Of a stretch of DNA of 64,000 nucleotides, positions 1 through 64,000 are shown piece after piece. Position 1 is the stretch's first letter. Each line of letters opens with the position of its first letter. Made by a program: the position numbers and the translations under genes. The notes under the pieces were generated by a model. That model did not search any database. It was not told the DNA's origin and was given only the letters and a program-made list of their open reading frames with translations. Location of the stretch: NCBI GenBank assembly GCA_020441005.1, contig JAGRNA010000061.1:1-64000 (forward strand). The letters are read 5' to 3'. Source of the stretch: Leptospiraceae bacterium (GTDB lineage: Bacteria; Spirochaetota; Leptospiria; Leptospirales; Leptonemataceae).

Positions 1-2
1 TG

Positions 3-779
3 CCAGGACTAGAGACCCGGCATCCGGTTGCGGCGGAACGCTATGAAATCCGGCTGCCCGAGAGTCAAAAATTAGTCGAGCAGCCCAGGTCCAATGAAAC
101 TGCTGAGCAATCCCGGGCAATCGAACCCGCGATTCCAGGTCCGCTGCCGCTTGAAAACAAACCAGAGCAGGCCCGGCCGGCTGGTGATGCTGCAGAGATC
201 AATACTGCCTTTTTGCCGCGGCGCCATTTTGGTACAGTATTCCAGACCTATATTCTGGCTGAAGGTGATGGTGAGTTCTATATCGTTGATCAGCATACGG
301 CGCATGAAAGAATCAATTATGAGCGTAAAAGGCGCGCACTGCTGCAGCGTGAATGCCAGCGTCAGGCGCTGTTGGTACCGCAAAGCATTGAATGCACGGT
401 GGATGAAAAGGAGCGCTACCTGGAGCATGCAGACCAGTTTGCCGCTGCCGGCTTTTTGATCGAGGAATACGGCCCGGGTACGATTGTCGTTCGTGAAGTC
501 CCTGACTATATCAGTGCTGCGGATACTAGTGAGATATTACAGCATCTGCTGCAGCGGCTGCTCGATGGTGAAGACGCGGTGACACTGTATGACGACTATA
601 CGGCGATGAAAGCCTGCAAGGCATCCATAAAAAAGAATGATCATGTAGCCGGCGGGGTATTGTCTTCCATTTTGGCCGAGCTGGCGCGTTGCGAAAATCC
701 GGCGCGTTGCCCGCATGGCCGGCCGACCATGATGCGGATCACTCAGGCAGAACTGGATCGTTTATTCCATCGCAGCTGA
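3..779 (+). CDS. mutL: DNA mismatch repair protein MutL, C-terminal part (5' end outside window)
   Basis: The reading frame is open from the window edge, so the ATPase N-terminus lies upstream and only about 258 C-terminal residues are present. A proline/glutamate-rich linker (roughly the first 65 residues) leads into the MutL C-terminal dimerisation/endonuclease domain. The metal-binding motif DQHTAHERINYE fits the DQHA-x2-E-x4-E endonuclease signature with one A-to-T change. The CKAS segment and the CPHGRP motif near the end are the other conserved endonuclease-site elements. In this family these residues nick the daughter strand in species without MutH. The protein ends with the usual leucine/phenylalanine-rich helix. 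The coaC gene follows on the same strand about 80 bases later. Confidence 0.95.
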   Translation, partial: PGLETRHPVAAERYEIRLPESQKLVEQPRSNETAEQSRAIEPAIPGPLPLENKPEQARPAGDAAEINTAFLPRRHFGTVFQTYILAEGDGEFYIVDQHTAHERINYERKRRALLQRECQRQALLVPQSIECTVDEKERYLEHADQFAAAGFLIEEYGPGTIVVREVPDYISAADTSEILQHLLQRLLDGEDAVTLYDDYTAMKACKASIKKNDHVAGGVLSSILAELARCENPARCPHGRPTMMRITQAELDRLFHRS

Positions 780-858
780 GGTTGAACCTGGGCCGGGCAG
801 AGTGCCGATCGTCCCGGCCAAAGCCAGCCGGTAGTTGCCACTATAAGAAACCGGATCA

Positions 859-1500
859 ATGCAAAAAAAAGAAAACAGGGTGGACACCGGGCTTGATGAA
901 AACAGTGTCGAATTGCCCGCCTGCATGGGTTTCGAGATGGTAAAAGTGACCGAGCAAGAGCAACCCGCCGACAGTAACATAAAACGAGTGCTGTTATGCG
1001 TAACTGGCAGCATTGCGGCCTACAAGGCCTGCGAGTTAACTCGTGAACTGGTCAAAGCCAATGTGGAAGTGCGGGTGTTAATGACCCTGAATGCGACCCG
1101 CTTTGTGACGCCGCTCACCTTTGCTGTCCTCAGCGGTCATCCGGTGTATAGCAACGAATGGGAGCAAGGCATGATCCATATTGATGCCCGTAATGCAGCT
1201 GACCTGCTGCTGGTAGCCCCGGCTACAGCGAACAGTATCGCCAAATTTGCAAATGGAATCGCTGATGATGTGGTTTCCAGCACATGGCTGGCAGCCCGGT
1301 GTCCGCGTCTGGTAGCTCCGGCCATGAATCCGGCCATGTGGCAGAATGCGGCCACCAGACGGAACATGGATCAATTGCAGGCGGATGGCGCAGAAATAGT
1401 GGCTCCCGGGAGCGGCAATGTGATCTGCGGCGACATCGGTGAGGGACGCCTGGCGGACCTGCAACAAATCGTGCGGCTCGTTCTGGATAGACTGGGCTAA
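859..1500 (+). CDS. coaC: Phosphopantothenoylcysteine decarboxylase (separate CoaC)
   Basis: FMN-dependent decarboxylation of 4'-phosphopantothenoylcysteine to phosphopantetheine in coenzyme A synthesis. The flavoprotein fold opens with GSIAAYK (residues 50-56). The catalytic histidine sits in HIDARNAADL (H108), PATAN follows at 121-125, the substrate-recognition PAMNPAMW is at 154-161 and the flap motif CGDIGEGR is at 190-197. The approximately 40 residues before the flavoprotein domain are not typical; internal ATGs at 925 or 937 are possible true starts. The gene ends four bases before the coaB start, so the two halves of the usual CoaBC fusion are encoded as neighbouring genes. Confidence 0.92.
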   Translation: MQKKENRVDTGLDENSVELPACMGFEMVKVTEQEQPADSNIKRVLLCVTGSIAAYKACELTRELVKANVEVRVLMTLNATRFVTPLTFAVLSGHPVYSNEWEQGMIHIDARNAADLLLVAPATANSIAKFANGIADDVVSSTWLAARCPRLVAPAMNPAMWQNAATRRNMDQLQADGAEIVAPGSGNVICGDIGEGRLADLQQIVRLVLDRLG

Positions 1501-1504
1501 GTGA

Positions 1505-2203
1505 GTGCAAATGTCCAGGGATCATTGGAATCGAATCATCATTACTGCCGGTCCGACACGTGAATGGCTGGATCCGGTCCGCTTTCTGTCCAATCCGGCC
1601 AGCGGCCAAACCGGCTGGTTTCTGGCAGAGGCCGCCCGGGATAGCGCAGTGTTTCAGGAGGTAGTGTACATCAGTGGCCCAGGCTGGCCTGAGTATCGAT
1701 CGGTACCCGGAGCGTTGAATTATGCCGTCGAGGGTACTCATGACATGGCGCGCGTTTTACAAGGCGAACTGGCTTCTAACAGTATCTTGTTTATGACCGC
1801 AGCTCCGGCGGATTACTATTTGCCCCAAATCGCAACCCAAAAAAGAAAAAAAAATGACGGGGGCCCATTACAACTGGAACTGCACCCGACTCCGGATATT
1901 CTAAAATCTATTATCGAACCGGCGGTTGAGCTGGAGAATTTCTGGCGCATTGGTTTTGCTGCCGAAACAAACAATGTCGAAGAATATGCCCTGCAAAAAC
2001 TGCAGGCCAAGCAACTGGATTTTATTTGTGCAAACCAGGTTTTTCGGAACACCAGCGGTTTTGGCACGAATCGCAATACCCTGACGGTTATTGGACGGGA
2101 TCAGAGCCGCCAGATAATAGGGCCAGAAAATAAAAAAACTATTGCCCGCCAACTTTTGCAGTATATCCTTGAATCCATCCGTGCTATAGCATCTGATCTA
2201 TGA
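1505..2203 (+). CDS. coaB: Phosphopantothenate-cysteine ligase (separate CoaB)
   Basis: CTP-dependent (family knowledge) condensation of 4'-phosphopantothenate with cysteine, the step before CoaC. The nucleotide-binding signature TAGPTREWLDPVRFLSN is at residues 14-30 and is followed by PASG. An AAPADYY segment near residue 100 and the basic KRKK loop, which corresponds to the conserved lysine motif of CoaB, are present. Length (232 aa) fits the CoaB half of CoaBC. The start is GTG at 1505 or ATG at 1511; both lie just behind coaC, indicating translational coupling. The stop overlaps the next start in an ATGA arrangement. Confidence 0.9.
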   Translation: MQMSRDHWNRIIITAGPTREWLDPVRFLSNPASGQTGWFLAEAARDSAVFQEVVYISGPGWPEYRSVPGALNYAVEGTHDMARVLQGELASNSILFMTAAPADYYLPQIATQKRKKNDGGPLQLELHPTPDILKSIIEPAVELENFWRIGFAAETNNVEEYALQKLQAKQLDFICANQVFRNTSGFGTNRNTLTVIGRDQSRQIIGPENKKTIARQLLQYILESIRAIASDL

Positions 2204-3168
2204 TACTACGCTTCTACAATTCTACCGAACAACCGGCGCCACACAGACCGTCCCGAGGGGGACCCGTCAGGCGGCTGGCATTTTTTGGGATTTTGGCTCT
2301 GACCTTATGGATCGCTGCGCCCTTATGGGCCGATACCCTGTATCTAAAAAATGGCAGCCAATTGAATGGCACCATAGTGGGCCAAAGCCGGACGGTTGTA
2401 CGGATTCGTGTTGGTGACCAGGTGCAGGTCATTGCCAAGACCGAAATTCGGCGCATCGTATTTCAGCGAGAGTCCGACAATGATGCTGCTCAAAAACGCA
2501 AGGCTGAGGAGGAGCGCCGCCGCAAGGCCGCCGAGGCAAAAGCTGCTGAAGAAGAAAAAAGGCGCGCTGCCGAAGAAGAAAAGCGGCGTGCACAGGAGGC
2601 TACTGTTGCCGAAGAGGAACAGCGTCGAGCGGAGGAAGCCAAAAAGGCGGCAGAGCGACGCCGGCAAGAGGCTCTACGGCGCGAGCAGGAGCGCAACCAG
2701 GGACCCACCACGGCGGGCGCATTTGTGCGCAGCCTGATTCTGCCGGGTTGGGGCCAGTATTATCAGGGCCGGACTTCTGATGCCTATCTCATCGGCGGTA
2801 TATTTGCAATCAGCGCCGGGTCGGCTGTTTATCTGGATCAGCGGTATCAGGCAGCGGATCGGAGCTATCGCGGCGATGTAGAGCTTTTTTTGATTGGTTC
2901 TCCCTTTTGGCTCTCCTGGTATGGCACGACGATTATCGATACCAGTCCCTTTGTGCTCGGTGGACTTCTACAAATGCAAACGATTAACCAATCCCGGTCA
3001 GAAATGCAGGCAGCCGCCCGGCGGGTAAATGGCACCCGGGCGCTGGTGTTGGGTGTCTACGCATGGAACCTCGTTGATGTCATTTTGTGGCAACCCAATC
3101 AGAATCAAGCCCTGTCCATCAACGCTCATCAGGACCAGCTACGCTTCCAGTTTCTGGATCGATGGTAA
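2200..3168 (+). CDS. Envelope protein with signal anchor, charged coiled coil and DUF5683-like C-terminus
   Basis: Function unknown. A basic N-terminus is followed by a hydrophobic stretch (about residues 25-44) ending in a plausible signal-peptide site before ADTLYLKNG. Residues 45-90 form a small beta-rich domain (NGSQLNGTIVGQSRTVVRIR). Residues 95-165 are almost only A, E, K and R, a long TolA-like charged helix. The C-terminal 150 residues contain LILPGWGQYYQGR and three weakly hydrophobic segments, matching the pattern of DUF5683 proteins. The start overlaps the coaB stop by four bases, so it is co-expressed with the CoA genes, with no obvious functional link. Confidence 0.75.
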   Translation: MILRFYNSTEQPAPHRPSRGGPVRRLAFFGILALTLWIAAPLWADTLYLKNGSQLNGTIVGQSRTVVRIRVGDQVQVIAKTEIRRIVFQRESDNDAAQKRKAEEERRRKAAEAKAAEEEKRRAAEEEKRRAQEATVAEEEQRRAEEAKKAAERRRQEALRREQERNQGPTTAGAFVRSLILPGWGQYYQGRTSDAYLIGGIFAISAGSAVYLDQRYQAADRSYRGDVELFLIGSPFWLSWYGTTIIDTSPFVLGGLLQMQTINQSRSEMQAAARRVNGTRALVLGVYAWNLVDVILWQPNQNQALSINAHQDQLRFQFLDRW

Positions 3169-3205
3169 CAGCCGAATCGGGCGTACAGGATTGTAATACA
3201 ATTCC

Positions 3206-3955
3206 GTGAGTTTGCGTATCCTGCTGTTAACGGGCATCAAGGAAGAACTGGTCGCCGTTGAGCGGCGGTGGCATCTGCAATTCAATCGTCATTTGCATTT
3301 GTATCAATCGGCGCGTTACGCGGGATTGTACGCCGGCACAACCGGACCGGGATTGCAGCGTCGGCGTGAAATTCGGCAATGGCTCAACCAGCTGCAACCT
3401 CAAATCGTTGTCAATGCCGGATTGGTCGGTTTATTGCAGGCTGAACACCAGGCGCAGGTCGGGGACCGGGTCGCATTGAATCAGCTAATTGACAGCCGTT
3501 ATGGCACTTGTTTTCCGGGCGGTCCGGGCCGCAATCGACTGGCGAGTCTGACAAAAGCCGCCTTCGCGCCGCATGAAAAAATGGACGTGGCCCTTGACTT
3601 TAAGGTCGATGTATGTGATATGGAGGCCGCCTTTCTGGCGGGACTCTTGGGACAATTTGACAAGCTGTCCGAGTCCATCAGTCTGGTGCTAGTCAAGGTA
3701 ATCGGTGACCGTCCGGAACAGTATCTGCTGTACCAAAACGAGGCTTTGATGCGGGATTGGGCGCGGCTTGCCTGGTGGCGTCGGATCGGGCGGGCGATGC
3801 GCTTTCCTGGGGGTCCGTTTTTGTTGCACCGACTGCGCACCAACAAGTTGCGCGCCTTGCAAGGCCTGGCGCGCCACACAGATATTCTATTGGAGCACCT
3901 GATTCGTCATCAAGGTCCTGGGCAAGGAATCGACAGCATATTCATACCGCATTGA
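3206..3955 (+). CDS. Nucleoside phosphorylase / nucleosidase superfamily protein
   Basis: 249 residues. Segments typical of the PNP/MTAN (nucleoside phosphorylase) fold are visible: an N-terminal beta strand plus KEELVAVE, a central NAGLVGLL strand, then VCDMEAAFLA, which matches the ME(S/A)A nucleoside-binding region, and KVIGDRPEQ, which matches the catalytic K/D loop. Substrate is not predictable; related genes act on methylthioadenosine, purine nucleosides or hopanoid precursors (HpnG). The start is GTG at 3206, 37 bases behind the previous gene. It lies in the same plus-strand run as the genes before and after. Confidence 0.7.
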   Translation: MSLRILLLTGIKEELVAVERRWHLQFNRHLHLYQSARYAGLYAGTTGPGLQRRREIRQWLNQLQPQIVVNAGLVGLLQAEHQAQVGDRVALNQLIDSRYGTCFPGGPGRNRLASLTKAAFAPHEKMDVALDFKVDVCDMEAAFLAGLLGQFDKLSESISLVLVKVIGDRPEQYLLYQNEALMRDWARLAWWRRIGRAMRFPGGPFLLHRLRTNKLRALQGLARHTDILLEHLIRHQGPGQGIDSIFIPH

Positions 3956-3973
3956 TTCCGGCTTAATATTGTC

Positions 3974-5548
3974 ATGACAGCAATTTACGCAATTCTGGGA
4001 CTTCTGCTATTCGGGGCTTTGATCGCAATTCTATACTATTTTTTAGTATATGATCGCGGCAGCGTTTTTGAGCGCGCACTCCACCTGGCTCAGAACGGCA
4101 ATTATATGGATGCCCGCGGCATTATTCGCAGCCGCATCAGTCGCGATCCGGATAATGTGAAAGGACACTTTTATTTGGCCCGCATTTATAATATGGAGGG
4201 CAACCAGGACCAGGAGTTGGAACATCTGCTGGAGATACAGCGTATCAATCGCTTCGTTGGCGAAGTTCATGCCGTGGAAGTCATCCTGCGCATTGCACAG
4301 ATTTATTATCAGCGCGATCAATACCCCCAGGCATTTGAGAATTTCATGGCTGTTCTGCAATTCGACCAAAAAAACGAACATGCTTTGGCCCATATCGCTT
4401 TTTTGGCCGCCGGTCAGGCGGAATTTGATACGGCCGTTCGCTATTTCAATCGCCTGGTACGGGTTGCGCCCAATAAGGTGGATTATCGCATCGCTCTGGC
4501 AGTCTGTCAGGCAATGGTCAAAAAAGGGAAGGAAGCCAGCGAAGCTTTTCAACTGGCACTGGCCCAGGATAACACCAATCAGACGGGCAGTTTTCTGGCC
4601 GCCTTGCATGCATTCAGGAGCGGCGATCCGGCAACCGCCCTGGAGTTGGTGGAGGAGTTGCTGGCCCACCTGACCGATCCTATGATCCTGTATCTGGGTC
4701 GTAAAATGGCCTGCGCCAGCTGGTATTTAAAGAAGGACTTCAAGAAGGCGCTATCCTACGCGGAGCAGTGCCTGCAAATGGCCGCGGAATTTCATTGGAC
4801 GGATGAGGAATACGATGCGCGTCTGGCGGTGGCCTATATGGCCATGTGGAGCGGCGATCTGGAAAAAGCCAATGACCATCTGTTACAGCTGGAAGTGAAT
4901 AATCCCGCTGACCAAACGGTACTGCGAGTGGCCGATTTCCGAATGGACCTGGAAGAGCAGGTGGCCCGGCTGGACGAAATCAGTCCCCGTAATTTTGATT
5001 TTGTGGCCCACATGCAAGATTGGGTGCGTTTTCGGTTTGCCGAGGATTTGATCTATAAAATCTCCGGGTTGCGTCAGAGTGTCAGTTTTGATGTATTAAG
5101 CTTTTTCACCCAGGATGGTCAGGAAAAGAGCATTCGCGACAAAAAAAATGAGTTTGATCCCAGTGAGTTGATCAATCGATTTAACTCGCTGAGCGGGGAC
5201 GCCTTTCATATGGCTTGCGAACGCATCATTGCGTCACAGGGATTTAAAGTTAAAAAGGAATTAAAGAAATCAGACAAGGATGGCCTTGATTTTCTAACGC
5301 AAAGCGTTACGGACAAGAAGGTCATGGCGCTCTTTCGTATTCGGCAGTGGTCCAACCAGCCGATCTCGGATATATTTATTCGTGATCAACAAAACTACAT
5401 GAATGAACACAAGGCCAGTCTGGGCTTTGTGGTCGCTGGTGCCAGGCTAACTCCAGGGGCAGAGGCGGCCCTGCAGAACCTGAAAAAGGTGACTGTGATC
5501 AACGACAAGGCGCTGGGGCTTTTATTACAATCGACGATGGGCGCCTGA
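3974..5548 (+). CDS. Membrane-anchored TPR protein with degenerate Mrr-type nuclease domain
   Basis: 524 residues. One N-terminal membrane segment (about 4-26) is followed by a TPR array from about 30 to 330; repeats such as AFENFMAVLQFDQKNEHALAHIA are clear. The C-terminal 120 residues resemble the Mrr/restriction-endonuclease fold: a helix with FHMACERIIASQGFKV, then KKSDKDGLDFL in place of the usual GGxGxD-I, then a strand where the catalytic Q-x-K would lie but which reads ALFRIRQ, and a GFVVAGARLTPGAEAAL segment equivalent to the Mrr strand-helix. The loss of Q-x-K suggests a non-catalytic binding module. It ends 10 bases from the convergent fmdB-like gene. Confidence 0.75.
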   Translation: MTAIYAILGLLLFGALIAILYYFLVYDRGSVFERALHLAQNGNYMDARGIIRSRISRDPDNVKGHFYLARIYNMEGNQDQELEHLLEIQRINRFVGEVHAVEVILRIAQIYYQRDQYPQAFENFMAVLQFDQKNEHALAHIAFLAAGQAEFDTAVRYFNRLVRVAPNKVDYRIALAVCQAMVKKGKEASEAFQLALAQDNTNQTGSFLAALHAFRSGDPATALELVEELLAHLTDPMILYLGRKMACASWYLKKDFKKALSYAEQCLQMAAEFHWTDEEYDARLAVAYMAMWSGDLEKANDHLLQLEVNNPADQTVLRVADFRMDLEEQVARLDEISPRNFDFVAHMQDWVRFRFAEDLIYKISGLRQSVSFDVLSFFTQDGQEKSIRDKKNEFDPSELINRFNSLSGDAFHMACERIIASQGFKVKKELKKSDKDGLDFLTQSVTDKKVMALFRIRQWSNQPISDIFIRDQQNYMNEHKASLGFVVAGARLTPGAEAALQNLKKVTVINDKALGLLLQSTMGA

Positions 5549-5558
5549 GCGGGCCAGT

Positions 5559-5795
5559 TTAGAATAGCCCGCACGCACCATTGGCGCAGCCGCCGCCGGC
5601 AGGCAACCCGCAAGCAGACGCCGGTGCGCTGCTTCTGGATCCCACCATGGTGGCAATGTTGCCAAAGACATGCGTGGTATTGCTGGATTTGCAGTTCGGG
5701 CACTCGACCGCCAGGCCCGCTTCCTTTTCTTGCATGGAGGCCTTGACCTCGGTAATTGATTCGCATTCCATACATTTAAAATTGTAATAGGGCAT
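5559..5795 (-). CDS. FmdB-family zinc-ribbon protein
   Basis: 78 residues. The start MPYYNFKCMECES is characteristic of the FmdB regulatory-protein family. A zinc ribbon is formed by C8/C11 and C32/C35. The tail is glycine- and alanine-rich with further cysteines (GGCANGACGLF), as in many members. Molecular role is not established. A good Shine-Dalgarno (AGAGGAG) precedes the ATG. It is the last gene of a minus-strand run with the thioredoxin-like and LMW phosphatase genes. Confidence 0.88.
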   Translation of the reverse strand: MPYYNFKCMECESITEVKASMQEKEAGLAVECPNCKSSNTTHVFGNIATMVGSRSSAPASACGLPAGGGCANGACGLF

Positions 5796-5828
5796 TGGTG
5801 TCTCCTCTTGTATACGATAGGGTGTATC

Positions 5829-6356
5829 CTATGTGGAGATTTGAGAGTCCTGTCGTATACGGTCAAGCAAATTTTGGCAGCTGCGGATGATGATTTCCTG
5901 GACCGTCTGGAAGCCGTCCAGGCCGCCGTAATAGGGGTCGGGGACATCCTCGGGGTGAAAGGGATCGCATTCAGGATCAAAGGTGCGAAACAGGACCACC
6001 CTGGACTCATCTTGCGGATTGCGAGCCATTTTCAGGATCTCCTGATAATTACTGCTATCCATCGCCAATATCAGGTCAAAAGACTGAAAATCGCGGGTCT
6101 GGAACTGTCGCGACCGGGATTGCAGCTCGATGCCATGCGTCCGCGCAATCTTGCGCGAGGTTGCATTCGCTTTTTCGCCTGCATGCCAGGCTGAAGTACC
6201 GGCAGAGTCGATTTGGAAGCAACGATCCAGTTTGGCCCGCTGAACCAGATGCTGCATGGTGCCTTCTGCGGTGGGCGATCGACAGATGTTGCCCAGGCAG
6301 ACAAACAGGAGGCGAATTTGGAGCGGCTGCCCCGGCCGACGAAAATCTAGCTGCAT
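5829..6356 (-). CDS. Low-molecular-weight protein tyrosine phosphatase
   Basis: 175 residues from the chosen ATG at 6356, one base after the stop of the upstream thioredoxin gene; a longer reading from 6395 would overlap that gene and adds nothing conserved. The P-loop CLGNICRSP (C20, R26) gives the C-x5-R catalytic site, and DVPDPYYGG near the C-terminus supplies the general-acid aspartate. QIDSAGTSAWH and LILAMD are further family landmarks. Substrate unknown; bacterial members act on phosphotyrosine or phosphoarginine proteins. Cytoplasmic, co-transcribed with the genes on both sides. Confidence 0.92.
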   Translation of the reverse strand: MQLDFRRPGQPLQIRLLFVCLGNICRSPTAEGTMQHLVQRAKLDRCFQIDSAGTSAWHAGEKANATSRKIARTHGIELQSRSRQFQTRDFQSFDLILAMDSSNYQEILKMARNPQDESRVVLFRTFDPECDPFHPEDVPDPYYGGLDGFQTVQEIIIRSCQNLLDRIRQDSQIST

Positions 6357-6357
6357 A

Positions 6358-7140
6358 TTAAAACAAAATGGAGGACAGCTTGCGCCGGTACTCATTCACA
6401 ATCGGGTTAGTTTGACCGAGCAGCTGAAAAGCCAGTAGCAGTTCCTGTTTGGGCGCCTCGCGTTTGTCGGTTGGCGCTTCCGCAACCGCTTCGAGCAACT
6501 GATCAAGCAGATTGCGAGTCTGCGGCTCTGAATCCAGACTGGACAATAACTGACTACTGAGCGGCCCAAGAGCGTCTGCATTCTTGAAAAACTCGCGCAA
6601 TGCATTGGCTGCCTCGCTGAATTGCTGCCCACCCGGCGGAATCTGGTCCAGATACTGCGAAATGGCGGCTTTGTCCTGGTTTGTGCGGATTTGAGCAAGG
6701 ACAGCCTGCCAGTAAATGGCGCTGGCTTGAGGGCCATTTTTGCCGCTGGACAGCATTGCTGCTGCCGCTTGTAAGGGATCAATCCGGGCTAGTTCCAAAA
6801 GACGTTCACTTTCCGGATCCGGGATGTGTTTCTCGAGGAATTGCAGTACCATGGCCTCTGACAAGGCACCGGTGAACTCGCCGATGACCGTCCCGTTATG
6901 AAAGAGTTTAACCGCCGGGATTCCGCTAATGCGATATTGACTGGCTATGCCCGGATTTTCATCGGTGTTGATTTTAGCCAGGATGAAGGATCCGCTGTCC
7001 GTCTCGACTTTTTCCAATACCGGACCCAGCATACGGCAGGGCCCACACCAGGGAGCCCAAAAATCCACCAGCACGGGCGTATGGTCAGACGCTGCTAGCA
7101 CATCTTGCTGGAAGCTGGATTCGGTAACATCGATAGCCAT
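6358..7140 (-). CDS. Thioredoxin-TPR fusion protein, CnoX/YbbN-like
   Basis: 260 residues. Residues 1-110 are a complete thioredoxin fold with WCGPC (31-35) and the cis-proline motif GIPAVKLF (P75). The remaining 150 residues are helical and TPR-like, the architecture of CnoX/YbbN chaperedoxins, which protect clients under oxidative stress and pass them to GroEL. E. coli CnoX lacks an active redox pair, whereas this protein keeps both cysteines, so it should be redox-active. First gene of a three-gene minus-strand operon, with its promoter region in the 120 bases before 7261. Confidence 0.85.
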   Translation of the reverse strand: MAIDVTESSFQQDVLAASDHTPVLVDFWAPWCGPCRMLGPVLEKVETDSGSFILAKINTDENPGIASQYRISGIPAVKLFHNGTVIGEFTGALSEAMVLQFLEKHIPDPESERLLELARIDPLQAAAAMLSSGKNGPQASAIYWQAVLAQIRTNQDKAAISQYLDQIPPGGQQFSEAANALREFFKNADALGPLSSQLLSSLDSEPQTRNLLDQLLEAVAEAPTDKREAPKQELLLAFQLLGQTNPIVNEYRRKLSSILF

Positions 7141-7260
7141 GAATTTCGATTCGCAAGCTGAGTTTGGATGTCAAGTCAAAACCGCAGCTATCGGGCGATA
7201 AACACTTTTGGGCCGAACTGATTCAGGTTCCGTCGGTTGGATTGTCGAAAATAGGGTACA

Positions 7261-7992
7261 ATGAAAGTACAGGCGGCCGTGGAATTTCAACGCACGGTGC
7301 AGGCAGCCGAGCAGTGCCTGCAAAAGACCCAATCGGACTATGATGTTTGTAGTTCGAATTTACAGCAGCTGCGGGCATTGCTGGATCTCATGCAACGCCA
7401 GGCGCGGGATGTGCCAGCGGTCGCCAGGCGCCAGATTCAGGCTTGTGTATCCCAACTGGACTCCATCCAGCGCAAGGATAGCGACAAGGCGTCCCTGGTC
7501 CGCTTGCACCAGCATGTACTGGCGTTAAAGCGCATCCGTTGGCAGCGCGTACGCCGGGCAGGTCGGACGCACCCTCTCGATCCGGCCAGGCATGCCCGAC
7601 CGGACTGGACAGGCCCCGAACGCATTTGGCTGTATCGCCATCATACCTTCTGTTACGCCTTACGGGGCAGACTACTCTATAATATATGCGATTATGATGC
7701 TACCAGGCGTTACCAAATCCGGGCCACGGAACCGCCTCTGGAGATATTTCCTTGCTCGGAGGCGACTCGCGACCCAAACCCCGTCAGGCAGCCAGGCTTG
7801 TTTGTTTTTCAATTCTCACACCAGGGACGCAGGGCCTGTATGGGATTCGTTTACACTGAATTCGTGGAATCGATCGGGACCGGACCCGGCTGCCCACGGC
7901 CTGCAGTTTCAACAGTGCAAGCCACGCACCGTCTGGTGGGCCATAGTTTACACTGGGCCCATCAGCGTTACTTGCTGATTGGCGACTCCTGA
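7261..7992 (+). CDS. Hypothetical protein with N-terminal coiled coil
   Basis: 243 residues, no family recognised. Residues 8-95 are helical and heptad-like, rich in Q, L and A; the rest is arginine-, histidine- and proline-rich and looks soluble and beta-containing (YNICDYDATRRYQIRA; GLFVFQFSHQGRRACMGFVY). No signal peptide or membrane segment. It is transcribed divergently from the thioredoxin operon across a 120-base gap. The reading frame is long and uninterrupted, but conservation cannot be judged. Confidence 0.5.
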   Translation: MKVQAAVEFQRTVQAAEQCLQKTQSDYDVCSSNLQQLRALLDLMQRQARDVPAVARRQIQACVSQLDSIQRKDSDKASLVRLHQHVLALKRIRWQRVRRAGRTHPLDPARHARPDWTGPERIWLYRHHTFCYALRGRLLYNICDYDATRRYQIRATEPPLEIFPCSEATRDPNPVRQPGLFVFQFSHQGRRACMGFVYTEFVESIGTGPGCPRPAVSTVQATHRLVGHSLHWAHQRYLLIGDS

Positions 7993-8029
7993 TTTTGCTC
8001 GCCTTTGCCTGCTGGCTCTAGAATGCGAA

Positions 8030-8470
8030 TCAGGTTTCCAGGAACTCGTTCAGGAAAAGATTCATGTCTTCTATATCTTTGACAAGTTTGTTGACACGCG
8101 TTTTGCCCCATTTTTTTGTCAGGGCCGCTAAAAACTTGTCTTCTGTGCTTTTTATGCTTTTTGCCAGACTAGCGCCTTTTTTCGTCAGGCTTAGACGTTT
8201 GATGCGTTTGTCTTCTTTGTCCGTCTGACTGGTGATCAGGCCGTTGCCCTGCAAGGCGCGAATTGCCTGACTCATGGTCATGGGATCACGTCGCAAGACC
8301 AGGCCGAGCTCCCCCTGGGCGATACCGTTGTTTTCATCCAGGTACTTGAGAATGGACAGGGAAAGCACCGAATGGCGTCCCTTGCCGCTCAAATTGGTGC
8401 GTACCCAATCAGACGTGCCTCGATGGACCGCTCCCATCGTTAAAAAAAGATCACTATTGTTTTGGGCCAT
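8030..8470 (-). CDS. MarR-family transcriptional regulator
   Basis: 146 residues. The winged-helix core is clear: ILKYLDENNGIAQGELGLVL, a recognition helix MTMSQAIRALQGNGLI, and a wing DKEDKRIKRLSLTKKG that has the conserved D-x-R. N- and C-terminal helices form the dimerisation part. Ligand unknown. It has its own promoter (separate entry) about 30 bases upstream and a moderate Shine-Dalgarno (AAGGA). The upstream minus-strand gene encodes a putative zinc peptidase. Its DNA is AT-richer than the surroundings. Confidence 0.92.
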   Translation of the reverse strand: MAQNNSDLFLTMGAVHRGTSDWVRTNLSGKGRHSVLSLSILKYLDENNGIAQGELGLVLRRDPMTMSQAIRALQGNGLITSQTDKEDKRIKRLSLTKKGASLAKSIKSTEDKFLAALTKKWGKTRVNKLVKDIEDMNLFLNEFLET

Positions 8471-8498
8471 TATTTAAATTCCTTTATGTGCTAAAATT

Positions 8499-8527
8499 AT
8501 TATAACTTTGCACTCGTTAACGTACAA
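8499..8527 (-). promoter_or_regulatory. Sigma-70-type promoter of the MarR gene, with internal palindrome
   Basis: Read on the minus strand: TTGTAC (8527-8522), 17-base spacer, TATAAT (8504-8499). The -10 is perfect and the spacing ideal. The spacer and -35 edge contain the 8-base palindrome CGTTAACG (8515-8522), a possible operator for autoregulation by the MarR protein. Confidence 0.7.
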
Positions 8528-8575
8528 AAAAACGACGTTCAGTTAAGAGTCAACCGAAAAAGCAGTAAAAATTCT

Positions 8576-9622
8576 TTATAGTAGCAACTTTTTTCTTTCT
8601 TCTTTATCAAGGTCGCGCAAGGATCTGATTTTTGTTAAAAAACAGCTCCAATCGCCGGAGCATCGACTGAAGGTTTCCTGAAAAAAGGCCTGCCCTGAAT
8701 TATACCGCAACCAGGCTAGAAAATGAGCATTATTGAGTTTTTTTTCAATCAGAGGCTGCAAATTCAGGACCTGCATCTCCAGCTGCTTGCTACGCAGCTT
8801 GTTTTGGAATGCAGCGATGATTTTTGCTTTGGCAAGCAGTTTTGCCCGATCGTCTAGATTGGATGCGTAATTATTTTCCAGTGCGCGCGCCGTATCGCGA
8901 AACCATTGACGCAGCTGAATTTGCTCATAATGGAAAATCAGCATTTTTTGCAAGCGGGGATCCTTCGCGCCCCAGCTATGCTGTAAAAACTCAAGCGCAC
9001 CCTGTTGCCCGGTGAAATTGGCGAAGGACTCGTTGAAGCGCACATCATCTGTAAACCATATGGTTGCGTGACTGCATTCATGAATCAACAGTTCGGCCAG
9101 ATAGGGCCGGGAAGCTTTTAGCTGGGTAGAGATAAGCGGATCGTCAAACCATCCCAGAGTCGAATAGGCTCCAATTTCCGAGAGAGCCACGTCGTAGCCT
9201 TCCCCTTCCAGCTCCTGCACTTTGGCGACGGCATCCTTTTTGTCGAAATATCCCAGATACGGTACGGTCCCAACAATCGGGAAGTAATACTCCAGAGCCT
9301 GGAATTGCAGCCGATCGCTGGCGCTAACGTTCCAGGCCAGGCTGTCGCGATCCAGAATTGTTATCTGTTGATAGGTTTGATCCACTTGCAGGTGCATCTT
9401 CTGGCGGGCGAACTCCCGGACCGATTCAATAAACAGCAGTTTGGCGCGCATCTCTTTTGGTGTGGCGGGATCCTGGATTACGGACTCGATCGGACGCCGG
9501 TACCACATGATTTCCAGCTGACCCATGGTGGCCTGCCCAAGATAGGCGACGCATTGGTTCGTTCCCGGCAGCAAGAGCAGCAGGATCAGTTGCCAGCGCA
9601 CAAGGGAAGGGAAGAGCCGCAT
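8576..9622 (-). CDS. Putative zinc aminopeptidase lipoprotein (PF10023 type)
   Basis: 348 residues. A hydrophobic N-terminus (10-20) ends in GTNQC, and the Cys24 followed by VAYLGQ aligns with the lipidated Cys of proteobacterial homologues (GC..VGYY), so this is probably a lipoprotein with an atypical lipobox. Zinc ligands: HECSH (181-185) as HExxH, plus NESFA (197-201) as the third ligand region. YFDKKDA and YSTLGWFDDP are further family landmarks. The fold is predicted to face the periplasm or outer-membrane surface. The next gene downstream is the MarR regulator, separated by 105 bases with its own promoter. Confidence 0.85.
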   Translation of the reverse strand: MRLFPSLVRWQLILLLLLPGTNQCVAYLGQATMGQLEIMWYRRPIESVIQDPATPKEMRAKLLFIESVREFARQKMHLQVDQTYQQITILDRDSLAWNVSASDRLQFQALEYYFPIVGTVPYLGYFDKKDAVAKVQELEGEGYDVALSEIGAYSTLGWFDDPLISTQLKASRPYLAELLIHECSHATIWFTDDVRFNESFANFTGQQGALEFLQHSWGAKDPRLQKMLIFHYEQIQLRQWFRDTARALENNYASNLDDRAKLLAKAKIIAAFQNKLRSKQLEMQVLNLQPLIEKKLNNAHFLAWLRYNSGQAFFQETFSRCSGDWSCFLTKIRSLRDLDKEERKKLLL

Positions 9623-9812
9623 GGGACCAGATTTGATCCGGGGACCCCGGCGGAAAGGAAAGTCTGACTAGCGGATGAAAAAAGGGGCCAGATTCCAAAA
9701 AACGCTCAAGGGCCGCGCCGGATAGCCGAATAATAAATTATCTGGCAGCCTGCAAGGGGCTGCGAGACCAGCGAAAAAAAAGGGGGTGCGGAGATTTTTT
9801 TTCTTCGGACCC

Positions 9813-9840
9813 TAAAGGTGCTGCTTCCGCCTCCCGATAG
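9813..9840 (+). promoter_or_regulatory. FliA (sigma-28)-like promoter of the first flagellin gene
   Basis: TAAAGGTG (9813-9820), 12 bases, then CCCGATAG (9833-9840), compared with the consensus TAAAGTTT-N11-GCCGATAA. Spacing is one base longer than consensus. The leader to the flaB start is about 120 bases. The rest of 9623-9961 holds no gene I can support; it includes poly-A and poly-T runs around 9775-9802. Confidence 0.6.
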
Positions 9841-9961
9841 AAACCAATGGAAAAGACCGTGGCATCGCAAAAAGGATTTTGTGATGCCTGGGATAAAAAG
9901 CTCTCCAGGTTGAGAGGGCCAATGGTTACACACGAAAAAATGTTTCAGGGAGGAAACACGA

Positions 9962-10810
9962 ATGATCATCAACCACAACCTCAGTGCGATTAATTCGCAC
10001 CGAACATTAAAGTTCCAGAATTGGGAAGTCAGCAAGAACATGGAAAAGCTGTCTTCCGGTATGCGGATCAATCGCGCTGGCGATGATGCTTCTGGTCTGG
10101 CGGTGTCTGAAAAGATGCGCACGCAGATCAACGGCCTCAGGCAAGCCGAACGCAATACCGAAGACGGTATGTCCATGATTCAGACCACCGAAGGCTACTT
10201 GCAGGAAATCAACGATATTCTGCAGCGGGTCCGTACTTTAGCGGTGCAGGCGTCCAACGGGATTTACACCGCCCAGGATCGCCAAATGATCCAGGTGGAA
10301 GTTTCCCAACTCATTGATGAAGTGGACCGCATCGCTTCACAAGCTGAATTCAACAAGCAGGATTTGCTGTTGGGTCAGTTTGCGCGCGGTTCGCGAGTTT
10401 CCTCAATGTGGTTCCATGTTGGTCCCAATCAGCATCAGCGTGAGAGGGTCTTCATTGCGACCATGACCGCCCAGGCCTTGAGTCTGAAAACTGCGGATGG
10501 CAATTTTCAGGCGAATCTGTCGACTGCTGAATCGGCCAATATCTCGATCGGCGTTGTAGACGATGCCTTGCACAAGGTAAACAAGCAACGCGCGGATTTG
10601 GGAGCCTATCAGAATCGACTCGAGCATGCCGCCAAGGGTCTCATGGTTGCGTATGAGAATACCCAGGCATCGGAAAGCCGCATTCGGGATACGGATATGG
10701 CCGAAGAGTCGGTAGCTTTCACCAAGAATCAAATTCTGGTACAGTCCGGAACGTCCATGCTGGCGCAAGCTAACATACGTCCGCAATCTGTGCTGCAGCT
10801 GCTGCGCTAA
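9962..10810 (+). CDS. flaB: Periplasmic flagellar core protein FlaB (copy 1)
   Basis: 282 residues. The N-terminal D0/D1 domain begins with [14 protein letters not shown] and contains [25 protein letters not shown]; the C-terminal D1/D0 part contains [11 protein letters not shown] and ends in SVLQLLR. The hypervariable surface domain is minimal, as in spirochaetal FlaB. There is no signal peptide; export is through the flagellar type III apparatus into the periplasm. The short central segment [22 protein letters not shown] is typical of Leptospira-type FlaB. A strong Shine-Dalgarno (GGGAGGA) precedes the ATG. Tandem with a second flaB 270 bases downstream. Confidence 0.97.
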
Positions 10811-10912
10811 CTAGCGCAGTTGCCTGGATTGTAAAGCGGACAGCACGGTAATGGTTGCGGTCTGTCCCTTTCAGTCTCGGTGAAACAAGCAGGAACTTTA
10901 ACGGGAGGTGTG

Positions 10913-10939
10913 TCAAAACCCACGCTTGCGCATTGATAA
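10913..10939 (+). promoter_or_regulatory. FliA-like promoter of the second flagellin gene
   Basis: TCAAAACC (10913-10920), 11 bases, ATTGATAA (10932-10939). Spacing is exactly consensus and GATAA of the -10 is conserved; the -35 is weaker. The leader to the start at 11081 is about 140 bases. Confidence 0.5.
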
Positions 10940-11080
10940 GCAAATGAACTCTTTTGCATTCTCTCTTTGACCGGTCAGTCGGTGCTGGTCGGGGAGGGAA
11001 TGCAACACGGACCTGCGGGTTCGGATTGTTTTCCTGTTCGGCAAGGAAGCTGAACACAAGAGAAGCAAAAGGAGTGCAGC

Positions 11081-11926
11081 ATGATTATCAATCACAACAT
11101 GAGCGCAGTTAATGCGCACCGCGCTCTGAAGTTTAATCAGTGGGATGTAGATCAGTCGATGGCCAAACTGGCATCGGGAGTCCGGATCAACCGGGCTGGC
11201 GATGACCCGTCGGGACTGGCGGTTTCCGAGAAAATGCGTACGCAGGTTCTAGGGCTCCGTCAGGCAACGCGCAATACCGAGGACGGTATGAGCCTGGTTC
11301 AGACTACCGAAGGGTATCTGGGACAGCTTACCGATATCGTCCAGCGGATGCGGGTTTTGTCCGTCCAGTCAGCCAATGGCATCTACAGTGATGAAGATCG
11401 GAAGCTCATTCAGGTCGAGATTCAACAACTCGTAGACGAGGTAGACCGGATTGCGTCGCAAGCCGAGTTTAATCGCTACGAATTGTTGCAGGGCAAATTC
11501 GCTCAAGGGTCACGGACCGGCTCTATGTGGTTTCACATGGGACCGAATGCCAGACAACGCGAGCGGGTGTTTATTGCCACGATGACGGCTCAGTCCCTTG
11601 GATTCAGGGGCAATGGCAACATCGCGGTCAGCGTTTCGTCAGTTGACGGGGCCAATAAACTCATCGGCGTGGCCGATGATGCTCTGGGCAAGATCTTGCG
11701 CCAGCGTTCGGATCTCGGCGGCTATGCCAACCGTATGGAGCATGCTGCCAAAGGGATCATGAATGCCTACGAGAATGTGATGGCCTCGGAATCACGGATC
11801 CGCGACACTGATATGGCGGAGGAGATGGTGAATTTGACTCGCTCCCAAATTTTGTCAAAAACATCTGTCGCTATGCTTGCCCAGGCAGGTATGCGGCCAG
11901 AGGGTGTTCTCAAGCTGCTTGGCTAA
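11081..11926 (+). CDS. flaB: Periplasmic flagellar core protein FlaB (copy 2)
   Basis: 281 residues and clearly paralogous to the preceding gene along its whole length ([14 protein letters not shown] start, [36 protein letters not shown], end GVLKLLG). The central region differs most ([20 protein letters not shown]), giving a distinct filament subunit. Shine-Dalgarno AAGGAG is well placed. A strong intrinsic terminator follows, so the pair forms the end of this transcription block. Confidence 0.97.
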
Positions 11927-11963
11927 GGCACCGACCGACAAACATCTGGCCTTTGTCGGGCCT

Positions 11964-12003
11964 GTTCGCTCCCGCCTCCTGCGGGGGCGGACTTTTCTTT
12001 TTT
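11964..12003 (+). terminator. Intrinsic terminator after the second flaB
   Basis: GTTCGCTCCC (11964-11973) pairs with GGGGGCGGAC (11983-11992), a ten-pair stem with two G-U wobbles and a nine-base loop, followed at once by a T-rich tract (TTTTCTTTTTTT). Confidence 0.85.
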
Positions 12004-12152
12004 CCAGATCGAATTCACTGACGCTCAGAAAACCGGTATGCGAGCCGGTCCTGCTCGCTAGCCCCGGGCTTCAGGACCTGGAACTGCCCATTGTTCCGTT
12101 GCCGGTCCAGACCCGGTTCCATTTTCAGGCCTGCTCCTGGCCGTCAGTTGGA

Positions 12153-13565
12153 TCAGCTTTTTCTTTCGATTAGAAGCAGACTGCAATCGTCGATCGGCTC
12201 TTTGGTTTGACGCCAGGCGCTCCAGGCGCGCAGGAAGCGATTCTTGTGGTTTTCCAGATTTACATGCCAGTTATCCTGGATATCATTCAGCAGGCGGGCG
12301 ACTCCATAGCTTTGATTGCGGCGATTCCGGCTTTCTTCGATGCCATCCGTCAGCAGGCAAATGCGGTCAGACTGTTCCATTTGGATTTTGTGGCTGGAAA
12401 TACTCAATTCATTGCTTGGAAACTGGCCCAGAATCATACCCTGGGTAATTACTTCCTGCGCCTGACCTGCCTGATGCTTGTACAGCAATGCCGGACGATG
12501 CGCTCCGCTGGCCAGGTCGATGACGCCGCCGTCAGCGGGCAGGATCAGGCACTGGGCTGTCAGGTATTCAATTGTGCGAATTGTCTGGTAGGCGGTTTGA
12601 TTGATGGAAAGCAGAATTTCAGCGGCTGTGCTACACTGCGGCGCTGATTGCTGGAAAGCGATTTTGACCAGGATTGTCAGCAGGGCTGCCGGAATGCCAT
12701 GTCCCGAAACATCAACCAGCAATACAGCCAAATCGCCGTTGTCCAGCTCGAGAATGTCAAAGAAATCTCCGCCGACGGTGTGCGCGGGCTGGTACCAACC
12801 GGAGACCCGGTAGCGGGCGGTTTCATAGGGCATTTCGGGAAGCATGCTTTGCTGAATCCCGCGCGCTATGTCCAGTTCTTCGGCGAGCAATTGTTCCCGG
12901 TCTTGAATAGATTCCAGCAGCCATTGCTTATGATTGCCTTCACGCATCAAGCGGTGTCTGGCATGAATCAGGCGCCGTCTGGTAATATACTCCTGCCAGG
13001 CTATGGTCTGGCGTACCTGGATAATCAGGATGCAAAATATACTGAACGTGAAGAGGAACAGGCCGCCTTGCAATATGATCTGATCGAAGGTGCGCCCACC
13101 GGGAGTCAGCTGAAATACAAGATAAAGAGCGAGGCCGCTGCTGTAGAGCAGCAAGGAATGCATCCAGTGCCAAAACAAAAAAAGGGCGCAGCCAGCAAAC
13201 GCAGCCGCCAGACCCATCGTATAGGTGTTGTCCGCCGGATGACTCAAAGCGGCTGTCCAGGCCAGGCTGCCAAACAGACTCCACCCTAGAATGTGTCCGC
13301 CGGCCTGGCTGGATATGCGTCGCATGCGCATCAATAACCAGCCAACCAGGATCAAGGTGACGGTCAGGCAGCGTAGTACCAGGATTTGATACCAGTGGTC
13401 TGGTATCAGAAAAAAGTCAATCAGCGACCAGACTGGATAAATCCCCACTACGCCCGGCATAAAGATGGAATGCCAGGCACGGGCTTGACGAGCAGATTCC
13501 TTTTCCCAGCCCGGGTGGACCGGCCACAGGCCGAGTCGGCGCATGATTTGCTTGCCCGGCATCAT
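12153..13565 (-). CDS. Membrane SpoIIE/RsbU-type PP2C serine phosphatase
   Basis: 470 residues. The N-terminal half (about 30-190) contains several membrane helices. A short coiled linker (QDREQLLAEELDIARGIQQSMLP, seen in two blocks) leads into the SpoIIE domain, with GGDFFD, DVSGHG and LLTDGIEE supplying the metal-binding aspartates. Such proteins dephosphorylate anti-sigma-factor antagonists in partner-switching cascades; no such partner is in the window except perhaps the SpoIIAA/STAS-like protein at 34.3 kb. The ATG at 13565 directly abuts the stop of the upstream TPR gene, indicating an operon. Confidence 0.9.
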   Translation of the reverse strand: MMPGKQIMRRLGLWPVHPGWEKESARQARAWHSIFMPGVVGIYPVWSLIDFFLIPDHWYQILVLRCLTVTLILVGWLLMRMRRISSQAGGHILGWSLFGSLAWTAALSHPADNTYTMGLAAAFAGCALFLFWHWMHSLLLYSSGLALYLVFQLTPGGRTFDQIILQGGLFLFTFSIFCILIIQVRQTIAWQEYITRRRLIHARHRLMREGNHKQWLLESIQDREQLLAEELDIARGIQQSMLPEMPYETARYRVSGWYQPAHTVGGDFFDILELDNGDLAVLLVDVSGHGIPAALLTILVKIAFQQSAPQCSTAAEILLSINQTAYQTIRTIEYLTAQCLILPADGGVIDLASGAHRPALLYKHQAGQAQEVITQGMILGQFPSNELSISSHKIQMEQSDRICLLTDGIEESRNRRNQSYGVARLLNDIQDNWHVNLENHKNRFLRAWSAWRQTKEPIDDCSLLLIERKS

Positions 13566-14036
13566 CTATTGTCGTCCCAGGGCAAGTAAAACGCTGGTGC
13601 GCAGGTTACGGCATTGCTCGTTTTCGTCATCAATTTCCAGGCCATTCTGGACACAGGCCAGCGCCTGCTCGTATTGGCAGTCCAGATACAGTGCTTCGCC
13701 GAGCGCCGCCCAGTAGGAGCATTCGGCCGGATTCTGGCGAGTACACTGCCGGAAGCATGCAATGGCATCCGGATACTGGTGTTCCTTGATAGCCATGACT
13801 CCGCCGACATAGTTCCATAAACCGCTGCGGCGTTGCTCCGGTTCGGATAGCGCATGCAAGTTTCTGATTTCCTGGCAGTGTTGCTCATAATCCTGAAGAC
13901 AGAGCAGCAGGGCCAGCTCAAGCCATTGACCAGACGGCGGTGTTCTGGATTGCAGCTCATGGCGCAGGGCCTGAATTGCATCAGCCAATTCACCCTGTTC
14001 CAGGAAATAATCGGCGGGTGATTCGAAAATCGTCAA
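13566..14036 (-). CDS. Small TPR protein
   Basis: 156 residues, no signal or membrane segment. At least three helix-turn-helix TPR units are visible, the clearest being NPAECSYWAALGEALYLDCQ followed by YEQALACVQNGLEID. Its stop abuts the start of the SpoIIE phosphatase gene, so it may be a partner or scaffold of that phosphatase. The BCCT transporter gene lies 40 bases upstream on the same strand. Confidence 0.75.
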   Translation of the reverse strand: MTIFESPADYFLEQGELADAIQALRHELQSRTPPSGQWLELALLLCLQDYEQHCQEIRNLHALSEPEQRRSGLWNYVGGVMAIKEHQYPDAIACFRQCTRQNPAECSYWAALGEALYLDCQYEQALACVQNGLEIDDENEQCRNLRTSVLLALGRQ

Positions 14037-14075
14037 AGTCGTCTCTCTGTCAAGGATCCAGGATTCACAGTCGGT

Positions 14076-15659
14076 TTATCGGGGCGGTTTGGCTTTGACG
14101 AAGTTGTCATTCGAATTGTTTGCGGGTGCGCGGCCCTTGCGGGTAATGATAACCTTGATCAGCGCCATTGCAACCAGTATTTCCAGGATCAATGCTGGAA
14201 ATCCGCCCAGGTTGGAAAGCATCTTGATGCCTTCGATACCGCCTCGGGAAAGCAGGATCCAGGCCATGGCCCCGATCAAGCTTCCCCAGATAATCTTGAC
14301 CGAAGTTCTGGATTCCGGATTGTCGGGATTGATGCCGCTCGTGCTCATACTGCTCATGGCGCTGGTGTTGCTGTCTGCTGCAGTGACAAAGGATACGAAA
14401 CTGAGCAACAGAAAAAAAGGAATGATAAAACGGGACCATGGCAGGGTCTCCAGGATAGCGTACGTAATCGCCTCGGGGCCGCTAGATTGCAACAGGGTCA
14501 GCAGACCCTGGTGATAAAACTGGATGTGCAGCGTTGTGCCGCTGAAAATTGTGATCCAGCAGATGGCAAACAGGGAGGGCAATAAAAAGTTCATCACAAT
14601 AAAGTCGCGAACTGTGTAGCCGTAGGCAATGCGCCCCAAAAACAGGGCCGTCACCGGTGTCCAGGCCAGCCAGTTGGCCCAATAGAAAACGGTCCATTGG
14701 CGCGCCCACTCGCCATCGGCTCCCTCGCCGCTAAAAACGCTGCGCTCGGCAAAATGAACCAGAAAATCTCCCAGGGATTCCAGGCCGAGGTCGAGCATGA
14801 ACACAGTTGGTCCGGTTATTAAAACAAAAAGTATTAAAAAAATAAAAAACTTTACATTGAGATCCGATAGAATGCGGATCCCTTTCATCAGACCCGAGGA
14901 AGCCGAAATCACAAAGGTGCAAACGACCAGCCCAATCAGGCATCCATACAGCAGACTGCCTCCAGTTAGTTCCGGCAGGATATGATGCAATCCGCCAGCC
15001 AAAGCCAGGATTCCAGTGCCCAGCGATGCCGACATGCCGGCTACAAGGGTGTACAACGCGATGATGTCAATTAGCCAGCTCCAGCGTCGGGCAAAAGCAT
15101 CTCCCAATAATGGCGCAAGCAGCGAGCCCAGGCTGAATGGCTGTCCCAGATTATAATAGGTGATGGCAAACATCAGGGCTGGCACAGCATAGAGAGCGTA
15201 GGGTGTAAACGACCAGTGCATAAACATGGTGGCCAATGAAAAGCGCATCGCCGAGTATGTATTCGGATTGGCACCGCTACCCTGCGTCGGTTGATTCAGG
15301 TGATACAAAGGTTCCGCCGCTGCCCAAAAGAGCACTCCGATGGCGATTGTGGTGCATAGAATAACGGTAAACCAGCTCCAGCGCGACAATAGCGGTTTGG
15401 CATCCTGGCCACCAATTCGAATCGAACCGAAACGGGTTAAGAATATAATGATGATCAGGACAACCATGCCAAACGCTGTAATGCTAAAGAGCCAGGCGCT
15501 CAGATCGAGCATTTCGCGATTGGTATCGGTGAGCCATTGCAAAAAGTCGCCGGGATAGAGCAGACTGAATAAAACGGAACCAAGGAGTAACAGGAACGGC
15601 GGCCAAAATACCCGATGACGAAACCCCTGCCGGAAGCGTTTTTCTGGATTGGTATTAAT
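14076..15659 (-). CDS. BCCT-family (betaine/choline/carnitine) transporter, probable ATT start
   Basis: Sodium- or proton-coupled uptake of a quaternary ammonium compound such as glycine betaine (family knowledge). Family marks include GVLFWAAAEPLYH, MHWSFTPYALYAVPAL and AADSNTSAMS. The first usual start codon, TTG at 15542, would remove transmembrane helix 1. In the same frame the DNA upstream encodes NTNPEKRFRQGFRHRVFW followed by a hydrophobic helix, the normal BCCT N-terminus, and stays open back to a stop at 15684-15686. No ATG, GTG or TTG lies in that stretch. The ATT at 15659 has a GGGAG Shine-Dalgarno seven bases upstream (15667-15671), so it is taken as the start. Full length would be 527 residues with 12 helices. 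Confidence 0.85.
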   Translation of the reverse strand: MNTNPEKRFRQGFRHRVFWPPFLLLLGSVLFSLLYPGDFLQWLTDTNREMLDLSAWLFSITAFGMVVLIIIIFLTRFGSIRIGGQDAKPLLSRWSWFTVILCTTIAIGVLFWAAAEPLYHLNQPTQGSGANPNTYSAMRFSLATMFMHWSFTPYALYAVPALMFAITYYNLGQPFSLGSLLAPLLGDAFARRWSWLIDIIALYTLVAGMSASLGTGILALAGGLHHILPELTGGSLLYGCLIGLVVCTFVISASSGLMKGIRILSDLNVKFFIFLILFVLITGPTVFMLDLGLESLGDFLVHFAERSVFSGEGADGEWARQWTVFYWANWLAWTPVTALFLGRIAYGYTVRDFIVMNFLLPSLFAICWITIFSGTTLHIQFYHQGLLTLLQSSGPEAITYAILETLPWSRFIIPFFLLLSFVSFVTAADSNTSAMSSMSTSGINPDNPESRTSVKIIWGSLIGAMAWILLSRGGIEGIKMLSNLGGFPALILEILVAMALIKVIITRKGRAPANNSNDNFVKAKPPR

Positions 15660-15759
15660 AACGGTGCTCCCGATCAGATTGCATTATGAAAGCAGTGGCT
15701 GCATTGATTCCGAATGGGGATGCCCGGCGAGCTTTTTGTCAAGCGTGATTTCTGTGCGC

Positions 15760-16668
15760 TTACGATGCCTGGAAAGCCAGGTGGATCAATAGTAAAATCG
15801 CAATCACCAGCAGTATTAGCAAGGCCGATAAACCGGCCAGAATCCGGGTCTGGATTCGATGCAGTCGACTGCGATCTCTCTGCAGCCAAAGTTCGCTTGC
15901 AGTTGATTGCAGTTGCTGGCCAGGGGCGGGCAAGCGCGCAATGGCAGTGGCGAGCCTGAGCAGGCCTTCCAGCAGGACCGGCATTGTGGCCGGCTGAAGC
16001 CGCTGCAGGGTAAAGCGGCGCCAGTGTAAACGCAATGCGTCGGGCTGGATTTGCAAATTTCGCAGTTCGTACCCGTCGATTGGCTGCAGGCTATCCATCA
16101 GAAAGGTTGCTATGCCCGGCTGGGCCACTAACTGGCGGGTCCACTCTGCATCGGCTGCATGGATCAACAGAGCGGAGTCCAGTAATTGATCCCCGGTGCT
16201 GATCTGCTCCTGACCCATCCAGCTGGCTATCCGGCTGCCTGTGCGCGATGCATTGCGAAAGGAGACCCTGGTAGCCGTTGGCGCTGACACGTAAATCTCC
16301 AGGCTGGGGCCGCGAGAATAATAAATGTCCAGTGATCGGCCGGACCAGTTGCCGTGATATTGACGGCCACGCAAATAATTCTGGCCTGACAGGCCCAACG
16401 GTTCCATCGCGGCATCGATCAAACGGACTTGTCGCCGGCGAATGAAGAGACCAATGGCAAGGGCGCTGCCGATTAAGAGTCCAATTCCGATCGCAGCGCT
16501 GATCCCCACCCACAGAAATGCGCGGGGATCATGGCTCTGATTGGCCAGATACAAAGGATAGAACAAAAAAAGGCCCAGGATCGGGATGACGATCAGACCG
16601 GCCAGGACCTGTACCAAACAGCCCCGACCCGCATCCCGCAGCCAGTTTTTTGCGATTCGATGGCTCAC
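15760..16668 (-). CDS. Hypothetical membrane protein with three hydrophobic segments
   Basis: About 302 residues from GTG at 16668; a TTG at 16761 would add 31 residues of poor quality. Two adjacent membrane helices lie near the N-terminus (VQVLAGLIVIPILGLFLFY; WVGISAAIGIGLLIGSAL) and one at the C-terminus (LLILLVIAILLLIHLAF). The central 180 residues are soluble and beta-rich (RSLDIYYSRGPSLEIYVSA). Not recognised. About 100 bases upstream of the BCCT gene on the same strand. Confidence 0.55.
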   Translation of the reverse strand: MSHRIAKNWLRDAGRGCLVQVLAGLIVIPILGLFLFYPLYLANQSHDPRAFLWVGISAAIGIGLLIGSALAIGLFIRRRQVRLIDAAMEPLGLSGQNYLRGRQYHGNWSGRSLDIYYSRGPSLEIYVSAPTATRVSFRNASRTGSRIASWMGQEQISTGDQLLDSALLIHAADAEWTRQLVAQPGIATFLMDSLQPIDGYELRNLQIQPDALRLHWRRFTLQRLQPATMPVLLEGLLRLATAIARLPAPGQQLQSTASELWLQRDRSRLHRIQTRILAGLSALLILLVIAILLLIHLAFQAS

Positions 16669-16826
16669 GGAAGATTGACGGCACCTCTTGTTGTTTTTGT
16701 CAAAGGAAAAAAGGCGGTCAAAGCATCCGGTCCGGGTTTGCGAAAAAAGCAGGCCGGGCAAACAAAGTTGGTTGACTAATTGTGAAAATTATCAGAATTT
16801 ATGAATTGATTTTTTCATGGAGCATT

Positions 16827-17222
16827 ATGATGCAAAATCGTTTCAGTTGGGGTCTACAAATACTCATCGCCTTGATCCTGGGCCAAACCCTTTTTTTTAA
16901 ATTCGGCGGGGCCCCGGAAAGCATCTACATTTTTGAAACCCTGGGAGTCGAGCCCTGGGGCCGCTATGCAGCTGCTACCATCGAGAGCATTGCTGTGGTG
17001 CTGCTCTTGCTGCCGCGCTGGAACGTTTTTGGCGCCTTTTTGGCTGGCTGCAGCATGATTGGCGCGATTGCGGCCCATCTAGGCAAACTGGGCATTGTGG
17101 TTGCAGACGATGGCGGACTCTTGTTCGGTTTGGCTCTGGTGGTGCTCTTTTGTTCCGCTTTGCTCCTCTTTCTGCGCCGCCGGCTTGTCATGGATCTTTT
17201 GGGTCGTTTGCCAAACCCGTAA
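16827..17222 (+). CDS. DoxX-like small membrane protein
   Basis: 131 residues from the tandem ATG at 16827/16830, which has GGAG upstream (16819-16822). A GTG at 16782 would add 15 residues but falls in an AT-rich promoter-like stretch. Four hydrophobic helices, with GQTLFFKFGGAPESI in the first loop, as in DoxX/DoxD and SURF4-type proteins of the inner membrane. Specific role unknown. Confidence 0.72.
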   Translation: MMQNRFSWGLQILIALILGQTLFFKFGGAPESIYIFETLGVEPWGRYAAATIESIAVVLLLLPRWNVFGAFLAGCSMIGAIAAHLGKLGIVVADDGGLLFGLALVVLFCSALLLFLRRRLVMDLLGRLPNP

Positions 17223-17402
17223 ACATGCATCCGCAACGGGCGTACGGCTGCGGCTCTTACAAACCAGAGCAGGCCTTTTGTTCCCGACGGACATCCGAAA
17301 GTCTCTGTGGTGCACCACCGTTTGCTTCATCCTCGGCGTATAGGTGCCAATCGGCAAATTTTTAGGACTATACAGTGGGCGAGTCGCTCCATAATCGACA
17401 GT

Positions 17403-17906
17403 ATGTCCAGTCCGGCCGAAGCTGATCGGGTCTATCGGTTTTTTGCCACGCAAGGCGAGTTGATGACCTTGCTCCAGTCTCGCTGGAGCGGACAGGGTAT
17501 CCACGCCCTGCCATGGTGTGATATTCACGCCGGGGTTGCACTGGAATGCCGGTATCATCCCAAAGGCAAAAGCCTGCGACTTGGTCTGAAAAGTAAAAAA
17601 CCGGGCCGGGTTTTCTTTCAGGGCCGCCCATCCCATGGTGCTGCCACCGGTCATGCCCTGGAGACGCAACTAGAGCTGCCTTTGGAAGGGCTGCTGCTGA
17701 GCATTGATGCTGATTATGCCTTGCTGACCAATCAACCCAGGGGGCGGGTGAAGTTGAAAATAACCTTCCAGGCGATTCAGGAGCGTCGCTTGCACTGTCA
17801 GATCGAGCTGTCGGGAACGGAATTGCAGATGCCTGCTGATGGTATTCAGTTCGTCAGTCCGAGTGACATGTGGCTTGCCTTCTCAGGCGTGATGAAAAAA
17901 CTATAA
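17403..17906 (+). CDS. Hypothetical protein upstream of hisE
   Basis: 167 residues from ATG 17403 ([14 protein letters not shown]); an upstream start at 17307 would add 32 unlikely arginine-rich residues. Mostly beta-strand predicted ([32 protein letters not shown]), without membrane segments. Not recognised; the pattern could be a PilZ-like barrel but the defining RxxxR and DxSxxG motifs are absent. Its stop is two bases before the hisE start. Confidence 0.55.
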
Positions 17907-17908
17907 TT

Positions 17909-18199
17909 ATGCAATTCTTGATTGAACTGGAACAGCTGCTGCAGTCTAGATATAAAGAACGCCCCGATGACTCTTATACGACCAGGCTCTTTGACGGCGG
18001 TCGGGACCGGATCCTGAAGAAAATCGGCGAGGAAGCGGGCGAAGTGATCATTGCAGCCAAAAATCCCGATCGCTCCGAGCTGATTTACGAATCTGCTGAT
18101 CTGTTGTTTCATTTGCAGGTATTGCTGGTCGATGCCGGCATATCTATTGAGGAGATCAGCCAGGAGTTAGAGACTCGTCATCAGCCTAAAAAGGCTTGA
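17909..18199 (+). CDS. hisE: Phosphoribosyl-ATP pyrophosphatase HisE
   Basis: 96 residues. Hydrolyses phosphoribosyl-ATP to phosphoribosyl-AMP in histidine synthesis. All-alpha MazG-like fold with [19 protein letters not shown], the metal-binding EEAGE (41-45) and ESAD (61-64) and [10 protein letters not shown]. The ATG at 17909 is preferred to an upstream ATG at 17870, which overlaps the preceding gene. No other his genes are in the window, so this is an orphan his locus. Confidence 0.93.
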
Positions 18200-18271
18200 T
18201 CTGTCGTCTTGCGGCCAGAAACTGTCGGGTCAGCACTGTAAGGCGGTCTTACAGATTCAGGAGCAATTAAT

Positions 18272-19258
18272 ATGGCAGTACATCCCCACGAAGCCCTTTT
18301 TGCGGGCGAAAAAGAATTTCCGGTAATCCCCAGCTGTGAGCACTTTGCCGGCAATGAGAAAATGATTATGAAAGCCCTGGGCTTTCAAGAGGAAAAGGGA
18401 CCGGTTTTTGATATCACCCAGGATTGTGAAGACGGCGCCCAAACCGGTCAGGAAAAAGATCACGCTGAAATGATTGTCCGGCTGACTAATTCTGAGCATA
18501 ACAAGCACAATCAGGCCGGCGTGCGCGTGCATGACTACTCCAATCAATACTGGAAACAAGATGTCGATATCCTGGTCAATGGCGCTGGCGAAAGACTGGC
18601 CTACATCACAATTCCCAAACCCACTGCGGCCAGCCAGGTCAAGGAGATGATCGAATACATTCAGAATGTAGCCGCCAAAGCCGGGTTGAAACGCGAAATT
18701 CCAATCCATGTACTGATTGAAACCCAGGGAGCCCTGGCAGAGGTTGATCAAATCGCCGCTTTGCCCTGGTTGCAAGTTCTTGATTTCGGATTAATGGATT
18801 TTATCTCCGGCCACCAGGGCGCAATCGCTCTTTCGAACATGAAGAGTCCCGGCCAATTTGATCATGAACTGTTGCGCCGCGGTAAAGCTAATATGGTTGC
18901 TGCCGCGCTGCGTAATGGTGTGGTCCCCGCGCACAATGTAACCCTCGACTTGAAGAACTATGAGCAAACCAAAGCGGATGCCAGCCGGGCCCGCAACGAA
19001 TTTGGTTTCCTGCGGATGTGGTCGATTTACCCAACTCAAATTGACGCGATTGTGGATGCCATGCAGCCGGATCACAGCGAAGTCGAAAAGGGCGTGGCAG
19101 TTTTAATGGCCGCCCAGGATGCAGCCTGGGGACCGATCCAGCACGATGGAGAGTTGCATGATCGCGCTACCTATCGCGGCTTCTGGACCCTTGTCCAGCG
19201 AGCCAAGGCGACCGGCATCGAGATTGGTGCTGAAGCAACGGCACGCTGGTTCAGTTAA
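18272..19258 (+). CDS. HpcH/HpaI aldolase / CitE-like lyase family protein
   Basis: 328 residues of TIM-barrel type. Family landmarks are FDITQDCEDGA, the strand ending ITIPKPTAAS, the catalytic or metal glutamate in VLIETQGALAE and the aspartate in DFGLMDFISGHQGA. Members cleave or form (S)-malyl-CoA, citramalyl-CoA or citryl-CoA; which applies cannot be told. Good Shine-Dalgarno (CAGGAG). Followed by an intrinsic terminator. Confidence 0.85.
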   Translation: MAVHPHEALFAGEKEFPVIPSCEHFAGNEKMIMKALGFQEEKGPVFDITQDCEDGAQTGQEKDHAEMIVRLTNSEHNKHNQAGVRVHDYSNQYWKQDVDILVNGAGERLAYITIPKPTAASQVKEMIEYIQNVAAKAGLKREIPIHVLIETQGALAEVDQIAALPWLQVLDFGLMDFISGHQGAIALSNMKSPGQFDHELLRRGKANMVAAALRNGVVPAHNVTLDLKNYEQTKADASRARNEFGFLRMWSIYPTQIDAIVDAMQPDHSEVEKGVAVLMAAQDAAWGPIQHDGELHDRATYRGFWTLVQRAKATGIEIGAEATARWFS

Positions 19259-19304
19259 CCTGGTTCGTTAGATCATTGAGCTGCCAGGCAGCTCAGGAAG
19301 CACA

Positions 19305-19336
19305 GACCGCCTCAACTGGGGCGGTCTTTTTGTTTT
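19305..19336 (+). terminator. Intrinsic terminator after the CitE-like gene
   Basis: GACCGCC (19305-19311) pairs with GGCGGTC (19320-19326) around an eight-base loop, followed by TTTTTGTTTTT. Confidence 0.88.
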
Positions 19337-19415
19337 TCAGTTGCCCGGGAGATGTTCTATGATCTGGCCGAAAAATCAATGGGGTCCGATGCAGGGCTCC
19401 GGGAGCCTCGGCCGT

Positions 19416-19727
19416 TCAGATCTGGTCTGAATATCGACTGCTTTCAATTTTGCAGATCTGAAGCTGCCAGCTATGGTACCAGCTGTCACAAGCGCGCTCT
19501 TTAGCCTGACGATGGACTGGATCCCGGCTCCAGCTGCGAATATGTTCCATGGACTGCCAATAAGAAATGGCTACTTCCTGCCCGCCCGCACTGAAGCTGA
19601 TAAAGTCCAGGCAGCCGTACTTTTCCATTGCCAGCTGGCGCAGATTCGCGGCCATTTGGACGTAGTCATCATCTAAATGGTCCAGGGTGGCCCTGAATAT
19701 GACAGTATACGCGGCTTTGGCTTTCAT
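19416..19727 (-). CDS. Antibiotic biosynthesis monooxygenase (ABM)-domain protein
   Basis: 103 residues, a ferredoxin-like alpha/beta barrel. The pattern GCLDFISFSAGGQEVAISYW followed by MEHIRSWSRDPVHRQAKERA is typical of ABM-domain proteins, where the H-x-x-A-K helix lines the substrate pocket. Members include cofactor-free monooxygenases and many uncharacterised stress proteins. It starts nine bases after the stop of the cyclase gene, but upstream of it in coordinates only; on the minus strand it follows the cyclase in the same direction. Confidence 0.8.
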   Translation of the reverse strand: MKAKAAYTVIFRATLDHLDDDYVQMAANLRQLAMEKYGCLDFISFSAGGQEVAISYWQSMEHIRSWSRDPVHRQAKERACDSWYHSWQLQICKIESSRYSDQI

Positions 19728-19735
19728 CGACTGCT

Positions 19736-21463
19736 TTATTTACTGGTCAGCTTGAATACGCCATTCCAGCCGCGCGGGGGCGGATTGGATTTCAGGTGCG
19801 CAATCCGCTCGATCAACAGCCGGGATGCGCGGTCGCCCTGGTTTTGCTTTTGGCAATCCTGAAAGAATCGTAGTGCTCTGGCCCAGTCCTGGCCAAAATA
19901 GGCCTGCAGGCCCTGCTCGTAATTATGAATCCATTGCTGCCAGTTCGCATCCGCCTCATCGGCGCTGCTGATGAGTTCATAAATCACAACCGGTTCTTCC
20001 CGGCCTTTGACGGTGATCTGGTCCAGCTTGCGGAAAATAAAATCAGGATGGCATTTTTGGTGCACGGCAGCCGAGACAATAATTTGCGTCCCGTACAGCT
20101 TGTTCACACCCTCCAGCCGTGACGCCAGGTTTACGTTGTCACCCATGACAGTGAAGTTGCGGCTGAATTCAGAGCCCATATTCCCCACAATGACTTCACC
20201 GCTGTGGATTCCGATCCGAAAACGGACGGTCGGCAGATTACGACGCAGACCCAGCAAATCCGGCAGGCGTTCATTAAAGGCCGGCAGGATTCTCTTTTGG
20301 GCCAGAGCGGCCCGACAGGCTAAATAGGAGTGCTCATCGGCCGGGGTAAAGGGGGGCCCCCAAAAGGCCATAATGGCATCGCCGATGTATTTATCGATCA
20401 CGCCATGCTCGGCACGGATCGCCTGGCTCATTTCGCTCAGGTAGGCATTCATCAGGCCCACCAGGCTGCCCGGGGTCAGCATTTCACTCATGGGCGTGAA
20501 ACCGGCTATGTCGGAAAAGAAGATCGTCATTGCCTTTTTTTCGCCGTCAGACAAAGGGCTGCCGTCGGCATCTATTAACTGGTCAACAATGCGCGGGTCC
20601 ACGTACTGACCGAAGGTTGATTTGATCCGCTCTTTTACGCGCAGCTCGGCAATCATTTGATTGAAAGAGCGGGTCAGGCTGCCGAGCTCGTCACTGGAAG
20701 TGACTGGTATCTCGGTTTCGAGGTCGCCGTCACCAATCGCCCGGGTGCCATTCATTAAATTCTGGATCGGCTGTACCAGACGCCGGGTTGTGAACACCGC
20801 TGTCAGAATTGCAATCAGCGATGCCAGCAAGGTCGTGATGCTATTCAATACGATAACTTCGGTTTCATGCCGGCTGGCGCGGTCCGCGGCCAAGGCTGTA
20901 ATCTGCTGGATTTCACTGCGCAGCTTGTCGATTTGCCGATCAAACTGATCCTCTTCGGTGTGTAGATCCGCTTCCAATAGACTGGCCGGTTGGTATTGTT
21001 GATTGCGCAAATGCTGCCAGATGCGTTTGGAATGGTCTTCAAAATCGGCGTAATCTGCGGCGCTGTTTTCCAGCATTAGCTGCAATCTGGCGATATGTAC
21101 CAGTTGATCGGGTTCTGCTGTGATCTGGCGCTGTTGTTCCAGGAGATCAGCCGCATCCTGGAGTTCCGCGCTAGCTTGTTGGCCGCGCTCGGACCACTCC
21201 TTGTGCAGTGTTGCTGCTTTTTGGGTGTTGCTGTGATGAATATGATACTCCTCAATCATGCGCTCCAGAAATATTTCCTGCTCCAGGACATGCGCCCCGG
21301 CGTTTTCAATCCTGCGATCCAGCGGAAAATACACGGTCGTCAGGGACTGCAGTTCCCGGCTGACCAGTCGCGTACGCCAGACAGAGAGCGCCGCCACGAG
21401 AGCCATGATAAAAATCAGCGTAAGAAACAGACCCAGTATTTTTGATTGAATGCTTTTTAACAC
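19736..21463 (-). CDS. Membrane class III adenylate/guanylate cyclase with HAMP domain
   Basis: 575 residues. A first membrane helix (about 8-28), an extracytoplasmic helical sensor to about 185, a second helix, a HAMP domain (PIQNLMNGTRAIGDGDLE) and the cyclase domain from about 310. The metal-binding aspartates lie in FFSDIAGF and GDAIMAFWG, and the transition-state N and R in GDNVNLASR. A C-terminal 80-residue tail follows. Start GTG at 21463. Same direction and 15 bases behind the upstream 162-residue gene, so probably co-transcribed. Nucleotide preference (ATP or GTP) is not assigned. Confidence 0.93.
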   Translation of the reverse strand: MLKSIQSKILGLFLTLIFIMALVAALSVWRTRLVSRELQSLTTVYFPLDRRIENAGAHVLEQEIFLERMIEEYHIHHSNTQKAATLHKEWSERGQQASAELQDAADLLEQQRQITAEPDQLVHIARLQLMLENSAADYADFEDHSKRIWQHLRNQQYQPASLLEADLHTEEDQFDRQIDKLRSEIQQITALAADRASRHETEVIVLNSITTLLASLIAILTAVFTTRRLVQPIQNLMNGTRAIGDGDLETEIPVTSSDELGSLTRSFNQMIAELRVKERIKSTFGQYVDPRIVDQLIDADGSPLSDGEKKAMTIFFSDIAGFTPMSEMLTPGSLVGLMNAYLSEMSQAIRAEHGVIDKYIGDAIMAFWGPPFTPADEHSYLACRAALAQKRILPAFNERLPDLLGLRRNLPTVRFRIGIHSGEVIVGNMGSEFSRNFTVMGDNVNLASRLEGVNKLYGTQIIVSAAVHQKCHPDFIFRKLDQITVKGREEPVVIYELISSADEADANWQQWIHNYEQGLQAYFGQDWARALRFFQDCQKQNQGDRASRLLIERIAHLKSNPPPRGWNGVFKLTSK

Positions 21464-21478
21464 AGCGCCGGAACCATA

Positions 21479-21967
21479 TTAACCGTTCTTTTGGTGCTGG
21501 ATTTGGGGCATCTCACGAAACAGGAATTGCTTGTATTCATCGTGAATCCTGATGATGAAATTCAGCGAGGAGCAAAACTTGACAATGTTGCGAATAAAAA
21601 TATACTTTTTCGGGTATTGCACACGGCCTTGTTCGTCTTTTTGGCGGCGCAACAACTGGCGAATTTTGCCAATGAAGGCCGATCGGACCTCGTTGTTGTA
21701 GCCGTTTTTATTATAGCGATAGGGGCTGAGCTCGCGGATAAAGCCTTCTGCGAATTTATAAAACTGATGGACATCGGACTCGATAACGGCCTGCTCCTCT
21801 GCAGAAAAGGTCAAAAGATAGTTATGCAGAATGGTCATCGCGGACGCTTTTTCCGGCCCGACCCGATCGAGGGCCTGCTGGTAGAATTCGCTGTTCATGC
21901 TGTATTCCACAAATTCCTGCCAGGTTTCGACGCTGGTTTCGACTGTATTGAGCTCTTCGATATTCAT
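21479..21967 (-). CDS. Conserved-looking hypothetical protein upstream of the cyclase
   Basis: 162 residues from ATG 21967 (MNIEELNTVETSVETW); the longer reading to 22066 adds a cysteine/serine-rich leader with no support. Predicted all-helical and soluble, with a basic C-terminal half (SAFIGKIRQLLRRQKDEQGR). No family recognised. Probably in one transcript with the cyclase gene, suggesting a signalling-related role, which is only inference. Confidence 0.55.
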   Translation of the reverse strand: MNIEELNTVETSVETWQEFVEYSMNSEFYQQALDRVGPEKASAMTILHNYLLTFSAEEQAVIESDVHQFYKFAEGFIRELSPYRYNKNGYNNEVRSAFIGKIRQLLRRQKDEQGRVQYPKKYIFIRNIVKFCSSLNFIIRIHDEYKQFLFREMPQIQHQKNG

Positions 21968-22116
21968 GTGCGCTATGGCCCCGCACCAATCAGCCTTGGC
22001 AGACCCTGAATGGCAAGATAAAAAAGCAGACTGTCCTCCGGGGGCGGAATTCTGCTTTACCAACATTGATGCGGATGGAATCCTGTTAAGAGGCTATGAA
22101 ATCTTCATGATACTGA

Positions 22117-23445
<1,329 letters not shown>

Positions 23446-23450
23446 ACAGT

Positions 23451-23915
23451 TTGAAAGCTGTCCAGATCCGGCTCATTTTTCTGGCACTGGTCACCGTCAT
23501 CGGTGTCAGCGTATACATATTGTTTTTTGGAGAAGTGGGCTGGATCGTTCAGCAACAACTTTCGGATCGTTTGGAGCGGCTGCGTCAAAATGTCAGCAGT
23601 CTGGAACGCGAGAATTCCATATTGCAGGACCGCTATTACCAATTACAAAGCCAGTCCGATCAGGCGCTGCTGAAAGAACGTCAGGAAAGCCGGGAAGTGA
23701 TTATTCTGAAATTCCGGATGCCCCTGGGATCCGATGTGAAGCCGGATGCCAATCCGGAAACGCAGACTACGCCGGCGATCGGTCTTGTGGAAGTCCGTAT
23801 TCTGTACATCAGCGGTTATTTTTTTCTGGCTTTGGTGCTTTTGACCCTGTTTGAGCGTTTGTACATAAAACCGCGCTATCAGACAGAGCATTTTGCCGCA
23901 ATGCATAGTCAATGA
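23451..23915 (+). CDS. FtsB/DivIC-like cell-division protein with an extra C-terminal helix
   Basis: 154 residues from TTG 23451. A short cytoplasmic N-terminus, a membrane helix (about 6-27), a coiled coil (DRLERLRQNVSSLERENSIL) as in septum-formation initiators FtsB/DivIC, then a beta-rich stretch and a second hydrophobic helix near the C-terminus (ISGYFFLALVLLTLF). The location directly behind eno matches the widespread eno-ftsB pairing. The second helix is unusual for FtsB, so a divergent lineage-specific form is inferred. Confidence 0.72.
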   Translation: MKAVQIRLIFLALVTVIGVSVYILFFGEVGWIVQQQLSDRLERLRQNVSSLERENSILQDRYYQLQSQSDQALLKERQESREVIILKFRMPLGSDVKPDANPETQTTPAIGLVEVRILYISGYFFLALVLLTLFERLYIKPRYQTEHFAAMHSQ

Positions 23916-24020
23916 ACTGGATGCGGCCCTCTAGCCGGCTTGCCTGGGGCTGATAACGGGCGGGCAATGGGATCTGTGAAACGGGAAGTTCTACGGTTGT
24001 TTGTATGCATGGGTTTGGCT

Positions 24021-24129
24021 CCTGTGTTGCAAAAGGCGAAATTGCTATCGAAATTGAGCAATTTGGGAGCTCTGCTGTCCAATTGTGTTTTGCGTCCCAA
24101 AACCCACGGGTGTTTTGGATACGACTTCT
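24021..24129 (+). repeat. Dispersed structured repeat, copy A
   Basis: About 110 bases that reappear in inverted orientation at 31885-32010. Shared blocks include GTGTTGC, TCGAAATTGAGCAA, TTTGGGAGCT, GCGTCCCAAA and the end CGACTTCT. The 3' end can fold through GTCCCAAA against TTTTGG. It lies in the 307-base gap between the convergent FtsB-like and membrane-protein genes, which holds no other feature I can support. Confidence 0.75.
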
Positions 24130-24222
24130 AAAAACAACCTAGATTCGATCGGATTACATCCTGGCAGACTACAATCAAGACACACCCGGTAATGGGTTAT
24201 GGTAATAAATCCGGGCCCTGAA

Positions 24223-25863
24223 CTAACGCCCGATCGTAGAGCGCCAAAGATCCAGCACAGCCGGAGACAGGAATCCGGCCAGGCGGGAGTCCGGTGTGTC
24301 CGGATACAGCCAGACTGCTTGTCCAGCGCAGTCGGCAATTGCGTGCGGCGGGCCAAATTTTTCCCGTAATGCCTGCTCCTCCAGACGGCGGGGCAGTATA
24401 AATGTATAACGCGGTTTCGAGGAGCTGCCATAGTACCACCAAAAATTGTTCACCCACAGGTAGGGATTTACATCGCCGGTAATTTGGTGGGCCCGGATAC
24501 CCTGTTTGGAAAACAGGGTCACTGATTTGGCATTCCAGTAGTCGCTTAAACCATCCTGGATCTGCCAGCGCTCTTTGTTATCATCCAGGCAGCGGGCCAC
24601 TGGATCCAGATATAAGTGCTCCGCTCTCCAGGGCAATTTCTGCCGGGCGGCATAGTCCAGACCAAAAATCAGAATCAAAATGGAAAGGCCGCTTGAAAAG
24701 AGTGCGAGCAGGAGGCGCGGTAGCCGCACATTCCAGCCAGACCAGACCAGCAAGGGCAGACTCAAACTAAACAGGCCGCTCAGGTAACGGGCATGCCAGA
24801 GATCGCCCTCATAATATACATAGCCTACCATACTGCTGGCACCGATGGTGGCCGCCAGGCTGCCGGACCACAACAAGGCAAAATATTTTTTGGTCTGGCC
24901 ATTGCCGGCAAAAACCGGCCCCTGGAGAACAATACTCCGGCAGAGACGCAGAAGATACCAGGCTGCAATACTGATGACCAACACAGCCAAAATAATTTCG
25001 ATGGGGTGTGAGTCCCTCCAGGCCTGTGCGGGTAGCCGCACCAGGCTCGCAATATAACCGGCATCGAGCTGTTCCCGTTTGATTTTGAGCTGGCCAAAAT
25101 ACAGATACCCCGCACCGCGCAACCAATCAAGAGCAGCCTGACCCGTCCGGGCGGCTAGATAGACCGCGCCCAGGGCCGTCAAAAGCTGCTGCCAGCGCCG
25201 GCGATAAAAAGGATGCAGCAGCAGGACAAGGCTCAACGCCGCCAGGGGCGCCACCCAGAGGGGCCAAAAAAGGCGATCGGATGGAATTGTCAGCAATGCG
25301 ATCAAAGCTAGTCCGGCCAATGATTTCCATTGGGCCGTATGCAGGTAACGCCACCAAAATGCGGCCGACCAGATCAAACAAAGGCTACTGCCATGCGGGT
25401 GCACTAACGAATATAAAGACGGGGTCAAATGGCTTTCCACTGTTACTGCGAGCAGGAATAAAACTCCACCCAGGGCAAATAACAATCCCAGACTTTGCAG
25501 GCGTTGATCGCGGCCCGGATCAGTCTCCTGAACAGTCCGCCATGCGTAGTATAAACTGAGCACCCACAAAAGGGACCACACCAGGGGATAAAGATAGATG
25601 GCCAGCACAGCGTTGGATAGCAGCGCCAGCGGGAAAAAAATCAGCAGATCAGGGAAGAATACCGGGGCTGTGGCCAGACTCCAGCCGCTCAGGGGGTAAC
25701 TCTGCTCGAATAGATCCCGATACAACATCGGGAAATAGTAGGCATCCGCATTCAACCAGGCGGCTGGATGGGCGGAGGCATAGGAAACCCAAACCCACCA
25801 GGCCAGGACCAGACTGACGGGCCCCAGCCAGAACTGGAAGCGTGAAAATCCAGGACTATTCAA
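24223..25863 (-). CDS. Polytopic membrane protein, possibly GT-C-type glycosyltransferase
   Basis: 546 residues with roughly ten membrane helices and a C-terminal 130-residue soluble domain facing the periplasm (VNPYLWVNNFWWYYG; PRYTFILPRRLEEQ). After the first helix there is a loop LNADAYYFPMLYRDL containing an acidic residue, as in GT-C/PMT-type mannosyl- and arabinosyltransferases. That resemblance is weak and the function is inference. Its start overlaps the stop of the upstream TPR-like gene by eight bases. Confidence 0.65.
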   Translation of the reverse strand: MNSPGFSRFQFWLGPVSLVLAWWVWVSYASAHPAAWLNADAYYFPMLYRDLFEQSYPLSGWSLATAPVFFPDLLIFFPLALLSNAVLAIYLYPLVWSLLWVLSLYYAWRTVQETDPGRDQRLQSLGLLFALGGVLFLLAVTVESHLTPSLYSLVHPHGSSLCLIWSAAFWWRYLHTAQWKSLAGLALIALLTIPSDRLFWPLWVAPLAALSLVLLLHPFYRRRWQQLLTALGAVYLAARTGQAALDWLRGAGYLYFGQLKIKREQLDAGYIASLVRLPAQAWRDSHPIEIILAVLVISIAAWYLLRLCRSIVLQGPVFAGNGQTKKYFALLWSGSLAATIGASSMVGYVYYEGDLWHARYLSGLFSLSLPLLVWSGWNVRLPRLLLALFSSGLSILILIFGLDYAARQKLPWRAEHLYLDPVARCLDDNKERWQIQDGLSDYWNAKSVTLFSKQGIRAHQITGDVNPYLWVNNFWWYYGSSSKPRYTFILPRRLEEQALREKFGPPHAIADCAGQAVWLYPDTPDSRLAGFLSPAVLDLWRSTIGR

Positions 25864-26791
25864 TACCCTGACCTACATTGGGAGCGGTCTGGCGAACTGT
25901 GCTTTCCTGTGTGCCGTCTCCCGCTGAATCATTGACTTTGGTCGGCTTATTTTTGTCCTGAGTTTTCGTCTGGCTGCTTGTATCATTCGTTTCGATCAGC
26001 GGAGTTTCCGGGTTATTGTCAGCAGCGGTATCTTGTGTGTCCGCTTTCTGCTCAGCGACATTTGTCCTGGCGGCTGTGTCTGATTTGGAATTTTGCGCCG
26101 TGTTTGGCAGCTGATCTGTGTTTTGCGTACCATTCGCGGGCGCCGTATTCAGGGGGTAGCTATGCAATTCATTCTCGGCCTGGCGGCTGAAAACCGAAGA
26201 GGGCCGTTCCTGGATTATTTCCTGCAGAATCTCGCGGGCCTCGGAAAATTGTCCGCTGTCAGCCAATAGTCGCGCGGCTGTAAGGCCCGATTCGGCTCCG
26301 GTTTTGTGGTTACGAAATTCACGCCAGACCTGCTGATAATAAACGGCAGCGCTTTGGTTCTCGCCAGAGTCGCGCAGCGCGTCTGCGATCAATTTCAGAG
26401 CGAAGCGCCGATCCGGATGATCGGGATACAATAATAAAAAGCGTTCAGTTTCCCGGATAGCGGCCCTTTGATGGCCGTCGGCCGCCAATTCTCGCAAATA
26501 CAAAAAACGGCGCCGCGCATCAGCGGCAATCGCCTCACGCTGCAATGCGGCCACCCGGCTGGCCTGGGTCGGCGCAAAAGGATCATCCTGGCTGCTGGTC
26601 CGGGTCTGGTTATCCGGTTGGGGATCCGCCTGCGCAGCGGTCTGGGCCAACAATCCAGCTGACAGGCAGGGTAGCAGCATAATGAATAGCAGCGCCTGGA
26701 TTGTCCCCGTGGGAAAGCGCTGCGTTTTCAGCCAGTGCCATTCGCCAGTCATTTCACACCGTGGGGTGATCGGCTGAAAACCAGGTTTCAT
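25856..26791 (-). CDS. Secreted or periplasmic TPR-like protein with low-complexity tail
   Basis: 311 residues, or 298 from an in-frame ATG at 26752. A hydrophobic segment (IQALLFIMLLPCLSAGLLAQ) acts as signal peptide or anchor. Residues 90-215 contain helical repeats of YbgF/TPR type (AIRETERFLLLYPDHPDRRFA...). The last 90 residues are N-, T-, D- and Q-rich with no predicted fold. Partner unknown. Overlaps the downstream membrane-protein gene. Confidence 0.65.
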   Translation of the reverse strand: MKPGFQPITPRCEMTGEWHWLKTQRFPTGTIQALLFIMLLPCLSAGLLAQTAAQADPQPDNQTRTSSQDDPFAPTQASRVAALQREAIAADARRRFLYLRELAADGHQRAAIRETERFLLLYPDHPDRRFALKLIADALRDSGENQSAAVYYQQVWREFRNHKTGAESGLTAARLLADSGQFSEAREILQEIIQERPSSVFSRQAENELHSYPLNTAPANGTQNTDQLPNTAQNSKSDTAARTNVAEQKADTQDTAADNNPETPLIETNDTSSQTKTQDKNKPTKVNDSAGDGTQESTVRQTAPNVGQGIE

Positions 26792-26821
26792 CAGGGCCTG
26801 CGGACATCTCTCATGAAAACT

Positions 26822-27412
26822 CTAACCGACGGCCCGTACATCCGTGATGGAGTTCAAGTGTTGGTGGTACCAATCGAGATCACTTTGGGTTAAACGTTCG
26901 CTATCCAATTGCATATCCGTGTAATACTGCAATAATATATATAAATGCGCGGACTCTTCATCACTGGCGTCCCAATCGGCCGCATCCTTGCCGTAAGCAG
27001 CCAGGCCATTGGCCTCTACAGCAGCGCAAAAGCGATCGTCTTTATCCAAAAAAATCTGAGCGGCGGCGATCAGATCAAAACGGACCGTATCCAGAATTTT
27101 CTTGAATTCGGTATCATCGGCTTCGAACCACGTACTGGCAAGCTCGGTTTGAAAGTAGTCTCCCCAGCTACTGACATTTGGTGCGGTACCAAAGCGTTTT
27201 TTTAGTTCGGCCATTTCATTGGCCGGCACATACTGACGGACAGCCAGCTGATCGACAAAAGTCCGCAGTTGAATCAAGTGGGCGATTTTACTACCGCTCA
27301 ATTGCCCCTGGTTCAGCATTGTGTTTAGTTCGGGATTCAGGCCATTAATTTCCATACCCATACAATCGGACATAATGCGCTGCGAAGAGTGCTTTTTCCA
27401 AACCGGGACCAA
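26822..27412 (-). CDS. Hypothetical acidic helical protein
   Basis: 196 residues; ATG at 27373 (MSDCMGMEINGLN) is a plausible shorter start. Soluble and helical (ALKK, KILDTVRFDLIAAAQIFLDKDD), without recognisable domain. Thirty bases upstream of the TPR-like gene on the same strand, so likely the first gene of a three-gene transcript 27412-24223. Confidence 0.5.
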   Translation of the reverse strand: MVPVWKKHSSQRIMSDCMGMEINGLNPELNTMLNQGQLSGSKIAHLIQLRTFVDQLAVRQYVPANEMAELKKRFGTAPNVSSWGDYFQTELASTWFEADDTEFKKILDTVRFDLIAAAQIFLDKDDRFCAAVEANGLAAYGKDAADWDASDEESAHLYILLQYYTDMQLDSERLTQSDLDWYHQHLNSITDVRAVG

Positions 27413-27466
27413 AAAAATAATCCAAAATCTGCCAGTGTAGCTGGCATGTATGTATTGGTGTCTTTT

Positions 27467-27493
27467 TAAAGAAGTACAGAATTGAACCGATAG
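27467..27493 (+). promoter_or_regulatory. Strong FliA (sigma-28)-like promoter before the TPR gene pair
   Basis: TAAAGAAG (27467-27474), exactly 11 bases, ACCGATAG (27486-27493), against consensus TAAAGTTT-N11-GCCGATAA. The CCGATAG of the -10 is shared with the first flaB promoter. The start codon of the TPR gene is 44 bases further on. Confidence 0.65.
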
Positions 27494-27537
27494 TAAAACC
27501 AGGCGTCAAAAAGCCGCATAACCGGCGGGCTCAGTGC

Positions 27538-28563
27538 ATGGCAATCTTTCTGCATAAAAACTATCATCGAATCATCAGATCGTTCTTGCCTGGTGGACTG
27601 CTCCTGATGATTCTGGCTGGCGCGCTAAACTCTGGTCTCTGGGGCCAAAACAAAGCGCTCGAAAGTCCAGCCTCATCAACAACAGGCCAGCCAGGCTCCG
27701 GAAGGGGAAATAAAGCGAGCGCTGATAAAAAAACGACCGCCAGTCAATCGCCGCCAGCAGAGTCAAAATCCAATCAAGGCAAAACAACCGCGCCAAGCGG
27801 AGACGATGGTTCCGGATTGCAGACAGACAAGCAAAATGGCAGCGCTGATTCACCGGGAAAAAAAGAATCGGCTACCGGGGATGTAAGCAGTCCCGCAACG
27901 GATCAAAGGGCTGCAGACAGCGATGCCGGCGCTGACCAGGACACTCCGATTGAAAATCCCAATCCGCTGCTGGTCCGGGCCGAGGAGCATTACTTTGCGG
28001 AACGCTATCATATTGCCCTCAAGCTCTTGAAACGTGTTTTGGACGCGGAGCCTGAAAATATCCAGGCGTATTTGTATGCCGGTGATATCTATTTGATGCA
28101 GCAAAACTACGGGCTTGCAGAAGAACAGTTTCAAATCGCCAGAGAATTATCAAAGAATCCTTATAAAGAATGGTTTCGCCTGGGGCAAGTGCGCTTGCTA
28201 CGCAAGGACGCCGATCAGGCTTTGGCTGCCTTTCGCGAGTCCTATAAGCTGCGGCCCGATATGCATAGTAATCTGTTTTATATGGGGATGGTTTATTATC
28301 AGCTCAAGCGTGACAAGGCCGAGACCATCAAGGCCTGGCGTGAATTTCGCAAACTGAGCCCGAATGATCCGCAGGGCCCGGCTATCGACAAGGCACTCGT
28401 CCTGATCGAGAAACCGGATTTTCAATTCCCGGCCCGGGATGAAGGACCGTGTATTCAGCTGAATACTGCAGCCGAAACCCGGCAGAGCTATAAGCCGGGC
28501 GAAAATGAAAAACCCAAAGAAAACAACCAGACCCAGGGTATCACAGAAGAAGATGATTTATAA
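27538..28563 (+). CDS. Exported TPR protein with disordered N-terminal region
   Basis: 341 residues. Signal peptide or anchor at about 12-36 (FLPGGLLLMILAGALNSGLWG). Residues 40-135 are S, G, K and P-rich and unstructured. TPR units occupy about 140-285 (YHIALKLLKRVLDAEPENIQAYLYAGDIYL seen in two blocks; YGLAEEQFQIARELS). The final 35 residues are again disordered. Preceded by a FliA-like promoter and overlapping the next TPR gene, so the pair may act together in the periplasm, perhaps around the flagellum. Confidence 0.75.
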   Translation: MAIFLHKNYHRIIRSFLPGGLLLMILAGALNSGLWGQNKALESPASSTTGQPGSGRGNKASADKKTTASQSPPAESKSNQGKTTAPSGDDGSGLQTDKQNGSADSPGKKESATGDVSSPATDQRAADSDAGADQDTPIENPNPLLVRAEEHYFAERYHIALKLLKRVLDAEPENIQAYLYAGDIYLMQQNYGLAEEQFQIARELSKNPYKEWFRLGQVRLLRKDADQALAAFRESYKLRPDMHSNLFYMGMVYYQLKRDKAETIKAWREFRKLSPNDPQGPAIDKALVLIEKPDFQFPARDEGPCIQLNTAAETRQSYKPGENEKPKENNQTQGITEEDDL

Positions 28564-30940
28564 GCAAAACTGGATGCAAGCCCATCGGAGGACGATTCAA
28601 GGAATATTGAATGCGATTATTCTAGTGCTCGCCGTTGTACTCGGGGTTCAGGTCCACTCCGCCTGGCAGCAATATCGCCATCCGACTCCGCAGTTCCCTT
28701 ATCAAATCGACTCCGAAATTCATGAATTGCAGCAATTGGTCGCGGCCCATCCCGATAATCCGCGCTATCGCATCCTCCTGGCCGAATTATTTCATTTACG
28801 CGGTAAACGCGATGAGGCGGTGGCTACCCTGCGTTCTGTATTGGCCCTGGATACACTCGATCCAGACACTCGTTATAATACATTGAACCGGCTCTCCCAA
28901 TTGCTACTCGAATACGGACTGCTGGATGAAGCCTGGGAAGTTGCCAGCCAGGCGCGCAGTCTGTTTCCCCGACGGGCGCGGGCCTACAACCGGCGCGGCG
29001 ATGTGCGTTATGAAGCCGGCCGCAAACGGGAAGCGATCGTTGAATACAAGGCAGCCGAAAAGGTAGAACCGGATGACCCGGAGTCCTACGCCCGCCAGGC
29101 CCGTTTTTATGCCGACCGCGGTGATCTGAAAAAAGCAGAAGAGATACTCAAAAAAGCGGTTACCCAAAGCCAGCATAAAGCCCAGGCGTGGCATAATCTA
29201 GGCTTGTTTTATCTGCGACACCGGATGTATGACAAGGGTCTGGACGCCTTGCAACGGGCGGCCGGACTGGCGCCCGAGGATAGTCAAATCCATTATGATT
29301 TGGGCCGGGCCTTCCGTTTTAAGGGCCAAAACGAGGCTGCTCTCCAGAGCTGGCAAAAGGCAATCGGGCTGGATCCGAAGAACAGTGCCGCCTTTGCCGC
29401 CCTCGGTGAGTATTATTATGATCAGGGCGACTATAAAAAGGCTGCGGATTATTTTGCCCGTGGTCTGCAATACGATCCCGGCAATCTGTATATAGAAAGT
29501 CGCTACCGCCAAAGCATTGCCCGCCTGAAAGCAGAAGCTGCCCGTTCCCATCCGGGGGACCAGGAATTACCAGTCTCAAAAAAGAATAGCGCTGCGATTG
29601 AGGCCGGCAGTGATTCACTGGATCTGACCCGCACTGCACCTGACCAGACGAACGATGAGCAGGAACAGATCGCCGCCGAGGCGCGCAAGGCGGGAGTCAG
29701 TAGTTTCAAGAACGGTGACTACGCTGCAGCCGTGGTTTATTTCAAGAAAGCGATTACAGCCCAGCCTGCGGTAGCTGAAAATTATTATTATTATGGTCGG
29801 GCCAATGAAAAACTGGGTCAGACGGATACAGCCCGACAAGCCTACCAGGATGCGATTCAAAGAAATCCGCAGCTGGAAAAACCACATTTTTATCTGGCGC
29901 AGTCAGTTTATAAAAGCGGGGACTACAAGGCGGCGGCCCGCCATTTCCAGGCCGTAGTTGCGCTCAATCCGAAACACAGCAAGGCGCTTTATAATCTGGC
30001 GGTCAGTCAGGAAAAATCCGGCCATACCGGGGCCGCGATTCAGAGTTATCTGCGACTGTTGCAACTCGAGCCGGATAAATGGCAGGCGGCCACCAATCTG
30101 GCCATTTTATACAAGCAAAGCGGTCAGAATCAAAAAGCCGTGAGCCTTTTAAAAGCGTGGCAGGTGAAACAGCCAGGGAACGCGGCAGTTTCTTACCAGC
30201 TGGCCGAGCTGTATCAAAAAGAGGGGCAGTCGAGTGCTGCCTTGCGTGCATACCAGCAGGTAATTCAGGTAAATCCGCGTCATTTTGAGGCTATCTTTAA
30301 CAGTGCTTTAATTTTGGCTGCACAGAAGCAATATTCCGAATCACTGCAATGGCTGGGCAAGGCCGCTGATCTGAAACCAAAGGATGCGGCCGTCCAGTAT
30401 CAGCTCGGCCTGGTGCTCAGTCGCAGCGGCCAGATCCCGGAAGCGCTGGCCGCCTGGCAAAAAGCGCTGTTATTGCAACCCGGCCATGCCGAGGCCACGA
30501 TTGAACTGGCACGCCGGTATGCCAAAGATGGCAATAAACTCGAAGCCTTGCGCGTAATGCAAAGCGGGGTCGGATACAATCCCGGGCATTACCGGCTGCA
30601 ATATAATGCCGGCAATGTTTTCAAGAAATTCGGGGAGTTTGAAGCTGCTCGCAAGGCCTGGAAGCGGGCCATACAATTGCAGCCCAAATCAAAGGAAGCT
30701 TACTACAACCTGGCCTTGATGTACCGCGATAATAAAGAGTGGAGCCGTGCTGTGCGAGTCTACGAAACGCTGACTGCGCGACTGCCTTCCGAGGCGGTGG
30801 CCTGGCGTGAATTGGGATTGATTTATGCGGCCCAAATCAAGGACAACTCCAGGGCAAAGGCCGCGCTGCAAAAATACCTGCAGTTAAAGCCCCGGGCTGC
30901 AGACCGGCCTCGCATAGAATCAGTACTGCAACAATTGTAG
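28553..30940 (+). CDS. Large membrane-anchored TPR protein
   Basis: 795 residues from ATG 28553 (MIYKQNWMQAHRR); an earlier ATG at 28505 is possible. One N-terminal helix (LNAIILVLAVVLGVQV) anchors about 16-18 TPR units in two blocks separated by a polar linker near residue 345-385. Typical units: AFAALGEYYYDQGDYKKAADYFARGL (split here across helices) and AIQSYLRLLQLEPDKWQAAT. Overlaps the preceding gene and shares its promoter. A scaffold or assembly role is likely; the specific one is unknown. Confidence 0.82.
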   Translation: MIYKQNWMQAHRRTIQGILNAIILVLAVVLGVQVHSAWQQYRHPTPQFPYQIDSEIHELQQLVAAHPDNPRYRILLAELFHLRGKRDEAVATLRSVLALDTLDPDTRYNTLNRLSQLLLEYGLLDEAWEVASQARSLFPRRARAYNRRGDVRYEAGRKREAIVEYKAAEKVEPDDPESYARQARFYADRGDLKKAEEILKKAVTQSQHKAQAWHNLGLFYLRHRMYDKGLDALQRAAGLAPEDSQIHYDLGRAFRFKGQNEAALQSWQKAIGLDPKNSAAFAALGEYYYDQGDYKKAADYFARGLQYDPGNLYIESRYRQSIARLKAEAARSHPGDQELPVSKKNSAAIEAGSDSLDLTRTAPDQTNDEQEQIAAEARKAGVSSFKNGDYAAAVVYFKKAITAQPAVAENYYYYGRANEKLGQTDTARQAYQDAIQRNPQLEKPHFYLAQSVYKSGDYKAAARHFQAVVALNPKHSKALYNLAVSQEKSGHTGAAIQSYLRLLQLEPDKWQAATNLAILYKQSGQNQKAVSLLKAWQVKQPGNAAVSYQLAELYQKEGQSSAALRAYQQVIQVNPRHFEAIFNSALILAAQKQYSESLQWLGKAADLKPKDAAVQYQLGLVLSRSGQIPEALAAWQKALLLQPGHAEATIELARRYAKDGNKLEALRVMQSGVGYNPGHYRLQYNAGNVFKKFGEFEAARKAWKRAIQLQPKSKEAYYNLALMYRDNKEWSRAVRVYETLTARLPSEAVAWRELGLIYAAQIKDNSRAKAALQKYLQLKPRAADRPRIESVLQQL

Positions 30941-30962
30941 CCTGTTCCGGGGGTTCGGCCAG

Positions 30963-31592
30963 TCAGGACTCTTTGCAGGCGTACAGACGGCTTAGAGCCG
31001 CCAGGCCGACATGCCCCTGGCCTTCGTGCAAATGATCGAGCCGGTATTCAATATGTCGGGCATGCCAGGGTTGCTGGTTGAACACTTCCTCCAGCTCGGA
31101 CAAGGTGACCATCATGGCCGGATCCTGGGGGCCGCCGCTGGAATAGCCGTCGAGGCGCTGGCGGGGATGATACCATTCTGCGATCACGCATCCGCCCGGC
31201 TTGCATAAGGACGAAATGCACTGGTAGAGATCGTTTTTGTGTTCCGGGGGCATATGGACAAAACTCAGGATCACCATGTCGTACTCTGCCTGGATGGAGC
31301 CCTGCAAGATGTCGAAGATACGGGTCGTTAACTCGACCTGATTCGAGTCTGCCAGCGCGCGTGTTTTTTGCAGTCCAATATCGGCGACATCGGTCGCGGT
31401 GACGGCATAGCCCATTCCCGCGGCATAGACGCTGTTGCGGCCCTCGCCGCAGCCCAGCTCAATCAGTGTCTGATTTTCAACCGGACCAATTTGATCAAGG
31501 GTGTGCTGAATGAAATGGTTGGGGGCGGTGCCGAAATAATAAGCCTTGTTTTGATAGCGCTCATTCCAGAAGGAAACCGGATTCATGCCCAT
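30963..31592 (-). CDS. Class I SAM-dependent methyltransferase (TehB/UbiG-like)
   Basis: 209 residues. SAM motif I is LIELGCGEGRNSVYAA, followed by the acidic end of strand 2 in VTATDVADIGLQK and YDMVILSFVHMPPEHK as motif post-I/II. The starting NPVSFWNERYQN is usual for TehB-like and thiopurine-type methyltransferases. Substrate unknown. The start is ATG at 31592 or 31586. It converges with the TPR gene, with 22 bases between. Confidence 0.85.
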   Translation of the reverse strand: MGMNPVSFWNERYQNKAYYFGTAPNHFIQHTLDQIGPVENQTLIELGCGEGRNSVYAAGMGYAVTATDVADIGLQKTRALADSNQVELTTRIFDILQGSIQAEYDMVILSFVHMPPEHKNDLYQCISSLCKPGGCVIAEWYHPRQRLDGYSSGGPQDPAMMVTLSELEEVFNQQPWHARHIEYRLDHLHEGQGHVGLAALSRLYACKES

Positions 31593-31884
31593 AAATAAAT
31601 CAATTCGTTAAAGAGAGCAATCGAAAATCGGACCATCGCCTTTTATTGATTGAGCAGCACTGCCTGGGTGTAGTGTAGATGCGACGGTTTGGGCAGCGGC
31701 GCGGTGTAACCAATTTCGGTCGGCATGCATTACCGGTCCCGATTTCGATTGTATTGACGCTACTACGGATGAAGCTGGTGTCCGCATGACTGATTTGTTG
31801 ACTCCTGAAAATAATTGTTCCCATCCCAGTGCGGATCAATCGCGAGGTCCCTGGCTTTCCTCGCCGGCGGTCCGTCGGCTCCTT

Positions 31885-32010
31885 AGAAGTCGTCCCAAAA
31901 CCATCCGTGGTATTTGGGACGCAGAACGCAATTTGAAAGCAAAGCTCCCAAATTGCTCACACCTTGCTCAATTTCGAAAGAAATTTCGCAGGTGGCAACA
32001 CTTCCTGTGT
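31885..32010 (-). repeat. Dispersed structured repeat, copy B, with flanking hairpin
   Basis: Reverse-strand copy of the element at 24021-24129. It carries an 11-base insertion that duplicates GAGCAA (GAGCAAGGTGTGAGCAA). Its 3' part folds through GTCCCAAA and TTTTGGGAC. Next to it, 32014-32039 is a perfect ten-pair hairpin (AAGAGGCTGT, loop TCTGGG, ACAGCCTCTT), preceded by a seven-pair GCAACAC/GTGTTGC stem. It sits in the 470-base gap between the divergent methyltransferase and TPM genes; 31593-31884 shows nothing else I can support. Confidence 0.75.
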
Positions 32011-32063
32011 TGCAAGAGGCTGTTCTGGGACAGCCTCTTAATAGAATCGCGGGCTGCAAATCG

Positions 32064-33044
32064 ATGCGAGCCGCAGTAATATTGGCGCTAGTATTGTCCT
32101 CTTGGAACACTGGTCTTGCAGCGCGTGAAGTCCCGCCCTTGACCGGTTCGATTGTAGATCAAGCCGGGTACCTGAACGCAAATGACCTTCAGCGCATTGA
32201 AGCCAGCCTGCTGCAATATCAGCAAAGCAGCGGCAATCAGATCGCGGTACTGGTCATTGATTCTCTGGAGGGTGAGAGTCTGGAACAGTTCAGTCTGCGA
32301 ACGGCGGAAAGCTGGGCCCTGGGCCAAAAGGGACTGGATAACGGGGTTTTGCTGCTGTTGGCTATTCAGGATCGTAAACTGCGCATTGAGGTGGGCTATG
32401 GTCTGGAGGAAAAACTGCCCGATGCGCGCTGTAAGCAAATTATCGACCAGGCGATGGTTCCCCGCCTGAAACAGGGCAATTACCCGGCGGCAATCCAGGC
32501 GGGTGTAGATGCCATTATCAACAGCATAGGCGGTACTGATGAGATCCGGCCCGATTCGACTGCAGAAACGTCCGCCGCCAGGAAAAACCCGATCGGGCGG
32601 GCTATTGGTGAATGGGCCGGTATTTTGATTGGTGGAGTCATTATGTTGCTGCTCCTGTTCGGGTTTTTATCATTTTTATATTACTTGTTTCTGGCGTTTG
32701 TACGCACACGCGGCACCGGCACCTGGATCGCATTTCTGCTAATCGGGCCTTTGTTGATGCTGATACCCGCTGTTCTGATCATGGCATGGATCAAGGATGC
32801 CGACTGGTTCGTTTTTGTTTGGGGATTCTTGTGCGTACTATTTCTGGCCGTTCGGTTGATTGTGCAGTATTCCCGTTGGGGCAGTGAATTTGTGCAGCGC
32901 AGCTTTGATATGGGACCCTTTGAGGGCAGCACTGCTGCCGGGTCATCCTCCGGTAGTAGCTGGTCATCTTCATCCGGCAGCAGCTCATCCTATAGCGGTG
33001 GCGGAGGCAGCTTTGGCGGCGGGGGAGCCTCCGGTTCCTGGTAG
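32064..33044 (+). CDS. TPM-domain membrane protein (YgcG-like), copy 1
   Basis: 326 residues from ATG 32064 (MRAAVILALVLSSW), which begins a signal peptide; a longer reading from 31914 runs through the repeat element and is not used. The TPM domain (about 20-160) has SIVDQAGYLNANDLQRIE and the family motif QDRKLRIEVGYGLEEKLPDARCK. Two or three membrane helices follow. The tail is S/G-rich and ends in GGGGSFGGGGASGSW. TPM domains bind calcium and occur in PSII repair protein TLP18.3; the bacterial role is unclear. A paralogue lies 6.2 kb downstream. Confidence 0.88.
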   Translation: MRAAVILALVLSSWNTGLAAREVPPLTGSIVDQAGYLNANDLQRIEASLLQYQQSSGNQIAVLVIDSLEGESLEQFSLRTAESWALGQKGLDNGVLLLLAIQDRKLRIEVGYGLEEKLPDARCKQIIDQAMVPRLKQGNYPAAIQAGVDAIINSIGGTDEIRPDSTAETSAARKNPIGRAIGEWAGILIGGVIMLLLLFGFLSFLYYLFLAFVRTRGTGTWIAFLLIGPLLMLIPAVLIMAWIKDADWFVFVWGFLCVLFLAVRLIVQYSRWGSEFVQRSFDMGPFEGSTAAGSSSGSSWSSSSGSSSSYSGGGGSFGGGGASGSW

Positions 33045-33124
33045 GTACCGGGAGTGACGGCCGGCACCAGCGGGCACCGACCATAACGTTGGATAAAACG
33101 ATGCGTTGATCAATTACTTACATT

Positions 33125-33934
33125 CTAATCGTCATCATCATCATCATCATCATCGTCGTGATGCTTTTTGGCTGTGGCTGTATTCACCGGCCGGTCTTTC
33201 GGGGAATGTTCCTTTTCCGCGTGTTCTGAGCCCGTTTCGTTTTCTGCTTCTGCTTCTGATTCTCCCAGCGGAATGGATAAGCTGGTGCCAGCCAGGTTTA
33301 GTTGCCCTTTTTGGGTATCCAGACCACTCCACAAATAGTAGCCGCCGGTTGCCAGATACAAGATCAGGATGATCGCTGCCAGGGGCCGGCTGCTACGAAT
33401 AGCGTCTGTTTCGGCGGCTGTTTTACTTCCGCTGAACATCGCAGCCGTGTAGTTCATCTTATGCATCCACGATGCCAGGAGCACTCCGCCAATATGGACC
33501 AGTACAACTAACAGTAGTAATTTGGGCAGCACCTCATGTATCTCTGCAAATGGATCTTCTCCGACCAGACCAATCATCAAACCCGAAAAAACGGTCCCGA
33601 GGACCAGCGCCAGCATGGCCAGAATAGCAATTGCTCCACCGGGATTGTGACCGGCATAATAACGCCCCTGACCCTTGAACACCGCACTGAAGTATTCCAG
33701 GGTTTCGGCGGGACGAAAGAGCAGGGCCCCGAAACGCGAATGCCGGCTGCCCAACAGAGCCCACACGATGCGCCAGGCCACCAGCAGCAGCGCCATCAGC
33801 CCGCAAAAGATGTGCACATAAAAAACGGGTGAATCATGCGATCCGAATTCTCCAATTAAAAAAGCGCCGGCTACCGAAACAGCCAGGGCCCAGTGAAATA
33901 TGCGAGCAGGCGCATCCCAGATTAATCTCTTCAT
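33125..33934 (-). CDS. Cytochrome b561 / hydrogenase-type b cytochrome with poly-Asp tail
   Basis: 269 residues, four or five membrane helices. Candidate haem-ligand histidines are those of RIFHWALAV, FYVHIFCG, FAEIHEVLP and LVHIGGVLL, the pattern of b561/Ni-Fe-hydrogenase b subunits; WMHKMNYTAAMFSG follows the fourth. Usual role: electron transfer between quinone and a periplasmic or soluble partner; no hydrogenase genes are nearby. The extra C-terminal 60 residues are acidic (ESEAEAENE) and end in HH plus ten Asp, encoded by a trinucleotide repeat. A fifth helix lies at about 184-203. Confidence 0.85.
   Translation of the reverse strand: MKRLIWDAPARIFHWALAVSVAGAFLIGEFGSHDSPVFYVHIFCGLMALLLVAWRIVWALLGSRHSRFGALLFRPAETLEYFSAVFKGQGRYYAGHNPGGAIAILAMLALVLGTVFSGLMIGLVGEDPFAEIHEVLPKLLLLVVLVHIGGVLLASWMHKMNYTAAMFSGSKTAAETDAIRSSRPLAAIILILYLATGGYYLWSGLDTQKGQLNLAGTSLSIPLGESEAEAENETGSEHAEKEHSPKDRPVNTATAKKHHDDDDDDDDDD
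33128..33157 (-). repeat. ATC trinucleotide microsatellite encoding the poly-Asp tail
   Basis: Ten aspartate codons at the very end of the cytochrome gene, with an uninterrupted run of seven GAT (ATC on the plus strand, 33134-33154) flanked by GAC codons. Slippage would change tail length without breaking the frame. Confidence 0.9.
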
Positions 33935-34303
33935 AAAACTAGTTCTCCTTTTACAATCGCCATGGTTGAGAGCACCGGCGTGTATGCTTTGGATTAAACC
34001 CTGATTTCAGAATTTTGGCAATAGGTCATGTGTACCCTTCAACGTTTTCAGGATAGGTCATCTGTCCCAAAAGGGGCGCTCAGTACTAGCAGCCCGGGAG
34101 CGGACCCGGTGTGGGCGATCCGACTATGACAGACCAGGGGATCCGGGCTTTGTGTTGACCTTTCGCCGGACGGAAGCAAGAGACAATGGTCAAGGCGAAA
34201 CGGATCCGTGGTTTGGGCCGCATTGCTAATCGCCATCGAACCAGCGATCCGCAGCGCGAACAGCAGCACCGCCCCTGAGTGTGCAAACACAGAGCCTCAA
34301 ACA
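33935..34303. other. Intergenic stretch with two copies of an IS-end-like sequence
   Basis: No convincing gene in this 369-base gap. It contains an imperfect direct repeat ATAGGTCATGTGTACCC (34021-34037) and ATAGGTCATCTGTCCCA (34053-34069), a pattern I associate with the termini or leftovers of IS elements with integrase-type transposases. A short minus-strand frame (34290-34048) runs through the second copy but has no recognised homologue. Confidence 0.4.
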
Positions 34304-34717
34304 TCAAGCCAGGATCAGGAAATCCGGATCCTCAAATTCGAGTCGCTGATAGGGCCGGTCCAAAAATGCGGTGCAGGCTTTCAGGGTGGAGAACACTCCC
34401 ACCTTGTCGGAAAAGTAGGGGTCCCTTTGAATCAGAACGGCAAAGGCCGTTTCCGTGGGAGCGCCGGCCAGAATGGCCCAGCGAAATTCGGGGTCTGGAT
34501 TCGGCTCGATCATAAACTCAATAAATTTTTTTAGTTCCTGAACAGGGAAACTGAAGACTGCGTTTTCAATATTGGAAATACACTTCTTGACGTGTTTGAA
34601 ATCCGGATCACCAATTTCATGGGTATAAATTCCTTGCAGGTCAGCGGCACTGATTTCCCCCTCCAGGATATCGACCAGCAAATCACGATCGGGGTAAATT
34701 TTGTATTTATAAGCCAT
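34304..34717 (-). CDS. Hypothetical STAS/SpoIIAA-like small protein
   Basis: 137 residues. MAYKYKIYPDRDLLVDILEGEIS and the alternating strands and helices resemble the SpoIIAA-like/STAS-type fold seen in small regulatory proteins, but the phosphorylatable Ser motif is not evident. No signal or membrane segment. No neighbours in the same transcript. The resemblance is a fold impression only. Confidence 0.5.
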   Translation of the reverse strand: MAYKYKIYPDRDLLVDILEGEISAADLQGIYTHEIGDPDFKHVKKCISNIENAVFSFPVQELKKFIEFMIEPNPDPEFRWAILAGAPTETAFAVLIQRDPYFSDKVGVFSTLKACTAFLDRPYQRLEFEDPDFLILA

Positions 34718-34960
34718 GCGATCCCGGCCAACACCGGATTACAGCCGGCGGTCCGCCTGAATGAATCACAGAAGCGGCCAGCCTGCAACCGGTTTTGCAT
34801 TTATCAGGGCAGCCAGCCGGCTGTCAGGGGACACCTGGCTGGCGCGGCGACACGCTTTGTGAACCAATCCAGACCACAACAGTCTTCAGGGGCGAGAGCT
34901 GTCAATTCATATTCTGTGTCTACCCGGCAGAGTGGCCCTTTCATATAAGTAAGGAAAAAA

Positions 34961-34990
34961 TTGACAGCCAGGCGTTCCGGCGACTATCCT
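34961..34990 (+). promoter_or_regulatory. Sigma-70-type promoter of the GPH transporter, giving a nearly leaderless mRNA
   Basis: TTGACA (34961-34966), 18-base spacer, TATCCT (34985-34990). The predicted start of transcription is only a few bases before the ATG at 35001, and no Shine-Dalgarno precedes that ATG or the next one at 35010. Confidence 0.55.
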
Positions 34991-35000
34991 GCTTGCAGCG

Positions 35001-36341
35001 ATGGCAACGATGACGAAAGGCCCTGACTCCGGTATTACTCATTTTCAGAAGCTGTGTTATGGCATGGGCGGGTTGGCCATGAACCTGACGAATCTGGTCA
35101 TCTCGCAATGGATTCTAAAACGCTATGTGCCGAACGTGCAAGCAGCGCTGGTTCCGGTGGCCGTTTTTTCTGTTATTTTTATGGTCGGCCGAATCACAGA
35201 TGCGATTACCGATCCGCTCATTGGCTACTGGAGCGACAAGCTAAGGCACCCCCGGGGCCGGCGCAATCCGTTTATTTTGTACGGTGTGCTGCCCTTTGCG
35301 ATCATATATTTTTTGCTCTGGGTGCCGCCGGTGGATCAGATGCACTGGCTCAATAGTCTGTATGCATTTATTGTGATCCAGCTCTATTTCATTTTTTACA
35401 CGATTGTGGTAACACCTTACCTGGCGCTGCTACCCGAGATTACGCGCGACATCACGGCAAGGGTGAATATCACCACGATCCAGGCCTATTTCGTTATGTT
35501 AGGCACCATTGTATTTGCCCTGATTGGTACGCTGATCAAGGAGTTTGGCTGGATCTGGCCGGGGCTGTTGGTTGCAGCGCTGACGTTGGTGTCTTTTTTG
35601 CCGACCCCTTTGAGTATCCGGGAGAAAGCGACCGACCGTTCAGCGGATCAAGGGCCAGCCAGTTTGCTGGTCTGGGTCCGCCTGACCTTTAAAAACCGGC
35701 CCTTCATTTACTTGATCCTTTCGACCTCCTTTTACTGGTTCGGTTTAAATCTGCTGATTATGCTAGTGCCCTACTGGGTGCAGGATTTTCTGGGATTAAA
35801 TGAGGATTCGGTTGCACTCCTGATGGGACCCTTTTTGGGGATGAATATTCTGTTCTTCCTGGTTTTCAATATTCTGACTCGCAAGCTCGGCAAGTATTAT
35901 ATGTATATGCTGACCTGCCTGGGCTCGGCATTGGTCGTACCTGTGCTGACAGTCGTTGGAGCAACCAGCTTGCTGGACGGCTTTTTGGCCAAGCAAACCC
36001 AAAGCATCGTGGCCATGGGCCTGATCGGGATTCCAGTGGCCGGGTTTTTGATCCTGCCCTTTGCTATCCTGTCCGACATCGCCGATTACGATGAGCAATT
36101 GTCCGGAGAACGGCGGGAGGGCATCTATTTCGGAGTTCAGGCTATCTTTCAGAAGAGCATGATCGGGTTTTCGATTCTGATCTTTGGTTTCGTGGTTTTG
36201 TCCGGGACTACAAGCGTTAATCTGGCGGGCTTGAGTTTCTTGCCGCTGCTGTGTGCTTTGTCTTTTTTGGCGGCCTTTGTGGCTTTTTGGCGCTACCCGA
36301 TTCGAGATAAAAACGGTGTCATTGCACTGCTGCAGAATTAG
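35001..36341 (+). CDS. GPH-family (MelB-type) sugar:cation symporter
   Basis: 446 residues with 12 membrane helices. The N-terminal GMGGLAMNLTNLVISQ, the loop RITDAITDPLIGYWSDK followed by HPRGRRNPFI, and the C-terminal DYDEQLSGERREGIYFG are diagnostic of the glycoside-pentoside-hexuronide family. Substrate probably a sugar, glycoside or related solute. First gene of a three-gene unit with an oxidoreductase and an MFS transporter. Confidence 0.92.
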   Translation: MATMTKGPDSGITHFQKLCYGMGGLAMNLTNLVISQWILKRYVPNVQAALVPVAVFSVIFMVGRITDAITDPLIGYWSDKLRHPRGRRNPFILYGVLPFAIIYFLLWVPPVDQMHWLNSLYAFIVIQLYFIFYTIVVTPYLALLPEITRDITARVNITTIQAYFVMLGTIVFALIGTLIKEFGWIWPGLLVAALTLVSFLPTPLSIREKATDRSADQGPASLLVWVRLTFKNRPFIYLILSTSFYWFGLNLLIMLVPYWVQDFLGLNEDSVALLMGPFLGMNILFFLVFNILTRKLGKYYMYMLTCLGSALVVPVLTVVGATSLLDGFLAKQTQSIVAMGLIGIPVAGFLILPFAILSDIADYDEQLSGERREGIYFGVQAIFQKSMIGFSILIFGFVVLSGTTSVNLAGLSFLPLLCALSFLAAFVAFWRYPIRDKNGVIALLQN

Positions 36342-36396
36342 AGCGGATAGAAGCAGGAATAAAAAAATGCATACAGCATTACAATTCTGGTAGTAA

Positions 36397-37908
36397 ATGA
36401 AGCCGAAGATTAACATTGCTCTGGTTGGCGCGGGTCGGATTGCCGATGTGCATTATCCCGGATATATCAATAATTCGCGGGCGCGCTTGTATGCAGTTTG
36501 TGACAGCGACGAGGCTCTGGCGCGGCGACGGCAAAAAGAGTGGCGCTGTAAACGTTCTTTTACCGATTACCAGCAGCTATTGGCGGATCCGGATCTGGAC
36601 GCCGTTGAAATTTTGACGCCCCAACACCTGCACCTGCCCATGGTGGAGGCTGCCGCCCGGGCGGGCAAGCACATCGCGGTGCAAAAGCCCATGACCACCA
36701 GTCTGCCCCTGGCGGACCGGATGATCCGGGCCTGCCGCGAGGCAGGCGTTGTGTTCAAGGTGACAGATAATTATTTATTCTACCCGCCCTTACAGAAGGC
36801 TCGCGAACTGATCCAGTCCGGCAGAATCGGAGAGCCGAGCGGAGTGCGCATCAAGTTGATCAGCGGAGGCAAGGGCGGTTGGCCGATCCCGCCGGCGGCG
36901 TGGCAGTGGCGACTGGCGGAAAAAGAGCAGGGACGCGGTTTGCAAACCTTTGATCACGGCCATCACCTGTGGACTACGGCCTGGTATTTGTTAGGAGATT
37001 TTTATAAAGTCAAGGCATGGATTGATTATGCCGACGGGATTATTGATTGTCCAGCAACTGTTATCTGGCGCTATGCTGTTAGCAAGGCGCATGGTGTCTG
37101 TGAGTTTCAACACAGTCCGGAATTGCGCATTCCATCGCAGTACTATGCCAATGATGAATGGATGGAAATCACCGGCACGCGGGGTATTCTCTTTATCCAT
37201 CGATGCACAGGCGAAATTCACCAGGGGCCTGTTTTAAGCGTCTTTGACGATCAGGGCATGCAGTCATACGACCAAATACCATCGGACTGGGTCGAAGGCT
37301 TCAAGGGCTCCCTGATGAACTTTGTGGATGCGATTGAGGGCCGGGCAGATCCGCTTTTGACTGGCGCTGCGGGTCGCCATATTCTGAGCTTCAGTTTGGC
37401 AGCGGGTCGTTCCGCTGCCCTGGGACGGGAGGTTTATTTGTCAGAAATGGATGCATTCTGGCCAGGCCTGGAATACCATCGGCAACGCAGCCGGGAAAGG
37501 CGCCGCCATCCGCGGCACCAGGCCAGGAGTCGTCTTTGGCAATGGTTTGGTGCTGCTGCGGACGCACGCTATGCCGATCAAGCGGCAGATTTAACCAGAG
37601 AACTGCTGGCGGCTTACGATCCCCACCAGGATCCGGACTGGAGTGCGCTGGTTGTTCTGAGACTGACAGGCCAGGGTAGTGTGGGCGATCAAATCTTTTG
37701 TATTCAGATTGGGGACGGCAAGGCCGGGTTTCTGTCTGCTGAAAAGAAGTGGCAGCCCGATCTGGAAATAGTTGTTCCGGCTGGTACCTGGGCGATGATT
37801 CTGCTGAAAAAAAAGCGGATCGAAACGGCGTTTCTACAGCGCAAGGTAAAAATCCTGACGGGCAAGGCGGAAGAGGCCCTCAAGCTGCGGGCAGTCTTCG
37901 GGCTCTAA
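36397..37908 (+). CDS. Gfo/Idh/MocA oxidoreductase fused to an SCP2-like sterol-carrier domain
   Basis: 503 residues. Residues 1-120 form a Rossmann NAD(P) domain (NIALVGAGRIADVHYPGY) with the catalytic EKP-type lysine in VQKPMTT. The Gfo/Idh/MocA alpha/beta domain follows to about 350, with LQTFDHGHHLWTTAWYLLG containing the D/H pair typical of the active site. The last 110 residues (YDPHQDPDWSALVVLRLTG to the end) match an SCP2 sterol-binding domain: PDLEIVVPAGTWAMILLKK, then ETAFLQRKVKILTGKAEEALKLR. This fusion is unusual and suggests a hydrophobic substrate or carrier. Lies between two transporter genes. Confidence 0.85.
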   Translation: MKPKINIALVGAGRIADVHYPGYINNSRARLYAVCDSDEALARRRQKEWRCKRSFTDYQQLLADPDLDAVEILTPQHLHLPMVEAAARAGKHIAVQKPMTTSLPLADRMIRACREAGVVFKVTDNYLFYPPLQKARELIQSGRIGEPSGVRIKLISGGKGGWPIPPAAWQWRLAEKEQGRGLQTFDHGHHLWTTAWYLLGDFYKVKAWIDYADGIIDCPATVIWRYAVSKAHGVCEFQHSPELRIPSQYYANDEWMEITGTRGILFIHRCTGEIHQGPVLSVFDDQGMQSYDQIPSDWVEGFKGSLMNFVDAIEGRADPLLTGAAGRHILSFSLAAGRSAALGREVYLSEMDAFWPGLEYHRQRSRERRRHPRHQARSRLWQWFGAAADARYADQAADLTRELLAAYDPHQDPDWSALVVLRLTGQGSVGDQIFCIQIGDGKAGFLSAEKKWQPDLEIVVPAGTWAMILLKKKRIETAFLQRKVKILTGKAEEALKLRAVFGL

Positions 37909-37934
37909 ATGACAATAATGCAGGCGGGCATGCA

Positions 37935-39098
37935 ATGTTTTATCCCCAATACTTTTCATTATTTATTTTTGGCATCACGATCAGCATGTCCGGTCCGTTG
38001 CTGGGCCAGATGGAAACCGCTTTCCAGGTTGATTCCGCCGAGATTGGTCTATTGTTTTCTTTTTTTTCGGTCGGATTTTTGATCAGCGTGCTGCTGCAAT
38101 ACTTTGGATCCGCCAAATTTACCCTCGCCCGATCCGCTGTGGCCGGGCAGCTCTTGCATGCCCTCAGTCTGACCGGATTTTGTGTGAATCCGCAATATGA
38201 GAGTGCGCTCGCGCTGTATTTACTGGCCGGTTTCGCCGGCGGAGCCATTCAGATATCCGCCAATGCCATTGTGGCCCGGCAGGCCCGGGAAGGGCGGTCG
38301 TTTGCGTTAAGCATTTTACATCTGTGCTTTGGCCTGGGCGCATTAAGCGGCCCCCTGTTGGCATCCGTGCTGGTGGATCGTATGCTGTCGTGGCGGTGGG
38401 CCTATGGCCTGAATGCAGCGGGTGCCTTGCTGGCTTTTGTCTGGATCTGGAGCGCTTCCAGGGGGCATATTCAGCTGATGAACCCGGACCAGGAGCGCGA
38501 GGGGAGTATTCCCTGGAGCCAGTTTCGTAAAGAGCCGTTGATCGCTCTGATCGGCCTTTCAATTTTGCTTTATGTCGGGGTAGAGATGGCTATTAACTCC
38601 TGGGCTACCCTGTATATTCAGGCTCGCACCAGTCTGGATGCGGCCCTTGCCGGAACCGGAGTGAGCTACTTTTGGGCGGCTATGACCAGCGGCCGCCTGC
38701 TGATGGCCTATGCGAGTCGCAAGATACCTCCGGCACTGCTGGTGCTGCTTTTAACCATTTTCGCCGGACTGGCTTATTTTGCATTCTTGCATGCCGAGAC
38801 CGGTTTTGGCGTACTATTGTGTTTGACGCTGACCGGTTTTGCCTTTTCGGGTCTGTTTCCCCTGTATTTGGGACTGGCTGGGGGCATCTTCCCCGCCCAT
38901 ATCAAACAGATTACGGCGATGGCTATGATCAGTCTGGGTATCGGGTTTATGATCTTCCCCTGGCTGGTCGGCCAAATCAAAGAGAGCGCAAACATAGGCC
39001 TGGCGATGCAAAGCCTGCTATGGCCGCTGGTGTGTATGATCGGGTTGTCAATCCCGCTGTTAGGCAAGCGGCACCGCTCCGCTGCGGCGGCCGGGTAG
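37935..39098 (+). CDS. MFS transporter
   Basis: 387 residues from ATG 37935 (MFYPQYFSLFIFG); a start at 37749 would run antiparallel to nothing but inside the oxidoreductase gene and has no support. Twelve membrane helices. Helices 1 and 2 (GPLLGQMETAFQVDSAEIGLLFSFF split by a loop) and FGLGALSGPLLASVLV are typical of sugar or drug MFS proteins near the FucP/DHA groups. Substrate not predictable. Follows the Gfo/Idh/MocA-SCP2 gene by 26 bases and so belongs to the same sugar-type unit. Confidence 0.85.
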   Translation: MFYPQYFSLFIFGITISMSGPLLGQMETAFQVDSAEIGLLFSFFSVGFLISVLLQYFGSAKFTLARSAVAGQLLHALSLTGFCVNPQYESALALYLLAGFAGGAIQISANAIVARQAREGRSFALSILHLCFGLGALSGPLLASVLVDRMLSWRWAYGLNAAGALLAFVWIWSASRGHIQLMNPDQEREGSIPWSQFRKEPLIALIGLSILLYVGVEMAINSWATLYIQARTSLDAALAGTGVSYFWAAMTSGRLLMAYASRKIPPALLVLLLTIFAGLAYFAFLHAETGFGVLLCLTLTGFAFSGLFPLYLGLAGGIFPAHIKQITAMAMISLGIGFMIFPWLVGQIKESANIGLAMQSLLWPLVCMIGLSIPLLGKRHRSAAAAG

Positions 39099-39290
39099 CC
39101 TGGAGCACCGGGAAATTTCTTCGCTGCAGACTTTCCGGGTCGGTAATCTGGTTCCCGGCCAGAACTGCCACTGCCGCTGACACTGAGCGCCAATGTATAT
39201 AGGGCTAGCAAAGCACTCCATTCCAATCCTTTGACGGGGCGCCAAACAAATCTGCTTGCCGCAGAGCAGGCTCTGCCTGCACTATGTTGC

Positions 39291-40271
39291 ATGGCTAATC
39301 AAGGCATCAGAATCACGGGCATCATTTTTTGGGCTTGTCTCGCTGCATATACGGTGCCCCTGACAGCCCAGGAGCTGCAAACCCTGCCGGATCTGAGCGG
39401 CCGGGTCGTTGACACCCGGTCGGTCCTGAGTGCGGAACAAAAGGCTGCATTGGAGCAAAAGCTGGCGGAGCTGGATCAAAAAACCAGCGCCGAGCTGGTG
39501 GTGGCTGTTATCGGGACGACGAACCCGGAAAGCATCGAAGACTATAGTCTGCGCCTGGCTGAGAAGTGGAAACCGGGCAAAGCAGACAAGGATAACGGCG
39601 TTCTATTGGTCGTAGCCTTGCAGGATCGCAAATTACGAATAGAAGTTGGATATGGACTGGAAGGCATATTAACGGATGCGCGCTGTAAAGATATCATTTC
39701 GGATGTGATTGTGCCACATTTCAAGGATGGCAATATTCCCGGCGGTGTTGCGGCCGGCGTGGATTCCCTTGCTGATTTGATCGAGCGCGGGCCCGAAATT
39801 CAGCGCGAGAACGAAGCCCTGAAACAAAAAGAAGCCGAGGTCGAGGAGCATTACCGTTACTGGTCCTTGCTCAATGATTTGAGCTATATCTGGCTGGTGC
39901 CCTGCGGCATTCTGGGTCTGATCTTGATGTACTTGAAAAAGGGAATAACGGGATCCGTTTTGCCGTCGGTGCTTTATGGGCTACCGGTAGCCTTGCTGGG
40001 TTTCTTCTTTGATGATTACTTCCTGGACGCCTTGTATGTTATACCAATCTATCTGGTCATCTTCTGGTTTCTGTTTTTGCTTGTGCACAGCGAGGGCGGC
40101 TCCTATTCCAGCGGCAGCTCATCGTCTTCATCATGGTCAAGCGGCTCCTCCAGTTCCAGCTCCAGCTCCAGTAGTTCATCCTATTCCAGCAGCAGTTACA
40201 GCTCCGGTAGTTCTTCTTACAGCGGCGGAGGCGGTAGTTTCGGCGGCGGCGGTGCCTCGGGCAGCTGGTAA
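39291..40271 (+). CDS. TPM-domain membrane protein (YgcG-like), copy 2
   Basis: 326 residues from ATG 39291 (MANQGIRITGIIFW), which opens a signal peptide; a reading from 39231 is longer but unsupported. TPM domain with LSGRVVDTRSVLSAEQKAALEQK and QDRKLRIEVGYGLEGILTDARCK, nearly the same motif as in the copy at 32064. Two or three membrane helices follow. The tail is longer in Ser (SSSSSSSSYSSSSYSSG pattern, interrupted) but ends identically in GGGGSFGGGGASGSW. Both copies are 326 residues, pointing to an ancient duplication with conserved tail. Confidence 0.88.
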   Translation: MANQGIRITGIIFWACLAAYTVPLTAQELQTLPDLSGRVVDTRSVLSAEQKAALEQKLAELDQKTSAELVVAVIGTTNPESIEDYSLRLAEKWKPGKADKDNGVLLVVALQDRKLRIEVGYGLEGILTDARCKDIISDVIVPHFKDGNIPGGVAAGVDSLADLIERGPEIQRENEALKQKEAEVEEHYRYWSLLNDLSYIWLVPCGILGLILMYLKKGITGSVLPSVLYGLPVALLGFFFDDYFLDALYVIPIYLVIFWFLFLLVHSEGGSYSSGSSSSSSWSSGSSSSSSSSSSSSYSSSSYSSGSSSYSGGGGSFGGGGASGSW

Positions 40272-40301
40272 GGCCGATGTAAGACGGATGTAAGGCCGAT
40301 G
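40269..40301 (+). repeat. Three tandem 11-base repeats at the stop codon of TPM copy 2
   Basis: TAAGGCCGATG, TAAGACGGATG and TAAGGCCGATG in direct succession; the first TAA is the stop codon. The outer copies are identical, the middle has two changes. Confidence 0.8.
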
Positions 40302-40333
40302 AAACGTGGCCCGCCTAGGCCTTGCCCAACTAG

Positions 40334-41197
40334 TCAATGACTATTCTCGGGACTGAGATCCGGTACAAAGCGATTGTAGGCCAGGGTCATTGCGTAGGCA
40401 AAAACGGCTGTGGCGACCGCGATCAAGGCCGCGGGTAGCGGCGGCGCATTCAGAGCCAGTCTGATAAACAGGGTCACTACTGTGAAGATGGAATTCCGAA
40501 ATGAAACATGAAAACTGGCGCTATAGCGTAATGAGATCAGGACAATCAGGATATCGGTAAAGATCAGTATCGTATAAAAAGACTCAAAAGGGTCAATTTC
40601 ATGGTGCTGTCCAATAAAATCATAGATTTCCCAAATAATCAGACCGGCAAAGCTGAACAAAAGTCCCAGCGCGATCAATTTCTTGGCTGTAATAAAACTG
40701 ATGCGGTCGTGACCGTCGGTAACAATCGGTTTGTGTTTTTGTTCCCGATAATAAAAGCCTAATATAATAAAGACACTCAAGGCGCCGATGGAGGATGAAC
40801 TGATCGGCAGTAGAACATCGTATAGTTCCTGCCACAGAGATTCTTCATGCAAGTGCGAGATTTCCTTGAATACGCCCCGCAGCAAAATCAGGGCCAGTAT
40901 CTCGAATTGTTTGCCGACCGCAGTGGAAACAGAGTGAGCCAGGCTTAAAATCAGACTGACGACCTCCAGCCCCAGGAGCAGCGTGAAAGCGAAATGGATG
41001 GCCATCAAATGGCTTTGGGGGATGTACTCGGCGATGTGTGCCGGCAGCCAGTCCAGGCGGCTGAGTTCGGTGAAAACGAGCGCGGTCAAAAAGGCGATCA
41101 CGAGCATCGTGCCGAGGCGGCGCTGCCCCCGCGGACTGTCCCAATTTTCTTCAAATGTGTCGAAGGCTGTGTTGATCAATTGAAACAGTCGGTTCAT
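40334..41197 (-). CDS. Polytopic membrane protein of unknown function
   Basis: 287 residues, about seven membrane helices arranged as a tight bundle (LGTMLVIAFLTALVFTELS; LMAIHFAFTLLLGLEVVSLILS; SSSSIGALSVFIILGFYY; LIALGLLFSFAGLIIWEIYDF, and three more). Many acidic and histidine residues at helix ends (HHEIDPFESFYTIL). No family recognised. No signal peptide. It converges with TPM copy 2, separated by about 60 bases, and has a 140-base upstream gap. Confidence 0.6.
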   Translation of the reverse strand: MNRLFQLINTAFDTFEENWDSPRGQRRLGTMLVIAFLTALVFTELSRLDWLPAHIAEYIPQSHLMAIHFAFTLLLGLEVVSLILSLAHSVSTAVGKQFEILALILLRGVFKEISHLHEESLWQELYDVLLPISSSSIGALSVFIILGFYYREQKHKPIVTDGHDRISFITAKKLIALGLLFSFAGLIIWEIYDFIGQHHEIDPFESFYTILIFTDILIVLISLRYSASFHVSFRNSIFTVVTLFIRLALNAPPLPAALIAVATAVFAYAMTLAYNRFVPDLSPENSH

Positions 41198-41337
41198 GGC
41201 TGTCAGGTGAAAATTCAGGATAAACCAGACTCATACCGAAAGTTCCTGTCAAGCAGCTTTCGGCCGACTTTTGGCCTCACCACTCGTGCAAATGCATTTA
41301 GATATATTTTACTAAATCGGTTCCGTAGGTTAAAACG

Positions 41338-42102
41338 CTACCAGGGGATTGGTCGGCCGTCGCGATAAAATTGCCCGCCAGTCAACGCTGAGTGCAAAAT
41401 GGTATCCAGTATACCGCTGATAGCCGTCGGAATGGATCTGGGGGCCGCTGGTCCGCCCATGTCGGTTTTGACCCATCCAGGACAGATACTGATCACGCGC
41501 TGCCCGGAGTGCTGCCGGTCGCGATTCGCGATGCGGCTATAAGCGTTCAGGGCCGCCTTGGAAGCGCTATAGGGATTGCCTGGCCAACCATGATGAGCAG
41601 AAAACTGCCGGTCCTGGCAGTAAGCCTGGCAAAGTTTTTCGAGCTGGTGCAATTCCAGATCCGGGCGCAGTAATTCTTTGACAGCCTTTTTAGAGAATTG
41701 GTCGAGGCTGCCCATACCGCTCGAAATATTGGCGATCAAGGCATTTTCTGGCAGCAGCGCCTGTACCCCGCTTGTCAGTTGCACAAGACCAAAGAAATTG
41801 ACGGCAAAGATACGGTCAGGCTCGCCGCTATAGATGCCGGCATTATTGACCAGCATCTGGAAGCGGCTCTGACGGGTTTTGAGGGTATGAATGAATTGAG
41901 CGACTGCCGGCTGGCGTCCCTGGTCCAGTTCATGCCAGGATATGCCGCTTGTCAGCAGCGCCGGTTCTTTTTGCTGCAGGACTTTCAGGCTGGTGGTCGT
42001 GGCCTCCACCTGCCAGCCGCGCTCTAACATGGCCAGCGCCAGGCCGCGGCCAATACCCCGGCTGGCCCCGGTGATTAGAACACTCGGTACCCGGGTTGAC
42101 AT
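41338..42102 (-). CDS. Short-chain dehydrogenase/reductase
   Basis: 254 residues. Cofactor motif TGASRGIG (11-18), NNAG (86-89), catalytic Ser in ANISSGMGS (around 127) and YSASK (178-182), the complete SDR set. The longer insert (FSKKAVKELLRPDLELHQLE) before the active-site Tyr is typical of carbonyl-reductase-like members. Substrate unknown. Its ATG overlaps the stop codon of the upstream serine hydrolase by one base (TAATG), so the two are co-translated. Confidence 0.93.
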   Translation of the reverse strand: MSTRVPSVLITGASRGIGRGLALAMLERGWQVEATTTSLKVLQQKEPALLTSGISWHELDQGRQPAVAQFIHTLKTRQSRFQMLVNNAGIYSGEPDRIFAVNFFGLVQLTSGVQALLPENALIANISSGMGSLDQFSKKAVKELLRPDLELHQLEKLCQAYCQDRQFSAHHGWPGNPYSASKAALNAYSRIANRDRQHSGQRVISICPGWVKTDMGGPAAPRSIPTAISGILDTILHSALTGGQFYRDGRPIPW

Positions 42103-43211
42103 TAGTCGTAAAACTGATCTAAAACAGATTCGACCTGATCAGGCAGGTCCTCGTTATCAGAATTATCAAGGGCAATGAAAACCAGATCATCATCGAGGTC
42201 GATCCCCAGGTAGGTATTAAAGGCCACCCAGCTGCCGGTATGGTCGACCCAGCTGCCAGAGGGAACAGTATTCCAGCCAAAGCCGTAGTTTAGCTTTTGC
42301 CCGTTCTTTAAACGTCCGGAGGTAAACAGCTGCTGCATCTTGCTGGCGGACAAGAGACGGCCGCTGCGCAGGGCCTGGACATAACGGAATAGATCCGGTG
42401 CTGAAGAGCAGACATTGCCGTCGCCAACCATTCCGTCCACCCATTCCTCATTATAACGGATCAGCTTTTGTCCCTGGCGTTCAAAGCCAATCGCCCGTAA
42501 GGGGTCGTCTTGCGTTACAGTCGCCGGGCAAACATAGCTGTGCCGCATACCCGCTTTTTGAAAAATACGATTTTTTAAAAAGGACGCGTAGCTTTGGCCG
42601 GATGCCTTTTCAATGATAGAAGCGAGCACTACGTAGCCGGTGTTGCTGTACTCATGGCGGGTGCCGAGTGCAAAATCATTGGCGGGTCTGGCCTGATCGA
42701 AGTACTGCAGCAAATGCTGGTTTGTGGCGTACTGTATCTTATCATTTTCAAAGAAGTCTTCCATGCCGTCCATATAATCCGGCAGACCGCTGGTGTGATA
42801 AACAAGATGCTGAATTTGAATGCCGGGAGTGTGAATTTGCGGTAAATATTTGCTGACTGGATCGCTGAGTTTGAGCCGACCATCCTCGGCTAACATCATG
42901 ACGGCCAGGGCAGTAAATTGTTTGCTGACAGAGGCCAGATTAAAGACTGCGTCCGGGTTCATCTTGGTACGCTCTGGTGTTTGAAAACCATAGGCCTTGT
43001 GGCTGACAATGCCTGCTTTGGATCCGACCAGTATGACCCCATTGAATTTCTGTTGTTGATACGACCGCTGGAAGCTGGTCTCAAACTTTTTGGCAATTTT
43101 TTGCACCTGGCTTTGGGCCTCCAGAGGCTGACTTTGCGGTAACAGGCATATGGCTGCCACGAGAGCGCTGGTCAAAATAGGGCTGGGTAACAGACGGATG
43201 AATGCATTCAT
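42102..43211 (-). CDS. Exported beta-lactamase-related serine hydrolase
   Basis: 369 residues with a signal peptide (about 8-33). The serine-hydrolase triad elements are SVSK (94-97), YSN (188-190) and HTG near residue 332, as in class C beta-lactamase/D,D-peptidase/esterase relatives; HTG for KTG is common in esterase-type members. The fold ends with a strand carrying DDLVFIALDNS. Probably acts in the periplasm on peptidoglycan or esters. Linked by overlap to the SDR gene downstream. Confidence 0.9.
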   Translation of the reverse strand: MNAFIRLLPSPILTSALVAAICLLPQSQPLEAQSQVQKIAKKFETSFQRSYQQQKFNGVILVGSKAGIVSHKAYGFQTPERTKMNPDAVFNLASVSKQFTALAVMMLAEDGRLKLSDPVSKYLPQIHTPGIQIQHLVYHTSGLPDYMDGMEDFFENDKIQYATNQHLLQYFDQARPANDFALGTRHEYSNTGYVVLASIIEKASGQSYASFLKNRIFQKAGMRHSYVCPATVTQDDPLRAIGFERQGQKLIRYNEEWVDGMVGDGNVCSSAPDLFRYVQALRSGRLLSASKMQQLFTSGRLKNGQKLNYGFGWNTVPSGSWVDHTGSWVAFNTYLGIDLDDDLVFIALDNSDNEDLPDQVESVLDQFYD

Positions 43212-43340
43212 ACTGGATGTTCAATTTCATAGATGTGAAAATTGTAAAGCGTAAAATGATAAAAGCCGCCTTGTCAGCCTACTGTTTTTGGGAACCCGGC
43301 GCAGTCTCTGCCGGTGGGTCGGGTGCCGATGGCGAGGTGC

Positions 43341-44738
43341 CTAGTAGACCTTGATTTGATTACGGCCGCCGTTCTTGGCATTGTACAAGGCTTCATCCGC
43401 CTGGCGGATGAGCTCCATATCGTCAATCCCCTGCGATTGCGGGTAGACCGAGATGCCAAAACTGGCAGTGATTTTGATGACTACGTTGTCATGCCATTTG
43501 ACTTCGTGCAGCTCGATCATCTTGCGCAGCCGCTCGGCCAGATCGACGGCATTTTCCTGCGAGGCGCCAATAAAAATGAGTAAAAACTCCTCGCCGCCGT
43601 AGCGGCACATTAGATCGCCCTGTCGGATGTGGTGATTGAATATCTGAGCCACTTCCCGTAGTACGGCATCGCCAGCGGGGTGGCCATACGTGTCATTTAC
43701 AGATTTGAAGTGATCCAGATCCACCATCACGACCGCCATATGATCCTGCATGCGGTCGGCCCGTGAAAGCTCTTCTCGCAAGCGCTTCATGCCAAAACGG
43801 CGGTTATAGGCTCCGGTCAGTTCGTCGACCACAGATATTTTTTTGACCCGTTCATACAGCAGGCTGTTTTGAAAGGCATTCGCCAGCTGGCTGAAGGTGG
43901 CCTGCATGATGCTGTGGGTTTCAGCGCTAACCGGGCTTAGCGCCAGAAAAATAAATACGCCTAGCACTTCATTGTGATACACAACCGGGTGCAGGATCAT
44001 CTGCCGTGGCCGCATGCGCAAACCAGGCAGACCGATTTCTATGGGAACATCAGCCGGGACATCAATCGTAATTGTCTTGTGGCTTTGCATGCAGCGCTGC
44101 AAGAGGCCGCCGTCCTTGCAAAGCTTTTCCGAATCGATCAGGTCGCGGTCAATGCCGTAGGATTCGAGAATTTCCCATTCCTCCCGCTGCAGGGTCATAC
44201 ACAATCCGGCTTCGATCGCCGATATTTTACAGAATTCACGGATTATCGAGACGATCAGCCCCGGCAGCTCAATGTGCTTGTTCATCAGCTGAATGAAGTT
44301 CCACATCTGGCCCTCAAAGAGGGTCCGCTGGCGCAGGGCTTCAATCAGGGCATTGAAGGAAGCCGCAGTATCGCCAATTACATCATTCGATTGGATGTGA
44401 ACAAAGCATTCTTCTCCGGCGCACTGACCGACGCGGTCCTTATCGCTTAAATAGCCCTGGATACGGCGCATACGGCCAATCAAAAGTTCGAAGCGGTCGC
44501 CAATGACATGCTTGACCAAACCGTAGTTGATCAGGCCGACAATGGATCCGGCCGCAATGCAGCTGGCAACAAAGGTAATGCTGAAAACCTGGCTTTGATC
44601 CAGGTCCAGAATCAGCCAGGTGAAGGGGGGAAAGACCAGCCCCATGAACACTCCGAAGCCGAGCATCCAGAGCAAAAGGTCTATGAAAATCGACTTTGTG
44701 AAGCGAATATCCAGGATACGCGTGATCATGGTGGACAC
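43341..44738 (-). CDS. Membrane diguanylate cyclase with GAF-like sensor
   Basis: 465 residues. Two membrane helices (about 13-38 and 48-70), a HAMP-like linker, a GAF-like domain (about 150-295; ISAIEAGLCMTLQREEWEILESYG) and a GGDEF domain. The active site is RYGGEEF and the inhibitory I-site RQGD lies five residues before it, so product feedback inhibition is expected. Metal aspartate in VMVDLDHFKSVNDTYGH. Makes cyclic di-GMP. Start GTG at 44738 or ATG at 44729. Confidence 0.95.
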   Translation of the reverse strand: MSTMITRILDIRFTKSIFIDLLLWMLGFGVFMGLVFPPFTWLILDLDQSQVFSITFVASCIAAGSIVGLINYGLVKHVIGDRFELLIGRMRRIQGYLSDKDRVGQCAGEECFVHIQSNDVIGDTAASFNALIEALRQRTLFEGQMWNFIQLMNKHIELPGLIVSIIREFCKISAIEAGLCMTLQREEWEILESYGIDRDLIDSEKLCKDGGLLQRCMQSHKTITIDVPADVPIEIGLPGLRMRPRQMILHPVVYHNEVLGVFIFLALSPVSAETHSIMQATFSQLANAFQNSLLYERVKKISVVDELTGAYNRRFGMKRLREELSRADRMQDHMAVVMVDLDHFKSVNDTYGHPAGDAVLREVAQIFNHHIRQGDLMCRYGGEEFLLIFIGASQENAVDLAERLRKMIELHEVKWHDNVVIKITASFGISVYPQSQGIDDMELIRQADEALYNAKNGGRNQIKVY

Positions 44739-44919
44739 CGGTCTAGTATTATGTATCGATCCCTGCGCGGCCAGAAATAATCAAGTATTGTTTGAAAAAT
44801 CCGGCCTTGACGGGCCAACTCGGGTTGCCGGTTTCTCCCGGAAAAAAAAGGCCTGTTGCCCAAAAAACGGGGTCTGGTTTTGTTTGTATTTGGGCAAACC
44901 GAATCCAGGAGTAAATTTG

Positions 44920-45540
44920 ATGCAACTTGAAAATCTAAAAGCAGCCGAGAAGGATTTCCTCAAGCGCTATCCCGGCGGGTTTCGGCATGCCCATTTTGCT
45001 GACATGGAAAAAAAGCACAAGATGGGCAAGCATACCAGCATGGCCCAGGAAAGCTTTGCCAAAAGCCGATTCAAGGAACCGGGCCTGGTGCTTGAGAGCA
45101 TTATCAAACTGGTGGGGCAATCCTCGATGGTCTCTGTGTTTGAAAAACCCAAATTCCGGGACTTCGCCCGCAGCCTGGGTCAGGCAGAACAAATTCAGTT
45201 CGTAAACGGTTACAAAAAGTTTTTGCACGATAAAAATCAAAAGGCCGGGTTTGAAATGATTTTAAATGTCCTCGACCAGGGCAAATTGGCCAAATGGTCG
45301 CTGATCACGATTATCCCGGCCTATTACCATCCGGATACCGAGGTCTTTATCAAACCAACGACGGCAAAAGGTGTTCTGGCAATGCTGGCCATGGAAGACT
45401 TGCACTATAAGCCGCGGCCTTCCTGGGAGTTTTACGAGGCTTACCGGGCGCTGATTATGAAACTTAAGCAGCAGGTCAGCGCTGATTTGAGCCCCAGCAA
45501 TGCGGCCTTCAGCGGCTTTTTAATGATGTCACTGAAATAG
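44920..45540 (+). CDS. Conserved-looking hypothetical protein, 206 residues
   Basis: ATG 44920 has a good Shine-Dalgarno (AGGAG, 44907-44911); the longer reading from 44620 overlaps the diguanylate cyclase gene and is rejected. All-helical and basic, with KRYPGGFRHAHFADMEKKHKM and a DLHYKPRPSWEFYEAYR segment near the C-terminus. No membrane segment or known domain. The invariant-looking proline/aromatic motifs suggest a DNA- or nucleotide-associated factor, but this is only an impression. Confidence 0.65.
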   Translation: MQLENLKAAEKDFLKRYPGGFRHAHFADMEKKHKMGKHTSMAQESFAKSRFKEPGLVLESIIKLVGQSSMVSVFEKPKFRDFARSLGQAEQIQFVNGYKKFLHDKNQKAGFEMILNVLDQGKLAKWSLITIIPAYYHPDTEVFIKPTTAKGVLAMLAMEDLHYKPRPSWEFYEAYRALIMKLKQQVSADLSPSNAAFSGFLMMSLK

Positions 45541-45812
45541 TCGGCCGGATTGGCTGCGCGAGCGGTGGTGCGATGCTCTGGCGGCCACCGACGCTGGCGC
45601 GACTCCATGATCCGGACTGGTGCTGAATCGATCAATCATGAAGCAAGGCGGGGCTGATTGCAGGGCTGAGGAGCCCGAGTGCCGCTCCGGGTGCGGATAT
45701 TTTCCATAATAAAAGTTGCTTTGCCTGTGTCCCTTCAAGCCAAAACTGACCAGTATCAAGGGCTCAGGGTACGATTCGGCCCGTTGCGAGTCCCGCATCA
45801 ACAGGAGTACTT

Positions 45813-47027
45813 ATGAAGATCCATGAGTTTCAGGCCAAACAGATTCTGGCCAAGTATAATGTGAATGTAGCTCCAGGCAAGGTAGTCGATTCAGCTGATC
45901 AGCTGGCGGCGGCCTTCGATTCCCTGAACGCACCGGTCGTGGCGGTTAAATCCCAGATTCATGCCGGCGGTCGCGGTAAAGGCACGGTCTACGACGGTGA
46001 AGATCCGTCAACGGCCGCCAAGGTGATGGACGGCGGAGTCAAGATCGCCAAATCGCGCGATGAAGCGGTCGAGTTCGGCACAAAAATGATCGGTAATTAT
46101 CTAAATACGATTCAAACCGGCGGTACGGCCAAGAAAATCCTGCGCGTCTATCTGGAGTCCGGGACAAATATTCAAAAAGAATTTTATCTGAGTATCCTGC
46201 TTGATCGCGCTTTATCCAAGCCGATTGTGATGGTTTCTACCGAAGGTGGTATGGACATCGAGGAAGTGGCCGCCAAAACACCGGAAAAAATTACGAAGGT
46301 GGCGATTGAAAGCAACGGTCTGCAGCCCTGGCAGGCGCGCGAGATTCTGTTCAGTCTCGGCGTGCCGACGGAAACCTTGAAGCAGGGCTCACAGTTCTTG
46401 ATGAATCTGTGGCAAGCTTACCAAAAAGAAGATGCCAGCATGCTCGAAATTAACCCGCTGGTGCTGACCGCGGATAACGAAATGATTGCCCTGGATTGCA
46501 AGTTTTCCTATGATGATAACGCCATGTTCCGTCATAAAGACGGCGCCGAGCTGCGCGATCTGTCCGAAGAAGATCCACTCGAGGTCGAGGCCTCCAAATA
46601 CGGTCTGAACTATATCAAGCTGGATGGCAATGTGGGCTGCATGGTGAACGGCGCCGGTCTGGCGATGGCCACCATGGATATTGTCAAACTGGCCGGATCC
46701 GAGCCGGCTAACTTTCTGGACGTCGGCGGTAACGCCAGCGCCGAAACAGTGGCCAACGGCTTTCGCATAATCCTTGGGGATCCGCATGTCAAGGCTATCT
46801 TTGTCAATATATTTGGCGGCATTGTGCAGTGTGACCGGGTCGCGAACGGCATTGTGGCCGCGGCTAAAGAGGTGCACATCGAGGTGCCGCTGATTGTACG
46901 CTTGCAGGGTACCAACGCTGAACAGGCTCGCGAGATTTTGGCCAATTCGGATATCGATATTATTGTCGCTAATACGCTGGAAGACGGCAAGAACCGGGTG
47001 CAGGAAACCATGGCCAAGGTGGGCTAA
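45813..47027 (+). CDS. sucC: Succinyl-CoA synthetase subunit beta
   Basis: 404 residues. ATP-grasp N-terminal domain (MKIHEFQAKQILAKYNV; VVAVKSQIHAGGRGKG) and ligase C-terminal domain (NFLDVGGNASAETVANGF; IFGGIVQCDRVANGI). Converts succinyl-CoA and ADP (or GDP) to succinate and ATP in the TCA cycle together with SucD. Shine-Dalgarno ACAGGAG. sucD follows after 27 bases. About 15 residues longer than the E. coli protein, mainly by loops. Confidence 0.97.
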   Translation: MKIHEFQAKQILAKYNVNVAPGKVVDSADQLAAAFDSLNAPVVAVKSQIHAGGRGKGTVYDGEDPSTAAKVMDGGVKIAKSRDEAVEFGTKMIGNYLNTIQTGGTAKKILRVYLESGTNIQKEFYLSILLDRALSKPIVMVSTEGGMDIEEVAAKTPEKITKVAIESNGLQPWQAREILFSLGVPTETLKQGSQFLMNLWQAYQKEDASMLEINPLVLTADNEMIALDCKFSYDDNAMFRHKDGAELRDLSEEDPLEVEASKYGLNYIKLDGNVGCMVNGAGLAMATMDIVKLAGSEPANFLDVGGNASAETVANGFRIILGDPHVKAIFVNIFGGIVQCDRVANGIVAAAKEVHIEVPLIVRLQGTNAEQAREILANSDIDIIVANTLEDGKNRVQETMAKVG

Positions 47028-47054
47028 GCCCCGGCCTGAATAAAGGAGAATAAA

Positions 47055-47927
47055 ATGGCAGTTTTAGTAGATAACAACACACGCCTGGTCGTGCAGGGCA
47101 TCACCGGCAAGGAAGGTGCCTTCCACACCACCCAAATGATCGATTACGGCACCAAAGTGATCGGCGGGGTAACTCCCGGCAAGGGCGGTCAAAAAAGCGA
47201 GCATGGTTTGCCGGTATTTAATACCCTATCCGATGCCGTCAAGAATGAAGGCGCCAATGTGGCCGTCATTTTCGTGCCGCCGCCCTTTGCAGCTGACGCG
47301 ATCCTCGAAGCGGTAGGGGCCGAAATCCCGCTGGTGATCTGCATCACCGAAGGGATTCCCGAGCATGATATGGCCAGAGTGCATCCCATCCTCAAGGCAT
47401 CCAGCACCCGTCTGGTAGGTCCCAACTGTCCAGGCGTGATTAGCCCCGGCAAGGCCAAAATTGGCATTATGCCCGGCTTTATTCACAAAGAGGGCCGTAT
47501 TGGCGTCGTTTCACGTTCGGGCACCCTGACCTACGAAGCCGTGAGTCAGTTAACTGACCAGGGTTTGGGTCAAAGTACCTGTATTGGTATTGGGGGCGAC
47601 CCGATTATCGGCACCAAGCATATCGACGCGATCCAGCTGCTGAATGCAGACCCGGACACTGACGGGATTGTGATGATTGGCGAGATTGGCGGGACGGACG
47701 AGGAAGACGCCGCAGCGTGGGCCAAAGAACATGTCAAGAAGCCAATGGTCGGCTTTATTGCCGGTCAAACCGCTCCTCCGGGCAAGCGCATGGGGCATGC
47801 CGGAGCAATCATCTCCGGCGGCAAGGGCACAGCCAGTTCCAAAATGGAAGCCATGCAGGCCGCCGGAATCTCGGTAGTCGAATCGCCGGCCGACATTGGC
47901 ATCACCATGAAGAAATTGCTTGGATAA
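47055..47927 (+). CDS. sucD: Succinyl-CoA synthetase subunit alpha
   Basis: 290 residues, the usual length. CoA-binding Rossmann domain ([20 protein letters not shown]) and the phosphohistidine region [19 protein letters not shown] with His in GHAGA, the residue phosphorylated during catalysis. SRSGTLTYE and [11 protein letters not shown] are further marks. Shine-Dalgarno AAAGGAGAAT. A terminator-like hairpin follows. Confidence 0.98.
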
Positions 47928-47941
47928 ATAAACAAGTTTAG

Positions 47942-48133
47942 CCCATCGATTTCAACAGCCAGATCCCGCCGCGGCCGGTCCTGAATAGACGGTTGCGACG
48001 GGATTTTTTGTGCCTTGAGGGGCGGCCAGCCGCACTGCTGACCATCCGCGCCCAGAATGGCCTTGGTGCCGTTATTGGATATGCAGACGAAGTTGTGTAT
48101 GGAGTTGATGTGCTTGACTGGCAAGAGCGGTGA
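47942..48133 (+). pseudogene. Possible vestigial coding stretch at the left edge of the island
   Basis: A frame without ATG, open from just after a stop at 47939 to a stop at 48131-48133, encodes a protein-like C-terminal end (NGLGAVIGYADEVVYGVDVL, then DWQER). It overlaps the sucCD terminator, so it could be a chance frame. The composition of the last 40 codons looks like real protein of the kind that precedes toxin cassettes. It is a hint only. Confidence 0.25.
47963..48009 (+). terminator. Probable intrinsic terminator of sucCD
   Basis: ATCCCG (47963-47968) pairs with CGGGAT (47999-48004), closing a longer imperfect stem that includes CCG(G)TC against GACGG, followed by TTTTTT to 48009. 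Confidence 0.55.
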
Positions 48134-48239
48134 TGCAAGTTATTGTCTGTAGAAATTAGTGAATGGGAGGAATGGCCTATAGGTTGAACTGAGAGGGAAC
48201 AGGCGTGGCAGATGGCTGAGATTTGATGGTAAGCTAAGC

Positions 48240-49331
48240 ATGTCGGGGAGTTATGTCCCCAATAGTGCGACGGATGGCCAAACCCTTACACGCGAGCAAG
48301 TTCAAGATAACTTCAACAAAGAATTCAAAGACCTACTTTGGAATAAAGATCCAAAATATGCAATGGATCTGTATAGAAGAGCCAAAGAAGCGCAGCTTGA
48401 TTTGAGCTATGCCGATGGCTTGATCAGAGTTGTCGAGAACCATGTAAGCAATGTCAATGCAGCTAAAGAGCTTGGTTTTACCGTTGAGCAATTGAAGCCA
48501 TTAGCTAAGGCAAGGAATACTTCTGTGACGGCACTTATAGCAGAGTTGCAGGCAGCGAAAAAAACAGTAACCCAAGAGTATTTAAACAAACAGAAAGCGC
48601 AAGAGCAAGCATCTCTAAGCTTTGATTTAAGTTTTAAAAGGACACGCGCGCTCCTTAAGAACGTAATCAACAGTGAAGCACGGGGCTATCAAAGCACTAG
48701 TATCCTTGATGGGCTTAAGGGTTTTTTCACTGCAGACCAAGGCACCAAAGTTGGTAATGCCAGAACAACTATTTCCAGCTTTCACTCTTCGCTCCTTGCA
48801 GACTTGGGTATTCAGGTCGACTCAACGACAATAGAGCAAACTGGTAAAAATATGGGCCAGATTGGAAACATGGTAGCTGGCCCCGATGTTGAATCTGGTA
48901 TTCGTGCTACAGAAAACTTTGAGCAGGGGCACTATTGGACAGCTGCAGGGTTTACGACTCTTGCTGTTGGCGGAATTGTATTAAGTAAGGTTAAGCTGGG
49001 CGGCAGAATCATGCAGGAAGGCGTTGAACATATGGCTCCTCGCACACTCGCTGTTGCAGATCTTGGCGTTAAAGGATCTATAAAAAGGTTAGAGGGTACG
49101 TTTTCTATTGTAGACAATGTGGGAGTTGCAAAAATTGATTTTATTCAAGGAGCCATTAAAAATCCATTTGATATTATCAAAGGATTGTCAAGAACGGCAT
49201 ATAAGAATGGCGCAAATAGCCTACGCATTGAAGCAACGCTTGCCAATGAAAAGCTCTATAATATTCTTACTAAGCGTTATGGCATGATTTCAGAGGGTGG
49301 GCGTGATTTTATTAACGTAATGTTTAGGTAG
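48240..49331 (+). CDS. Polymorphic-toxin-like protein, probably 5'-truncated
   Basis: 363 residues, AT-richer than the neighbouring housekeeping genes. Residues 1-130 are helical; 220-245 (GHYWTAAGFTTLAVGGIVL) is a hydrophobic pre-toxin-like segment; the last 75 residues (VGVAKIDFIQGAIKNPFDII; SLRIEATLANEKLYNILTKR, then YGMISEGGRDFI) resemble the C-terminal caps of polymorphic toxins, from memory of such proteins. The frame upstream of the ATG also encodes protein-like sequence (RGRWLRFDGKLSM) back to a stop at 48180, suggesting loss of a larger N-terminus. A small putative immunity gene follows after four bases. Function otherwise unknown. Confidence 0.6.
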   Translation: MSGSYVPNSATDGQTLTREQVQDNFNKEFKDLLWNKDPKYAMDLYRRAKEAQLDLSYADGLIRVVENHVSNVNAAKELGFTVEQLKPLAKARNTSVTALIAELQAAKKTVTQEYLNKQKAQEQASLSFDLSFKRTRALLKNVINSEARGYQSTSILDGLKGFFTADQGTKVGNARTTISSFHSSLLADLGIQVDSTTIEQTGKNMGQIGNMVAGPDVESGIRATENFEQGHYWTAAGFTTLAVGGIVLSKVKLGGRIMQEGVEHMAPRTLAVADLGVKGSIKRLEGTFSIVDNVGVAKIDFIQGAIKNPFDIIKGLSRTAYKNGANSLRIEATLANEKLYNILTKRYGMISEGGRDFINVMFR

Positions 49332-49335
49332 TAAA

Positions 49336-49740
49336 ATGAGTGCAGCATTTAGAAAGATAAGAATACTAAAACCACTAGTTGGTTTTCAGGCTGCAGATGA
49401 CCAAATGGTGCATGAAATTTCTGACTTAATTGAATTAAATGATGCAGATGAAGTGATTTTAGGAATCTACAAAAATCATGCAAGCTTATTCAATAACGCA
49501 ATTCTTATTACTACTAACGCTTTGTATCTGGTTAGTGAACATTTGGAAGTCCAACCCATACAATATAGCTCCATACAGGAAGTTCAATTGGAGGGCTCAA
49601 AAGATTCACCCACTGGAATAAGAGTATTCTTAGACAATAAAGACAGCGTAAGCATGGCAATCAGTGGATGCAAAAACTACAAGCATTACGATGCCTTTGA
49701 ATTTTTAAGATTTTTAATGAGAATCTTGGATGGACAATAG
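49336..49740 (+). CDS. Putative immunity protein with PH-like fold
   Basis: 134 residues, AT-rich. The arrangement of strands followed by a C-terminal helix (DEVILGIYKNHASLFNNAIL; ITTNALYLVSEHLEVQPIQY; final helix AFEFLRFLMRILDG) resembles the YokE/PH-like domain of short bacterial proteins. No signal peptide. It starts four bases after the toxin-like gene, the normal position of a cognate immunity gene. Immunity function is inferred from context only. Confidence 0.6.
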   Translation: MSAAFRKIRILKPLVGFQAADDQMVHEISDLIELNDADEVILGIYKNHASLFNNAILITTNALYLVSEHLEVQPIQYSSIQEVQLEGSKDSPTGIRVFLDNKDSVSMAISGCKNYKHYDAFEFLRFLMRILDGQ

Positions 49741-49753
49741 CAGCTACCGTTTC

Positions 49754-49910
49754 GCCTAATTTCTGAGCTAAGCGAAGTTGGCCGGTTAATCCCGGCCATT
49801 CTTTTGTACGACGAGTATTGCCGGCCAATTTCCCGGAGGGCCGGGGCACGGCAGTGTCAGTATGTTTGGGTGCTTGGCTGCTGGCCCGGAGCGCTTAGCG
49901 TAAATTAGGC
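49754..49910. repeat. 157-base inverted repeat with attC-like architecture
   Basis: Outer arms GCCTAATTT (49754-49762) and AAATTAGGC (49902-49910) are perfect complements, as are inner arms CTAAGCG (49768-49774) and CGCTTAG (49892-49898). They are separated by asymmetric unpaired spacers of five and three bases. Between them is a variable region with its own hairpin. This R-box/spacer/L-box/terminal-structure order is that of integron attC sites, but the R' box is ATTAGGC rather than GTTRRRY. It lies directly behind the toxin/immunity pair. Confidence 0.5.
49780..49805 (+). terminator. Weak terminator-like hairpin inside the inverted repeat
   Basis: GGCCGG (49780-49785) and CCGGCC (49792-49797) with loop TTAATC, followed by ATTCTTTT. 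It could end the toxin/immunity transcript or simply be part of the larger folded element. Confidence 0.4.
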
Positions 49911-49943
49911 TAAACGGGATGATTTATAAGGTTGCAAGGATAA

Positions 49944-50096
49944 GTGGCCAACGGACTTGGCACTGCTCTCGGGGCAATGTGGGGACCACTTGATCCGCGC
50001 TTTAACCAGATGGGTTCTTGGGAATATCGATTTGCCAACACCTATTCTAAACTGCCTGCTTTGGGAGGGGTACTGATCAATGATAGAAACTGGTAA
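49944..50096 (+). pseudogene. Short toxin-like C-terminal fragment
   Basis: 50 codons from GTG 49944 (AAGGA three bases upstream of the preceding TAA) to TAA 50094. Encodes VANGLGTALGAMWGPLDPRF followed by NQMGSWEYRFANTYSKLPAL and GGVLINDRNW. This looks like the end of an RHS or other polymorphic-toxin protein. It overlaps the start of the next gene (50080), as toxin genes often do with their immunity genes. Either a remnant or a small intact gene. Confidence 0.45.
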
Positions 50097-50832
50097 GGAT
50101 AGTATCCCCGACGATCAAGAATTCGATACTGTCGTTTGTAAAACAACGCACCACCAAGGGTGGAAACATGCTATTAGTGTAGTTTTGTTAGGAGCGGGTA
50201 TAATAGTAGCTTTGTATGCTATAGCTTTTCTAAAGCCAAAGCCCGGTGAGCCAATAATCTTCAAATATATTGGCATTGCTATTTTAATAGTCTTTTTTAA
50301 CTGGGCTATTGTACGTAGTATGCATGCCTGGTTTGCAACAGCATATGAGGTGATCATTACAGGTGAAAAAATCATTGCATGGAATCTATTCAGATATAAA
50401 AAAGAATTTCAATTAGATGGATTACTAACACTAAATACACAGCGTGTATTTGGCACCCTGTATTTTAAAACAAATGATGGAAAAACATTATTACTCAATC
50501 CCAGCATTGATTTTTATGGATTCCTGATGGATTGGTTGCTTTTTCATGCACCAAACTGCCAGGCTGCGCCCAAGGTTCAAGAGGCACTACAGAAAACCAG
50601 AAATGTTGGCTGGTATTGGGCCTATTCAAAACAAAGGCCATTTGATACAAAATACGAAGAGGGGTATCTGGAATGGTTTGTGCCGCAAGTAGAAGCACAA
50701 TTGGCTGACTTGCAGTCCAAAGGCATTTTGTCCACTGAGCAAGAGTACATTTTGAACATTGAAAATACCGAACCAGCTTCATTTTTCTTCCCCTTCCCCA
50801 AACAGAGCAATGAAAAGAAAAACAACAACTGA
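50080..50832 (+). CDS. Membrane protein with PH-like domain, putative second immunity protein
   Basis: 250 residues, AT-rich. Two membrane helices (about 30-50, AISVVLLGAGIIVALYAIAF; and 62-80, KYIGIAILIVFFNWAIV) followed by a beta-rich PH-like domain (YEVIITGEKIIAWNLFRYKK; LNTQRVFGTLYFKTNDGKT) and a helical tail. Shine-Dalgarno GGGAGG lies about 14 bases upstream, inside the preceding short frame. By position it would be the immunity protein of the toxin whose fragment precedes it. No recognised family beyond the general PH-like look. Confidence 0.6.
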   Translation: MIETGKDSIPDDQEFDTVVCKTTHHQGWKHAISVVLLGAGIIVALYAIAFLKPKPGEPIIFKYIGIAILIVFFNWAIVRSMHAWFATAYEVIITGEKIIAWNLFRYKKEFQLDGLLTLNTQRVFGTLYFKTNDGKTLLLNPSIDFYGFLMDWLLFHAPNCQAAPKVQEALQKTRNVGWYWAYSKQRPFDTKYEEGYLEWFVPQVEAQLADLQSKGILSTEQEYILNIENTEPASFFFPFPKQSNEKKNNN

Positions 50833-50842
50833 AAACAATACT

Positions 50843-50980
50843 ATGGAAATGGAATCTGTCCCGGAATTCTACGCCAACGCCAGTATGGTTGGCGTGTCCG
50901 CCTTTGAGATCGCTGTCCGGCATGTCCTGCTGGACGCGGGCCAGGAAGTCAAGGGCGCCATCAATGTGCGCATGAGCTGA
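50843..50980 (+). CDS. Small ORF resembling the N-terminus of DUF3467 proteins
   Basis: 45 residues from ATG 50843. MEMESVPEFYANASMVGVSA followed by FEIAVRHVLLDAGQEVKGAI resembles the opening of DUF3467 proteins (PExYANxxxVGxSxxEF), but the usual second half is missing because of the stop at 50978. GC-rich like the chromosome, unlike the island genes. Probably a truncated chromosomal gene at the island edge. Low confidence. Confidence 0.35.
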   Translation: MEMESVPEFYANASMVGVSAFEIAVRHVLLDAGQEVKGAINVRMS

Positions 50981-51002
50981 GCGGGCCGTGCACAACAGGC
51001 TA

Positions 51003-52094
51003 TTACAGCTGGACCTCTATCAATGTTGTCGGGGACGATTCGGGCAACGCCTCCAGCTCGCCGAAGGGTTGCAGTTCGTAGCCATTTTCGGCCGCGGTGT
51101 GCAAGAATTGATCCACGCCCTGCGGCTGAACAGCAACCAGGAGTCCCCCGGATGTTTGCGGGTCAGCTAGCATATTGCGGGCCGCTGCAATTGTCACTGC
51201 GGATTCGCCGACCTCGTTTTGCGCCTGGCCGCCGCTGGTAAAGGTGACCTGGTGGCCATAGCTTTGCCAGTTGCGTTTTGCGCCCCCTGGAAAACAATCC
51301 TGACGGACGTACTCGCTCAATCCATCAAGGAATGGAATATCGTTGAAGCGCAGGCGGGCGCATAGCCCGCTGCCTGCACACATTTCAAGCAGGTGCCCGA
51401 GCAGACCAAAACCGGTTACATCGGTCATGGCCCGCACTGCCGCTAAAGCGCCGAAATGCGCGCCGACCGAGTTCAGGCGGCACATCAGACGAATCGCCAG
51501 ATCCCGATCCTGTTCACGCACGATCCTTCTTTTTTCGGCAGTGGTGATGATGCCGACCCCGATGGGTTTGGTCAGAAATAGCAGGCAGCCGGCCTCTGCT
51601 GTATCGTTACGTTTCAGGTGGGTCAAGGGCACTGTGCCGCTGACTGCCAGGCCAAAGACCGGATCGCTGATGTCGATGCTATGCCCGCCGGCGATGCTGA
51701 TACCGGCCTCGGAGCAGGCCTGGCGGCCCCCTTCGACAACCTGTCTGGCTACAGCGGCGTCCAGCCGATCGAGCGGCCAGCCCAGAATGGCGATGGCCAT
51801 CAGCGGACGGCCGCCCATCGCATACACATCACTGATCGCGTTGACTGCCGCGATGCGGCCAAAGGTGAATGGATCGTCGACAATCGGTGTAAAGAAATCG
51901 GTTGTACTAATCATTGCGTTGCCGTCGCCGGAGTCATAGACCGCGGCGTCGTCGCAGGTGTGATTGCCCACAAGCAAGCGCGGGTTGTCTAGTGGCAGTT
52001 GATTTGATTTGAGGATGGAGTCCAGCACCTGCGGCGAAATTTTGCAGCCACAGCCGGCTCCCGGGCTGAATTCAGTCAAGCGGGGTGTATTCAT
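51003..52094 (-). CDS. selD: Selenide, water dikinase
   Basis: 363 residues. Makes selenophosphate from selenide and ATP. The catalytic region [10 protein letters not shown] has Cys15 (the residue that is Sec in some species) and Lys18; [23 protein letters not shown] and [10 protein letters not shown] follow in the usual order. Ends at a residue with no extension. Its start overlaps the selU stop by four bases. In this operon the selenophosphate is probably used for 2-selenouridine in tRNA. Confidence 0.97.
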
Positions 52095-53128
52095 TGTTGT
52101 TGGGTGAATTCTCTGGCAGCGTCGCGGACGGCAAGCACACTTTCCGGAGCGCTTGGATTGGGCAGCGAGAGTCGTTTGATCGGCCCCTGGTGTTTTTGCG
52201 ACACGGTGTAGCTATATGTGCGATCGTAGTAGTCGAGCACGGTTGCCACAGCTTCCGCATAGCGCTCCTCGGCAATAGAGTCCAGGATCGCCTGGACGCG
52301 CTGGCCGCCCAGGCGTTTTTTGATCTTGAGGGTTGAGGCCTGCAGGGCGTTGGCGCCATAGGTCCGGTATTCCTGCGTCAGTCGTCGCACGCGCTCAGCT
52401 TTGGGGACCTCAATCAGGATCATCGGTGCCTGGTTCATGTGCTGAAACAAGGCATCGGGTATGTAATTGGTGCCAATCCGCTGGCTTTCATCTTCCATCC
52501 AGACGGGTAGACGGGCATTGCAACGCCGCCAGCTCTCCCCTAAAAGATTTTCAAACTGTTCATTTGTGGGTTGCGGCCGCTGACCAAGAGCGCCAAAGGC
52601 CGAGCCGCGGTGCTGCGCCAGGCCTTCCAGATCAATGACCTGTTCCCCTTCGCGGGCGAGAGCATGCAATAGATCGGTCTTGCCGCTGCCGGTTAGTCCG
52701 CCCACCAGAATCGCTGGTTTGGGGCTTTGCAGGGCCGCATGCATGTAGCGGCGATAGCTTTTGTAACCGCCGGCCAGGCTGCGCACATCCAGCCCGCAGG
52801 TCGCAAAAAGCCAGGCCATGCTGGCACTGCGCATGCCGCCGCGCCAGCAGTGCACCAGGAGTCGGCCATCCGGGGCCAGGGTGCGCGCCTGACGGCCAAT
52901 CTGTTCCAGCCGCGGTCCGACCAGGGCCAGACCGTTCAAAACTGCTTCCGTGCGACCTTGCTCCTTGTAGATTGTACCCACAATTGCACGCTGTGCATCG
53001 CTGAAAAGCGGCAGATTGACTGCATCCAGGATGTGGCCGTGCTGGTATTCGGCGGGCGTGCGGACGTCAATTACCGGGATGTGCGTGGCGAGTTCTAAAA
53101 ACTGCTCGATCTCGATTTGGGTCGCCAT
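52091..53128 (-). CDS. selU: tRNA 2-selenouridine synthase
   Basis: 345 residues. An N-terminal rhodanese domain with active-site Cys94 in HCWRGGMRS is followed by a P-loop domain with Walker A GLTGSGKT (144-151). Replaces sulfur in 2-thiouridine at the wobble position of tRNAs for Lys, Glu and Gln by selenium, using selenophosphate from SelD (known for E. coli MnmH/SelU). ATG at 53128 ([14 protein letters not shown]). Overlaps selD by four bases, so translation is coupled. Confidence 0.95.
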
Positions 53129-53160
53129 TCGGATTCATCTAATCTGCATGGGGGTGCAGG

Positions 53161-54075
53161 TCAAGGGCAGCCTGATTCTGCCGGCTGTAATTTGACGCGC
53201 GGGGAGCCATTCGAGGCGACGATAAAGGCCTCGGCGTGGCCGGCGCGTAAATGATCGGAGCGGCCGGCAAAATAACGGTCATACAGCGTAGCGGCGGAAA
53301 CAAGCTCGGTTGTCTTGAATCCCGCCTGGCGGGCCAGGTCGTCCATTTCGGCGGGAGTAAAGAGACTTTGAAACGGGGTGTGTGACTCGGCCGCCCTTTG
53401 CATTACAAATTCCATCAGGGCGCGTTCCTCGCCCTCCAGTTCATCCAGCGCCAGCAGGAAAGTCATTGCCAGGGTCGAACCGGCAGCGCACCGGGCGATT
53501 GTTTGCAGCGTCTCGGCGTTGGCGGATTTGCTTAAATACATGGATACCCCGCTGGATACAAAAAAGGCCGGCTGATCCAGCTGTAAACCGGCCTCAGACA
53601 AGGCGCGCAACCAGTCCGGATTGCTTTCAAAATCCAGACCAATGAAATGCAGATTGGCGGGTGGCGGGTGACCGATGGCCGAGAGCCGCGCTTCTTTCCA
53701 GCGCAGGGTATCGGCCTGGTCGATCTCGAAGATCTGGAGCTTTGCTGCCAGATCGGGCCTGCGCTGGGCGCAGGTATCCAGTCCAGCCCCTAGTAGCACA
53801 TATTGGCTGACACCCTGATGAATCTGGCTTTCGAGCAGGTCTTCGATGAAACGCGAACGGCCGGCAATACTGGCGCGCATGGGCCGCGAAAACTGCAGAT
53901 CCATGTCGGGCCGGCTGCGCCAGTCCGGCTCGTCGATTAGCTGGGCGCCAATCAAATCCCTAAAAACAGGATCGGGGTCAACCAGCGTGTGTAGAGCGCG
54001 CCATAGCGCTACCCGCAGGGCGGTATGATCGGGGGGCGGCGCTGCACTGGCCGGGGGGCGCTGATTTTCAGTCAT
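53161..54075 (-). CDS. LCM/TIGR00027-type SAM-dependent methyltransferase
   Basis: 304 residues from ATG 54075 (MTENQRPPASAA); the reading to 54183 adds an arginine-rich, unlikely leader. Leucine-carboxyl-methyltransferase-like fold: QYVLLGAGLDTCAQR is motif I, IFEIDQADTLRWKEARL motif II and ASHTPFQSLFTPAEM-type late segments follow. Such proteins are numerous in actinomycetes and have unknown substrates. Thirty bases behind selU on the same strand, perhaps co-transcribed. Confidence 0.85.
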   Translation of the reverse strand: MTENQRPPASAAPPPDHTALRVALWRALHTLVDPDPVFRDLIGAQLIDEPDWRSRPDMDLQFSRPMRASIAGRSRFIEDLLESQIHQGVSQYVLLGAGLDTCAQRRPDLAAKLQIFEIDQADTLRWKEARLSAIGHPPPANLHFIGLDFESNPDWLRALSEAGLQLDQPAFFVSSGVSMYLSKSANAETLQTIARCAAGSTLAMTFLLALDELEGEERALMEFVMQRAAESHTPFQSLFTPAEMDDLARQAGFKTTELVSAATLYDRYFAGRSDHLRAGHAEAFIVASNGSPRVKLQPAESGCP

Positions 54076-54222
54076 GGTTGGTTGATTGTGAGTAAAAAAC
54101 CGGCGGTCTGACCGACAAGCACTACTGCGGCGATGCAGGGCTGGTTTTTCCGTTGCTGATGATCGGGACCACTTGTGTGCCAAAGCAGCCGGCCGTCCCG
54201 GTTGGATTTTAGATCCGGACGA

Positions 54223-55647
54223 TCACCAGTTCTCGCGCGGGCGGATGCGGTGAAAACGAATCGAATTGGTCTCTTTACCCTGGCCCAGGGGGATGGCGCC
54301 GACGACAACGACGGTATCGCCGGCCCGGCCCCATGATTGCTCGAGCAGGACATCATCGGCCAGTCGAATTTGCTCTTCCATATTGGAGTTTTCCCGAATA
54401 TGAACCGGAAAGACACCGCGCAGTACATTCAGGCGCCGCAAAGTGGCCTGACCGCTGGAAAGAGCCAGAATCGGAATCCGCGGCCGCCATTTGGAAAGCA
54501 GCAAGGCCGTCACATTGGAACCGGCCAGGGCCACAATAGCCCGCGCCTCCAGCCGCTCGGCTGCGCTGACAGCTGCTCCGGCGGCACCGGCGGCAAAGCT
54601 GATAATGTCGGCCTCAAAATGCAGCTTGCCGCTTTGATCCAGGCGATCGACCTCGCCCGTGATTCTTTCCATGGCAGTAACAACCAGCGCTGGATGCTGC
54701 CCGACTGCGGTTTCCTCTGAAAGCATCACAGCATCGGCACCGTCGATAACCGCATTGGCCACGTCCGTTACTTCCGCCCGGGTGGGCCGGGACTGGCTGA
54801 CCATCGAACGCAGCATTTCAGTCGCCACGATGGCCCATTTGCCGCGCACAGTGGCCCTTTGCAAAATCTGCTTTTGAATCCCCGGTACACGCGCGAAATC
54901 CATTTCGACGCCCAGATCTCCGCGCGCCACCATGACTCCATCAGCGACTTCCAGAATAGCGTTCAGGTTATCAATGGCCTCCGGGCGCTCCAGTTTGGCC
55001 AGCACTGGTATGGGCCTCGCGCCCAATATTTCGCGGGCCTGCTTGATATCGGCTGCCCGCCGGACAAAGGAAACAGCGACAAGGTCGAACTCATTGCGGG
55101 CAATAAATTCCAGATCCTGGCGGTCTTTGGCTGTCAGAGTCTCGACACTGACAGTGGTGCCGGGCAAATTCATACCTTTTTTTGAAAACAGCTGACCGCC
55201 GTGCAGTACCTTGCAGTGGACGTCCTGGTCTGCGATCCGTTCGACCAACAGCTCAATACTGCCGTCGGCCAGCAACACCCGGGCACCTTTTTGCAGATCC
55301 TGAGTCAGATATTCATACGGGGAGTGGACAGCGCTGGCACTGCCATCAATTGCTCTTTGCGTAAGCACAAAAGACTGACCATCCTCCAGACAGACACCTG
55401 CTTCTGGCAGTTTGCCGATCCGCAGCTTGGGGCCCTGGACATCGGCGAGTACGGCGACGTAACGGCCCAGCTCGTGTGAGATCTGGCGCACCAATTGCAG
55501 TGTTGCCGCATGACTCTCCTGCGTGCCATGTGAAAAATTAAGCCGGAAGCAGTCGGTTCCCGCGGCGATCAGACGCCGAATCTGATCGGGGCTTTCGGAT
55601 GCCGGGCCTAGCGTGGCGACAATCTTGGTATATTTAAAGGGATTCAT
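54223..55647 (-). CDS. pyk: Pyruvate kinase
   Basis: 474 residues. Transfers phosphate from phosphoenolpyruvate to ADP. Conserved order: TKIVATLGPASES, RLNFSHGTQESH, DVQGPKLRIG, the catalytic lysine region VLAKLERPEAI and MVARGDLGVEMDF, then VATEMLRSMVSQSRPTRAEVTDVANAV (split here). C-terminal allosteric domain present (RLNVLRGVFPVHIRE). Upstream 165-base gap holds its promoter region; no clean consensus was seen. Confidence 0.97.
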   Translation of the reverse strand: MNPFKYTKIVATLGPASESPDQIRRLIAAGTDCFRLNFSHGTQESHAATLQLVRQISHELGRYVAVLADVQGPKLRIGKLPEAGVCLEDGQSFVLTQRAIDGSASAVHSPYEYLTQDLQKGARVLLADGSIELLVERIADQDVHCKVLHGGQLFSKKGMNLPGTTVSVETLTAKDRQDLEFIARNEFDLVAVSFVRRAADIKQAREILGARPIPVLAKLERPEAIDNLNAILEVADGVMVARGDLGVEMDFARVPGIQKQILQRATVRGKWAIVATEMLRSMVSQSRPTRAEVTDVANAVIDGADAVMLSEETAVGQHPALVVTAMERITGEVDRLDQSGKLHFEADIISFAAGAAGAAVSAAERLEARAIVALAGSNVTALLLSKWRPRIPILALSSGQATLRRLNVLRGVFPVHIRENSNMEEQIRLADDVLLEQSWGRAGDTVVVVGAIPLGQGKETNSIRFHRIRPRENW

Positions 55648-55902
55648 GTAGCAGTGTGCTGTTTGTTTTTGACCGGAACGCCGGGTTGATCACTAGAGCA
55701 AGTAAGGAATAAAGCTGATTTTGGCAAGGTATCTGTGAATTACGTTTTCAATACTCCCGGCAGTTTTGCTGGTCAAAGGCGATATGCCGGCTGAAGCATT
55801 GACAGCCGGTTTTTGATCGACGCCAAATTCAGGCCCTGTACGCCTGCTCCAGCGGACCGCTCCAGTCGGTTCTGCTCAAAAGAAAAAAGAGGAATGCCAG
55901 AC

Positions 55903-56205
55903 ATGAAACAAGTAGTAATCACATTGGTGGCCGTAAGCCTGTTATTATTCACTTCCGCCTGTAACAAAAAAACCAGCCAGAAACCAGCCAAAGCGGATGA
56001 AGTGGCGGCCTGCGTTCAAGCGAACGCGGACGAAGGCCAAAGTGCAGCCGTTCTGGAGAAATATTGCGATTGCATGTGGGACAAATGGCCGGAAGAAAGC
56101 GAAGCCAAATCAATCACCGATTGGGAAAAAACAGCCGCCGGCAAGGACGCCGAAGATGAATGCGATCAGATCTCCGGCTGGCAAACAGAAGCTGAGGACG
56201 AGTAA
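55903..56205 (+). CDS. Small cysteine-rich lipoprotein
   Basis: 100 residues from ATG 55903 (MKQVVITLVAVSLLLF), with AGAGGA nine bases upstream; a reading from 55813 is longer but has no such signal. The signal peptide ends in the lipobox TSAC, and the Cys is the lipidated residue. The mature part is charged and helical and has three further cysteines (ACVQANADEG; EKYCDCMWDKW; EDECDQI), which could form disulfides in the periplasm. No known family. Followed by a convergent-gene terminator. Confidence 0.8.
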   Translation: MKQVVITLVAVSLLLFTSACNKKTSQKPAKADEVAACVQANADEGQSAAVLEKYCDCMWDKWPEESEAKSITDWEKTAAGKDAEDECDQISGWQTEAEDE

Positions 56206-56247
56206 GATCTAACACCAGTCCCGGTCAGCGCTCGCGCGGCATTGCAG

Positions 56248-56292
56248 GCATTCAGGACCGTGTATACAGATCGCGGCTCTGAATGCATTTTT
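56248..56292 (+). terminator. Terminator between the lipoprotein and thioesterase genes
   Basis: GCATTCAG (56248-56255) and CTGAATGC (56279-56286) are perfect complements enclosing a 23-base loop with partial pairing, followed by ATTTTT. It ends the lipoprotein transcript and overlaps the last codons of the convergent thioesterase gene. Confidence 0.6.
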
Positions 56293-56755
56293 AGACCTTA
56301 AACATAATCAGATTGGTTTGCGAAGTCGCGAGCAATCGCCCGCGGGCATCATGCATTTCGCCGGCCATTGCCAGACTGCTAAAGCCGCGCGCTACCAGCC
56401 GGGCAGTGACGCTCACCTGTTGACCGGTTTTAACCGGCCGGATGTACTGCACATTCATATCGATGGAAGCCGTCGGCTTTTTGGCCAGCAGGTAAGAAAA
56501 AGGACCATAGGTATTATCAAAGGCTGCTGCGATATAACCGCCCTGCATAAATCCGGCCGGATTGCATTGGTTTTCGAGAACCGGAAAAGAAACCACCAGC
56601 GCGCGCGACGGCTCGTAGCTTTCAAAGCGGGCCTGCATGTCCAGGAAGCAGGCTGGCGGGATTTGCAATTTGCCGGCCCCGCGTTGTTCCAGCGAACCCA
56701 TATCAGCGCGCAGCAGCTCAAGGATTTCATCCGCATTCACTATTGTGTTGCTCAT
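56291..56755 (-). CDS. Hotdog-fold acyl-CoA thioesterase (PaaI-like)
   Basis: 154 residues. The 4HBT/hotdog motif NPAGFMQGGYIAAAFDN has the catalytic-type asparagine and acidic/aromatic residues before and after the central helix, then SIDMNVQYIRPVKTGQ as the beta-sheet of the dimer and VTARLVARGFSSL. Hydrolyses acyl-CoA thioesters; substrate unknown. Last gene of a three-gene minus-strand run with an RlmM-like methyltransferase and a coiled-coil protein. Confidence 0.88.
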   Translation of the reverse strand: MSNTIVNADEILELLRADMGSLEQRGAGKLQIPPACFLDMQARFESYEPSRALVVSFPVLENQCNPAGFMQGGYIAAAFDNTYGPFSYLLAKKPTASIDMNVQYIRPVKTGQQVSVTARLVARGFSSLAMAGEMHDARGRLLATSQTNLIMFKV

Positions 56756-56790
56756 CCAAGCAGGCTGCGGCCCGAAGGCGCGCGGTCAAT

Positions 56791-57768
56791 TCAGAATTCG
56801 GGCAGCGGTCTGGTTTTCGAGTGTATCCAGGTTAGTTCGTGCTTGTTGTAGTACAAATTCCAGATCCGGGAATTCGGGATGGATTGAAAGCGCTCTAATA
56901 GCCGCAGGTCGGACTGGCCTTTCATTTTTAATGTGCAGACAAAGTGCTGACAATCAGAATCATAAAGCCAGGGCTGCAGGTAGCGCCACAACCGTTCCGG
57001 TTCGCAAATCAAATCAGAAAAAAACCATTCGACCGGGTGTATATCCCCGGGTTGAACCTTAAACGCGTCACCTTGCCGAAATCGGATCGCAGGCATATGC
57101 AGCAGATCCTTGCGCAGCGGACTGCGGTCCCAGGCATCGACTTGCATGTCCAGGCGCGCTAAAAACCAGGTCCAACCGCCGGGACTGGCCCCGATCTCCA
57201 GCGCTTTTTGATCGGGTGTCGGCTGCCATTGCAAGCGTTGGAAAACTTCCTGCAGCTTGTAGACGGCCCGGCTGGGAGCTTCAGGCAGGTCTTCCGCTAA
57301 GGGCGCGTCGATTCCAAATGGGTTGGAGTGTCTGCGGCCATAAACGAGCTGCTGGTGATCGAGCACTGCAAAGACCGGACGACCTGGTTCCGCATGTTTT
57401 GTCAGGTCATCTGCGGGCTGCCCGGCCGCCGCGGTCCGGGCCGGCTTTAGATGGCTTTTGATCAGCTCGCTGCGGCCATAATGCAGCCCCGACCAGTTTT
57501 GCCAGCCCCGCTCCAGTTGATTCAATTGCCGGGCGGCATCCTTGATCGAAGAGTATTCCAGAATCCGGGCATCAATCAAGCTGTCCAGGGCCCACCAGGC
57601 AGTTGGGGGTGTGGCAGCCGCGGTTGTGTTTTCCAGACAGGTGCCAGGCAGATAGAATCCATGGCCCAAATCCTGAAGCTGATCGCCGCAGTCCGGGAAG
57701 CGATGTTCCAATTCCGCCTTGAGCTCAAAGAGTGTTTCGGCTTTGCCGAAAAATGCCGGCATGATCAA
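56791..57768 (-). CDS. RlmM/FtsJ-like rRNA methyltransferase
   Basis: 325 residues. SAM motif LEIGASPGGWTWFLA, the aspartate in WFFSDLICEPERL, the lysine in VCTLKMKGQSD and the acidic residue in YYNKHELTW form the K-D-K-E tetrad of the RrmJ/RlmM 2'-O-methyltransferase family; KHELTW is close to the RlmM ending. The N-terminal half (1-180) is the extra domain of RlmM. Most likely methylates 23S rRNA. Start overlaps the stop of the upstream gene by four bases. Confidence 0.82.
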   Translation of the reverse strand: MIMPAFFGKAETLFELKAELEHRFPDCGDQLQDLGHGFYLPGTCLENTTAAATPPTAWWALDSLIDARILEYSSIKDAARQLNQLERGWQNWSGLHYGRSELIKSHLKPARTAAAGQPADDLTKHAEPGRPVFAVLDHQQLVYGRRHSNPFGIDAPLAEDLPEAPSRAVYKLQEVFQRLQWQPTPDQKALEIGASPGGWTWFLARLDMQVDAWDRSPLRKDLLHMPAIRFRQGDAFKVQPGDIHPVEWFFSDLICEPERLWRYLQPWLYDSDCQHFVCTLKMKGQSDLRLLERFQSIPNSRIWNLYYNKHELTWIHSKTRPLPEF

Positions 57769-58256
57769 CCTTTATCACGGATCAATTCCGCCAGGCTGCG
57801 GCCCTGATCCAGTTCGGTGTATACAATGCGCCAGCCCCAGGCCGGCCAATGTCGCGAAGGACGCCCGGCGTGCCAGTCGGTCAAACATTCAATGACGGAA
57901 GGCAGCAGAGCTACGCGAAATCTGATTTGGCGCTGCATGCGCAAGTCTGATTGTTCCATCGCGCTTGTCCGGGTAAAAAGAGTAAATTGTGATAAATAGC
58001 GATTTAATTCCTCAATCAGGTCGTTAAAACAGGCTTCAAATCGTTCTTTATCTTTTTCACGCAATGCCTGGATTTCCATAATTTCCTGGTCTTGTAAGCT
58101 GCTGCGGTTGCGGCTCTGACTGGCTGCTTCATGGTGTTCTTCCAGATCAAATAGATCATGATCCTCGGATGAAAAGTCAGGTACCGATTCAGGACCTTCT
58201 TCTAACAGGGCGAGTTTGTGGGCAATTTGACGCAATTGGCGTTCAATGGCATCCAT
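57765..58256 (-). CDS. Hypothetical coiled-coil protein upstream of the RlmM-like gene
   Basis: 163 residues. A helical N-terminus (AIERQLRQIAHKLALLEEG), an acidic middle (SSEDHDLFDLEEHHEAAS) and a second long helix (DKERFEACFNDLIEELNRYLSQF) suggest a coiled-coil dimer. The C-terminal 50 residues are compact with several Trp (DWHAGRPSRHWPAWGW). No family recognised. Its stop overlaps the next start in the ATGA manner. Confidence 0.6.
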   Translation of the reverse strand: MDAIERQLRQIAHKLALLEEGPESVPDFSSEDHDLFDLEEHHEAASQSRNRSSLQDQEIMEIQALREKDKERFEACFNDLIEELNRYLSQFTLFTRTSAMEQSDLRMQRQIRFRVALLPSVIECLTDWHAGRPSRHWPAWGWRIVYTELDQGRSLAELIRDKG

Positions 58257-58307
58257 AGAATTACAATAAGTTCTTGAAAATCGTGCAAGTAAAGCGGGAT
58301 TACACCT

Positions 58308-59606
58308 GTGGGGACAGAAAACACCTTCGATTCGGTTTCATCCTTGTTGGACCAGGAAATTCGCGCTGCTTTTGAAAAAGGGACCTTCTATGCCGCTTTA
58401 ATTGGTCTTTTGTGCGGGGCAGTAATCCTGGCGTTAAGCCTGGGCGGTATGCCCGGTATGCTGGTTCCCTGTCTATGGTCCTTTAGCGGCGGACTCTATT
58501 CTGTATTGGTCTATTTTCTGATCCGCAGCAGCTTTCAGATTCCCAATTGGCAGTATTATCTATATCTGCCCTTTGTCAGTTTCCCGACTGTTATCTTTTT
58601 ATTGTCCGAGCTCTTGCTGCCGGCCGGCAGCGCGACCTACTTTAATGGTCCGCCGCTCTTGATGTATTTTGTGCTGGTAGCACTGAGCGGTATGCTCTTT
58701 GACCGCGGTCTGTCGATTGTATCCGGTGCGTGGGCCATGCTGCAATACCTGGGCTGCTGGTATTTGGCCCGACCGGAATTGCATTTTATCACCGCTCCGG
58801 ATCCAGTCATGGAGCAGGATTTGCGGGCCGACCCGATCTATTTATTCAAGGCAGTAATGCTGTTGGCCATGGGCTTTATTATTGGGGTGTCTGCAGATAC
58901 CGCACGCCGCTTGATCGAAAAGGTGCTGCGGGAGCAAAAAGAGCGCGCAGTCGTTGACCGCCTGTTTGGCGAGTACGTCAGCCCGGAAGTCAAGGACAAG
59001 GTACTGCGCCATCAGCAGGCGATGATTGCCGAACGAAAACAGGTTGTTGTTTTGTTCAGTGATATACGGGGCTTCACCAGCTGGAGTGAGAACTGCGAGC
59101 CCGAAACTCTGGTGAAACAATTGAATGCATACTTTGAAGAGATGGTCGCCTGCATCACAGTCCAGGGCGGTCTTGTGGACAAGTTTATCGGTGATGCGAT
59201 TATGGCCGTTTTCGGCGGATTGCGCGAGCTGGAAAAGCCTGCCGAAGCCGCTTTTCAGGCTGCGATCGAAATGCATTCCAGGCTGGATACACTGAATCAA
59301 AACTGGCATAACCAGGGTCAAAAGACACTGCAGATGGGAGTTGGTCTGCATTTCGGTTCTGTTCTGGAGGGCAATATCGGTTCCCGGGGCCGCAAGGAGT
59401 TTACGGTGATTGGTGATACCGTAAACACTGCTGCCCGGCTGGAAACTGCTACCAAAGAAATGGCTGTTCAGGTGCTGGTCTCCGCGGCAGTAGAGACCCA
59501 ATTGAGCCCTGCAAGTAAAAGCCTGCTTACGGAGCTCGGCAGCATCCAGGTAAAGGGCAAGTCAGACGCCTTGTTGGTCTATGGCTGGTCTGGGGCTACT
59601 CGATAG
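58308..59606 (+). CDS. Class III adenylate/guanylate cyclase with MASE-like membrane domain
   Basis: 432 residues from GTG 58308. Six membrane helices (about 20-205) form a sensor region of the MASE-like kind, followed by a short coiled linker and the cyclase domain: metal aspartates in VLFSDIRGFTSW and GDAIMAVFGG, transition-state N and R in IGDTVNTAARLE. Different architecture from the HAMP-type cyclase at 19.7 kb. The 3' end overlaps the convergent GNAT gene by 28 bases. Confidence 0.92.
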   Translation: MGTENTFDSVSSLLDQEIRAAFEKGTFYAALIGLLCGAVILALSLGGMPGMLVPCLWSFSGGLYSVLVYFLIRSSFQIPNWQYYLYLPFVSFPTVIFLLSELLLPAGSATYFNGPPLLMYFVLVALSGMLFDRGLSIVSGAWAMLQYLGCWYLARPELHFITAPDPVMEQDLRADPIYLFKAVMLLAMGFIIGVSADTARRLIEKVLREQKERAVVDRLFGEYVSPEVKDKVLRHQQAMIAERKQVVVLFSDIRGFTSWSENCEPETLVKQLNAYFEEMVACITVQGGLVDKFIGDAIMAVFGGLRELEKPAEAAFQAAIEMHSRLDTLNQNWHNQGQKTLQMGVGLHFGSVLEGNIGSRGRKEFTVIGDTVNTAARLETATKEMAVQVLVSAAVETQLSPASKSLLTELGSIQVKGKSDALLVYGWSGATR

Positions 59607-60382
59607 TGGATCTGGTCCAGAACCTGGATCTGGATGCTGTCTGGCATTGTTTCAGCGATCGAGATCAGGTCGTGGTCGGTCAGTAGCGCGGTGGCAATGC
59701 CGAAATTGGCGGCCCAATCCAGACCCCCCTGGAGCAAAGCCGCCAGCAGGGATGATCTGTCATAGGCCGGATGCGTGACCGGATGCTGGATCACAGCGTA
59801 GGATCCGTGTAATACGCAATGGAGTCCCGCAATGATTTGACCGGCTTGATGGATCAAGGCCCAGCACTGCCGGCTGACAATAAGCGAGCGAGAAACTATG
59901 GATTCAACATACAGGCCCGCTGAGGTCTCTTGCCAACGATCAAAAAGCTGGCCGGTCTGTCGATCGAGTCCGGTTTGCAATTCCAGATCATAATCAGCCA
60001 TACGCGATCGGTGATCCGGCGGATGAACACGGCTGGCCAGCGCAAGCCTTGCAGCAGCCCGGCGCTGAAAACCCCGGTCTGTTAAAACCCGGTCCAGGTC
60101 GGCTGGTTCCGTGCATTGATCAATCAGGAAGGCGGCCTTATGGCCCATCGAGTGATAAATGGCGCAGACGGTTTGAATGCGCTCATGCAAGGGCAGATAG
60201 CTACGCCCGGGCGTCAGGATGCAATTCGTAAGCGGTCTTTTATCAAAACCAAAACGCAGCTGCCAGCCGTCGTAGAACATACTACTGCGCGCCGGATTGG
60301 CGTTCAACAGGGCTTCCCGGGCATGTAGCCGGCAGGCCTGGGTTTGGCGCTGCGCTTTGGAACTGTCATTGGCGACTGGCAT
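59579..60382 (-). CDS. GNAT-family N-acetyltransferase
   Basis: 267 residues from ATG 60382 (MPVANDSSKAQRQ); the reading to 60469 is possible. Two half-domains as in many GNAT proteins: an N-terminal part with GWQLRFGFDKRPLTNCIL, and a C-terminal acetyl-CoA-binding part (IIAGLHCVLHGSYAVIQHPV; YDRSSLLAALLQGGLDWAAN), in which the R/Q-x-x-G-x-A motif is only partly kept. Substrate unknown. Overlaps the end of the cyclase gene on the other strand. Confidence 0.72.
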   Translation of the reverse strand: MPVANDSSKAQRQTQACRLHAREALLNANPARSSMFYDGWQLRFGFDKRPLTNCILTPGRSYLPLHERIQTVCAIYHSMGHKAAFLIDQCTEPADLDRVLTDRGFQRRAAARLALASRVHPPDHRSRMADYDLELQTGLDRQTGQLFDRWQETSAGLYVESIVSRSLIVSRQCWALIHQAGQIIAGLHCVLHGSYAVIQHPVTHPAYDRSSLLAALLQGGLDWAANFGIATALLTDHDLISIAETMPDSIQIQVLDQIHYRVAPDQP

Positions 60383-60503
60383 GCAGTTGATTGGACGAAA
60401 AGAATTGGGTGATTCCTTACATATCGCCAGGGAAAAGGTCTGATTTAAGAGCGGGGGGCGGCTTTTCACTTGTCAATTCACTGACGGCATTAAAAATCAG
60501 ACC

Positions 60504-62465
60504 ATGGATCGCCTGAAGGCTGCTCTCCTGGAAACCGACAAGGACTCGGGCAAGGTTGTCAAGGACCGCGTTGAGGTCGTCGGTTTGAGCATCGCGTCTT
60601 GCTTGAACAGGGCTGCGGAATACTTGAATCATGATTTGAGCAATCTGGACTATGAAATTCTGGAACGCGGGCGCAAGTCGTTTTTTAAATCCGAACCCTA
60701 TCGTATTCAGGTCAGCCTCTTGCCGGAAGAGAACCGCTATTCCGATCTGGAAGATTTTTCATTGAAGCTGGGGGTCGGCACGCGGCTTTTGGACGAAGAC
60801 CTGGAGCAATACGCGACTCCCAAACATCTGGATGGCAGCGCCATGGTGCGTCATTATCGCCGCGGTGTCTTTCTGACTGTCAAGGCTCCCCTGGGAGATG
60901 GCAAGCCGATCAGCCTGGATGAAGTGCTGGTCAAGATTCAGCACACCGGCATCACCAATTTTGATGAGTCCAAAGTGCGCCAGGTGACGACCGAAAAGGG
61001 CGGTGAGGCGATCAAGATCGGCAACTATGTGCCGCGACCGGAGGCGGACTCCAGCGTCAAGATTGAAGTGACGCCTGATGAAATGAAGGCCTACATGAAA
61101 GTCACCGCTCCCCGACCGGGTGGACGTCATCTCGAGGCCATTGATGTGGTTACTGCCCTGAAGGCCCACGGCGTTGTCTTTGGCTTTAAAGAGGATGATA
61201 TTCACAATGCCCTGCTGGAGGACCGCTATATGCAGGAAATACTGGCGGCCGAGGGGCAAGCGGTGCAGCATGGCAAGGATGCCGTAATTGATTATAAAGT
61301 AAAAATCAAAAAAGAAATCAACCTGGAAGAAGATGCGAAAGGCCGTATAGATTTCAAGCAGATGAATCTGGTGGAGAATGTTGTTGTTGGTCAGGTGCTG
61401 GCCGAGCGCATACCGCCGCAGCCGGGCAAGCCGGGCCGCACGCTCACGAACCGCATTGTGCCGGCCCGCGATGGCAAGGATGTGCAACTGACCCAGGGCA
61501 AGGGCACCATTTTGTCCGATGACGGTTCGCGCCTGATTGCCGAAATCAATGGGCAGGTGGTGTACTCGCACAATCGCATTTCGGTGGAGCCGGTCTATCG
61601 GGTGGTGGGTGATGTGGGTCCCAAAACCGGTAATATTATGTTCCTGGGATCCGTGGTGATCGGGGGGAATGTGCTGGACAATTATGAAGTCAAGGCCGCC
61701 GGTAATGTGGAGGTGGGCGGTTCGGTCCAAAAGGCGCGCATCGAGGCTGAGGGTGATATTATTGTGCGCTCGGGCGTGCAGGGATCGACGATCGAATCGA
61801 CCGGTGGTTCGCTCTTCGCCAAATTCATCCAAAATGCCGAAATCAGCGTGGCCACCGACATTGTGGCGGGAGAGGGTATTTTGCATACGCACGCGGAGGC
61901 CGGTAACAATATCCATTGCAATGGTCGCCGGGCCCAGATTGTGGGCGGTAATATTCGGGCAACCCGTGAAGTACGGGCCCGGATGATCGGCTCCCAGGCG
62001 TATACGGCAACCGAAATTCATGTTGGTACTGATCCGCGCTTGCTATCGCAATCGGAGGAGCTAAACACCATGATCAGCGAAGCGGCTGAGAAACTGACGC
62101 GCACAGAAAAAACCCTGGCTACCCTCCAGGCGCGCCAGAAAGCCGATCCCGATGGCTTTGATGATGCACAGCTGGAAACGCTGGAAAAAACGGAAAAAAC
62201 AGTCGAAAAACTGCGGCGCAAGAAAGGCAATTATGAAGAAGAGCTGCAAAAGCTGGAAGAGCACATGTCCGCCATTGGCGCCGAGGGCAAGGTGCACGCC
62301 GAGAAGGAATTGTTTCCGGGGGTCGTGGTCACTATACGGGATGCCAGTCAAAACATTTCCGATCAGTACAACGCGGTAACTCTGAGCTATGATAACAAAT
62401 ATGTGAAAATTGACAAACTGGAAAAGGCCGAGGATCCGAGCAAGCGCACCAGCCGGCGGCGTTAA
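60504..62465 (+). CDS. Jag_N plus FapA/DUF342-domain protein
   Basis: 653 residues. Residues 20-80 (LSIASCLNRAAEYLNHDLSN; YEILERGRKSFFKSEPYRIQ) resemble the Jag N-terminal domain. DUF342/FapA domain follows with a long right-handed beta-helix-like repeat (VGDVGPKTGNIMFLGSVVIG; VEVGGSVQKARIEAEGDIIV), then a coiled coil (about 515-600) and a short tail. DUF342 proteins are common in spirochaetes and in polar or motility-linked loci of other bacteria (FapA in Vibrio). Cytoplasmic scaffold role inferred. It is the largest plus-strand gene of this end region. Confidence 0.88.
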   Translation: MDRLKAALLETDKDSGKVVKDRVEVVGLSIASCLNRAAEYLNHDLSNLDYEILERGRKSFFKSEPYRIQVSLLPEENRYSDLEDFSLKLGVGTRLLDEDLEQYATPKHLDGSAMVRHYRRGVFLTVKAPLGDGKPISLDEVLVKIQHTGITNFDESKVRQVTTEKGGEAIKIGNYVPRPEADSSVKIEVTPDEMKAYMKVTAPRPGGRHLEAIDVVTALKAHGVVFGFKEDDIHNALLEDRYMQEILAAEGQAVQHGKDAVIDYKVKIKKEINLEEDAKGRIDFKQMNLVENVVVGQVLAERIPPQPGKPGRTLTNRIVPARDGKDVQLTQGKGTILSDDGSRLIAEINGQVVYSHNRISVEPVYRVVGDVGPKTGNIMFLGSVVIGGNVLDNYEVKAAGNVEVGGSVQKARIEAEGDIIVRSGVQGSTIESTGGSLFAKFIQNAEISVATDIVAGEGILHTHAEAGNNIHCNGRRAQIVGGNIRATREVRARMIGSQAYTATEIHVGTDPRLLSQSEELNTMISEAAEKLTRTEKTLATLQARQKADPDGFDDAQLETLEKTEKTVEKLRRKKGNYEEELQKLEEHMSAIGAEGKVHAEKELFPGVVVTIRDASQNISDQYNAVTLSYDNKYVKIDKLEKAEDPSKRTSRRR

Positions 62466-62476
62466 GGGCCGGGCGC

Positions 62477-63829
62477 TTATAACAGGTGCCGAGCCTTGAT
62501 TCGCAGATACTCATTGATCAGGTGTACGCCAAGATCAGCCGGTAGCGCGCTGGTGGCCAACACCTTACGGTTTTTCAGACGCTGGATGACTTCGGTCTTC
62601 CAAAACAGAAAGTCAGCGATGGCTGCCTGGGTATAGAGCGCCTGCTGATCGGCGGGCGGTTCCATCATATAGTTATTTAGCTCCGGCTGCTCCAGCAAGA
62701 CGGCGAAGGGCAAATGACGGCTAGTCAGACTGGCCAGGTAAGAATGCAGCTGATTGGCATTCATATGATCGTTTACATTTGTCAACAGCGTGACCAGACT
62801 TCTTTTACGACATACCTGGTGCAGGTACTGGAAAGCCAGATCAAAATTGGATTCTGTATTGCTGGCCTTGACATTGTAGACCGCCTGGACCAGCCGCCGG
62901 TGATGCATCTTGCCGCTGCCTGGCGGCACATAAGCCCTGATTTGACCGTCAAAGGCCAGAAGCCCCACCTGGTCTTTTTCACTTAAAGCTACCCAGGCCA
63001 GCATCAGCATGCTGGACAAGGCATGATCGAGCAGGCTTTGCCCTTGATGTTCCGAGCTCATCATCCGGCCGCAGTCCAACAGGAAAAAGATGGTCTGATT
63101 GCGCGTTTTTTGGTATGTGCGCACCATTAATTCGTTGGCCCGGGCGGACGCTTTCCAGTCAATGTGCTTGAACTCATCGTCGCGACCATATTCCTTGAGT
63201 CGTTCAAAGTCATTGTCACCGCCGATTTTGCGCAGTTTGCGCACACCCATCAGTCCCAGCCGGGATCGGCGGGCTAACAGGGCGTATTTGCTGATGGCCT
63301 TCAGGTCTGGATAGACCTGGATTCTGGTCTGACAGGCGATCCGGTAAATACGGCGCGACAAGCCGAGCCAGGAGTAACAACTGAGGTAGACCCACTGTTG
63401 TTCGTACAGGCCGCGCTCGCTCACTCGCAGGCGGTAATCGATAGTATTGCGCCCCCGCCGTAAAATCATTGCATGCTGGAAACCGTCAGTATGCATATGT
63501 TCATGGAGGTCATCAAATATTTGGGTCCGTAGCCTGCGGCGCAGAAAACCGCGCCAGTCAATATGCATTTGCACGGGGTGTGGATAGCCGATAGAGAAGG
63601 TGCGAATCAACTGGCGTTCGGCCCGGAAGCGTCGCCGGGCGGGGATGGTCCAGCTGTCTAGTAGAAACAGGATCAACAGGGCCAGGTTCAGGCCGCCCAG
63701 ATATTGCCATGCCCGATCAGAATCAGCCAGCACAAGGCTGCGGCTCGTCGGCCAGATCACAACAGCGACGCAAAACGCCAGCACCGACAGCAGTAAGAAA
63801 ACAAAGCGACGTGCAGGCCAGGCAATCAT
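62477..63829 (-). CDS. DUF58 membrane protein
   Basis: 450 residues. Two membrane helices near the N-terminus (RFVFLLLSVLAFCVAVVIW; YLGGLNLALLILFLLDSW), then a von Willebrand/MIDAS-like region with the DUF58 signature EYGRDDEFKHIDWKASARA followed by MVRTYQKTRNQTIFFLLDCGRM. DUF58 proteins pair with MoxR AAA+ ATPases and Bat proteins in spirochaetes; those genes may lie just outside the window. Its role here in stress or envelope assembly is inferred. Confidence 0.88.
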   Translation of the reverse strand: MIAWPARRFVFLLLSVLAFCVAVVIWPTSRSLVLADSDRAWQYLGGLNLALLILFLLDSWTIPARRRFRAERQLIRTFSIGYPHPVQMHIDWRGFLRRRLRTQIFDDLHEHMHTDGFQHAMILRRGRNTIDYRLRVSERGLYEQQWVYLSCYSWLGLSRRIYRIACQTRIQVYPDLKAISKYALLARRSRLGLMGVRKLRKIGGDNDFERLKEYGRDDEFKHIDWKASARANELMVRTYQKTRNQTIFFLLDCGRMMSSEHQGQSLLDHALSSMLMLAWVALSEKDQVGLLAFDGQIRAYVPPGSGKMHHRRLVQAVYNVKASNTESNFDLAFQYLHQVCRKRSLVTLLTNVNDHMNANQLHSYLASLTSRHLPFAVLLEQPELNNYMMEPPADQQALYTQAAIADFLFWKTEVIQRLKNRKVLATSALPADLGVHLINEYLRIKARHLL

Positions 63830-63934
63830 TGCAGTCCATCATCAAATTGGACTGGCTCAGGCTGACAAGTCAAAACCCTCCCGCAGATTATTCTTGTAAA
63901 GGCAGGGCGCTGCTTTATTTTCGTGATATTCAGC

Positions 63935-64000
63935 ATGACCCTGCAAAACAGCAAAAGCGGCCTCGTGACTTGTTTGTACATTGAACCGGATGCCGATACA
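63935..64000 (+). CDS. Possible start of a gene running off the window
   Basis: ATG 63935 opens a frame that stays open for 22 codons to the window end. There is no good Shine-Dalgarno, so this is a weak suggestion only. The segment 63830-63934 shows no other feature. Confidence 0.2.
   Translation, partial: MTLQNSKSGLVTCLYIEPDADT

Follow-up and report, generated by a model that had tools for sequence, protein, structure and literature searches.

A sigma-28-type promoter ahead of a spirochete TPR gene pair that may encode a periplasmic scaffold

The periplasmic flagella of Borrelia are described as including several exported or membrane-anchored TPR proteins, FlcA, FlcB and BB0236/FlcD (PMC8609358, PMC11750108, PMC7990780), and the collar of the Borrelia motor is reported to contain densities to which no protein has been assigned, including one that seems to lie at the inner membrane (PMC11750108). 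Two further spirochete TPR proteins come from loci with a comparable arrangement of genes: Lmp1 of Borrelia burgdorferi, whose mutant reportedly moved normally and had a normal shape when cultured (data not shown in that paper; PMC2644780), and TP0470 of Treponema pallidum, for which a function in remodelling the envelope has been proposed (PMC9531955). For flagellar promoters in the phylum, the start of Treponema denticola flaB2 has been mapped to a sigma-28 promoter with a -10 of CCGATAA and a -35 of TTAA (PMC9481697). Here we analyse a TPR gene pair, TPRs and TPRL, together with its upstream region, within a stretch of 64,000 nucleotides (the window), whose relevant features are:

3..779, + strand: mutL, C-terminal part (Pfam MutL_C)
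9813..9840, + strand: promoter of sigma-28 type ahead of flaB copy 1, used for comparison (TAAAG and CCGATAG, with one base more between them; motif search)
9962..10810, + strand: flaB copy 1 (flaB1), the flagellin gene behind the comparison site
27467..27493, + strand: sigma-28 (FliA)-type promoter, -35 TAAAG / 15 nt / -10 CCGATAG (motif search; recurrence upstream of orthologs)
27538..28563, + strand: TPRs, predicted exported TPR protein, 341 aa, ATG start (TPR match, AlphaFold2)
28553..30940, + strand: TPRL, predicted membrane-anchored TPR protein, 795 aa, ATG start (TPR match)

The reading frames of TPRs and TPRL overlap by 11 nt, from which translational coupling of the two genes may be expected. 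The AlphaFold2 model of TPRs comprises a hydrophobic N-terminal helix (residues 2-34), a disordered linker, a confidently predicted repeat domain (approximately 143-290) and a disordered tail, whilst the N-terminus of TPRL displays by eye a basic stretch followed by a single hydrophobic segment. PDB and fold searches returned generic and designed TPR proteins and MamA at the top, and, when named genomes were scanned with TPRs, a single locus was returned, in a planctomycete bin, at 27% identity. The explanation that we lean towards, with somewhat more conviction than doubt, is that TPRs and TPRL constitute a FliA-read unit for a periplasmic scaffold that occurs across the spirochetes and works for the periplasmic flagella or the envelope around them: FliA (sigma-28) would read both genes as one unit from 27467-27493, and the pair would be produced alongside FlaB1, FliS and other late flagellar proteins; TPRs would be exported to the periplasm, TPRL would be held in the inner membrane by its one N-terminal segment with a long TPR solenoid in the periplasm, and the two would together form a scaffold for the periplasmic flagella or for adaptation of the envelope around them.

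The letters of the TPRs promoter site are TAAAGAAG-N11-ACCGATAG (27467-27493, + strand): it combines a CCGATA -10 with a TAAA-type -35 at the 15-17 nt spacing taken to define a sigma-28 site. The TPRs start codon lies 44 nt downstream of TAAAG-N15-CCGATAG, and the transcript would be expected to start at about 27500. When the window was searched with the site's own sequence, nothing else came within 3 mismatches of it; 23 of 100 shuffles contained one match at this level, which, with the pattern being the site, is not a test of significance. The more general pattern TAAA-N13-17-CCGATA matched three times in the window against 0.33 expected, a number reached by 1 of 100 shuffles, with the matches being the TPRs site, the flaB1 site and one at 14843 inside an ORF of the other strand. 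The initial annotation had proposed a sigma-28-type site ahead of the pair, with a -10 identical to that of flaB1, and both points are borne out: the site is present, FliA is encoded in the genome, the -10 core recurs with a -35-like block in orthologs and the flaB1 site also reads CCGATAG. Upstream of flaB2, no TAAA-N13-17-CCGATA-type site was found in the window. Support for the initial annotation is nonetheless partial, in that a part for the two proteins in assembling or anchoring flagella is a possibility only.

Profile searches revealed the pair to be spirochete-wide, with short exported and long membrane-anchored TPR genes side by side in further spirochete loci. The best TPRL match was weaker than E 1e-22 in 15/15 flagellin-less genomes versus 5/277 others, where the limit was picked after the values had been seen and the flagellin-less genomes represent two families only (12 and 3), one of them with few TPR matches at all. 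The TPRs profile does not separate the two groups, as many flagellated genomes (families f2, f14, f22 and f38) also gave weak matches. These patterns bear on the most durable alternative, namely that the pair is a general envelope scaffold, maintaining the outer membrane or peptidoglycan without contact to the motor, and has no more than the sigma factor in common with the flagellar genes, or depends on the housekeeping one. This appears possible, if appreciably less probable than the reading above: it is favoured by the envelope-like neighbours of the pair in the window's family f1 (LolCD-, DapD- and UDP-glucose dehydrogenase-like, by eye), by the normal swimming reported for the lmp1 mutant and by the remodelling function proposed for TP0470, whereas flagellin-less spirochetes, which still need an envelope, show only weak TPRL matches, and in two of the loci read (L082 and L083) the pair follows a flgJ-like gene (Pfam for L082). 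An M14 peptidase (Pfam) is also among the neighbours in the window's family. An essential role in motility is argued against by the reported lmp1 phenotype and the f1 neighbours; a flagellar role, or an envelope role coordinated with the flagellum, seems likely.

In order to assess conservation of the promoter, as the initial annotation had suggested, 68 regions upstream of TPRs were compared (12 family loci and 56 picked from the stronger profile matches rather than all matches; start codons were chosen by script, and the L142 region is only 33 nt long). In the 70 nt before the start no pentamer was more enriched than CGATA, which was present in 31/68 regions against 7.0 expected (at most 15 in any of 200 shuffles; 4 on the antisense strand) and was distributed over 8 of 13 families. 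At ordinary gene starts of three relatives it was close to background (12/90, 5/99 and 2/45; total 19/234; Fisher 2e-11 against the TPRs regions, relatedness uncorrected), which speaks against the pair being a general envelope scaffold. The core is missing in 37/68 regions, above all in family f23 (present in 2/17), divergent loci carry it within 90 nt in only 2/10 cases, one with an uncertain start, and neither the Treponema-like (n=2) nor the Borrelia-like (n=1) genomes show it within 60 nt upstream. The 31 aligned ortholog promoters include close relatives; 30/31 match GCCGATAA at at least 6 of 8 positions, five of these positions being fixed by the selection, and 20/31 have a G two positions ahead of the core. 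With the window set aside, similarity to TAAA in the remaining 30 aligned orthologs peaks at a spacer of 15-17 (0/2000 single-base shuffles), and the peak for TTAA, at 16-18, is higher; full TAAA occurs only in the window among the 31 sites. Peak scores at the -35 position were 2.80 for TTAA, 2.70 for TTTA and 2.63 for TTGA, and since TTTA and TTGA also peak there a sigma-70-type reading is possible, in keeping with some of the orthologs, where the -35 resembles TTGA and the -10 resembles GATANT. No clear CCGATA box was found in flagellin leaders fetched from families f31, f12, f23 and f41, so that any sigma-28 consensus for these families would be provisional. Several flagellin upstream regions in relatives from the window's family exhibit T[AT]AAG with CCCGAT; in addition, CGATA lies ahead of a fliK-flgD-flgE operon in one genome (G123) and CCGATAA ahead of a run of flgG-like, flgA, flgH, flgI, flgJ-like and TPRs genes in another (G032).

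FliA itself is encoded in the genome (TIGR02479, 288.3 bits against a cut-off of 189.6). An excess of the motif across the genome was considered as proof of a regulon and rejected: TAAA-N14-17-CCGATA gave 37 matches versus 40 for a reversed-pattern control. Among the 36 matches read (one on contig C281 was left out), four are intergenic and closely upstream of a gene on the same strand, namely flaB1, fliS (Pfam FliS, 140.6 bits), TPRs and a gene for a 287-aa lipoprotein, whilst six intergenic matches had no called same-strand gene following them in the stretch that was read. A TAAAG start is seen in nine of the 37, including flaB1, fliS and TPRs, and these three are the start-proximal TAAAG matches of the 36 read. 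A chance match, with the pair transcribed from elsewhere, has to be weighed: the lack of genome-wide excess and the absence of the core from 37 ortholog regions and most divergent loci favour it, but orthologs repeat the -10 core together with a -35-like block, and this and the company of flaB1 and fliS render it quite improbable. We consider the TPRs site credible because of its position, its company and its conservation. CCGATA as a general promoter element was unsupported (11 at starts in stretches of the own genome versus 8.2 expected and 11 antisense) and is near background at gene starts of three relatives (G110: 12 versus 7.7, antisense 10); our gene caller placed some starts too late, that of TPRs among them. 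Loci around the pair show small excesses on both strands, part of which is contributed by the pair and its divergently oriented neighbour.

Slightly less probable than a chance match is that TPRL or TPRs is one of the known collar proteins FlcA, FlcB or FlcD: FlcA is reported to belong to the same architectural class (membrane helix and periplasmic TPR domain; PMC11750108), and a Borrelia-like ORF beside a GAPDH-like gene, as fits FlcB, reaches 65 bits with the TPRL profile and 43 with that of TPRs, but TPRL as FlcA was rejected, as TPRL and TPRs score 65.8 and 20.6 bits on the FlcA model NF047371 (cut-off 300) and a candidate on contig C238 of the same genome scores higher (80.6 bits over a single stretch, likewise short of the cut-off), and the pair as FlcB was likewise rejected, with the FlcB-like ORF (at most 42 bits per stretch) a worse TPRL match than the ORF at the lmp1 position (155.7 bits). 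In a bolder reading, with the balance against it, the pair could account for components of the collar that have yet to be assigned, or could form a sleeve enclosing the periplasmic flagella, with sigma-28 directing its production when needed; if so, Lmp1 and TP0470 would have a flagellar scaffold as their ancestor, and the virulence phenotype of lmp1 would reflect a use that arose later or is secondary.

Gene order links the pair to BB0209-BB0210-mutL and to the TP0470 locus: it likely corresponds to BB0209-BB0210 (Lmp1) in Borrelia and to TP0470 with its downstream TPR neighbour in Treponema. In locus L255, from a genome that is Borrelia-like by its gene content, a short exported TPR gene overlaps by 8 nt (11 nt in the window) a long TPR gene whose product has a membrane segment at its N-terminus, followed by mutL, and the order and overlap reported for B. 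burgdorferi BB0209, BB0210 and BB0211 (MutL) are the same (PMC2644780). mutL also adjoins the TPRL counterpart in L223, L225 and L228 (by eye), and in the window 27 kb of the contig separate it from the pair. Within the Borrelia-like genome, no ORF matches TPRL better than the one at the lmp1 position (next ORF 137.4 bits), and the reverse search returns TPRL first by a small margin (54.6 versus 53.8 bits). Differences from the window pair are the score of only 6 bits for the BB0209-like ORF on the TPRs profile, the central 54-aa repeats and surface exposure reported for Lmp1 (PMC2644780) and the description of Borrelia as lacking sigma-28 (PMC12655853), unlike the FliA-encoding genome of the window. 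In the Treponema-like locus L254, a short exported TPR gene overlaps a longer one with a membrane segment, and the reverse search again finds TPRL first, by a small margin (60.8 versus 53.8 bits). The short gene contains 17 EAEEARRK repeats, as described for TP0470 (PMC9531955) and in part the basis for assigning L254 to T. pallidum; this charged repeat helix is absent from TPRs, and the TPRs profile score is low (33 bits). The window gene at 3974-5548 was rejected as the counterpart of the third TPR gene at the Treponema locus (68 bits versus 392 for an ORF on contig C256). At the promoter, many TPRs ortholog sites resemble the -10 and -35 of T. denticola flaB2, with the distinction that the latter start is mapped and that of the window is predicted.

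The pair had initially been described as without an assigned role: Lmp1 and TP0470, studied in Lyme disease and syphilis, indeed have no known biochemical role, although the likely counterparts are thus already named. Among the 20 papers listed out of 34 matches in the open-licence library searched, none mentioned both Lmp1 and TP0470. A flagellar-type promoter ahead of likely counterparts in other spirochetes offers both fields one shared, testable hypothesis. The Flc proteins and the pair are alike in being TPR proteins that are exported or membrane-anchored. The motor scaffold of Campylobacter is described as containing two TPR proteins, PflA and PflB, one soluble in the periplasm and the other anchored in the inner membrane (PMC7990780): TPRs and TPRL share this layout, a likeness that is one of analogy only.

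A pattern search of the window placed a sigma-28-type site before two overlapping genes, both assigned to the TPR proteins by Pfam: TPRs, encoding a short exported protein, and TPRL, encoding a long membrane-anchored one.

27467-27493, + strand: sigma-28-type site TAAAGAAG-N11-ACCGATAG
27538-28563: TPRs, 341 aa, ATG start
28553-30940: TPRL, 795 aa

The site ends 44 nt before the TPRs ATG, and the two reading frames overlap by 11 nt. In the AlphaFold2 model of TPRs, an N-terminal helix (2-34) leads through a disordered linker to a confidently predicted helical-repeat domain (~143-290), and the tail beyond it is disordered; a fold search returned generic TPR proteins. The sigma-28 consensus of E. 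coli is TAAA and GCCGATAA. The initial annotation had ranked the site above those of both flagellin genes and equated its -10 with that of flaB1; the latter is correct, with the flaB1 site at 9813 displaying an identical CCGATAG behind a spacer longer by one base. No TAAA/CCGATA-type site was found upstream of flaB2.

Within the window, TAAA-N13-17-CCGATA occurs three times versus 0.33 expected, a count reached in 1 of 100 shuffles; one of these matches is antisense, inside an ORF. Across the whole assembly (4.36 Mb), 37 matches to TAAA-N14-17-CCGATA compare with 40 for the reversed pattern, and thus the motif by itself is no marker of a regulon. The position of a match is more informative: among the 36 of 37 matches inspected in their surrounding sequence, four fall between genes, a short distance ahead of a same-strand gene, these being flaB1, fliS (identified by Pfam FliS), TPRs and the gene of a 287-aa lipoprotein. 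A TAAAG start is seen in 9/37 matches, three of which are those of flaB1, fliS and TPRs. FliA is encoded in the same genome, and for Leptospira interrogans PMC5243855 gives predicted sigma-28 sites upstream of the FlaA1, FlaB1, FlaB4 and FliS genes.

Conservation in relatives, proposed initially as a check, was analysed with a TPRs profile (A1, 14 rows) searched against 296 genomes of the phylum, yielding 68 upstream regions (56 from the stronger profile matches and 12 own-family loci). A motif-free search of the 70 nt before the start returned CGATA, the core of the putative -10, as the top enriched pentamer: it is present in 31/68 regions versus 7.0 expected (200 shuffles gave 15 at most, and the opposite strand has 4) and in 8 of 13 families.

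CGATA present: f1 (the window's own family) 9/12, f31 7/7, f12 4/5, f39 3/3, f3 4/11, f23 2/17, f41 1/2, f5 1/2
CGATA in none: f4 0/2, f46 0/1, f35 0/2, f19 0/2, f36 0/2

Ordinary gene starts of three relatives are near background (12/90, 5/99 and 2/45), giving 31/68 versus 19/234 (Fisher 2e-11, uncorrected for relatedness). Some copies lacking the core lie a short way behind another gene, flgJ-like in L082 and L083, as by eye do several from f23 and f35. The conservation does not extend to most of ten additional loci of greater divergence: two of them have CGATA within 90 nt (L235, and L224 with an uncertain start), and it was not found within 60 nt upstream in two Treponema-like genomes and a Borrelia-like genome.

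Judged by their sequence, the 31 sites in the alignment resemble sigma-28 promoters. GCCGATAA is matched at six or more positions in 30/31, five positions being fixed by selection, and a G stands two bases before the core in 20/31. With the window left out, similarity to TAAA reaches 2.33 of 4 at spacer 15-17 (0/2000 shuffles), compared with mostly 1.3-1.8 elsewhere upstream and ~2.0 directly beside the core; a complete TAAA occurs only at the window site. Among other -35 words, TTAA scores 2.80 at spacer 16-18, and TTTA (2.70) and TTGA (2.63) come so close that the -35 alone does not exclude sigma-70. The mapped sigma-28 promoter of Treponema denticola combines CCGATAA with TTAA (PMC9481697). 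Several own-family flagellins carry T[AT]AAG with CCCGAT upstream, and a clear CCGATA box was not found in flagellin leaders from f31, f12, f23 and f41. By eye, several distant-family flagellin leaders (L203-L217) have in common a stem-like block close to the ribosome site, together with TGACGA-like words in place of CCGAT. A gene in G013 (L269:15403-16317, +) for a probably exported 304-aa protein without Pfam match has ACCGATATTATA upstream, the core ending 8 nt before the ATG, a layout as for TPRs in that genome.

TPRs and TPRL adjoin in loci of several families, and by eye the TPRs orthologs have a C-terminal signature beyond the repeats in common. In G032, TPRs comes after a run of flgG-like, flgA, flgH, flgI and flgJ-like genes, and CCGATAA stands upstream of that run; in f1, the family of the window, the genes around the pair resemble envelope genes by eye, one being an M14 peptidase by Pfam. 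In some genera of this family (L074, L077, L078 and L080) the TPRs domain opens a single 614-707-aa protein, and no separate TPRL was found beside it. Two Treponema-like genomes have a conserved ~390-aa protein beside the pair, and in f1 it is divergent from the pair; its gene has its own CCCGATAATAGG upstream in some cases, and no match was found in Pfam (L074 copy) or NCBIfam (two Treponema-like copies).

L254:1413-2582, - strand: ~390-aa protein
L253:1014-2183, - strand: ~390-aa protein
L074:8642-9823, + strand: ~390-aa protein
G000 (own genome):C273 ~19842-21026: ~390-aa protein

A third TPR gene (~455 aa, N-terminal hydrophobic segment) flanks the pair in divergent orientation in several genomes (L223, L225, L226, L228, L229, L253, L254), and by eye a phosphoesterase-like gene frequently comes next; in the own genome (G000:C256:12172-13533) it shares a contig with another flaB. 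Window 3974-5548, which lies within a few genes of mutL and flaB1, encodes a membrane-anchored 524-aa TPR protein whose C-terminal part resembles a restriction-endonuclease fold by eye.

A flagellin match is absent in 15/296 genomes (12 in f49, 3 in f45), where TPRs matches are weak or none (best 7e-13). Matches are equally weak or none in many flagellated f2, f14, f22 and f38 genomes, and TPRs therefore does not separate the two groups. TPRL discriminates better: some match exists in each of the 292 genomes searched, and the best is weaker than 1e-22 in 15/15 flagellin-less genomes versus 5/277 others (G010, G054, G069, G093, G245), with the flagellin-less set comprising two clades and the limit chosen after the values were known. 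The identity of TPRL as FlcA, the Borrelia flagellar collar protein, was ruled out by the curated FlcA model; the candidate FlcA of the own genome is G000:C238:8-2272 (80.6 bits in one stretch, below the curated cut-off).

Most likely, the 27467-27493 site would let FliA transcribe the two genes at a late stage of flagellar assembly; TPRs would pass to the periplasm, TPRL would remain anchored in the inner membrane, and together they would serve as a scaffold, either for the periplasmic flagella or around them. The strongest objection to a flagellar scaffold is the lmp1 (BB0210) mutant of Borrelia, reported in PMC2644780 as normal in motility and shape in culture (data not shown there). Since Borrelia is without sigma-28 according to PMC12655853, regulation and perhaps use of the pair may differ there.

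The pair likely corresponds to those of Borrelia and Treponema, mainly on the basis of gene order. In the Borrelia-like genome, the ORF of a short exported TPR protein overlaps that of a 778-aa TPR protein, and mutL comes next, as in the published order of bb0209, lmp1 and bb0211 (PMC2644780); by eye, mutL also adjoins TPRL in L223, L225 and L228, and the window begins with the C-terminal part of mutL. Reverse searches of the own genome with the long proteins placed TPRL first, narrowly, for both the Borrelia-like (54.6 versus 53.8 bits) and the Treponema-like protein (60.8 versus 53.8 bits). The short partner in the T. pallidum-like genome carries 17 EAEEARRK repeats, the hallmark of TP0470 (PMC9531955). 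Beyond the spirochaetes, the layout of TPRs and TPRL is reminiscent of PflA and PflB of Campylobacter, as described in PMC7990780.
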